Of a DNA stretch of 33,766 bases, positions 1 to 33,766 are shown in pieces. A program made the translations under genes and the position numbers. The stretch is from NCBI RefSeq assembly GCF_024345495.1, contig NZ_JAGQBF010000028.1:1-33766 (forward strand). Reading direction: 5' to 3'. This stretch comes from Synechococcus sp. RedBA-s (GTDB taxonomy: Bacteria > Cyanobacteriota > Cyanobacteriia > PCC-6307 > Cyanobiaceae). The notes below the pieces were generated by a model. That model saw nothing but the letters and a program-made list of their open reading frames with translations, was not told the origin of the DNA and made no database searches. The number at the start of each line of letters is the position of its first letter. The stretch's first letter is position 1.

Positions 1-263
1 GAAATGCCGGTGCGAGAAGCCCGACCGGCAGACCCGAAGGCCCTTCGTCTGTCTCAATGTAACAGAGCATTGCGAGATGTGCGGAGCCCTTAAGGTTTGC
101 TCCGGGTTGGGGCGATCTGGTCGCCGCTGCTGCGCTTGGTCGGGACGGTCGCTCGGAGCGCCGGTCCGAGCGTGTCGCCTTCACGACAGTCCTGCGGGAA
201 TCCGTACCAACGGACACTGGTTCCACTTAAGGTTTTCTTCAACTCCTCCGAGAAGGTGAACCC

Positions 264-401
264 ATGGTTCTGATCTGCTGGGATCTGGCCGGTAACCGCT
301 CCACAGAAACCCTGCCCGTGAACCTGGTGCGCCAGCGCCGTCTTCAGCTGGAGAGCCTTGGCGCCGTCATCTACTGGAGCGAGAGGCTGGTCAACGCCTG
401 A
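264..401 (+). CDS. Small conserved-looking hypothetical protein (45 aa)
   Basis: The frame opens with ATG and encodes 45 residues beginning MVLICWDLAGNRSTETLP and ending YWSERLVNA. A good Shine-Dalgarno, AGAAGG, lies at 251-256, seven bases before the ATG. Composition is ordinary for a soluble globular peptide: there is no signal peptide or membrane segment, one Cys, and several Trp/Tyr. I recall similar small unnamed proteins in marine Synechococcus and Prochlorococcus, but that is memory rather than a search. Function is unknown. It is followed within 50 bases by a lipoprotein gene on the same strand. Confidence 0.6.
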   Translation: MVLICWDLAGNRSTETLPVNLVRQRRLQLESLGAVIYWSERLVNA

Positions 402-446
402 GGCTGTTGCTAAGTGTTCGAAGCACCCATTCGATCCGCCGCGGCG

Positions 447-776
447 ATGCCCTTGCGTTCACGCGCCCCAAGACCCCTCCTCGCCGGCGGCCTAACCCTG
501 TTGGCTCTCGGTCTGGCTGGCTGTCCCAGCACTCCTCCCAAAGAGAGCCAACGGCTGGATCAACTTGAGCAGCGGCTCCAGCAGATGGAGCAGCGCCTGG
601 CCAGCCCGGCAAGGCCCGACCCCGCTGACCCCTCTGGAAAGCCGCCGGCCGGGGTGGTCAAGTCGCTGACCTTCCGCATGGACAGCCAGGACGACCGCCT
701 GCGGATCTACTGGGCCGATGGCAGCTCCACCGATCTCCCCTGCACCAAGGAGCAAGGCACCTGGGCCTGTGGCTGA
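447..776 (+). CDS. Putative lipoprotein with a short coiled coil
   Basis: The product has 109 residues. The N-terminus is a lipoprotein signal: positive residues (RSRAPR), a hydrophobic stretch (LLAGGLTLLALGLAGC) and a lipobox LAGC with the acceptor Cys at about residue 26. After a Pro/Thr linker comes a short heptad-like helix rich in Leu, Gln and Glu (about residues 35-50), a Pro/Ala-rich spacer, and a small C-terminal domain with two Cys (CTKEQGTWACG) that could form a disulfide. The frame is open upstream to a possible start at 414, but the ATG at 447 gives a canonical signal peptide and is preferred. Predicted location is the outer or plasma membrane facing the periplasm. Function is unknown. 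Confidence 0.7.
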   Translation: MPLRSRAPRPLLAGGLTLLALGLAGCPSTPPKESQRLDQLEQRLQQMEQRLASPARPDPADPSGKPPAGVVKSLTFRMDSQDDRLRIYWADGSSTDLPCTKEQGTWACG

Positions 777-828
777 TCTGGACTCGGCCCTCCCCTGACC
801 CAGTCCGGGCCGTTTCATCCTGAGCTTC

Positions 829-1236
829 ATGCGCCCACTCCTTGCCCTCACGGCCTGCCTGGCACTGCTGGCAGCCAAGCCAGCTCTGGCCCAGAACAGC
901 TACGAGCTCTTCCCCTTCACCCGCCAACGGGCCACCAACGTGGCCCGCATGTATGCCGAGCGGCTTAACGGTGGCCTGACCACCTACCGGCCGGATAGCT
1001 GCATGTACAACCGTGGCGTTGGCGCCTGCCTGATCAAGGGCGATGCCAAGGGCTACATCTTCCGCTTCCTGGGGGGACCTCCGGGCTGGCAGATCCTCGG
1101 TTTGGCCCCCACGGCTGAAAGCGAGATCGAAGTGTCTGCCGATGGCCGTACCGTGGTTAGGGTCATTTACAATGGGGTCCCCAGGCCTGTCGACCAGACT
1201 CCCCAGCCCGATCCCCAGGCGGCACCTAGCCCCTGA
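829..1236 (+). CDS. Secreted hypothetical protein
   Basis: The product has 135 residues with a clear Sec signal peptide (MRPLLALTACLALLAAKPALA, probable cleavage after ALA at about residue 21). The mature part begins QNSYELFPFT and contains two Cys (SCMYNRGVGACL) spaced for a disulfide, a predicted beta-rich domain, and a Pro-rich tail. It lies 52 bases after the lipoprotein gene on the same strand, so the two may be co-transcribed. No known domain is recognised. Predicted location is periplasm or thylakoid lumen. Confidence 0.7.
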   Translation: MRPLLALTACLALLAAKPALAQNSYELFPFTRQRATNVARMYAERLNGGLTTYRPDSCMYNRGVGACLIKGDAKGYIFRFLGGPPGWQILGLAPTAESEIEVSADGRTVVRVIYNGVPRPVDQTPQPDPQAAPSP

Positions 1237-1278
1237 GCCTGAGCCAATAATTTTCCCGGGCCCCTGAGCGCAAACACA

Positions 1279-2217
1279 TCAGCCAGGAGCAGGGCTGAGC
1301 TGGTGGGCGAGTTGCTTCAGTTCTCTCGCCCAGGAGGGCTCGCAGGCCCAGCGTTCACGGCGGGTGAGGCTGAGGGCGATGCCCTTTTCGCCATAGGCCG
1401 CCTCATTGATGAACACCGGCCAGAGCGGCTCGGGATAGCTGGGCTCGTAGCAGAGGGTTTCACCGCCCGCTGTGAGGAAGAGCGGATCGCCGGGGCGGAG
1501 CACCTGCCAGTCTCGATGCTGACAGTGGGGATGCAGGCAGGCCGCCGGACGGCCATCGGCGTGGCGCGGTAGATCGAGGCTCCCCTGGTGGCGGTGAACG
1601 CTGAGGCCCTGGGGCAGGACCAGATCACCCCGCCGGGCTGAGGCCAGCACCGCCAGGGCGGCCTCCAGGGCCCGCTGGGTCTGGTGGCAGATGGTGGCAT
1701 TGACCACCCCCTGAGGCACCGGGCCCACCTCGATCACCAGGCCGCAGGGCCAACGCTCCAGCAGAAACCCCTGCTGGCTGTTGTCGGCCTCATGCAGGTA
1801 GATCGGCAGACCCAGCAGCGCCTGGATGCCCGCCGCCAGGGCCAGATCCGCGGGTCGCCGCCCGTACACCACCAGGGAGTTGCCCATCGCCGCGGTGGTG
1901 CTGTGCAGATCGAGCACCAGGGCGCAGGGCTGCAATCCGACCGGCCCGTGCAGGGCCAGCAGCTCCCGGGCCCGCTGCACCTCCCGATCCCCCTGGCCGG
2001 GCCCCTCCAGCAGGACGCTGGTGAAGGAACGGTTCAAGTCGCGATCGAGGTAGCGCCGACCTGCCGCAAGGGCGCCTGGATTACCGATCACCAGCCGCAG
2101 CGGCAGGCCGGCGGCGTCGAGGGCCTCGGGATGGGCCAGCCAGTGCTCCAACAGCCAGGGGGCGTTGCGCTCATTGCCGTGGGTGCCGGCCACCACCAGA
2201 ACCTCTGCCGCGCCCAT
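1279..2217 (-). CDS. Aspartoacylase / succinylglutamate desuccinylase family zinc hydrolase
   Basis: The product has 312 residues. It belongs to the M14-like aspartoacylase family, which removes an acyl group from N-acyl amino acids such as N-acetylaspartate. The zinc site is visible: THGNE (His13, Glu16) and LDLHSTT (His105). The substrate-site signature is present as GNPGAL followed by [12 protein letters not shown] (about residues 46-65). The length matches cyanobacterial homologues of about 300 residues. The frame extends upstream to 2310, but the ATG at 2217 is chosen because GGGAGG sits seven bases before it and the protein then starts right at the first beta strand. Its upstream region is shared with the divergent GST gene at 2309. 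The true substrate in cyanobacteria cannot be told from sequence. Confidence 0.88.
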
Positions 2218-2224
2218 CGCCACG

Positions 2225-2230
2225 CCTCCC
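2225..2230 (-). promoter_or_regulatory. Shine-Dalgarno fixing the aspartoacylase start
   Basis: On the minus strand GGGAGG precedes the ATG at 2217 with a seven-base spacer. This argues for the internal start rather than the upstream in-frame ATG at 2310. Confidence 0.6.
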
Positions 2231-2308
2231 GCGGATCGGATCTGCGGCCAGCCTGGCGCAGCGTCAGGCTGCTGCGGGCCAGAGTTGTGACCCGCGCCGG
2301 AGACTGCC

Positions 2309-3280
2309 ATGGCCGTTCCACCCCTGCTGGTCGCCAGCGTGCGCGCCGCCTGGCGCTGCCAGTGGCAGCAGTTGATGAAGGGTCTGGGCCCAGCGGACGC
2401 CGCCGGCCACTACCGGCGGCCTGAGAGCGGCTTCGCCGCCACCCCGGAGCTCCCGGCCAGCGCGGCCACCAGGGGTGTCCATGGGCTGATCGTGGGGCGC
2501 AGCTGCCCCTGGGCCCATCGGGCCTGGTTGGTATGGAGCCTGCGCCAGCTCGCCGGCAGCCTGGAGCTGGTGGTGGTGGAGCCCGATCCCAAGGCGGGGC
2601 GTTGGCGCTTCGACACTCCCTACGAGGGGGCCAGCGCCCTGGTGGAGCTCTACCGGCGCAGTGGTGGCGATCCAAAGGCCAGGGCCACCGTGCCCGCCCT
2701 CTACGACCGCCCCGGCCGCCGGATCCTGGTGAACGAGAGCGCCCGGGTGATCGAGCTGCTCAACCGCTGGCCCGCGCCAGAGGGGGCTCCGGATCTGCTA
2801 CCCGAGGGTCAGCTGGAGGCGATCAGCCACTGGCGGCAGCGGTTTCAGAGCACTGTCAACGATGGGGTCTACCGCTGTGGGTTCGCCCGCAACCAGGCCG
2901 CCTACGACCACGCCGAAGACGAACTGTTCGCCAGCCTCGAGGCGGCGGAGGCCGCCCTGCAGCAGCAGGGGCCGTGGCTGTGCGGCGAGCGGCTCAGCCT
3001 GGCGGATGTTGTCCTCTTCCCCACCCTGATCCGCCTGGAGCTGGTCTATGCGCCCCTGTTCGGCTGCAGCCGGCGCCCGCTCTGGAGTTTTCCGGCCCTG
3101 ATGGCCTGGCGCGCCCGGCTCCATGCCCTCCCCGGGGTGGCGGCCACCTGCTTTCCAGACTCCTGGCGGCGCGACTACTTCGGAGCCCTCTTTCCCCTGC
3201 ACCCCTCGGGCATCGTTCCGGCGGGGGCGGATCTGGCCACACTGGTGGCAGGCCCTGCTCCAGTGCGACCCCAGCCATGA
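2309..3280 (+). CDS. Glutathione S-transferase, glutathionyl-hydroquinone reductase (Xi/ECM4-YqjG) type
   Basis: The product has 323 residues. The family signature is the catalytic Cys motif GRSCPWAHR, with Cys66 in a thioredoxin-fold N-terminal half; Xi-class enzymes use this Cys to reduce glutathionyl-hydroquinones. The second half is an all-alpha GST C-domain ([22 protein letters not shown], about residues 225-250), with Tyr-rich stretches as in ECM4/YqjG. The length is typical of the class (about 320). The last codon and stop overlap the next gene in an ATGA, so translation is probably coupled to the DUF2301 protein. A role in quinone or redox detoxification is inferred from the family; the in vivo substrate is unknown. 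Confidence 0.88.
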
Positions 3281-3939
3281 CCGATCGATCACAACCCGAG
3301 GGCAGCCCCAGCGATCCGGTGTTCGAGGGGGTCTACGGACCGTTCACGATCACGGACCTGGATCGCCGCGAGGTGCTCGGTTACCGCCTGGCCCTGCTGG
3401 GGGTGGCCCTGGCCCAAGCGGGCCTGCTGCTGCAGTGGGCCAATTGGGGCAGCCAGGGGCTCTGGCCCTGGCTGGTGCTGATGGCCGTGGGCCTGGGACT
3501 GGCCCTGCGCTGGATTCACATCTACCTGCGTCCGCTGCACCGGGCCCTGCAGTTGTTCTGGCTGCTGGGCTGTGCCGGCGGGTTGGCCCTGGCGCTGCTG
3601 GTGGGCCAGGGCGCCATGCTCGACACCCTGGCGGCCGACTCCCGCTGGATCTGGGCGGTGGGACCCTTCTTCGCCGCCCTGGCGGGGGTGGGCTTCAAGG
3701 AATTCTTCTGCTTCCAGCGGCCCGAAGCCGTGGGGGTGACGCTGTTGCTGCCGGTGGCGCTGCTGGGCCGCCTGGTGGGTCTGCTCGATGGGCGCACCAC
3801 CTTCACCCTGCTGGCCATCGAATCGGCGCTGCTGCTGGTACTGACACTACGTAAATTCCCGATGCAGGCCGCCGCCGATGTGGGCGATAAAAGTGTCTTT
3901 GCTTACCTGGAGAGCCAGAGGCCTCCCTCGCAAGCGTGA
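3277..3939 (+). CDS. DUF2301 integral membrane protein
   Basis: The product has 220 residues. After a soluble N-terminal stretch of about 35 residues (FEGVYGPFTITDLDRREVLGYR) there are about six or seven hydrophobic segments between residues 30 and 205, and a conserved-looking polar loop GVGFKEFFCFQRPEA. This resembles the cyanobacterial and plastid DUF2301 family of integral membrane proteins, whose function is not established. The start is the ATG at 3277, which overlaps the stop of the GST gene by four bases. Its own stop overlaps the GTG of the Uup-type gene by four bases. The three genes therefore look like one translationally coupled operon. Confidence 0.82.
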   Translation: MTDRSQPEGSPSDPVFEGVYGPFTITDLDRREVLGYRLALLGVALAQAGLLLQWANWGSQGLWPWLVLMAVGLGLALRWIHIYLRPLHRALQLFWLLGCAGGLALALLVGQGAMLDTLAADSRWIWAVGPFFAALAGVGFKEFFCFQRPEAVGVTLLLPVALLGRLVGLLDGRTTFTLLAIESALLLVLTLRKFPMQAAADVGDKSVFAYLESQRPPSQA

Positions 3940-5888
3940 CCCTGATCAGCCTGGTGGGCGTCAGCAAGGACTTCGGCCTTCGCACCCTCTTTGAAGACCT
4001 CGACCTGCACCTGCAGGAGCGCGACCGCCTGGGGCTGATAGGCCCCAATGGCGCCGGAAAATCCACCCTGCTGCGCCTGCTGGCGGGACTGGAGCCCCCC
4101 GGCGAAGGGGAGCGGCGCTGCTCCGGGCGGCTGAAGGTGGTGATGGTGGCCCAGGAGCCGGAACTCGATCCCGAGCGCACCGTGCTGGAGCAGGTGTTCG
4201 AGGACAGCGGCGAGAAGATGGCGCTGCTGCGCCGCTTCACCGAAGTGAGCCAGGACCTGGCCGACGACCCCAGCGACCAGGCCCTGCTCGGGGAGCTCAG
4301 CGACCTGCAGGAACGCATGGACCAGGCCAACGCCTGGGGCCTGGAGCAGCAGTGCCATGAGGTGCTGGAGCGTCTGGGCATCAGCGATGTGCACCGGCGA
4401 GTGGGCGACCTCTCCGGCGGCTTCCGCAAGCGGCTGGCCCTGGCCGCGGCCCTGGTGGCCGAGCCGGATGTGCTCCTGCTCGATGAACCCACCAACCACC
4501 TCGACGCCCTCTGCATCGAATGGCTGCAGGGGCAGTTGGAGCGCTTCCCAGGCGCCCTGGTGCTGATCACCCACGACCGCTACGTGCTCGACCGGGTGGC
4601 CCGCCGCATCGTTGAGGTGGACCGGGGCGTGGCCCGCAACTACCCCGGCAACTACGCCACATACCTGCAGACCAAGGCCGACGAGGAGGCGATCGAAGCC
4701 GCCAGCGCCGCCAAATTCAAGGGCGCCCTGCGGCGAGAACTGGAGTGGCTGCGCCGTGGACCCCAGGCCCGCAGCACCAAGCAGAAGGCCCGGATCCAGC
4801 GGATCGAGGCGATGCAGGAGGCCCCGAAACGCCAGAGCAAGGGGCAGCTCAGCCTGGCCAACGCCCACCGCCGCCTGGGCAAAAAAGCGATCACGGCCGA
4901 GCATCTCAGTGTCTGGGCCGAACCGAGCGCCGGTCCCGCCGCCGCTGGTGGGGCCTCAGCGTCCGGGCCGGCCCTGCTGCGCGATTTCAGCTACGACTTC
5001 AGCCCCGAGGACCGGGTGGGGATCATCGGCCCCAACGGTTCGGGAAAATCCACCCTGCTCGATCTGATCGCCGGACGCCGCCAGCCCCAGCAGGGGAGCC
5101 TGGAGCTGGGCAGCACGGTGCGGCTGGCCTACTTCGATCAGCAGGCCGAGGGGCTCACCAGCGGCCGGGGAATGGAGCGCAAGCTTCTCGATTACGTGCA
5201 GGAGGAGGCCAGTCGCATCGAGGTGGATGGAGCATCGATCAGTGCCTCCCAGCTGCTGGAGCGGTTCCTGTTCCCCCCCGCCCAGCAGCACAGCCCAATC
5301 GGTCGCCTCTCCGGCGGCGAACGCCGGCGGCTCTACCTCTGCCGGCTGCTGATCAGCGCCCCCAACGTGCTGCTGCTGGATGAGCCCACCAACGACCTCG
5401 ATGTGCACACCCTCACGGTGCTCGAAGACTTCCTCGAGGATTTCCGCGGCTGCGTGGTGGTGGTGTCCCACGACCGCTACTTTCTCGATCGCACCGTCGA
5501 CCGGCTGTTCTGCTTTGAAGACGGAGAGCTCAAACGACATGAGGGCAACTACAGCGCTTACCTGGAGCGGGTGGCCACTGCTCCAGCTCCAGCGGCCTCT
5601 TCAGTGGCTGCGGCCTCTTCAACAACAGTTCAGGTGCCCGCAGTCCAACTCCCGGCGGCCCCAGCGCCCAGGCGGCGCAGCTTCAAGCAAAACCGGGAAC
5701 TGGAGAAGCTGGAGCAGTCGCTGCCGGAGTGGGAGGCCCTGCGGGCTCAACTGGAGCGGGAGCTGGCCAGCGGCGGCGGCGGCGACTACGCCCGGCTCGA
5801 GACCCTCACCCACGACCTGGCCGCCCTGCTGGAGCGCATCGAGCATGGGGAGGAGCGCTGGCTGGAACTCAGTGAGCTGAGCGCTTGA
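3936..5888 (+). CDS. uup: ABC-F family ATPase, Uup type
   Basis: The product has 650 residues and carries two ABC ATPase domains without membrane segments, as in ABC-F proteins. Domain 1 has Walker A GPNGAGKST (about residue 36), signature LSGGFRKRLALA (about 159) and Walker B LLLDEPTNHLDA (about 178). Domain 2 has GPNGSGKST (about 365), LSGGERRRLYL (about 458) and LLLDEPTNDLDV (about 478). The C-terminal 70 residues, beginning RRRSFKQNRELEKLEQSL, form a charged coiled coil like the Uup C-terminal domain, which binds branched nucleic acid in E. coli; an Ala/Pro-rich linker precedes it. ABC-F proteins act on ribosomes or nucleic acid rather than as transporters. The start is a GTG overlapping the DUF2301 stop (GTGA). 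Confidence 0.9.
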   Translation: MTLISLVGVSKDFGLRTLFEDLDLHLQERDRLGLIGPNGAGKSTLLRLLAGLEPPGEGERRCSGRLKVVMVAQEPELDPERTVLEQVFEDSGEKMALLRRFTEVSQDLADDPSDQALLGELSDLQERMDQANAWGLEQQCHEVLERLGISDVHRRVGDLSGGFRKRLALAAALVAEPDVLLLDEPTNHLDALCIEWLQGQLERFPGALVLITHDRYVLDRVARRIVEVDRGVARNYPGNYATYLQTKADEEAIEAASAAKFKGALRRELEWLRRGPQARSTKQKARIQRIEAMQEAPKRQSKGQLSLANAHRRLGKKAITAEHLSVWAEPSAGPAAAGGASASGPALLRDFSYDFSPEDRVGIIGPNGSGKSTLLDLIAGRRQPQQGSLELGSTVRLAYFDQQAEGLTSGRGMERKLLDYVQEEASRIEVDGASISASQLLERFLFPPAQQHSPIGRLSGGERRRLYLCRLLISAPNVLLLDEPTNDLDVHTLTVLEDFLEDFRGCVVVVSHDRYFLDRTVDRLFCFEDGELKRHEGNYSAYLERVATAPAPAASSVAAASSTTVQVPAVQLPAAPAPRRRSFKQNRELEKLEQSLPEWEALRAQLERELASGGGGDYARLETLTHDLAALLERIEHGEERWLELSELSA

Positions 5889-5932
5889 TCAGCGCCAGAT
5901 CACATTGGCCCCTGACCCTGGGAGCCCCCCCG

Positions 5933-5938
5933 TATGGT
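5933..5938 (+). promoter_or_regulatory. Possible -10 element for cp12
   Basis: TATGGT lies 39 bases before the cp12 ATG. A weak CTGACC is 15 bases upstream of it. This is a plausible but unremarkable sigma-70-type promoter, judged by eye only. Confidence 0.25.
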
Positions 5939-5977
5939 GGACCCGACAAGCCCCGGTAGCCGAAGGCCGGCCTTCCT

Positions 5978-6196
5978 ATGACTTCCATCAACGAACACAT
6001 CCGCAAGGATCAGATCGAGATCGAAACGGCCAAGGCCGTGGGCAACGAGGCGAAGGTGCGCCACCTCGAAGAGGAGCTCAAGTCTCTTGAGGAGTACAAA
6101 TCGCACCACCCCGAAGACGATCACGATCCCAATTCCCTTGAGGTCTATTGCGATCTCAACCCCGAAGCTCCCGAATGCCGGGTCTACGACGACTGA
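5978..6196 (+). CDS. cp12: CP12 Calvin-cycle regulatory protein, short picocyanobacterial form
   Basis: The product has 72 residues. CP12 is a small disordered protein that, when oxidised, bridges GAPDH and phosphoribulokinase into an inactive complex and so shuts down the Calvin cycle in the dark. The diagnostic C-terminus is present: LEVYCDLNPEAPECRVYDD, with the Cys pair that binds GAPDH. The N-terminal Cys pair and the AWDAVEEL-like core of canonical CP12 are absent. The N-terminal half is instead a charged helix (KVRHLEEELKSLEEYKSHHPEDDHDP). This matches the reduced CP12 I recall from marine Synechococcus and Prochlorococcus. It stands alone, with its own possible promoter and a strong terminator. 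Confidence 0.9.
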   Translation: MTSINEHIRKDQIEIETAKAVGNEAKVRHLEEELKSLEEYKSHHPEDDHDPNSLEVYCDLNPEAPECRVYDD

Positions 6197-6252
6197 GACA
6201 ACTCAACAGATCCGTCCAACAGTTGGCCTGAACCCAGGCCTGACGGCACTTT

Positions 6253-6274
6253 CCCCCCTCATCGGGGGTTTTTT
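6253..6274 (+). terminator. Rho-independent terminator of cp12
   Basis: CCCCC and GGGGG (6254-6258 with 6264-6268) form a stem around the loop TCATC, followed directly by six T. It lies 57 bases after the cp12 stop. Confidence 0.85.
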
Positions 6275-6276
6275 AT

Positions 6277-6315
6277 TGGGGCTCTCAAGCTGGACATTGG
6301 GGCTCTGAACCTGGA
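6277..6315 (+). repeat. Short imperfect direct repeat
   Basis: Two copies of GGGGCTCT(C/G)AA(G/C)CTGGAC, 18 bases with two differences, stand about 21 bases apart just behind the cp12 terminator. A third GACTGGACGAC follows. The function is not apparent. Confidence 0.45.
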
Positions 6316-6369
6316 CGACTGGACGACAGAACCCAGAAGGACCTGGCTCACGCGCCTGGCCGCTTGCCC

Positions 6370-7401
<1,032 letters not shown>

Positions 7402-7417
7402 CTAGGATCGGCCGGTC

Positions 7418-7423
7418 GGAGGG
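7418..7423 (+). promoter_or_regulatory. Shine-Dalgarno for the TTG-started ABC ATPase
   Basis: GGAGGG is followed by a six-base spacer and the TTG at 7430. It supports TTG as the real start; there is no in-frame ATG nearby that would keep the first beta strand. Confidence 0.6.
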
Positions 7424-7429
7424 CTGATT

Positions 7430-8698
7430 TTGGCTGAGGTGCGCTTCCAGAAGGTCAGCAAGGCCTTCCCAGCCCGGCGGGGGGGTGCGCCGGTGGAGGT
7501 GCTGCGGCAGCTGGATCTGACCGTGCACGACGGCGAATTCCTGGTGCTGGTGGGGCCTTCGGGCTGTGGCAAGAGCACCCTGCTGCGCATCCTGGCGGGC
7601 CTCGAAACCCCCAGCAGCGGCGAGATCCGGGTGGGGGAGCGCGCCGTGAGCGGCCTGCGGCCAGCCCAGCGCGATGTGGCGATGGTGTTCCAGAGCTACG
7701 CCCTCTACCCCCACCTGAGCGTGGCCGACAACATCGGTTTCGGGCTGCGGCGCAGCCGTAGCAGAAGCACCCTCCAGCAGCTGCAGGACGGACTGCACCG
7801 CTTCACGCGGCGGCTGCCCGCCGCGCTGCGGGTCGCTTCGGAGCGGGAGCAGCGGATCGAGCAGCGCATCCAGGCGGTGGCCGAGCAACTGGAACTCACC
7901 CCCCTGCTCGATCGCCTGCCCAAGGAGCTCTCCGGCGGCCAAAAGCAACGGGTGGCCCTGGGCCGGGCCATCGCCCGTGAGCCGAAGGTGTTCCTGATGG
8001 ATGAACCGCTCAGCAACCTCGACGCCAAGCTGCGCACCGGCACCCGGGCCCAGATCGTGGCGCTTCAGCGGCAGCTGGGCATCACCACGCTCTACGTCAC
8101 CCACGACCAGGTGGAGGCGATGACCATGGGCCACCGCATCGCCGTCCTCAACCAGGGACGCCTGCAGCAGCTGGGGACGCCGATGGAGCTCTACGAACAC
8201 CCCGCCAACCTGTTCGTGGCCCAGTTCATCGGCAGTCCGCCCATGAACCTGCTGCCGGTGGAGCAGGCCGGAGCCGATCAGGTTCAGCTGGCCGGTCGTC
8301 GCTTTCTGGTGGAGGGGGAGATGGCCCAGACCCTTGAAGCCCGCGCCGCGGCCGGGGGGAGTGCTGATGGCCGTGGCAGCCTCACGGCCGGGCTGCGAGC
8401 GGAGCACTTCAAGCTGGCGCCCGCCACCAACCGCAACCTGACGGCGGAGATCACCCACCTCGAGGCCCTTGGCAACGAAGTGCTGATCAGTTGCCGCCTG
8501 ATCGAGGGCAGCCAGTTGATCCAGGTGCGCACCGACCCGGGCCAGCGCCTGGAGGCCGGTCAGACGATTCACCTGGAGATCGATCCCAGGGGTTGGCGCT
8601 TTTTTGAAGCCAACGGCGATGCCCTGGCCAGGCCCGAGCCCAGTGGCGCCAGGGGGCACCAGGAGGAGAGGGAGGTGGTGCTGCCGGAGCTGAGCTGA
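7430..8698 (+). CDS. ABC transporter ATP-binding protein, MalK/UgpC type
   Basis: The product has 422 residues. The nucleotide-binding domain has Walker A GPSGCGKST (about 42), a Q-loop in FQSYALYPHLSV (about 87-97), signature LSGGQKQRVALG (about 168), Walker B VFLMDEPLSNLDA (about 186) and switch THDQVEAMTMG (about 225). A TOBE-type regulatory domain fills the C-terminal 170 residues. This architecture energises CUT1-type sugar or osmolyte importers (MalK, UgpC, and in cyanobacteria the glucosylglycerol ATPase GgtA). Between Q-loop and signature there is an extra charged segment of about 45 residues (SRSRSTLQQLQDGLHRFTRR onward, ending near IEQRIQAVAEQL) not seen in MalK. No permease or binding-protein gene is nearby, so it must serve partners encoded elsewhere. 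The substrate is unresolved. Confidence 0.85.
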   Translation: MAEVRFQKVSKAFPARRGGAPVEVLRQLDLTVHDGEFLVLVGPSGCGKSTLLRILAGLETPSSGEIRVGERAVSGLRPAQRDVAMVFQSYALYPHLSVADNIGFGLRRSRSRSTLQQLQDGLHRFTRRLPAALRVASEREQRIEQRIQAVAEQLELTPLLDRLPKELSGGQKQRVALGRAIAREPKVFLMDEPLSNLDAKLRTGTRAQIVALQRQLGITTLYVTHDQVEAMTMGHRIAVLNQGRLQQLGTPMELYEHPANLFVAQFIGSPPMNLLPVEQAGADQVQLAGRRFLVEGEMAQTLEARAAAGGSADGRGSLTAGLRAEHFKLAPATNRNLTAEITHLEALGNEVLISCRLIEGSQLIQVRTDPGQRLEAGQTIHLEIDPRGWRFFEANGDALARPEPSGARGHQEEREVVLPELS

Positions 8699-8719
8699 CG
8701 CCCTGCCCTTGGCTGCAGC

Positions 8720-11137
8720 TCATTTCGGCCAGATCACGCTGCAACCCTGGCCGCCGTCGCCGCGCTCAGCATCACTGACCCGCTCCACCCAGGGCACGCT
8801 GGCCAGCCACTGACGCAGTCCGCGCTTGAGCTTGCCGGTGCCGATGCCGTGGATCACCCAGAGGGGTCCCATGGCGTTGCGCAGCTGCTCCTCCACAGCG
8901 GCTTCCGCCTCATGCACCCGCATCCCACGCACATCGACGGTGTTGCGCTCGTTGCGCACCTGAGGGCCTGCCCCCCCCAGGTGTCGCCCGCTGGCACGCA
9001 CCTCGACCACGGGCTGAACCGCCTCAGGCGGAACGGGCTTCTCCCCCTGCAGGCTCTCGATGCCGGAGAGCTCTAGCTGCAGCCGCAGCACACCACAGCG
9101 CACGCTCAGTTCACCGCCGTCGGCGCTGATTTCCAGCACCTGGGCCGCCTTGCCCAGGGAGAGCACGCGAATGCGCTCCCCCACCACCGGCCGCCAGCCG
9201 CTGGGGGCCCGGCGCTGGGGCTGGGGCGAGTGCTCCACCTGAAGCTGCCTGAGGCGCACACCGGCCTGGCGGGCCCGCTCCCCGTCACCGCCGCCCTGGC
9301 GCAGGCGCCGGATGATGCGGCGCACCTCCTGCTGCCCGTCGCGGATCGAGTGCTCCAGGGCCTGGCGCCGCTGCTCCTGCAGTTCCACCGACTGCTCCTG
9401 CTGCTGCTGCCAGCGCTGCAGCAGTTCCTCATGCAGCAGTTCGGTGCGCGCCAGCAGGGCCGCCGCCTCCTCGGCCGCCTCCTGCTGACGGCGGCGCTGA
9501 TCTTCGAGACCGCGGATCACCTGGTTCAGTTCCCCTTCGCCCCGGGGCGCCAGCAGACCGTTGGCCTCGGCGATCACCCCAGGATCCAGCCCCAGGCGGC
9601 TGGCGATCGCCAGGGCATTGCTGCGGCCGGGGATGCCCCACTGCAGGTGGTAGGTGGGGGAAAGGCTGTCGCTGTCGAAGGCCACTGAGGCGTTCTCGAA
9701 ACGGCTGTCGGCGTACTTGAGCGCCTTGAGCTCACCGAAGTGGGTGGTGGCGATGGTGAGCCGGGCCCTCTCCGCCAGATGGCGCAGCAGGGCGATGGCC
9801 AAGGCCGTGCCCTCGGTGGGATCGGTGCCGGCGCCCACCTCATCGAGCAGCACCAGGCTGGCGCCGGCTGCCGGGTGGGCCTCGAGGGCTTCAAGGATGC
9901 GGGCGATGCGGCGCACATGGCCGCTGAAGGTGGAGAGGTTCTGCTGCAGCGACTGCTCATCACCGATGTCGGCCAGCACCAGGGAGCACCAGGGCAGGCG
10001 GGGGGTGCCCGAGCAGGGCAGGAACAGCCCGGCCCGGGCCATCAGGGCCGCCAGGCCCACGCTCTTGAGGGTCACGGTCTTGCCGCCGGTGTTGGGACCG
10101 GTGATCGCCACCACCCGCAACTCCGCCCCCACCGACACCGTGACGGGCACCACCTTGGCTTCCCTACCGTGGCGCTCCTGCCAGAGCAGCAGCGGATGGC
10201 GCAGGTCCCGCAGCAGGAACGGGGCCTGGGGGTCGGCGGAGAGCTCCGGCCGCACGGCCCCCAGCCACTGGCCGTAGCGGGCCCTGGCCAGGGCCCCGTC
10301 GAGGGCCACCAGCACCCGATGCAGCTCCTCCAGAGCTGGCGCCTCCTCGGCCACCAGCGCACTGAGGCCGCCGAGCACCTTCCACTCCTCCTGGCGCTCC
10401 CGCCCCTCCAGCTCGCGGATCTGGTTGCCGAGGCCAATCACGGCCCTGGGCTCGATGAACACGGTGCTGCCCGAGGCGGAGCTGTCGTGCACTAGGCCCG
10501 GCAGCTGGGAAGCGGCCGTCACCTTGACAGCCAGCACCGGGCGGCCGTTGCGCTCGGCGATGACACTGTCCTGCAGCAGGCCCCCCTGGCGGCGCATCAG
10601 GTCTTGGAGGCGATCGCGTCGCTGCTGGCGCTGGCCGGCCAGCTGCTGGCGCAGGCCGGCCAGCTCGAGGCTGGCCCGGTCCGCCACCCGGCCGCCCTCC
10701 TCCAGGCAGAAGCGCAGGCGCTGCTCCAGCTCCGGCAGGGTGCGCAGCTCAGCCATCAGCTGGCTGCAGACGGGGCGCAGCTCCGGGGCCTCGATCTGCC
10801 GGCGCAGGCGGCGGGCCACCGCCTGGGTGGAGGCCACCGCCAGCAGATCCTCGCCGCCAGCCGTGCCCCCCTTGGCGCAGTGGCGCAGGGTGCCAGTGAG
10901 ATCGGCGGCCCCCTGGAAACTGAGCCCGCCCTCAATCAGACCATCGAGGCCCAGCAGCTCGCTGGTTTCCGCCAGCAGGCGCAGGCTCTCAGCGCGATCG
11001 GCGGCCAGGGGCAGGTCCCGGCAGTGGGCCGTACCGGCAGTGGTGCTGGCGAAGCTGGCCAGGTGCTGACCGAGCCGCTGCCACTCGAGCAGCTCCAAGG
11101 CTTCGACGGCGATCGCCGTCAGGGCGAGGGGGCTCAA
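8720..11137 (-). CDS. mutS2: MutS2 family ATPase/endonuclease with Smr domain
   Basis: The product has 805 residues. MutS2 is the MutS paralogue linked to recombination suppression and, in some bacteria, to ribosome rescue. The core includes Walker A GPNTGGKT (about 347-354), a Walker B region LVLLDEVGAGTDPTEG (about 428) and a switch ATTHFGELK. A long Gln/Arg/Glu-rich coiled coil (about 545-640) follows. The C-terminal Smr nuclease domain (about 725-805) has DVRGMRVHEAE and IHGIGTGKLKRGL. The mismatch-recognition domains of MutS1 are absent, as expected. The start is a TTG that overlaps the stop of the glyoxalase-fold gene by four bases (TTGA), implying translational coupling. Confidence 0.92.
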   Translation of the reverse strand: MSPLALTAIAVEALELLEWQRLGQHLASFASTTAGTAHCRDLPLAADRAESLRLLAETSELLGLDGLIEGGLSFQGAADLTGTLRHCAKGGTAGGEDLLAVASTQAVARRLRRQIEAPELRPVCSQLMAELRTLPELEQRLRFCLEEGGRVADRASLELAGLRQQLAGQRQQRRDRLQDLMRRQGGLLQDSVIAERNGRPVLAVKVTAASQLPGLVHDSSASGSTVFIEPRAVIGLGNQIRELEGRERQEEWKVLGGLSALVAEEAPALEELHRVLVALDGALARARYGQWLGAVRPELSADPQAPFLLRDLRHPLLLWQERHGREAKVVPVTVSVGAELRVVAITGPNTGGKTVTLKSVGLAALMARAGLFLPCSGTPRLPWCSLVLADIGDEQSLQQNLSTFSGHVRRIARILEALEAHPAAGASLVLLDEVGAGTDPTEGTALAIALLRHLAERARLTIATTHFGELKALKYADSRFENASVAFDSDSLSPTYHLQWGIPGRSNALAIASRLGLDPGVIAEANGLLAPRGEGELNQVIRGLEDQRRRQQEAAEEAAALLARTELLHEELLQRWQQQQEQSVELQEQRRQALEHSIRDGQQEVRRIIRRLRQGGGDGERARQAGVRLRQLQVEHSPQPQRRAPSGWRPVVGERIRVLSLGKAAQVLEISADGGELSVRCGVLRLQLELSGIESLQGEKPVPPEAVQPVVEVRASGRHLGGAGPQVRNERNTVDVRGMRVHEAEAAVEEQLRNAMGPLWVIHGIGTGKLKRGLRQWLASVPWVERVSDAERGDGGQGCSVIWPK

Positions 11138-11568
11138 ACCGGCTCCAGCCCTCCAGCGGCCCGGGCGCGAGCCTGGAGCGGAATCACCGCCGCTCCGGTG
11201 TTGGAGGCGATGCCGGTGGGGGGCTCATAGAGCATCTCCAGCCAGTTGCCCTCGGGATCCTGCAGGTAAAAGGAAGCGGTGCCATCGCGGTGGTCATGGA
11301 CGGGCCCGACCCGGTGGCCGCTGGCCTCCAGCTGGGCGTGGACCCGATCCACTCCGGCGCGGTCCTCGAAGTGAAAGGCGAAGTGGGGGCCCGCCTGGCG
11401 GTAGCTGGGGGCCAGCAGGGCAATGCCATCGCCGGAGTCGGGCGACTGGAGGTAGGTCCAGTCGTCGGCCTCCCAGGTAACCCTCAGGCCGAGGGCCTCG
11501 TAGAAGGCCTTGGCCCGGGGCATGTCCTGAACTCGCACGGCCACATGGCCCAGTCGCTGCACGGCCAT
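11134..11568 (-). CDS. VOC (glyoxalase/bleomycin-resistance fold) protein
   Basis: The product has 144 residues and covers one VOC module pair of beta-alpha-beta-beta-beta units. Family features are RLGHVAVRVQDMPRAKAFYEALGL at the start, with the first metal-ligand-type His, then HFAFHFEDRAGVDRVHAQLEASG in the middle, and TASFYLQDPEGNWLEMLYEP with the C-terminal metal-ligand-type Glu. These are typical of lactoylglutathione-lyase-like or dioxygenase-like enzymes; the substrate cannot be deduced. It sits between hemB (82 bases upstream in the transcript) and mutS2, whose start it overlaps. Confidence 0.8.
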   Translation of the reverse strand: MAVQRLGHVAVRVQDMPRAKAFYEALGLRVTWEADDWTYLQSPDSGDGIALLAPSYRQAGPHFAFHFEDRAGVDRVHAQLEASGHRVGPVHDHRDGTASFYLQDPEGNWLEMLYEPPTGIASNTGAAVIPLQARARAAGGLEPV

Positions 11569-11650
11569 CGCCGTTCCCTGTCGTTGGCGCCATTGTGATC
11601 GGCGGGAGGGCCCAGGTGCAGGCGCCCGGGCATCAGCCGCCGCGCCGGGA

Positions 11651-12652
11651 TCAGCCCTCCCGCAGCCAGCGGGCGGCCTCGCAGGCGTGATAGGTGAGGA
11701 TCAGATCGGCCCCGGCCCGCTTGAAGCAGAGCAGGGTTTCCAGCACCACCGCCCGCTCATCGATCCAGCCCCGCTCGGCGGCCGCCTTGACCATGGCGTA
11801 TTCACCACTGACGTTGTAGGCGGCGATCGGCAGTTCGGTTTCGCCGCGCAGGCGGTGAATGATGTCGAGGTAAGCCAGACCGGGCTTGACCATCAGGATG
11901 TCGGCACCTTCCTGCTCATCCAGCAGGGCTTCGGTGAGCGCCTCGCGGCCATTGGCCGGATCCATCTGATAGGTGCTCTTGTCCTTGGGGATAGGCTTGC
12001 TGGAGTCAGTGCGTGGGGCGGAATCGAGGGCCTCACGGAAGGGGCCGTAGTAGGCGGAGGCGTACTTGGCGGTGTAACTGATGATCCCCACATGCTCGAA
12101 TCCCTCCTCATCCAGGGCTTCGCGGATGGCGCCCACGCGGCCATCCATCATGTCGCTGGGGCCAATCAGATCAGCGCCGGCCCTGGCCTGGGCTACGGCC
12201 TGTTGGCAGAGGATCGCCACGGTCTCGTCGTTGAGCACCTCCCCATCGGCGCTGACGATGCCGTCATGGCCATCGCAGGAATAGGGATCAAGGGCCACAT
12301 CGGTCATGATCGCCATGCCGGGATGGTCCTGCTTGAGCCGCCTGATCGCCCGTGGGATCAGGCCGCCTTCGTTGAAGCACTCAGCACCGTCTTCGGTCTT
12401 GAGGCCGTCGGCCACCTTCGGGAAGAGCACCACGCAGCGGATGCCGAGATCCCAGGCGCGGCCCACCTCCTCCACCAGCCCTTCGAGGCTCCAGCGGAAG
12501 GCACCGGGCATGGCGCCGATCGGCTCGTTGCTGGCGCCTTCATGAACGAACAACGGCAGGATGAAATCCGCCGGGCTCAGCTGAAACTCGCGCACCATGG
12601 CCCGCAGCGCCGGAGTGCGGCGCAGGCGCCGTGGACGGTAGGACAGCTCCAT
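11651..12652 (-). CDS. hemB: Delta-aminolevulinic acid dehydratase (porphobilinogen synthase), magnesium type
   Basis: The product has 333 residues. HemB condenses two 5-aminolevulinate molecules into porphobilinogen, the first pyrrole of chlorophyll, haem and phycobilin synthesis. The Schiff-base lysines are Lys196 (ISYTAK) and Lys256 (DILMVKPG). The metal loop reads DVALDPYSCDGHDG (118-131), with Asp replacing the zinc-ligand Cys, as in magnesium-dependent plant and cyanobacterial enzymes. The N-terminal arm RPRRLRRTPALRAMV is typical. The start is the ATG at 12652, with AGGTGA upstream. It lies 177 bases downstream of the DnaJ-class gene. A TAGGAT at 12674-12679 on the minus strand may be a -10 element giving hemB its own promoter. 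Confidence 0.96.
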   Translation of the reverse strand: MELSYRPRRLRRTPALRAMVREFQLSPADFILPLFVHEGASNEPIGAMPGAFRWSLEGLVEEVGRAWDLGIRCVVLFPKVADGLKTEDGAECFNEGGLIPRAIRRLKQDHPGMAIMTDVALDPYSCDGHDGIVSADGEVLNDETVAILCQQAVAQARAGADLIGPSDMMDGRVGAIREALDEEGFEHVGIISYTAKYASAYYGPFREALDSAPRTDSSKPIPKDKSTYQMDPANGREALTEALLDEQEGADILMVKPGLAYLDIIHRLRGETELPIAAYNVSGEYAMVKAAAERGWIDERAVVLETLLCFKRAGADLILTYHACEAARWLREG

Positions 12653-12829
12653 GCAATCGAATCACCTGAGACCATCCTAGAGCCCAGGCTTCCGCCTCTC
12701 TTTCGCCATCGCATTCCCCAACCAATCCTCTGGCAGCAACCATCAACAGCCGCCACTGATTGATCAGCGAAAGAACATCCCGATGGGATCAGCCTGAATC
12801 CCTCCATTCAAGACTGCTGCGCTGGTAAT

Positions 12830-13822
12830 TCAGAGCTGGGCGGCTCGCATCCACTCTCGGCGAGGATCACTGCTGCGGGCCTCACGCAACTGCTCCAATA
12901 ACTGGCGTTCTCCGTCGCTGAAGCGCTCCGGGAGCTTGAGGGTGAGGCTGAGCAGCAGATCACCACGGCCCTCCTTGATCGGCCAGCCCTTGCCCTTGAG
13001 GCGCAGGCTGCGGCCCAGGGCCACACCCGGCGGCACCTGCACGGTGGCTTCACCGTCGGGAGTGACCACCCTCACCTCGCCGCCCAGGGCCAGCTCATCA
13101 AGGCTGAGGGGCAGGTCAGCGCTGAGCTGATCGCCATCCAGGCGCCAGATCGGGTGGTCCTGAAGTTGAAGGTTGAGGTAGAGATCGCCGCGACGGCCGG
13201 TGCCGGGCTGGAGGTTGCCCTTGCCCTTGAGCCGCAGGCGGCTGCCACTGCGCACCCCCGCAGGAATGCGCACCTGCACCCGCTCCTCGTTGACGGCCAG
13301 GGTGCGTTCGCAGCCGCGGAAAGCTTCGGCGAAGCTGACGCTGATGGTGGCTTCCGCATCCAGGTTGAGGGCGCCACTGCGACCGGCCCCAGCCGGCCCG
13401 CCGAAACCACCAGCGAAGCCTGCGGGAAAGCCGCCGGAGAATCCGAAGCCGCCAGGGCCAGCTCCGAAACCGGAACCGGCCTGGTTCCCGCTGAAGCGAC
13501 CGAGCAGGTCGTTGATGAATTCGTCAAAGTTGCCGTAGTTGCCGAAATCCACATCGAAGCCGGGAGCTGCGCCTGAGCCCCCACCGGCCTGGCTCCAGTA
13601 CTGGCCGAACTGCTCATAGCGACGGCGCTTGTCGGGATCGGAGAGCACCTCATAGGCCTCACTGATCTCCTTGAACTTGGACTCGGCCGTGGCATCACCG
13701 GGGTTCACGTCCGGGTGGTACTGGCGGGCCAGCTTGCGAAACGAGCGCTTGACGGCATCGGCATCCGCGCTGCGCTCGACGCCCAACACTTTGAAATAGT
13801 CGCGGTAGCCGTTGGCACTCAT
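12830..13822 (-). CDS. DnaJ-class co-chaperone without zinc finger (CbpA/DnaJ2-like)
   Basis: The product has 330 residues. The J domain occupies about residues 5-75 and has the HPD tripeptide (36-38) that stimulates Hsp70/DnaK. It is followed by a long Gly/Phe-rich region (about 85-160, FGAGPGGFGFSGGFPAGFAGGFGG). The two beta-sandwich substrate domains then follow directly (VQVRIPAGVRSGSRLRLKGKG; later GVALGRSLRLKGKGWP). The CxxCxGxG zinc repeats of DnaJ are absent, making this a type II J protein. The open frame extends upstream to 14173, but the ATG at 13822 places the J domain at the N-terminus as usual. It is the first gene of the minus-strand run toward hemB, and divergent from the thioredoxin-like gene. 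Confidence 0.9.
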   Translation of the reverse strand: MSANGYRDYFKVLGVERSADADAVKRSFRKLARQYHPDVNPGDATAESKFKEISEAYEVLSDPDKRRRYEQFGQYWSQAGGGSGAAPGFDVDFGNYGNFDEFINDLLGRFSGNQAGSGFGAGPGGFGFSGGFPAGFAGGFGGPAGAGRSGALNLDAEATISVSFAEAFRGCERTLAVNEERVQVRIPAGVRSGSRLRLKGKGNLQPGTGRRGDLYLNLQLQDHPIWRLDGDQLSADLPLSLDELALGGEVRVVTPDGEATVQVPPGVALGRSLRLKGKGWPIKEGRGDLLLSLTLKLPERFSDGERQLLEQLREARSSDPRREWMRAAQL

Positions 13823-13958
13823 CGAGGCAAGCTCATCGGTTCGCGATGCAGCGCAACTGCGTTCCAGTGTCCCAGCCAAAGGCTCGAAAGGGTGGCCCCA
13901 GAAAGGGCGGAAGCCCGAACGCAGCCTTAACCTCAGGGCACCTGAGTCTGGGAGTTCC

Positions 13959-14441
13959 ATGCCTGACGCCACGTCCGGCCACCGGCTGCCCGCCCGGCTG
14001 CTTTCACTGGCGCTGATGAGCCTCAGCCTGGTGCTGGTGGGGGCCGCCGGGAGTAGCCGCAACCCGGCCCTCGCCCTCGGTGACAGCCCATCGGACAACA
14101 GCAGCGGCAGCCTCGGGGAAGCCGTGAGCCCCTCCACGGCAGAGCAGAAGGCGCTGGTAGAGCACCTGCGCACAAGGGGAGCGATTTTCTATGGCGCCTG
14201 GTGGTGCCCCCACTGCTTCCAGCAGAAGAACCTGTTCGGCACTGAAGCGGGCCGGCGTTTGCCTTACGTGGAATGCGACAAGGATCAGGCCGGGCGTGAA
14301 CGCTGCCAATCGGCAACGATCCGGGCGTTCCCCACCTGGGATCTCGATGGCGAGCGCCGTGAAGGCCTGCTCACCATCGAGGAACTGGGGGTCTGGAGTG
14401 GCTTCAAGGCCAAGGCCGAGGGCAGCACCGGCAGCCGCTGA
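13959..14441 (+). CDS. Exported thioredoxin-fold protein with CPHC active site
   Basis: The product has 160 residues. An N-terminal signal or anchor (LLSLALMSLSLVLVGAAGS, about 14-32) precedes a Ser-rich linker and a thioredoxin-like domain with active site WWCPHC (Cys83, Cys86) and cis-Pro motif AFPTW (about 124). The CPHC site and the following QQKNLFG resemble the thioredoxin domain attached to VKOR in cyanobacterial and plastid LTO1-type proteins; here it stands alone. It is probably a thiol oxidoreductase of the thylakoid lumen or periplasm, working with a VKOR-like partner encoded elsewhere (inference). Start: the ATG at 13959 gives a clean signal peptide and GGGAG lies just upstream at 13949-13953; the frame itself opens earlier. 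Confidence 0.82.
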   Translation: MPDATSGHRLPARLLSLALMSLSLVLVGAAGSSRNPALALGDSPSDNSSGSLGEAVSPSTAEQKALVEHLRTRGAIFYGAWWCPHCFQQKNLFGTEAGRRLPYVECDKDQAGRERCQSATIRAFPTWDLDGERREGLLTIEELGVWSGFKAKAEGSTGSR

Positions 14442-14452
14442 AGCGGAAATGA

Positions 14453-14887
14453 TCAGCCGAAACCGTAAGGAGCGGTGGTGTCGCGCAGGCGCTGGGCCAG
14501 CTCCTTGATCACCCCCTGCACAATTTCAGGATGATCGGCCATCAGGGCCTGAAGGGTGGCCTGCTCGATCCGGTACAGCGTGGTGGGGTCGATCGCGCTC
14601 ACTGAGGCCGAGCGAGGTTCAGGATCAAGCGCGGCCAGCTCCCCCACGATTTCGCCATCGTCGAGTTCAACCACAGTCTGGTCACCGATGTGGATGCGCA
14701 CCCGCCCGGTCACGATCACGTACATGCAGGTGCCGAGATCCCCCTTGGCAAAAAGCTGCTCGCCCGCCGTGAGATGCACATCCTCCACAGCTTCAGCCAA
14801 CTGGAGCAGCACCTCTACCGGCGTGGCCGCGAAAATACCAACGGTTTGAAGCCTCTGCAGCTTGTCGTGCGTGGCCGCGCTGGTCAT
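14453..14887 (-). CDS. Stand-alone cyclic nucleotide-binding domain protein
   Basis: The product has 144 residues. It is one CAP-type beta-roll: LAEAVEDVHLTAGEQLFAKGD, MYVIVTGRVRIHI, VVELDDGEIVGELAALDPEPRSASVSA, then C-terminal helices. The phosphate-binding cassette position reads GELAALDPEPRSAS, close to the consensus GE(L/M)ALL...PRSAT, so nucleotide binding is possible. The helix-turn-helix found in Crp/NtcA proteins is missing, so it is not a transcription factor by itself. It could regulate a partner protein by binding cAMP or cGMP, but no partner is evident nearby. The gene ends 11 bases from the convergent thioredoxin-like gene. Confidence 0.82.
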   Translation of the reverse strand: MTSAATHDKLQRLQTVGIFAATPVEVLLQLAEAVEDVHLTAGEQLFAKGDLGTCMYVIVTGRVRIHIGDQTVVELDDGEIVGELAALDPEPRSASVSAIDPTTLYRIEQATLQALMADHPEIVQGVIKELAQRLRDTTAPYGFG

Positions 14888-14967
14888 GGGGTCGAAGGAA
14901 GGTGGCCTGAAGGCAGATCAGACCTTGGTATGGAGGCCATGAGGCTGTCCTGCCGCTAAGTATGTCG

Positions 14968-15183
14968 TCAAACTGGGGGCTCTTCCAGCTGGTGAGCGCC
15001 TGCGGAGCAGTCGGATTCAGCGAGGGCATGGCGAATGATGATCATCAACCGCTCGAAACCATCGCTGTCTTCGAGCCCTTTCCAGAACCACTGGGTTTCT
15101 GGATTGCGCTGCTCCACCAACTCCCTGAGGTCCGCCGGCAAGGCAGACCAATCGGGAAGGTGGGGCAGATCAGGGCGGCTCAT
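14968..15183 (-). CDS. Small hypothetical protein (71 aa)
   Basis: The product has 71 residues, starting MSRPDLPHLPDWSALPADLR and containing an amphipathic stretch LVEQRNPETQWFWKGLEDSDGFERLMIIIRHAL. No signal peptide or membrane segment is present. The amino-acid balance looks like a real soluble protein rather than a shadow frame, but no strong Shine-Dalgarno is seen and no family is recognised. It lies 14 bases downstream of the exported small protein gene on the same strand and could be the last member of that group. Confidence 0.45.
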   Translation of the reverse strand: MSRPDLPHLPDWSALPADLRELVEQRNPETQWFWKGLEDSDGFERLMIIIRHALAESDCSAGAHQLEEPPV

Positions 15184-15197
15184 GCCGGGCCGTGGGT

Positions 15198-15404
15198 TCA
15201 GCAGTTGTAGACGCCAACGGCACAGCGACGCACGGTGCGACGACCCACTCCGGCCACGCTGACGGGCGTGAGCGGGCGGCCGACGATGGCTTGTGCAGGA
15301 GGTACCAGGGCATTCAGGAGCTGACCTGGGAGGGTCTGCAGCGGGCCTGAGCCAGCCAGGGCGAGGGCGGCAAGGAGAGCAGCAGTCTTGTGGGTGGTGG
15401 TCAT
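15198..15404 (-). CDS. Small exported protein with a conserved-looking core and Cys-terminal tail
   Basis: The product has 68 residues. The N-terminal 39 residues are a Sec-type signal with cleavage probably after PPAQA. The mature peptide is only about 29 residues: IVGRPLTPVSVAGVGRRTVR followed by a nine-residue tail, with two Cys, the last residue of the protein being Cys (GVYNC). I recall small proteins with a VGRPLTPVS-AGV-RR core next to DUF2092 genes in Proteobacteria; that is memory, not a search. Its ATG overlaps the DUF2092 stop by four bases (ATGA), so it is probably co-translated with it. The function is unknown. Confidence 0.65.
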   Translation of the reverse strand: MTTTHKTAALLAALALAGSGPLQTLPGQLLNALVPPAQAIVGRPLTPVSVAGVGRRTVRRCAVGVYNC

Positions 15405-16240
15405 GGAGTTCCTCGTTGAACGAAGTGAGTGGGCAGTTCGCCCATGGACTTGATGGTCTTCAACTCATCCTTGCTGATGGCCCTGGCCCCCGGGGGTGGA
15501 ACAAAGGTGAAGGACTGGCCGACAGCCGCAGATCCCGTCTGAAAGTCACTGAGTTGAACGCTGTACCGAGGCGAGCCCGGTACCGTCGTGGAAGTGATTT
15601 CGTAGCGACAGGGGTAGGGGCGCTTTCCCTGGGCGATCCAGATCTGGAAGTCGACATCCTTTTTGCGGAACGCGAGGTGATCACACTCCGCGCCACCGAT
15701 CACGCCGCTGCCGAGATCCTTGACATCCGTGACGCCCTCGGTGAGCTCGGCATAGGCATTCGGCAACAACAGATCAGCCGCCGGCAGCGGTCTGCGGTAC
15801 TTGTCCTTGAGCTCATCCACCAGGGCGACGATCGTGCCCTTGAACGGAACCTGCATATAGACGTTGGCCTTTCTGCCCAGCAGTGTGAAGGTGGAGCCGT
15901 CAAAAACCGTTTCGACATCGGAGAAACCGGTGGATCGGGTGGCCCGGATGCGACCGGGGCGTGCCAGCGACACCGTTCCGGAACTGGCCAGCGTGAGGCG
16001 TTGCTGTTCCGTGGTCACGACATCCAGATCGGCGTCGTAGCGGAATGACATGGCCTGTTGGGCGCCCATGTAGGTGGTCATTCCCTTGAGCAGCGCCATG
16101 GCTTCAGCCTCAGCAGCCGTCGCACCAAGGGCCCCAACCACCCCTGTCGCGACGGCAACACAACCTGCACAGACCCCAGCAAAAAGGCTACGGGCAACGC
16201 TTGCCTTTATGAATAAATCTGTTATTCCTGTTGACATCAT
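15401..16240 (-). CDS. DUF2092 family exported protein
   Basis: The product has about 279 residues. An N-terminal hydrophobic segment (VARSLFAGVCAGCVAVATGVVGALGATAAEA) is a signal peptide or anchor. The rest is beta-rich: MSFRYDADLDVVT, GTVSLARPGRIRATR, DGSTFTLLGRKANVYMQVPF, DHLAFRKKDVDFQIWIAQGKRPYPCRYEIT. This matches my memory of DUF2092 proteins, predicted periplasmic proteins with a LolA/LolB-like half-barrel; no function is established. The ATG at 16240 is preferred because it overlaps the stop of the small upstream ORF (TGATG). A second ATG follows at once, and a GTG at 16243 is possible. The start of the downstream small exported gene overlaps its stop. Confidence 0.78.
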   Translation of the reverse strand: MMSTGITDLFIKASVARSLFAGVCAGCVAVATGVVGALGATAAEAEAMALLKGMTTYMGAQQAMSFRYDADLDVVTTEQQRLTLASSGTVSLARPGRIRATRSTGFSDVETVFDGSTFTLLGRKANVYMQVPFKGTIVALVDELKDKYRRPLPAADLLLPNAYAELTEGVTDVKDLGSGVIGGAECDHLAFRKKDVDFQIWIAQGKRPYPCRYEITSTTVPGSPRYSVQLSDFQTGSAAVGQSFTFVPPPGARAISKDELKTIKSMGELPTHFVQRGTP

Positions 16241-16449
16241 CACTCAGTTAAACCCAATTGGACTACGGCCTTGGTGCCAGCGGGATACCGCCCAAAGACC
16301 CGTAAACGGAACCTCCTCAGCTTAGGGCTTAGCCGAAGTGTGGCAACCACTGCGGAGAGGGCGAGGCGTGCCAGGTCGAACTCAATCAGAATCTGCCCTT
16401 CCAAATCTCCTTCAAGATCTCGGATCGTACTTTCAGGTGCTAACCACAC
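16240..16449 (-). CDS. Possible small ORF coupled to the DUF2092 gene
   Basis: This is a 69-residue frame with a GTG start and GGAAGG eight bases upstream. It reads WLAPESTIRDLEGDLEGQILIEFDLARLALSAVV, then a basic part PKLRRFRLRVFGRYPAGTKAVVQL. Its TGA shares a base with the ATG of the DUF2092 gene (TGATG), a classic reinitiation arrangement. The frame stays open upstream to 16509, so it could also be the 3' remnant of a longer broken gene. No family is recognised. Confidence 0.4.
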   Translation of the reverse strand: MWLAPESTIRDLEGDLEGQILIEFDLARLALSAVVATLRLSPKLRRFRLRVFGRYPAGTKAVVQLGLTE

Positions 16450-16597
16450 ACGTAATGCCTTCCGACATGCGCACTTGGAGATCCCATTCCTGGCCGTCCG
16501 TCCGTCTTATCGCCAGGTTTTCAGCGATCAGCAGTCGTTGGAGACACTGCTGATCATTGAATGGGATGCTGATCAAACACACCAAGCGGTTTGATAG

Positions 16598-16795
16598 ACT
16601 GAAGAGGGCGCCCTGGGGCGCTACTTGGCGCTCTTTCGAGACCATCGCCGGGCGGTCCGGCGGGTGGTGGCGCTGGTGGGCAACAGGGCCTGGCAGGCCC
16701 TGGCGGAAAGGCTGGTCTCGAGATTCATCGATGCCGAGGCCCGTTTCTTCGAGGGTGCTGATCATGCCCTAGCTGAAACATGGATCCGGCAATGA
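16598..16795 (+). pseudogene. Startless open frame, probable gene fragment
   Basis: The frame runs 65 codons from just after a TAG to a TGA and contains no ATG. The translation looks coding: GRYLALFRDHRRAVRRVV, GNRAWQALAERLVSRFIDAE, ARFFEGADHALAETWIRQ. It sits in the otherwise featureless gap between the DUF2092 cluster and the tmRNA locus. The parent gene is not recognised. A TTG-started micro-protein beginning MALFRDHRR is an alternative reading. Confidence 0.3.
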
Positions 16796-16799
16796 ACTT

Positions 16800-16968
16800 G
16801 ACCGCCAATGGAGAAGTCCGGACTAAAATCTCGGAACTGCCTCCGCCTTGGTGGACCTCTGCTGAGTGCTGAATTGTGGTGTCAGGAACAATGACCGAGC
16901 CACACTTCCAGCCGGTCAGTTCACATCCCCGCCAACTTGGGCCCTGAAATGCAGGCTTCATACCAAAG
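16800..16968. other. Gap without recognisable gene
   Basis: Together with 16450-16597, this stretch between the DUF2092 cluster and ssrA holds no frame I can defend. Open frames on either strand here have no start signal and no family resemblance. It looks like decayed accessory DNA. Confidence 0.4.
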
Positions 16969-16970
16969 GG

Positions 16971-16992
16971 AAGGGGGCCTTCCAGCCCCCCG
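16971..16992 (-). terminator. Probable terminator of the tmRNA transcript
   Basis: On the minus strand GGGGGC (16985-16990 complemented) and GCCCCC (16973-16978) form a six-pair GC stem with loop TGGAAG, followed by TTCCCTTT. The T-run is interrupted, so termination strength is uncertain. Confidence 0.5.
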
Positions 16993-17263
16993 TGAGTCAT
17001 TTGGGTGATAAGGCTGACTTACCCCATCTCCCTAAGGAGTCAGGCGGCCACAGGGGCGGGCTGACGGGAGAAAGCAACGATGTTGTTCGCTGTTACGGAT
17101 TTGCTCTTACCGAGCAGGCTTCAGTCACCCTCCTCTTACCCCGTCGAAACCATTGCAGCCCCCTGATGAACCCGCCGGGGCGGGGAATGGAGCTGAGCGG
17201 AATCGAACCGCTGTCCGAAGCACTGGTGTGAGTCACCTAGTCCGCCCAAGGACGGACCCTTTG
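16992..17263 (-). ncRNA. ssrA: Two-piece (circularly permuted) tmRNA
   Basis: tmRNA rescues stalled ribosomes and adds a degradation tag. On the minus strand the acceptor piece comes first: a hairpin GTCCG...CGGAC near 17244-17261, then a T arm AGCGG-TTCGATT-CCGCT, then CAGCTCC plus discriminator A ending at 17188. After a 25-base intervening segment the coding piece starts at 17162 with GGGGCTGCAATGGTTTCGAC. GGGGCTG pairs with all seven bases of CAGCTCC (one G-U). GACTGAAGC of the coding piece pairs with GCTTCGGAC of the acceptor piece as helix P2. The tag frame GCG...TGA (17090 to 17040) encodes ANNIVAFSRQPAPVAA. The CTCC/GGAG hairpin overlapping the tag stop is as in other tmRNAs. CCA is not encoded. 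Outer ends are approximate. Confidence 0.93.
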
Positions 17264-17310
17264 ATCATGGCACCTCAGGCCGGGAACAGCCGTGGCCCGG
17301 CAGGGTGGGC

Positions 17311-18519
17311 ATGACCGAACACCAGCCCCCCCTCACCGGACCCATGCCCGCTCCGTTCACCTGTATCGCCGTGCTGCCGCCGGGGCTTGAGGAGCTGGGT
17401 GCCACCGAACTGGCCGAACTCGGGGCTGAGGCGGTGCAGCCCCTGCGGCGGGCGGTGGCGTTCCGCTGCGATCTCGCCTGCTTCTACCGGCTGCACCAGC
17501 GGGCCCTGCTGCCCTTCCGCATCCTGCGGCAGCTGGGCCGTTTCCCCTGCGATGGCCCACAGGATCTCTATGCCGGTGTCCAGGCAGCCGCCGACTGGGA
17601 CCACTGGCTGCCCCCACGGCGCAGCTTCCGGGTGGAGGTGAGCGGCACCGCCCCCGGGCTGACCCACAGTCACTTCACCGCCCTGCAGGTGAAGAATGCC
17701 CTGGTGGATCAGCAACGGCAGCGCTGGGGGGAGCGTTCCTCGATCGACCTTGACGCCCCCGACCTCTGCCTCCACCTGCACCTCGGCCGCGCCACTGGTG
17801 GCGCCCGCGGCCTGCGGGCCGGCAACGAGGCCGTGCTCAGCCTGGATGGCTCGAGCGGCAGCCTGCACCGGCGCGGCTGGCGGGCGGCCATGGGTCTGGC
17901 GCCGCTGAAGGAGAACCTGGCGGCCGGCCTGATCCGTGCCACCGGCTGGGATGGGCACGTGCCCCTGGCCGACCCCCTCTGTGGCTCCGGCACCCTGTTG
18001 ATCGAGGCGGCCTGCGCTGAGCTGGGGCGCACCCCTGCTCGGACCCTGGCCCTGCAGCTCTGGGCCGATTTCAATGCGGAGCTGTGGGAGCGGGAATCGG
18101 CGGCAGCCGCCGGCCTGGCCCGCCAGGAGCTGGCGGACGGCAGCCCCCTGTCGCCGATCGTTGGCATGGAGCGGGATCCGGCGGTGCTGGAGCAGGCCCA
18201 GGCGAACGCGGCGGCGGCTGGCGTGGCCCCGTGGCTGGAGTTGCAGAGCGGAGACTGTCGCGACTTCGTGCCGCCCCAGACTCCGGGAGTGATCGTCTGC
18301 AATCCGCCCTATGGCGAACGCCTCGGCGCCGGCGAAGACCTGGAGCAGCTCTATGCCGATCTCGGCGCCATGGTCAAGCAGCGTTGCTCAGGCTGGACCC
18401 TCTGGCTGCTGAGCGGCAACCCTGAACTGACGGGCGCCCTGCGGATGAAAGCCAGCCGGCGCCTCCCAGTGAGCAATGGCGGCATAGACTGCAGGTGGCT
18501 GCGTTATGAGATTCGCTGA
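17311..18519 (+). CDS. THUMP-domain class I SAM-dependent RNA methyltransferase (RlmL N-terminal type)
   Basis: The product has 402 residues. The N-terminal part (about 10-165) is a ferredoxin-like plus THUMP RNA-binding region (SFRVEVSGTAPGLTHSHFTALQVKNALVD). The C-terminal part is a Rossmann methyltransferase with SAM motif DPLCGSGTLLIEAA (about 220) and the N2-guanine methylation motif VCNPPYGERLG (about 328). This matches the YcbY/RlmL N-terminal half and YpsC-like enzymes, which make m2G in 23S rRNA; the exact site is not deducible. The ATG at 17311 is chosen; a GTG at 17305 and an ATG at 17344 are alternatives. It is divergent from ssrA. Confidence 0.88.
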   Translation: MTEHQPPLTGPMPAPFTCIAVLPPGLEELGATELAELGAEAVQPLRRAVAFRCDLACFYRLHQRALLPFRILRQLGRFPCDGPQDLYAGVQAAADWDHWLPPRRSFRVEVSGTAPGLTHSHFTALQVKNALVDQQRQRWGERSSIDLDAPDLCLHLHLGRATGGARGLRAGNEAVLSLDGSSGSLHRRGWRAAMGLAPLKENLAAGLIRATGWDGHVPLADPLCGSGTLLIEAACAELGRTPARTLALQLWADFNAELWERESAAAAGLARQELADGSPLSPIVGMERDPAVLEQAQANAAAAGVAPWLELQSGDCRDFVPPQTPGVIVCNPPYGERLGAGEDLEQLYADLGAMVKQRCSGWTLWLLSGNPELTGALRMKASRRLPVSNGGIDCRWLRYEIR

Positions 18520-18551
18520 AATCCGGTGGCCAGTTTTCATCCCTAGAGGGG

Positions 18552-18837
18552 ATGACCATGCATGCCGTCAGTGTCAGCGGCCTTAAGAACAACCCAGCTG
18601 AGGCCCTGCGCCAGTCCAAGCAGGACATGGCCGTGATGTTCAACCGGGATCATCCCGATGAGGCGCTGATCGGCCTGGGCCGGATCAATGGGATCGGCTG
18701 GCTGCAGGAGCTATTCGAGGAGGTCCTTCCTCATCCCAGTCGTCGTGGCTGATGAGGTGCTCACCGGAGGGTTCCCTGCAGAAGAAGCACGCACCACTGC
18801 AGCGCTGGAGGCGGGTTGGCTCGCCAACGCAACCTGA
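18552..18837 (+). pseudogene. Wreck of a type II toxin-antitoxin pair (Phd/UPF0175-like antitoxin joined to DUF3368 PIN toxin)
   Basis: The first 42 residues (MHAVSVSGLKNNPAEALRQS...NRDHPDEALIGL) look like the N-terminus of a Phd- or UPF0175-associated antitoxin. Without a break the frame then becomes GRINGIGWLQELFEEVL, which is characteristic of the early part of a DUF3368 PIN-domain toxin. Near 18721-18735 the frame shifts: LIPVVVADEVLTGGFPAEEA, then RTTAALEAGWLANAT and a stop at 18835-18837 continue the toxin in the next frame. Antitoxin C-terminus, toxin N-terminus with its first catalytic Asp, and toxin C-terminus are all missing, so neither part should work. Family assignments are from motif memory. 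Confidence 0.6.
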
Positions 18838-18912
18838 TCCCATCGGCCGGGGCCGAGTTTGCCCAGCTTCATGGCCATGATTTCCGGATCGCTCCCACAG
18901 TGATCCATTCCG
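18838..18912. other. Short non-coding debris between TA wreck and transposase remnant
   Basis: No defensible gene is visible. One frame reads AEFAQLHGHDFRIAPTVIHSV but has no start and no recognised relative. Confidence 0.3.
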
Positions 18913-19149
18913 TTGCCGCTGAACGAGGCTGGCCCTCCCAGCCACGCCAAAATCACAGCGATTGATGGCTTCAGTTCAGAGGCGATCGTCGATTGGGCCA
19001 GCAGTCACCTGGCGCCAGGCAGTGAGCTGCTCTCAGACGGCCTGGCCTGCTTCAGGGCCGCCGCCACGGCGGACTACAGCCATGAGGCTGTCGTCACTAG
19101 CGGCAAGCAGCCCAACGACCTGCCGGAGTTCCGCTGGATCAACAGCTGA
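18913..19149 (+). pseudogene. C-terminal remnant of an IS1595/ISXO2-type transposase
   Basis: The frame encodes 78 residues. The segment DWASSHLAPGSELLSDGLACF with HEAVVTSGKQPNDLPEFRWINS matches the pattern of the C-terminal catalytic region of ISXO2-like (IS1595, DDE) transposases: a conserved SDG...F, then a His..VV..G, then a LPEFRWVN-type motif. The N-terminal half is absent, and the frame stops immediately after RWINS where intact proteins continue with the last catalytic block. No terminal inverted repeats were seen. It is a decayed fragment; the TTG at 18913 is not a meaningful start. Confidence 0.6.
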
Positions 19150-19254
19150 GGTGATCATGGTTGCTCTGACGTGAGGGCGAGGTAAGGATCGACCCGATTG
19201 CAAGGACACTCTTTACCTGGCAGCAACGGCCTCGAGCCTGCCTCTCCATGGCCT

Positions 19255-20028
19255 TCAGTCCTCCGCTCCGTCGTTCAACTCCGGTTCCGGCAACGGGGTG
19301 GTGATCGCGCCGTACAGCTCCACCAGCCCCGGCACCAACGCCTCCGGCACGGGGATCGGCCCCAAGCGCTCCAGAACTCGAGCCGGTGGATCCGGCGGCA
19401 GGGGGTCGGGGATCACCAGGCGCTCGCCGGGGCGGGCCGCCAGCCCCTGGGGCCACCACGGGGGCAGCCCCTCCTCAGGCCCAGCGGCCGCCCCGGCCTT
19501 CGCAGTCGACCGCAGCCGTTGCATCAGCGCCTCCCGCTCCCGCCCGCGCCAGGCCAGAAGTTGCCAGGGGTCTTCATCGAGCCGCTGGGCGAACACGTGC
19601 AGGCTGGCGGCGATGTGTTTGCAGGGCACCTCCCAGTCGGGGCAGCTGCACTCGGCTTCCAGGTCACTCCAGTCCGCAGGGAACAGATCCACCCCCGCCT
19701 GGCGAAAGCCTGCTTCGAGATCCTCAGGCACCTCGCCGGCCAGCAGCTTCGCCGCCCAGCCCAGCCGCTGACGGAACACCCCCTCGATCGCCGCCCACTC
19801 TTCGTCTTGAGGCAGCTCCGTTTCCACCATGACCTTGTAAGGGGTGCGCCGAGAACCCTGCACCCGGGCCGCCAGCCTCCCCGGCCCCACCTCCAGGCTC
19901 AGCACCTGGCCACTTCTGGCGTAGCGCCGGCCCCGTTCCATCCGGCCGCCCAGCCCATAGCCCTCGAGCACGTCGATGAACCGCTGCGACCACCAGCGCC
20001 GGGCCGGGGGCTGCTGGCGCGGGCTCAT
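19255..20028 (-). CDS. SWIM zinc-finger protein paired with SNF2 helicase
   Basis: The product has 257 residues. The SWIM motif CxCxnCxH is explicit: CSCPDWEVPCKH, with Cys127, Cys129, Cys136 and His138. The N-terminal part (WWSQRFIDVLEGYGLGGRMERGRRYARSG) and the following small beta domain are the conserved context of bacterial SWIM proteins that accompany SNF2 ATPases. The C-terminal 100 residues are Pro-rich and poorly structured. The ATG overlaps the helicase stop by four bases (ATGA), so the two are probably made together and may form a complex on DNA. The role of such pairs is not established; DNA binding is inferred from the SWIM motif. Confidence 0.87.
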   Translation of the reverse strand: MSPRQQPPARRWWSQRFIDVLEGYGLGGRMERGRRYARSGQVLSLEVGPGRLAARVQGSRRTPYKVMVETELPQDEEWAAIEGVFRQRLGWAAKLLAGEVPEDLEAGFRQAGVDLFPADWSDLEAECSCPDWEVPCKHIAASLHVFAQRLDEDPWQLLAWRGREREALMQRLRSTAKAGAAAGPEEGLPPWWPQGLAARPGERLVIPDPLPPDPPARVLERLGPIPVPEALVPGLVELYGAITTPLPEPELNDGAED

Positions 20029-22688
20029 GGCGTGAGCGCCTCGCGGCGCAGGCTGATCACCTCCCGCAGTTCGTCGGTGGAGAGCTCGGTGAGCCACTGC
20101 TCTCCCGTGCCCACCACCCGCTCGGCGAGGTCGCGCTTGTTCTGGATCATGACGTCGATGCGTTCCTCGATCGTGCCGCTGCACACCAGCTTGTGCACAT
20201 GCACGGTGCGCCGCTGACCGATGCGGTGGGCGCGGTCGGTGGCCTGATCCTCCACGGCCGGATTCCACCAGCGATCGAAATGAATCACATGGGCGGCAGC
20301 AGTGAGGTTGAGGCCGGTGCCACCCGCCTTGAGCGAGAGCAGGAAGATCGGCGGGCCATCGGCCTCGGCGAAGCGCTGCACCATGGTGTCCCGCGCCCGT
20401 CGGGTCAGCCCGCCGTGTAGCCACAGCGGTTCGCCGCCGTAACGACCCTGCAGATGGGCCCGCAGCCGCTCCCCCCAGGCCGCGAACTGGCTGAAGATCA
20501 GCACCTTCTCGCCGGCGTCGAGGATGGCATCGAGCAGCTCCTCGACGCGATCGAGCTTGCCGGAGCGACGCGGCAGGGCCGAGCCGTCGTCGAGGTAGTG
20601 GGCCGGGTGGTTGCACACCTGCTTGAGCCGGGTGAGACCGGCCAGCACCAGGCCGCGCCGTTCGATGCCGTCGCTGCTCTCGGCGGCCGCCAGCAGCTCC
20701 TCCACCACCGCCTGATACAGGCTGGCCTGCTCGGCGCTGAGGGTGCAGGGTTCGCTCTGCTCGATCTTGTCTGGCAGGTCGGGCAGGATGCCGCGGTCGC
20801 TCTTGAGGCGGCGCAGCAGGAAGGGGGCCGTGAGCCGCTGCAGCCGGGCGGCCACCTCCGGATCTTGGTCCCTCTCGATCGGGAGGGCGAACTGGTCACG
20901 GAACTGCCGCAGGCTGCCGAGCAGTCCCGGATTGAGCAGCTGCATCAGGGCCCACAGCTCGCTGAGCCGGTTCTCCACCGGCGTGCCGGTGAGGGCGATG
21001 CGGCGTTCCCCCCGCAACGCCGCCGCCGCCTTGCTCTGGGCCGTATGGGGATTCTTGAGCTGCTGGGCCTCATCGAACACCAGTCGTCCGAAGGCCATCT
21101 CCGCCAGCAGGGGCAGATCCCGGCTCACCATGCCGTAAGTGGTGAGCAGGACCGGAGCCGGCCGGTCCTTGCCGCCTTCGCCCGCCAGCTGACGGGCGAA
21201 GGCGGCGGCACTGCCGCGGAAGCGGCCAGGACCGTGGTGGATCAGCACAGGCAGCTGGGGCGCAAAGCGCTGCAGTTCCCGGCTCCAGTTGCCCAGTAGC
21301 GACACCGGCGCCACCACCAGCGTGGGGGCCTCGAGCGGATCAGCCAGCAGGGTGGCGATCAGCTGAGCCGTCTTGCCAAGACCCATGTCATCGGCCAGGC
21401 AGGCACCCAGGCCCAGCCGGCCCAGGAACACCAGCCAGCCCAGGCCCCGTTCCTGGTAAGGCCGTAACTCCCCCTCGAAGTCGGCCGGCGTGGGGATCGG
21501 TATGGCACGGCTATGGAGCTCACCGCCGAGCAGCTCGCCGAGGGGCCCGCTGGCTTCCACCCCCACCAGGGCCAGATCATTCGGCAGGTTGAGGCGGTCG
21601 AGGCCGAGGCCGGCGTGCAGCAACGCTGTGCCGCTGGCCTCGGCCTGGAGGCCAGCGTGGCGCAGCAAGGAAGCGATCGCGTCGGGCTCGATCAGAGTCC
21701 ATTCGCCCCGCAAGCGCACCAGGCTGCGCTTGGCAGCGGCGGCCCGTTGCAGGCTGGCCAGCTCGGCCGCGCTGACAGGCCGATCGCCCAGCACCGCCTG
21801 CCACTGGAACGAAACCAGGGCATTGAGATTCAGGCCGGCCCCCTCGCCAGCGGGGGGCTTGGTGGCCGATCGCCGATTGGTGTTGGCGCGCAGGCCCAGG
21901 CGGTGGCCATGGCGCCACCAGCTGGGCAGGAGCAGGCCGAAGCCCGCCTCATCAAGCACACTCGCGCGCTGCCGCAGCAGAGCCAACAGGGCCCCTTCCT
22001 CCACGTCCAAGCTGGAGGGCGCCTGCTGCTCGAGCAGGCCAGCCAGTTCAGGGGCCAGGCGAGTGAGCTGGCCCAGCTGCGCCAGCACCGCATCGAAACG
22101 ATCCACCGGGAAGGGACTCTCGCCGTCCCAGAACTCCGCCAGGGGCACCATCAGGCTGGGGTCGGTCGCTGAGCGGAGTAGCAGCTCGAGCGTCCAGCGA
22201 CGGACACGGGGGCTGCTGGGTTCGTGCAGCCGCAGGCACAGCTGCAGCGCGCCGCCGCCACCGCCCCCCTCCTGCACCCACTGGTGCAGCCCGGTGACGA
22301 AGGCGGCCTCAGCGGCGAGATCGGCCGTGGCGGCAAGATGGGGATTGGAGCCCACCAGGGCCACCAGCCAGGCCTGGGGCAGGGCCGCGGGGCCAGGGCG
22401 ACGACGGCGGGCAGCGGGCGGCGGTGCTACGGCGAAGCCGTCGAGGCGGCGACGCACGAGACGGTCCACGGCATCGCTCAGGGATTCCGCCAGCTGTTGC
22501 TGCTCCTCCAGGCTGTCACCCGTCAGATGGGCCGCCAGCAGCTCGCGGTCGCCGGCGGCTGGCAGCGGCCACCACTGGGCCCGCAGGCGTCCATCGGGAT
22601 CCACCACCAGGCCCGGCACCACCCTGCCGCTGTCGACGAAATGGGTGGCCAGCTGCCGGCAGGCCGGCGAGGCAGGACAGGAGAGCAT
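20025..22688 (-). CDS. SNF2-family ATPase/helicase (HepA-like)
   Basis: The product has 887 residues. The SNF2 core occupies about residues 400-870: motif I DDMGLGKTAQ (about 432), motif II DEAQ (about 538), motif III LTGTPVENRLSELW, an RHS-side block SLKAGGTGLNLTAAAHVIHFDRWWNPAVEDQATDRAHRIGQ (split here as SLKAGGTGLNLTAA and DRAHRIGQ near 819). The N-terminal 400 residues correspond to the bacterial SNF2-associated region, including WQAVLGDRPVSAAELASL. Cyanobacterial relatives I recall are usually about 1000 residues or more, so the N-terminus may be shortened. It is probably a double-strand DNA translocase that remodels nucleoprotein. It is coupled to the SWIM gene downstream. Confidence 0.9.
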   Translation of the reverse strand: MLSCPASPACRQLATHFVDSGRVVPGLVVDPDGRLRAQWWPLPAAGDRELLAAHLTGDSLEEQQQLAESLSDAVDRLVRRRLDGFAVAPPPAARRRRPGPAALPQAWLVALVGSNPHLAATADLAAEAAFVTGLHQWVQEGGGGGGALQLCLRLHEPSSPRVRRWTLELLLRSATDPSLMVPLAEFWDGESPFPVDRFDAVLAQLGQLTRLAPELAGLLEQQAPSSLDVEEGALLALLRQRASVLDEAGFGLLLPSWWRHGHRLGLRANTNRRSATKPPAGEGAGLNLNALVSFQWQAVLGDRPVSAAELASLQRAAAAKRSLVRLRGEWTLIEPDAIASLLRHAGLQAEASGTALLHAGLGLDRLNLPNDLALVGVEASGPLGELLGGELHSRAIPIPTPADFEGELRPYQERGLGWLVFLGRLGLGACLADDMGLGKTAQLIATLLADPLEAPTLVVAPVSLLGNWSRELQRFAPQLPVLIHHGPGRFRGSAAAFARQLAGEGGKDRPAPVLLTTYGMVSRDLPLLAEMAFGRLVFDEAQQLKNPHTAQSKAAAALRGERRIALTGTPVENRLSELWALMQLLNPGLLGSLRQFRDQFALPIERDQDPEVAARLQRLTAPFLLRRLKSDRGILPDLPDKIEQSEPCTLSAEQASLYQAVVEELLAAAESSDGIERRGLVLAGLTRLKQVCNHPAHYLDDGSALPRRSGKLDRVEELLDAILDAGEKVLIFSQFAAWGERLRAHLQGRYGGEPLWLHGGLTRRARDTMVQRFAEADGPPIFLLSLKAGGTGLNLTAAAHVIHFDRWWNPAVEDQATDRAHRIGQRRTVHVHKLVCSGTIEERIDVMIQNKRDLAERVVGTGEQWLTELSTDELREVISLRREALTP

Positions 22689-22753
22689 GGATCGGCTCGA
22701 TGGGCGATCACCATGACCCTGACCCTAGGGGCGATGGCCGCCCCTAGAACCCC

Positions 22754-23268
22754 GTGGTTCAACCGGCTCCCGCCGCTCAGCCAGGGGCTGGTGACGCCTG
22801 GTCCACCGGTAGGCCCCGCTGGTGGCGGGTGGCGGCGGTGGTGATCGCCGTAGCGGTGCTGCTGCCCTCGCTGCTGATCCGTCTCTTGCTGGCCCCCCCT
22901 GGCCCCCGGAGTGACCTTCTGCGGTTCAAGGAGTGCTCCGGAGCTGGCGCTCACAATCGACGACGGGCCGCGTTGTCGCGGCTCCAACGTCCTGCTTGAT
23001 CTGCTGCGGGACCTGGAGGTGAAGACTGGTGCTGGAATCGATCGTTCACTGGGACACCGTTCAGCCGCCGGACTGGTTCCAGCGCTGATTCATGCTCGCC
23101 AACGCCCACCCCGGCGGAATCCTGGTGCTGCACGACACGCCGGAGGTCACCAAGCAGACCCCCTCCACCCTGAGGGAGGTGGTGCCGGAGTTGAAGCGGC
23201 AGGGGTCTCGGTTCATGGAACTACTCGACACGCTCAGCGGCCCAGCAGGGCCCGGGTCGTCTTGCTGA
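22754..23268 (+). pseudogene. Decayed polysaccharide deacetylase (NodB-fold)
   Basis: Pieces of one gene lie in different frames. A membrane anchor (VAAVVIAVAVLLPSLLIRLLL) is followed, after a one-base shift near 22900, by PELALTIDDGP, the motif with the first catalytic Asp pair of NodB deacetylases, and NVLLDLLRDLEV. The middle of the domain (more than 100 residues, including the HxxxH metal motif) is missing. A second frame then gives IVHWDTVQPPDWFQR, an in-frame TGA at 23086-23088, and the family C-terminus NAHPGGILVLHDTPEV through REVVPELKRQGSRFMELL, ending at 23268. Frameshift, internal deletion and stop together make it a pseudogene. Its tail overlaps the convergent holin-like gene. Confidence 0.72.
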
Positions 23269-23647
23269 GGCCTGCGGTGGTCTGGGGCAGATAGGGCCCC
23301 TTCATTAGCTGGCCGCCGATACGCAGGAACAGGCCTGCCAGCACAAGATCGCCGGCCACCACAGCCAGCACGGCCTTGATCCAGCCCCAGCCAAGGCCCA
23401 TGTGCAGCCACAGCACCAGGGCCAGCTGGCCGAGCACGGTGGCCATCATCAGAAACGTGAGACCCCCACCCAACAGCAACCCACCGCTGATCAGCCGTCG
23501 CTTCTCATGGTCCACCTCCTGCAGGGCGATGCGCACGTGCAGGTCCATGACCGATGTCACCAGGGCAGTGACGCGACCCGCTGCCACCCGGCCTGCACCA
23601 GAGCCGCCGGCACGCCGCCCCCGACGCTCATCGTCGGCCGAACTCAT
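23234..23647 (-). CDS. Phage-holin-family (holin-X/YqjE-like) membrane protein
   Basis: The product has 137 residues. The N-terminal 45 residues are soluble and basic. Two transmembrane segments follow (LISGGLLLGGGLTFLMMATVLGQL and AVLAVVAGDLVLAGLFL) joined by a short loop, then a cytoplasmic tail of about 30 residues. This fits the Phage_holin_3_6 (putative Actinobacterial holin-X, YqjE-like) family, which in chromosomes is mostly a housekeeping membrane family rather than a lysis gene. Its ATG overlaps the stop of the DUF883-like gene (ATGA), giving a pair like E. coli yqjD-yqjE. No phage genes are nearby. Confidence 0.75.
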   Translation of the reverse strand: MSSADDERRGRRAGGSGAGRVAAGRVTALVTSVMDLHVRIALQEVDHEKRRLISGGLLLGGGLTFLMMATVLGQLALVLWLHMGLGWGWIKAVLAVVAGDLVLAGLFLRIGGQLMKGPYLPQTTAGLSKTTRALLGR

Positions 23648-24060
23648 AAGGAGCGCCGGCCCGGAGCCAGCAGCAGTCCGGCGATCAGACCCACCGCCGC
23701 CGCCACGCCCACCGCCAGCAGCGGCCGATCCCGCACGGGCTTCTCGATGCGGGGCCGCAGGCTGGTGTTGAGTTCATCGAGCAGATGCTCCAGCTGCTCC
23801 TCCAGCGGACCGATGCGGTCCACCAGGTCGCGGGTGCGATCGCCTGCCACATGGACCAGATCGAGCAGTTGCTCCTGCACACCACTGGCGGTACGGCCGG
23901 TCTGCTGGGCGATCAGTGCCACCACCTCATCCAGGCTGCCGCGGGTGGCCTCAAGGGTTTCGCGGGCCACCTGGGGCCATTCCCGCTGGATCGTGGGCAG
24001 CAGGGCATCGAAGCGCTCGCGGAAGCGATCGCGACTGAGGGTGGGGGTTTCCGGTTCCAT
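23644..24060 (-). CDS. DUF883/YqjD-like membrane-anchored protein
   Basis: The product has 138 residues. The bulk (about 5-105) is a long amphipathic helical region (RFRERFDALLPTIQREW, LEATRGSLDEVVALIAQQTG, LEEQLEHLLDELNTSLRPRI). The C-terminus has one transmembrane helix with a glycine pattern, LLAVGVAAAVGLIAGLLLAP, ending in RRSL. This is the layout of YqjD/ElaB proteins, which are C-tail-anchored and in E. coli bind ribosomes; whether this one does is unknown. The ATG at 24060 is preferred to a GTG at 24093. It is coupled to the holin-like gene downstream and divergent from smc. Confidence 0.72.
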   Translation of the reverse strand: MEPETPTLSRDRFRERFDALLPTIQREWPQVARETLEATRGSLDEVVALIAQQTGRTASGVQEQLLDLVHVAGDRTRDLVDRIGPLEEQLEHLLDELNTSLRPRIEKPVRDRPLLAVGVAAAVGLIAGLLLAPGRRSL

Positions 24061-24163
24061 GACGTGACGTTCCTCGTGGTCTATGGCTCCCACGATAGGT
24101 AGGGGCTTGAGATCGTCAGCAGGTCCGCTAGGTTCTGGTTGCTCAGCACCGCACGCGGGCCTG

Positions 24164-27100
24164 TTGGTTTACATCAATCAGGTCGAACTCGCTCAGTTCA
24201 AGTCGTTCGGTGGAGCGATGGCGATCCGACTGGAGCCATCCTTCACCGTGATCACCGGCCCAAACGGCTCGGGCAAGAGCAACATCCTTGATGCGGTGCT
24301 CTTCTGCCTGGGCCTGGCCAGCAGTCGTGGCATGCGCGCCGAGCGGCTGCCCGATCTGATCAACAGCGCCACGGTGCGCCAGGGCAAAGCCGCCGAAACG
24401 GTGGTGAGTGTGCGCTTCGATCTCAGCGACTGGCAGCCCGACCCGGCCGAGGCTGGCCTTGAGCCTCCGGAGGAGGGGCCCTGGATCCAGACGGGACAGA
24501 AGGACTGGACCGTGAGCCGACGGCTGCGGCTGGCCCCCGGCGGCACCTACAGCAGCACCTACAGCGCCGATGGGGTTCCCTGCAACCTGCAGCAACTGCA
24601 GAGCCAGCTGCGGCGCCTGCGCGTAGACCCGGAAGGCAGCAACGTGGTCATGCAGGGGGACGTGACCCGGATCGTCTCGATGGGCGCCCGTGACCGCCGC
24701 GGCCTGATCGATGAACTCGCCGGAGTCGCCCTGTTCGATTCCCGCATCGACCAGACCCGCGCCAAACTCGATGAGGTGCAGGAGCGCCAGGAACGCTGCC
24801 GAATCGTGGAACAGGAGCTGCTGGGGTCACGCCAGCGCCTGGAGCGCGACTGCGCCAAGGCCCGCACCTACCAGGACCTGCGCCAGCGTCAGCAGCTGGG
24901 CCGCCTGCAGGAACAGGTGCTCGCCCACGAGCAGGCCGGCAGCCAGCTGGGGGCCCTGCGCCGACGCCAGCAGGCCCTTGAGGTCCAGGAGCAGAGCGAC
25001 CGCACGGCCCTCGCCTCCGCCGAATCAGCCCTGGAGCAGGCCAGCGCCACACTGGCCCTGCTGCAAGCGGAGGTCAAGGCCCTCGGGGAGGACAGCCTGC
25101 TGGTGGTGCAGGCGGAACTGGCCGGCCTCGAGACCAGCGCCCGCGAGCTCAAGCGCCAGGCGGAGCGGCAGCAGCAGCAGGCGGAAGCCCTGCAGGGCCA
25201 GCGCCAGCAGTTGCAGGGCCAGCACGCCGAACTGCAACGCCAGCGCCAGGAGCTCAGCGCCGATAAGCGGCACGCCGGCGCCCTGGCCGCGGCGGAGCAG
25301 GCCTGCCTCAGCGCCGAGGGGGCGGTGGAACTCTCCCGCCGCCGGCTGGGGGAGGTGGCGGGCCGCTCCGGCACCTGGCTGGAGGAACAGAAGCGCCGCA
25401 GCCAGCGCCGGCAGGAGCTGCAGCAGGCGGTGGCCCCCCTGCTGGCGGAACAGCAGCAGCTCAGCGAGAGGCTGCTCCAGGCTGAGGAGCGCCTGCTGGA
25501 GCTGGAGGCGGAGCTGGCCAGTGGCGGCAGCGCCGACCAGGAGCAGCAGGTGCGCCTGCAGGAACTGCTGGCCGAAGGCGAGGCCGTGCAGACCCTGGTG
25601 GAGCAGCAACAGCGCCAGGCCCAGGAGCTGGCCGAAGCCCTGGCCCTGCAGCAACGCACCCGCAGCCGCCTGGAGCAGGAGCAGACCCAGCTGGAGCGAG
25701 AGATTGCCCGGATCGAAAGCCGCCGCGACACCCTCCAGGAGAGCCGCGGCACCGGTGCCCTGCGCCTGCTGCTGGAATCAGGCCTGGGCGGACTGCACGG
25801 CCCCGTGGCTCAGCTCGCCGAAGTGGAGGAGCGCTTCCGGGTGGCCCTGGAAGTGGCCGCCGGCGGCCGCCTGGCCCAGGTGGTGGTCGACGACGACCGC
25901 ATCGCCTCCCAGGCGATCGAGCTGCTCAAGAGCCGCCGCGCCGGTCGCCTCACCTTCCTGCCGCTCAACAAAATCCGCGGCGGTGGCAGTGGCGGGGGCG
26001 GCAGCGCCGCCCTGGAGCGAGGTGGCGGGGCAGGCCGCTCCAGCTCTGGCGGGATGGTGGGCCGCGCCGTCGACCTGCTGCGCTTCGAGCCCGTCTACAC
26101 CGAGGTGTTCCGCCATGTCTTCGGCGACACCCTGGTGTTCGAAGACCTGGCCAGCGCCCGCCGTGAGCTGGGTCGCTGCCGGGCCGTCACCCTGGAGGGG
26201 GAACTGCTTGAGCGCAGTGGGGCCATGACCGGCGGCAGCCTGCAGCAGCGCTCCGGCCAGCTCAGTTTCGGGCGGGCCGGGGAGCAGGACGAGGCGGAGC
26301 CCCAGCGGCGCCGGCTGCTGGAGCTGGGGGAGAGCCTGGTGGTCTGCCGTCGCCGCGAAGCCGACCTGGGCCGCCAGCTGGAGCAGCTGCGCCCGGCGCT
26401 GCAGGAGGGCCAGCAACGCCGGGCCGGTCTGACGGCAGAGCGGGCGGCGGCGGAGCGGGCCCTGGGGCCCCAGCTGCAACGGCTGGAGCAGCTCCAGCAA
26501 CGGCTCAGCCACACTCAGGCCGGCCTAGAGAGCGGCCGCCAGCGCAGCCAGCAGCTGGAGGAGCGCGAGCTACCACCCCTGCTGCAGGAGGTGGCCGCTC
26601 TGGAGCTGGCCGAGGCCGAGGCCCAGGCGTCGGGTGACAGTGCGCGCTGGCAGGGCCTGCAGCAGGATCTGGAGGAGGCCGATCAGCGGCTGGCCGCGGC
26701 CCGTCAGCAGCGGGACAGCCTGCTGCTGGCCCAGCGGGAGCGCAGCTTGAGCCTCACCCGCCTGGGGGACCAGCTCGAAGCGCTCGCCCTGGAGGAGACG
26801 CGGCTGCAGCAGGCTGTGCTCAGCCTGGCCGAGGAGCACCGCCAGCGGCGTGAACAGGAGCGCCTGGGCCAGGAGCGGCGCCATGAACTGGAAGGGCAGC
26901 AGCAGCAGTTGCAGGAACGCTTCGGTGAGCGCCGCCGCAGCCGCGATGCCGCCGAAGCCCAGGTGGCCCAGCAACGGCAGGCCCTGCAGCAACGCCAGTG
27001 GGAGCTGCAGCGGCTGGGGGAGGAGCGCCAGGCGCTCAGCGAGCAGGAGCGCGCCCTGGCCCTGCGTCTGGAGGCGATGGAGCGGGCCCTGCCAGATCCC

Positions 27101-27781
27101 CTGCCGGAGATCCCCGAAGAGCTGCGCTCAGCGGGTCTGGAGGCCCTACAGCAGGAGTTGCAGCGGCTGCAGCAGCGCATGGAGGCCCTGGAGCCGGTGA
27201 ACATGCTGGCCCTGGAGGAGCTGGAGCAGCTGGAGCAGCGCCTGGCCGAGCTGGCCGGCCGGCTGGATGTGCTCTCCAGCGAGCGGGAGGAGCTGCTGCT
27301 GCGCATCGAAACTGTGGCCACCCTGCGCCAAGAGGCGTTCCTCGAGGCCTTCCACGCCGTGGATGGCCACTTCCGCACGATCTTCGCCGGGCTCTCAGAA
27401 GGCGAGGGGTACCTACAGCTGGAGAACGAGGCCCAGCCCCTCGAGGGTGGTCTCACCCTGGTAGCCCACCCCAAGGGCAAGACCGTGCGCCGACTGGCCT
27501 CGATGTCGGGTGGGGAGAAATCACTGACGGCCCTGAGCTTCCTGTTCGCCCTGCAGCGCTTCCGCCCCTCCCCCTTCTATGCCCTCGATGAGGTCGACAG
27601 CTTCCTCGATGGGGTGAATGTGGAGCGGCTGGCTGCCCTGATCGCCAGCCAGGCCCACCAGGCCCAGTTCCTGGTGGTCAGCCACCGCCGGCCGATGATC
27701 GCCGCCGCCACCCGCACGGTGGGGGTGACCCAGGCCCGGGGCGCCCACACCCAGGTGGTCGGGATGCCCAACGCCGCCTGA
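24164..27781 (+). CDS. smc: Chromosome segregation ATPase SMC
   Basis: The product has 1205 residues. SMC dimers with ScpA/ScpB compact and segregate the chromosome. The N-terminal head has YINQVELAQFKSFGG and Walker A GPNGSGKSN (about 34-42). Two long Gln/Leu/Glu/Arg-rich coiled coils flank the hinge (about 525-690; GGLHGPVAQLAEVEERF, VTLEGELLERSGAMTGGS). The C-terminal head has signature LASMSGGEKSLTALSFLFAL (about 1112) and Walker B FYALDEVDSFLD (about 1138). In the hinge a Gly/Ser-rich stretch of about 25 residues is inserted (about 605-630). The start is taken as the TTG at 24164, because cyanobacterial SMC begins MV-INQVEL; the frame stays open to 24083. Confidence 0.93.
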   Translation: MVYINQVELAQFKSFGGAMAIRLEPSFTVITGPNGSGKSNILDAVLFCLGLASSRGMRAERLPDLINSATVRQGKAAETVVSVRFDLSDWQPDPAEAGLEPPEEGPWIQTGQKDWTVSRRLRLAPGGTYSSTYSADGVPCNLQQLQSQLRRLRVDPEGSNVVMQGDVTRIVSMGARDRRGLIDELAGVALFDSRIDQTRAKLDEVQERQERCRIVEQELLGSRQRLERDCAKARTYQDLRQRQQLGRLQEQVLAHEQAGSQLGALRRRQQALEVQEQSDRTALASAESALEQASATLALLQAEVKALGEDSLLVVQAELAGLETSARELKRQAERQQQQAEALQGQRQQLQGQHAELQRQRQELSADKRHAGALAAAEQACLSAEGAVELSRRRLGEVAGRSGTWLEEQKRRSQRRQELQQAVAPLLAEQQQLSERLLQAEERLLELEAELASGGSADQEQQVRLQELLAEGEAVQTLVEQQQRQAQELAEALALQQRTRSRLEQEQTQLEREIARIESRRDTLQESRGTGALRLLLESGLGGLHGPVAQLAEVEERFRVALEVAAGGRLAQVVVDDDRIASQAIELLKSRRAGRLTFLPLNKIRGGGSGGGGSAALERGGGAGRSSSGGMVGRAVDLLRFEPVYTEVFRHVFGDTLVFEDLASARRELGRCRAVTLEGELLERSGAMTGGSLQQRSGQLSFGRAGEQDEAEPQRRRLLELGESLVVCRRREADLGRQLEQLRPALQEGQQRRAGLTAERAAAERALGPQLQRLEQLQQRLSHTQAGLESGRQRSQQLEERELPPLLQEVAALELAEAEAQASGDSARWQGLQQDLEEADQRLAAARQQRDSLLLAQRERSLSLTRLGDQLEALALEETRLQQAVLSLAEEHRQRREQERLGQERRHELEGQQQQLQERFGERRRSRDAAEAQVAQQRQALQQRQWELQRLGEERQALSEQERALALRLEAMERALPDPLPEIPEELRSAGLEALQQELQRLQQRMEALEPVNMLALEELEQLEQRLAELAGRLDVLSSEREELLLRIETVATLRQEAFLEAFHAVDGHFRTIFAGLSEGEGYLQLENEAQPLEGGLTLVAHPKGKTVRRLASMSGGEKSLTALSFLFALQRFRPSPFYALDEVDSFLDGVNVERLAALIASQAHQAQFLVVSHRRPMIAAATRTVGVTQARGAHTQVVGMPNAA

Positions 27782-27846
27782 ACCGGTGCGGTGGGTCACA
27801 ATGATCCGACCATCCACCTCGCCGACACCCGCCCGGGATCTGGCCT

Positions 27847-28860
27847 TTGACCTCTTCCTTCCCTCCCTCCGCCGACCCTTCCGGCGCTGCCCCGAGCGAC
27901 AGGCTCTGGCTGCGCTCCGAGTTGATGGGAACCCAGGTGATCACTCGCGACACCGGCCGCCGGCTGGGGGTGGTGGGCGAAGTGGTGGTCGACATCGACC
28001 GCCGCGAAGTGGTGGCGCTCGGCCTGCGCGACAACCCCCTCACCCGCTTCCTGCCGGGCCTGCCCCGCTGGATGCCGCTCGACCGGATCCGCCAGGTTGG
28101 CGATGTGGTGCTGGTGGATTCCGCCGATTCCCTGGCGGAGGGGTTCAACCCCGAGCGCTACAGCAAGGTGATCAACTGCCAGGTGATCAGCGAATCGGGC
28201 GAACAGCTGGGCCGGGTGCTGGGCTTCAGCTTCGACATCGAAACCGGTGAGCTCACCACCCTGGTGCTGGGGGCCCTCGGTGTCCCCCTGCTGGGCGAAG
28301 GGGTGCTGAGCACCTGGGAACTGAGCGTCGAGGAGATCGTCAGCAGCGGCCCCGATCGGATCATCGTCTACGAGGGCGCTGAGGAAAAACTCAAGCAACT
28401 GGGCAGCGGCCTGCTCGAGAAACTGGGCATCGGCGGCCCCAGCTGGGAGCAGGAGGAGCGGGATCGCTTCCGCCAGACCATGGTGCCGGTGGAGAACCAG
28501 CTGGCCTCCGGCCAGCCCAGCGTCCAGGAGCAGCGCCGGATCCAGCCCGCCTCCAGCCGGGCCGTGCAGGTGGAGGAGCAGGAGGAACTGGAGTACGTGG
28601 AGCTGGAGCGCCGCCGGCAGGAACCCCTGCGTCAGCGCCGCTACCTCGACGAGGACGAGTTCGACGACGAGCCCCGCCGCCGCAACCCCCTGCCGCAGCA
28701 GCCCCGCCAGGCACCACTGCGCTCCAGCGACGACCAGCGCCAGCCCCTTGATGTGGAGCCTGAGCCCTACCGGAAGCGGCAACAGCCAGAACCGGAGGTG
28801 CTGGATGAACCGCCGGCGCGTCCCCGCACGAATGAGGAGCGCTTCTCCGATCCCTGGTGA
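27847..28860 (+). CDS. PRC-barrel domain protein with long charged tail
   Basis: The product has 337 residues. Two PRC-barrel units lie at about 22-95 (LMGTQVITRDTGRRLGVVGEVVVDI) and 107-180 (VINCQVISESGEQLGRVLGFSFDI). PRC barrels are small beta domains found in photosynthetic reaction-centre H subunits and in RimM. From about residue 215 the protein is low-complexity, rich in Arg, Gln, Glu and Pro, and ends NEERFSDPW; it is probably disordered. The start is a TTG at 27847, 65 bases after smc on the same strand, so co-transcription with smc is likely. I recall smc next to a PRC-barrel gene in related cyanobacteria. The function is unknown. Confidence 0.82.
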   Translation: MTSSFPPSADPSGAAPSDRLWLRSELMGTQVITRDTGRRLGVVGEVVVDIDRREVVALGLRDNPLTRFLPGLPRWMPLDRIRQVGDVVLVDSADSLAEGFNPERYSKVINCQVISESGEQLGRVLGFSFDIETGELTTLVLGALGVPLLGEGVLSTWELSVEEIVSSGPDRIIVYEGAEEKLKQLGSGLLEKLGIGGPSWEQEERDRFRQTMVPVENQLASGQPSVQEQRRIQPASSRAVQVEEQEELEYVELERRRQEPLRQRRYLDEDEFDDEPRRRNPLPQQPRQAPLRSSDDQRQPLDVEPEPYRKRQQPEPEVLDEPPARPRTNEERFSDPW

Positions 28861-28884
28861 ACCGGTAGATCAGCCGGTGTGGCC

Positions 28885-29304
28885 TCACTCCACCGGCTTG
28901 AAATCCAGGGATGCGGAGTTGACGCAGTAGCGCAGGCCCGTGGGGCCGGGGCCGTCGTGGAAGAGGTGGCCCAGGTGCGCCTCGCAGTTGGCACAGCGGA
29001 TCTCCGTGCGCACCATGCCGTGGCTGCGGTCCTCAATGGTGGTGATCGCCGCCGGGTCCAGTCCGTCCCAGAAGCTGGGCCAGCCGGTGCCGGAATCGAA
29101 CTTGGCGCTGGAGCCGAAAAGGGGCGACCCACAGCAGATGCAGTCGTAGCGGCCCTCCTGCTTGGTGTTCCAGTAGGTGCCGGTGAAGGCCCGCTCGGTA
29201 CCGCCACCACGGGCCACCTGGTATTGCTCGGGCGTCAGCCGCTCGCGCCAGTCGGCATCAGTAGAAGGGACTGGAACGGCGCCGACCGTGTCTGAGCTGG
29301 CCAT
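28885..29304 (-). CDS. msrB: Peptide-methionine (R)-S-oxide reductase MsrB
   Basis: The product has 139 residues. MsrB reduces methionine-R-sulfoxide in oxidised proteins using thioredoxin. Catalytic Cys127 is in RYCVNSASLDF. Zinc ligands are Cys55/Cys58 (CICCG) and Cys104/Cys107 (CANC). The signature GTGWPSFWD is at 72-80 and HLGHLFHDGP at 110-119. Length matches the single-domain enzyme. The gene is convergent with the PRC-barrel gene. An ACCGG/CCGGT hairpin just before its stop (28861-28880) could help end both transcripts, though no T-run is seen. Confidence 0.95.
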   Translation of the reverse strand: MASSDTVGAVPVPSTDADWRERLTPEQYQVARGGGTERAFTGTYWNTKQEGRYDCICCGSPLFGSSAKFDSGTGWPSFWDGLDPAAITTIEDRSHGMVRTEIRCANCEAHLGHLFHDGPGPTGLRYCVNSASLDFKPVE

Positions 29305-29333
29305 GGGGTAGGGAAGGATCTGCTGCCCTCAAT

Positions 29334-30617
29334 TTAGGCAGCGGGCAGTAGCTCCTGCACCATCGCCGCCAGGGCTGCCACGGCCCCGGGCTGACCCCGC
29401 AGGCTGCGCAGATCGTCGCGCTGGCCCTGCAGCCGCTCAGGATGGGCCAGCCACTCGTTGGCCTCAGCGGCAATCTCCGCCGGCGTGATCGCCCCCACCC
29501 GCTCAGGCACCACGGCGCGGCCCGCCGAGATATTCGGCCAGGCCAGAAACCCCCGCTGGCGCATGCGCCAGGCCGTCAGCGCCAGCCCCAGCAACCAACG
29601 CAGCAGCGGCAGGCGCGCCAGCAGACCGAGCCAGCCGTCCCAGGCCTGCATCACCTGCAGATGCTGGGTAGGCACCAGCACGATCATCGGCACCCCGAGG
29701 GCCCCGAGTTCCGCGGTGTTGGCCCCCACGGTGGTGAGCGCGAGGGCGCACTGGCTGAGGGCACCGTGGGCCGGGTGCTGCTCAAACAGCAGAATGGGCG
29801 TGCCGGCGCCGCTGATCAGCCAGCGCTGGCCAGTGCCCGGCTCAGGCTCCAGCAGCCGCGGCGGCTGAGCGCCGTAGTGGCGCTGAATCGGGTTGCCACG
29901 GCCTCCGTAGGCCAGCAGATCGTTCACGCTGGTGGTGGGTGCCACAGGCAACAGGAAGCGGCAGCCGGGCCGCAGACGGGCGAGGCGATCGGCGGTGTCG
30001 AGCAGGAAGGGAACGCCTACCAGCAACTTGGCCCGTTTCGAGCCGGGCAGCAGGGCCACCCATTCCCCCTCGGGCAGGGGAGCCACGGCCCGCGCCTCCT
30101 CGGAGAGATCAGCCATCAGATCTCCCACCACGGTGCAGCGCTGGCGCCAGCGGGCCTGCAAGCGGGTGGCGGCCTGGGGACCCATGGCGGCGATGCGGTC
30201 GTTCCAGCGCGGCCAGCGGGCCACCCACTCGGCGTAGGTGAGGTGGCGGTAACCGAGGCGTGCCGAGAGCAACACGGTCCAGAACTGATCACCCCCCAGG
30301 AACACCACCACCCCCTGGGCCGGCCAGGGACCATGACGCCCGGGCCACAGCAGCAGATCCCAGAAGCGGCGGGCGGGCACGATGCGGGAGAAGAGGCCGA
30401 GGTCGCGGGCCACCCGCGCTTCGCTGCCGGTGGCGTTGGGGCAGGGCACCAGCACCAGCTCCAGGGAGCGGGCCGCCCCCGGCACAACGGGTTGAAGCTC
30501 CAACTGCCGGTGGAGGCGCTGGGCCAGGGGACGCACCCAGGTGGTGAGTTCACCGGGACCGTTGCACACCAGCACAATCGCTGCGGTGGGCGGGCGGCTC
30601 AGCGGCGGCTCTCTCAA
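29334..30617 (-). CDS. LpxB-related (lipid-A-disaccharide-synthase-like) glycosyltransferase-fold protein
   Basis: The product has up to 427 residues. It has a GT-B look: an N-terminal domain starting AIVLVCNGPGELTTWVRPLA, a central VALLPGSKRAKLLVGVPFLL, as in LpxB and related GT-B enzymes (LPGSR), and a C-terminal donor-site region ALTTVGANTAELGALGVPMIVLVPTQHLQ. Cyanobacteria carry this LpxB-related family in addition to true LpxB; its product is not known. The start is uncertain: a TTG at 30617 is used, and a GTG nearer the first beta strand is possible. The gene begins about 17 bases after tRNA-Leu on the same strand, so it may be read from the tRNA promoter. Confidence 0.8.
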   Translation of the reverse strand: MREPPLSRPPTAAIVLVCNGPGELTTWVRPLAQRLHRQLELQPVVPGAARSLELVLVPCPNATGSEARVARDLGLFSRIVPARRFWDLLLWPGRHGPWPAQGVVVFLGGDQFWTVLLSARLGYRHLTYAEWVARWPRWNDRIAAMGPQAATRLQARWRQRCTVVGDLMADLSEEARAVAPLPEGEWVALLPGSKRAKLLVGVPFLLDTADRLARLRPGCRFLLPVAPTTSVNDLLAYGGRGNPIQRHYGAQPPRLLEPEPGTGQRWLISGAGTPILLFEQHPAHGALSQCALALTTVGANTAELGALGVPMIVLVPTQHLQVMQAWDGWLGLLARLPLLRWLLGLALTAWRMRQRGFLAWPNISAGRAVVPERVGAITPAEIAAEANEWLAHPERLQGQRDDLRSLRGQPGAVAALAAMVQELLPAA

Positions 30618-30634
30618 ATTGTGGGGAAGAGAAA

Positions 30635-30716
30635 TGCGGATGGCGAGACTTGAACTCGCAAGGCCGAAGCCACACGCCCCTCAAACGTGCGTGTCTACCA
30701 ATTCCACCACATCCGC
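30635..30716 (-). tRNA. trnL: tRNA-Leu (anticodon GAG)
   Basis: The 82-base minus-strand RNA folds as a class II tRNA. The acceptor stem GCGGATG pairs with CATCCGC, with discriminator A at 30635. The D region is GTGG-AATTGGTAGAC, the anticodon arm CACGT-TTGAGGG-GCGTG gives anticodon GAG, the long variable arm contains GGC-TTCG-GCC, and the T arm is GCGAG-TTCAAGT-CTCGC. CCA is not encoded. It reads CUC and CUU. Confidence 0.96.
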
Positions 30717-30842
30717 GTGGCCGTCAGGAGTCTGGACTCCCTTCGGCTCGTCAATATACCCATCACCCGTCCCGGCCCCGGCGCAACTGGGTCGTCAAGG
30801 GTCAGCACTGATACAGTCCGCAGCGGCCTGGACCCACCACGG

Positions 30843-32207
30843 ATGCCCATCGGCAAGCTGCTGATCGCCAACCGTGGCGAAATCTCCCTCCGCATCCTGC
30901 GCAGCTGCCGCGAACTGGGCATCAGCACGGTGGCGGTCTACAGCACGGTCGATCGCAACGCCCTGCACGTGCAGCTGGCGGATGAGGCGGTCTGCGTGGG
31001 CGAAGCCCCCAGCAGCAAGAGCTACCTCAATATTCCAAACATCATTGCCGCGGCGATCTCCCGCGGCGCCGATGCGATCCATCCCGGCTACGGCTTCCTG
31101 GCCGAGAACGATCGCTTCGCCGAGATCTGCGCCGCCCACGGCCTCACCTTCGTCGGTCCATCCCCCGAGGCGATCCGAGCGATGGGAGACAAATCCACCG
31201 CCAAGACCACCATGCAGCGGGTGGGGGTTCCCACCATCCCCGGCAGTGAGGGTCTGCTGGAGGACGCCCGGGAAGCCTCCGTGCTGGCGGAGCGCATGGG
31301 CTTTCCTGTGATGATCAAGGCCACCGCCGGCGGGGGCGGGCGGGGCATGCGTCTGGTGCAGGAGCCGGAGCAACTCGAAGGGCTGTTCAAGGCCGCCCAA
31401 GGCGAGGCTGAGGCGGCGTTCGGCAACCCCGGCCTCTACATGGAGAAGTTCATCGACCGGCCCCGCCACGTCGAGGTGCAGATCCTGGCCGACCGCCACG
31501 GCAACGTGGTCCACCTCGGTGAGCGCGACTGCTCGATCCAGCGGCGCCACCAGAAGCTGCTGGAGGAAGCCCCCAGCCCGGCCCTGGATCCGGAGCTGCG
31601 CCGGCGCATGGGCGAAGCCGCGATTGCGGCGGCCCGCAGCATCACCTATGAGGGGGCCGGCACCGTCGAGTTCCTGGTCGATCGCAGCGGCGACTTCTAT
31701 TTCATGGAGATGAACACCCGTATCCAGGTGGAACATCCCGTCACCGAGATGGTCACCGGCTTTGATCTGATCGCCGAGCAGCTGCGCATCGCCGGCGGCG
31801 AGCCCCTGAGCATGCGCCAGGAGGACGTGCAGCTGCGCGGCCATGCGATCGAATGCCGCATCAACGCCGAAGACCCCCAGCAGAATTTCCGACCGGCCCC
31901 AGGCCGGATCACCGGTTGGTTGCCCCCGGGGGGGCCGGGCGTGCGGGTCGACAGCCACGTTTACACAGGTTACGAGATCCCTCCCTTCTACGACTCGCTG
32001 ATCGGCAAACTGATTGTCTGGGGACTCGATCGCGATGCAGCCATGAAGCGCATGCGTCGGGCCCTGAGCGAATGTGCGATCACGGGTATCCCCACCACGA
32101 TCGAGTTCCACCTGGCCCTGCTGGATCGGCCCGAGTTCCAGCGCGGCGATGTGCACACCAAGTTCGTGGAGCAGGACATGCTTCCGCCAGCCGAACCACG
32201 GGCCTGA
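30843..32207 (+). CDS. accC: Biotin carboxylase subunit of acetyl-CoA carboxylase
   Basis: The product has 454 residues. AccC carboxylates biotin on the carrier protein AccB with ATP and bicarbonate, the first step of fatty-acid synthesis. The N-terminal domain is [20 protein letters not shown]. The ATP-grasp glycine loop is [14 protein letters not shown] (about 158). The active-site region is [19 protein letters not shown] (about 285-303). The conserved [14 protein letters not shown] and [12 protein letters not shown] are also present. The length is close to the family's 448. The ATG at 30843 gives the normal N-terminus. The frame is open upstream to 30687 but would cross the tRNA gene. GATACAGT at 30811-30818 is a possible -10 element. 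Confidence 0.97.
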
Positions 32208-32233
32208 TTCAGCCTCGAAGCGACGGGCTCTCC

Positions 32234-32251
32234 CCTGAGACCTCCCTCAGG
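32234..32251. terminator. Hairpin between convergent accC and yggT
   Basis: CCTGAG and CTCAGG form a perfect six-pair stem with a six-base loop between the two converging genes. It slightly overlaps the yggT stop codon. There is no T-run, so its role in termination is uncertain. Confidence 0.35.
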
Positions 32252-32573
32252 CCAGCGACTGGCTCTGGCGCATCACCTGGGTGAGCAGCCCCTGCTGACC
32301 CACCACCAGCTCCCGCAGCAGGCTGATCAACCCCACCCAGATCACCGGGGTCACATCGACACCGCCGATGCTGGGGATCAGCCGCCGGCTGACACGCAGC
32401 AGCCCCTCGGTGGGCCAGCCGATCAGCCGCATCGCGCCGCGGTTGAGATCCACCTGCGGATACCAGGTGAGCACGATGCGGAACAGGAACAGCAGGGTCC
32501 AGGCCGCCAGGGCCAGGGCCAGCACGGCGTGCAGCAGCGGCAGGGCAGAGGCCAGCACGGGAACGGCCGTCAC
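32247..32573 (-). CDS. YggT/Ycf19-family membrane protein
   Basis: The product has 108 residues. An N-terminal transmembrane segment ([27 protein letters not shown]) is followed by the family block [38 protein letters not shown], where P-x-x-G-x-D-x-x-P-x-x is diagnostic of YggT/CCB3/Ycf19 proteins. In plants and algae CCB3 relatives help attach haem c' to cytochrome b6; the cyanobacterial role is less clear. A GTG start at 32573 is used; no clear Shine-Dalgarno is seen. It is divergent from psbX with 77 bases between. Confidence 0.88.
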
Positions 32574-32622
32574 AAAGCGGTAAGCAGCGGTGCTCCCATC
32601 GTAGGAAGTGGGCGGTGCTGCC

Positions 32623-32628
32623 TAAGAT
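32623..32628 (+). promoter_or_regulatory. Possible -10 element for psbX
   Basis: TAAGAT lies 22 bases before the psbX ATG in the short gap shared with yggT. No convincing -35 box is visible. Confidence 0.25.
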
Positions 32629-32650
32629 CCCAGCCGGACCTCATGGCGCC

Positions 32651-32773
32651 ATGACCCCCTCCCTTTCCAACTTCCTCAGCAGCCTCGTCTACGGGGCGAT
32701 GATTGTGGTGATTCCCATCAGCATCGCCCTGGTGCTGATCAGCCAGAACGACCAGGTGGACCGCAAGCTCTGA
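32651..32773 (+). CDS. psbX: Photosystem II protein PsbX
   Basis: The product has 40 residues: [17 protein letters not shown], then a hydrophobic helix [14 protein letters not shown], then NDQVDRKL. PsbX is a single-helix subunit near cytochrome b559 of photosystem II, affecting the QB site. Sequence and length match picocyanobacterial PsbX as I recall it (MTPSL.NFL..L..G...VVIP). It is followed 93 bases later by ycf66 on the same strand, a neighbourhood I recall as common in this group. Confidence 0.92.
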
Positions 32774-32866
32774 GCCGCACCTGGTTCTGCCGTTCCAGGT
32801 CCCTAAACTGGGATCAGCCGTTCACCCCTGGCGGACGGAACAAGTCGTTCGCCTGAGGTTTCAGAC

Positions 32867-33766
32867 GTGGTCAATGCCAGCCTGAACTGGGCCAGCATCG
32901 TCGGCATCGTGTTGGCCGTCGGTGGTGCGTTCCTCTATTTCATGAGGAGCTTCAAACCAGCCCTCGCCCGCGACTACGACGTGTTCTTCGCGGCTATCGG
33001 TCTGCTCTGCGGCGGAATTCTGTTTTTCCAGGGCTGGCGGCTGGATCCGATCCTCCAGTTTGGCCAGTTTCTGCTGGCGGGCACCACCGTCTTCTTCGCC
33101 TACGAAAGCGTGCGCCTGCGGGGCGTCACCACCGAGCAGGCGCGGCGCTCCTCCTACTTCGACGACGACGAACCCCTACCGGCCAGGCCGAGGGTGGGCG
33201 GTCGCGCCGGCTGGGATGACGATGTGGAGCGCTTCGAGGAACCCCAGCCCCTGCGTCGGCAGATCCGCTCTCCCCTCAGCGAAGACACCGACGAGGATCC
33301 AAGCTTTTACCGGCCCCGTCGGGAGACCGCCCGCACAGCCATCCCCGAGCGGGCCGCCAGCCGCCGCCGCAGCGCCGAGGACAGCTGGGAGCCCCTCCCG
33401 TCCAGCTCCCGCCGGGAACCCGAGTCGTACGGCTCCCGCAGCACCGCCAGTACCAGCCCATCCCCTTCGGCCAGCTCGGCTGCAAGCACAGCGGGCTCAG
33501 GGCCGGCCTTCGGCTCCCGCAGACGGGAGCGAGACAGCGGGGTCGAGTCGCGCCGCGGCAGCCGTCCGGTGCCCAGCGGCGACACCATGCCCCGCTCCAG
33601 CCGCCGGCCAGGCCCTGCCGGCGCTTCTGATCCGGCCTCCAGCCCGGCCCCGGGCATCCCCCAGGGCACCCCGATTCGCAGCCGCCCCTCGGCTGCCAGC
33701 AACAGTCCTGCCGCTGCCGACCCCACCGCTGGTCCCGGCACCCCCGTGAGCGACGCCGACTACACC
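32867..33766 (+). CDS. ycf66: Ycf66 family protein, truncated by the window edge
   Basis: At least 300 residues; no stop is reached. The N-terminal 85 residues are the Ycf66 membrane domain: NASLNWASIVGIVLAVGGAFLYFMRSF, DYDVFFAAIGLLCGGILFFQGWRLDPILQFGQFLLAGTTVFFAYESVRLRG (three hydrophobic segments; listed here by their first and last parts DYDVFFAAIGLLCGG and FFAYESVRLRG). The rest is a long Arg/Ser/Pro/Ala-rich low-complexity tail with repeated SRRR and SSR clusters. Ycf66 is found in cyanobacteria and some plastids; its function is not known. The GTG start at 32867 follows TAAACT (32804-32809), a possible -10 element, and has no strong Shine-Dalgarno. Confidence 0.85.
   Translation, partial: MVNASLNWASIVGIVLAVGGAFLYFMRSFKPALARDYDVFFAAIGLLCGGILFFQGWRLDPILQFGQFLLAGTTVFFAYESVRLRGVTTEQARRSSYFDDDEPLPARPRVGGRAGWDDDVERFEEPQPLRRQIRSPLSEDTDEDPSFYRPRRETARTAIPERAASRRRSAEDSWEPLPSSSRREPESYGSRSTASTSPSPSASSAASTAGSGPAFGSRRRERDSGVESRRGSRPVPSGDTMPRSSRRPGPAGASDPASSPAPGIPQGTPIRSRPSAASNSPAAADPTAGPGTPVSDADYT

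Follow-up and report, generated by a model that had tools for sequence, protein, structure and literature searches.

A widespread and apparently undescribed pairing of DUF2092 with small exported proteins, present in its smallest form in Synechococcus sp. RedBA-s

Overview

The DUF2092 gene of Synechococcus sp. RedBA-s and the 68-codon gene that follows it are a true pair of exported genes, a pair that is widely spread and apparently undescribed, and of which the window (the whole stretch of 33,766 nucleotides analysed here) holds the smallest form. No description of a DUF2092–partner pairing was found in the literature covered, which included few subscription papers, in keeping with the possibly undescribed system suggested in a preliminary description of this DNA. 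Up to now, DUF2092 has been classified as a solitary relative of LolA whose role is unknown, and a usual partner gives the family a testable function, namely which part of the partner is bound and where it is taken. Moreover, the 29-residue mature form in the window is a minimal, synthesizable ligand for structural work. The small gene is unannotated in at least some records (e.g., L092) and, thus, the system is easily overlooked.

The Gene Pair in the Window

The peptide of the window (Table 1) combines a signal-peptide-like N terminus, in which residue 39 completes an AQA cleavage motif, and a mature part of 29 residues, IVGRPLTPVSVAGVGRRTVRRCAVGVYNC, which begins IVGRP as placed by the AxA motif and contains Cys at residues 61 and 68. 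The preliminary description had correctly read a signal peptide and a short mature part with a VGRPLTPVS core and a terminal Cys, while missing the upstream second Cys. Within the genus it is this upstream Cys that never varies, whereas a Tyr replaces the terminal one in genome G004. The start codon of the peptide is preceded by GAGGA. As judged from codon comparisons, this ORF is a real gene under strong selection. Nine cyanobacterial copies give an overall pN/pS of 0.26, with 0.37 for the signal part against 0.073 for the mature part, and the core (residues 41–60) shows a single variable column (G or A) among eight genus sequences. Over a 27-codon core, the window differs from Thiocapsa by 0 non-synonymous and 14 synonymous changes, from Pseudomonas by 1 and 18, and from Rhizobium by 2 and 17. 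The low pN/pS of the mature part and the mostly synonymous differences in the core argue against a chance ORF, and the codon-level conservation on which the preliminary description had made the 68-codon frame depend is present. The peptide is almost unchanged across Synechococcus/Cyanobium, Thiocapsa, Pseudomonas, Rhizobium, and Desulfobacula. In the genus, DUF2092 occurs in eight of nine genomes (the window's own and eight others) and the peptide in the same eight, G006 having neither of them.

Table 1. Features of the DUF2092 locus and its surroundings (positions in the window).
Feature	Position	Strand	Basis
DUF2092 gene, 278 aa, exported, LolA/RseB-like fold (model)	15401..16237	-	Pfam PF09865, AlphaFold, PDB matches
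ATGA overlap of DUF2092 stop and peptide start	15401..15404	-	sequence
68-aa partner peptide gene	15198..15404	-	purifying selection and conserved pairing
Signal peptide, residues 1–39, ending PPAQA	15288..15404	-	cleavage inferred from AxA motif
Conserved core VGRPLTPVSVAGVGRRTVRR, residues 41–60	15225..15284	-	genus alignment and comparison across phyla
CAVGVYNC, minimal two-Cys loop, residues 61–68	15201..15224	-	paired Cys in core-bearing relatives
71-aa ORF, 14 nt past peptide gene	14968..15183	-	found in 7/9 cyanobacterial loci
Cyclic-nucleotide-binding (cNMP) domain protein gene	14453..14887	-	PF00027 E 1.1e-19; conserved order
Upstream 69-aa ORF, judged non-gene	16240..16449	-	fragmentary similarity in 3/9 loci

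Profile searches do not place the peptide in a family: Pfam at E up to 1 gives none for the window peptide, DUF6515 included, Pfam and NCBIfam give no match above cut-off for the peptide, its long variants, or the motif-bearing exported protein described below, and a sequence search against solved structures yielded nothing useful.

Three frames chained by TGATG and ATGA junctions had been proposed. Both junctions exist and the DUF2092 and peptide genes are sound, but the 69-aa ORF upstream of DUF2092 is not a conserved gene and was rejected, since protein similarity to it is confined to fragments in three of nine cyanobacterial loci, in L013 across two frames; no Pfam family matches it. DUF2092 itself starts at an ATG at 16237, an alternative GTG being possible 6 nt upstream.

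On the other side, the pair is followed by the 71-aa ORF and then by the cNMP-binding gene in seven of nine cyanobacterial loci, an order missed by the preliminary description. The 71-aa ORF has a pN/pS of 0.22 (six copies), shows early stops in relatives L015 and L018, has no match in Pfam, and is at most an accessory component. Convergent to the cNMP-binding gene lies a gene conserved in the genus (13812–14441, plus strand) for a WCPHC protein, whose thioredoxin-like domain was named by eye, the Pfam scan giving no match, and which might have a bearing on disulfide formation.

Family and Fold of the DUF2092 Protein

The window protein is a full-length member of DUF2092 (PF09865, COG3900), scoring 213.1 bits (cut-off 21.2; E 3.9e-63) over positions 1–210 of the 212 of the Pfam profile. 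Its AlphaFold model, built with 59 sequences, has a mean pLDDT of 86.6 and finds LolA, RseB, MucB, LprG, and LppX as fold matches in the PDB. Foldseek gives E 3.7e-11 against 2w7q, and the model aligns with 4mxt (Z 15.2, rmsd 3.1 over 179 residues), RseB 3m4w (Z 14.2, rmsd 3.9 over 186 residues), and MucB (Z 12.6), several LolA chains reaching Z of about 12–15 at rmsd 3.1–4.8 by VIA. By its model, DUF2092 is a LolA/RseB-fold protein, and a hydrophobic cup can be inferred from the fold. The likeness to periplasmic lipid carriers noted earlier is borne out by this model, its PDB matches, and the export of the protein. The assignment to the LolA fold agrees with that of PMC4520260, which, in the part of it available, treats DUF2092 alone as a LolA relative and leaves the partner gene unmentioned. 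Against the LolA equivalog profile, the window protein scores 17.5 bits, below the cut-off of 112.

Pairing of DUF2092 with a Downstream Partner

The pairing can be asked from the side of the peptide. A scan of 84,980 species genomes yielded 136 loci, the best 80 of which were kept; among these, all 41 loci matching to the last query residue (L012–L052) have DUF2092 directly upstream, two of them (L039 and L049) as a fragment only, which agrees with the strict pairing of DUF2092 and a small exported product proposed at the outset. A 4-nt overlap of the two genes, as in the window, is found in at least 19 of 39 rows for L012–L052, with starts picked crudely, and also in the annotated plasmid examples L093–L095; L053 begins inside the peptide. 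A tblastn search of plasmids detected DUF2092 in 141 records and the peptide (E up to 1) in 108, mostly of Sinorhizobium and Rhizobium. The occurrence of the same pairing in Proteobacteria, stated in the preliminary description, is supported, Thiocapsa, Pseudomonas, and Rhizobium being among the matches. Short peptides behind an apparent DUF2092 fragment were seen at L039:6777–7001, L143, and L049:965–1117, and Thiocapsa sp. KS1 carries two tandem DUF2092–partner pairs (L029:4413–8520), one of the short type and one of the long-core type (see the following section).

Asked from the side of DUF2092, the pairing is broader. PF09865 was searched in 398 Pseudomonadota, 148 Desulfobacterota, and 60 relatives of the window, strong matches being those with E under 1e-30; the surroundings comprised 1.5 kb either side on both strands, and a partner was called by a VGRPLTP core or a match to a partner-tail profile. 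A downstream partner on the same strand is present at 19/20 places in Pseudomonadota, 6/7 in Desulfobacterota, and 11/11 in window relatives, 36/38 in total, and at none of the 38 places does a partner lie upstream or on the opposite strand within 1.5 kb. Since the centre genomes contained in these samples (G060 with two places, G063 with one, and the window with one) had been chosen through the peptide, they were set aside in a recount, which gives 17/18, 5/6, and 10/10 (seven of these ten belonging to the window's own genus), 32/34 in total. The two misses are L120, at a contig end, and L174, the first copy of a tandem DUF2092, which is directly followed by a VGRPATP gene when the core pattern is relaxed. 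Because the 12 tails behind the tail profile came partly from these loci, rows that supplied tails are circular; 11 places with a tail match and no core lie outside the profile (L118, L121, L124, L125, L127, L128, L129, L141, L173, L175, and L177). Ten weak PF09865 matches in the Pseudomonadota sample, dropped from the counts, have a partner in 0/10. L109, which belongs to none of these samples, has core genes on both sides of DUF2092: the upstream one also has a tail, and the other lies downstream.

A later sample of 386 cyanobacteria, from which eight rows with E over 1e-30 were dropped, covers 25 of 26 strong places other than L001 and L010, leaving out L250 with its internal stop. Here, a partner lies within about 1.5 kb in 20/25 (17/22 plus 3/3 further places). 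The five misses belong to one genus, and both of those that were extended show a tail gene, 1.6 and 3.0 kb downstream. Thus, the check for co-occurrence across genomes proposed in the preliminary description finds the association, but the pairing claim was too narrow: larger partners stand elsewhere, and at most places examined it is DUF2092 as such that comes with a partner.

Architecture of the Partners

Three partner types can be distinguished. Gly-type partners consist of a signal peptide, a Gly-rich linker, and a C-terminal module such as LPAGC..GVTYYSCG..WMQPSFGANGVYYRVV; the one in L112 is a clear DUF6515 member (E 4.5e-28) and the one in L113 carries PG_binding_1. In long-core partners, the VGRPLTP core leads into a module of this kind or, in most of them, into another tail with two Cys; the one in L098 scores 24.4 bits against DUF6515 (PF20125), just below the cut-off of 24.9. 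The short type, including that of the window, is the core with CAVGVYNC or close variants (CSVGIC in L122). The window peptide looks like a minimal form of the usual partner of DUF2092, a comparison in which CAVGVYNC is equated with the larger beta module by position, paired Cys, and intermediates, with no significant alignment. A further tail type, GGPVNRVGxR, is fused to a VGRPLTP or VGRPATP core in L109 (2154–2444) and L203 and stands without the core beside DUF2092 in L207:7558–7827, the modules being mixed and matched.

The number of Cys in 89 distinct core-bearing mature sequences is two in 78, none in eight (one of which, L108, is cut by the locus end), three in two, and one in one; the L059 partner lacks Cys at both positions. 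A signal-peptidase-I type (AxA) motif is found in 108 of 113 core-bearing partner rows, with no Cys at the cleavage site. Because the Cys are paired and the mature N terminus follows a signal-peptidase-I motif, an intramolecular disulfide is the simpler reading, and core-bearing partners are probably closed by one, as far as their sequences tell. The same counts leave the earlier suggestion of a peptide anchored or modified through its Cys unsupported. The +1 Cys of a lipoprotein is absent from the window peptide, whose mature part starts, by the AxA motif, with IVGRP and has its Cys near and at the C terminus. The disulfide is not general, since Gly-type tails are often without Cys (4 of 12 profile tails have none).

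The L098 partner, a long-core one, was modelled with nine sequences and a mean pLDDT of 64. Its core is disordered in the model (pLDDT about 42–56) and its five-stranded tail reaches about 88; the strand limits were read as placing Cys75 opposite Cys88, in register, on a hairpin. A fold search of the PDB with the partner tail gave no match at E 0.001.

Inheritance and Transfer

A tree of 81 DUF2092 proteins, built without four genus rows that are nearly identical, accounts for the three partner types with two changes, which is the minimum, in comparison with a mean of 31.5 after shuffling, none of 200 shuffles being as low. Partner type is, on this tree, co-inherited with DUF2092. The coreless group of the tree (17 rows) includes L110 and L120, labelled before any tail had been seen; the downstream gene of L110 is partner-like by eye with no profile match, and L120 ends with its contig. 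The short partner type forms one group (support 100/99), within which the short-type rows of cyanobacteria, six in number, make up a single clade (100/100) amid proteobacterial short-partner rows, next to Methyloceanibacter (99/95). This nesting of cyanobacterial copies inside Proteobacteria indicates transfer into Synechococcus/Cyanobium and, hence, the horizontal spread suspected earlier is supported. A record titled Mycobacterium sp. KBS0706 (L036) contains a pair of the short type, placed with weak support (87/53) beside a Pseudomonas copy, and it is possible that the record is mislabelled or contaminated. A profile from the linked clade gives core-linked DUF2092 at least 277 bits and other DUF2092 at most 266, and three later cyanobacterial DUF2092 with VGRPATP- or VGMPATP-core partners score 271–276 bits with the same profile.

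The Core Motif outside the DUF2092 Context

A search for the core in 398 Pseudomonadota led to 14 examined places of signal-peptide type, four further such places being left out; eight of the 14 lie beside DUF2092 (one a fragment) and six do not. The four short CAVGVYNC-like ones among the 14 (L142, L143, L146, and L155) all lie beside DUF2092, L143 beside the fragment. Among the best 80 of the 136 loci of the peptide scan, 26 of Bradyrhizobium or other origin have the core with no DUF2092 nearby, the tail being longer in many of the Bradyrhizobium copies. The L057 genome (G066) has a core protein and no DUF2092 match anywhere, and the recurrent neighbours of such orphan peptides are Bradyrhizobium chromosomal genes, among which no DUF2092-like partner was recognised. 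Since the core occurs without DUF2092, its own target is not DUF2092, or not only DUF2092.

The core proteins without nearby DUF2092 in L055–L091, mostly of Bradyrhizobium, are exported VGRPLTP-core proteins that often have Ala/Gly/Tyr-rich tails ending in two Cys, and one cluster is situated near a GroEL-like gene. An unrelated exported protein of ~170–230 aa with the motif FSDRP or FADRP...DPPNA closes with a motif almost identical to that core (FIDIIGRPLTPLSFAGVARR), in some cases along with a tail bearing two Cys. It occurs in L022:163–1077, L156:847–1584, L158:913–1689, L206:5886–6542, and L207:4064–4738, in L022, L206, and L207 within several kb of DUF2092 or a core peptide, and two of these proteins scanned belong to no Pfam or NCBIfam family. 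As for DUF6515, two of 24 places in the Pseudomonadota sample are adjacent to DUF2092, and a third belongs to a genome that encodes DUF2092 on a different contig.

Gene Neighbourhood

In 28 of the 41 loci L012–L052, chosen by hand, the recurrent neighbours are DUF1254 proteins (8), MscS-type channels (7), a transporter-like protein (7), and arylsulfatases (5), each cluster being named from one scanned member and plasmid annotation. No literature was found on DUF1254 with arylsulfatase in a periplasmic context. The annotated order "adenylate cyclase", DUF2092, peptide, and alpha/beta hydrolase is found in six of nine rhizobial plasmid regions; it is absent in two, and in one the stretch between the two outer genes yielded only the peptide. 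The L045 protein at the "adenylate cyclase" position, the one protein scanned and equated with the annotated cyclases by place and similarity, shows only TPR repeats (Pfam, E 0.01). A cAMP circuit joining the rhizobial "adenylate cyclase" and the cNMP-binding gene of the window was considered and is weakened, the two neighbours belonging to different phyla. Across ten plasmid regions, whose gene table is incomplete, no sigma or anti-sigma factor is annotated, and no export or modification gene recurs.

Possible Function of the Pair

The reading favoured here, in which our confidence falls a little short of even, is that DUF2092 and its downstream gene form a dedicated periplasmic pair, in which DUF2092 carries or chaperones a non-lipidated partner to the cell envelope. 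The exported partner would have two parts, an N-terminal module serving as linker or anchor and a beta module at the C terminus. Three kinds of linker occur in different lineages: a Gly-rich one, a Gly-rich one joined to a peptidoglycan-binding domain, and the VGRPLTP core, which is Arg-rich. DUF2092 would bind its partner directly and act upon it, recognising the C-terminal beta module or the minimal CAVGVYNC loop; this element is its likeliest target because most partners have it in common, the linkers are interchangeable, and the core is also found where there is no DUF2092. Upon export, the partner would be held in the periplasm by DUF2092, which would grip its C-terminal hairpin, and would then be handed over to the envelope; there its linker, basic or Gly-rich, would attach to peptidoglycan or to an anionic outer-membrane surface, the clearest hint being the peptidoglycan-binding domain of the L113 partner. 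Translational coupling would keep DUF2092 and the smallest partner in step. A bolder formulation, put forward more tentatively, is that of an undescribed two-part envelope system of cyanobacteria, Proteobacteria, and Desulfobacterota, in which a LolA-fold carrier serves a dedicated non-lipidated cargo recognised by its C-terminal beta hairpin and shrunk in one clade to a probably disulfide-closed peptide of 29 residues, which hardly changed in passing from phylum to phylum. If this were true, the window peptide would possibly be the smallest dedicated cargo of a LolA-type carrier.

The main rival to a carrier or chaperone is a sensor pair of the RseB/MucB kind, in which an envelope-tethered partner would be the ligand or regulator and DUF2092 would bind lipid or the partner and report envelope stress. 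The places of RseB and MucB among the best fold matches, the disorder of the conserved core alone in the L098 model (as expected of a recognition peptide), the MscS-type channels and DUF1254 proteins beside some loci, and a histidine kinase with response regulators about 5–8 kb away in one S. meliloti region fit this role. However, the window DUF2092 has no evident counterpart of RseB's small second domain, and the ten plasmid regions, with their incomplete gene table, show no annotated sigma or anti-sigma factor; a sensor is considered unlikely. Somewhat less probable still is thiol coupling, in which the Cys of short-clade peptides would exchange disulfides with C185 and C210 of DUF2092 (counted from the ATG at 16237) and capture the peptide covalently. 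Both Cys are present in 36/38 short-partner rows versus 3/14 long-core and 1/12 coreless rows, and the thioredoxin-like WCPHC protein is encoded nearby in the genus. Yet the short type is one clade and, thus, this association is in effect one event; two short-partner rows deviate at these columns (one C,R and one S,C), and the G004 DUF2092 keeps both Cys though its peptide lost one. The L032 and L048 DUF2092 proteins have one Cys each. In the model, C185 and C210 lie on strands two apart in sequence order; for this reason, and because the association is one event, their pairing is not claimed.

An ordinary LolA-type lipoprotein carrier with an unrelated neighbour would agree with the modelled fold and with the LolA assignment in the available part of PMC4520260, but it is disfavoured, and held improbable, given the adjacent partner at nearly all strong DUF2092 places, the signal-peptidase-I type sites with no cleavage-site Cys in core-bearing partners, and a score far from that of a LolA equivalog. 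Least credible of all is an independent secreted effector or antimicrobial peptide with DUF2092 as its immunity or export protein. The peptide is indeed small, basic, secreted, disulfide-capable, and horizontally spread, and one region has an HlyD-type secretion gene some 3 kb away from the pair, while other regions contain ABC transporter genes. Against this, its mature sequence is almost invariant across phyla, unlike that of diversifying peptides; the same place is taken by larger partners that have Gly-rich linkers and, in one case, a peptidoglycan-binding domain; and no export or modification gene comes up repeatedly across the ten regions.

Comparison with Known Systems

DUF6515 (PF20125) resembles the partners through its member in L112 and the near miss in L098; however, the window peptide does not match this family, and in the Pseudomonadota sample the majority of DUF6515 genes stand away from DUF2092. 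RseB/MucB are LolA-fold proteins acting with a short periplasmic segment of another protein (RseA/MucA), and the DUF2092 pair is similar in the fold of its model and in its small exported partner, whereas this partner is a free secreted protein and no anti-sigma factor is annotated in the ten regions. LolA is the outer-membrane lipoprotein carrier and serves many lipoproteins. DUF2092 shares with it the modelled fold and export, but lies far under the equivalog cut-off, has a linked cargo candidate that is not a lipoprotein, and is paired with one small gene.
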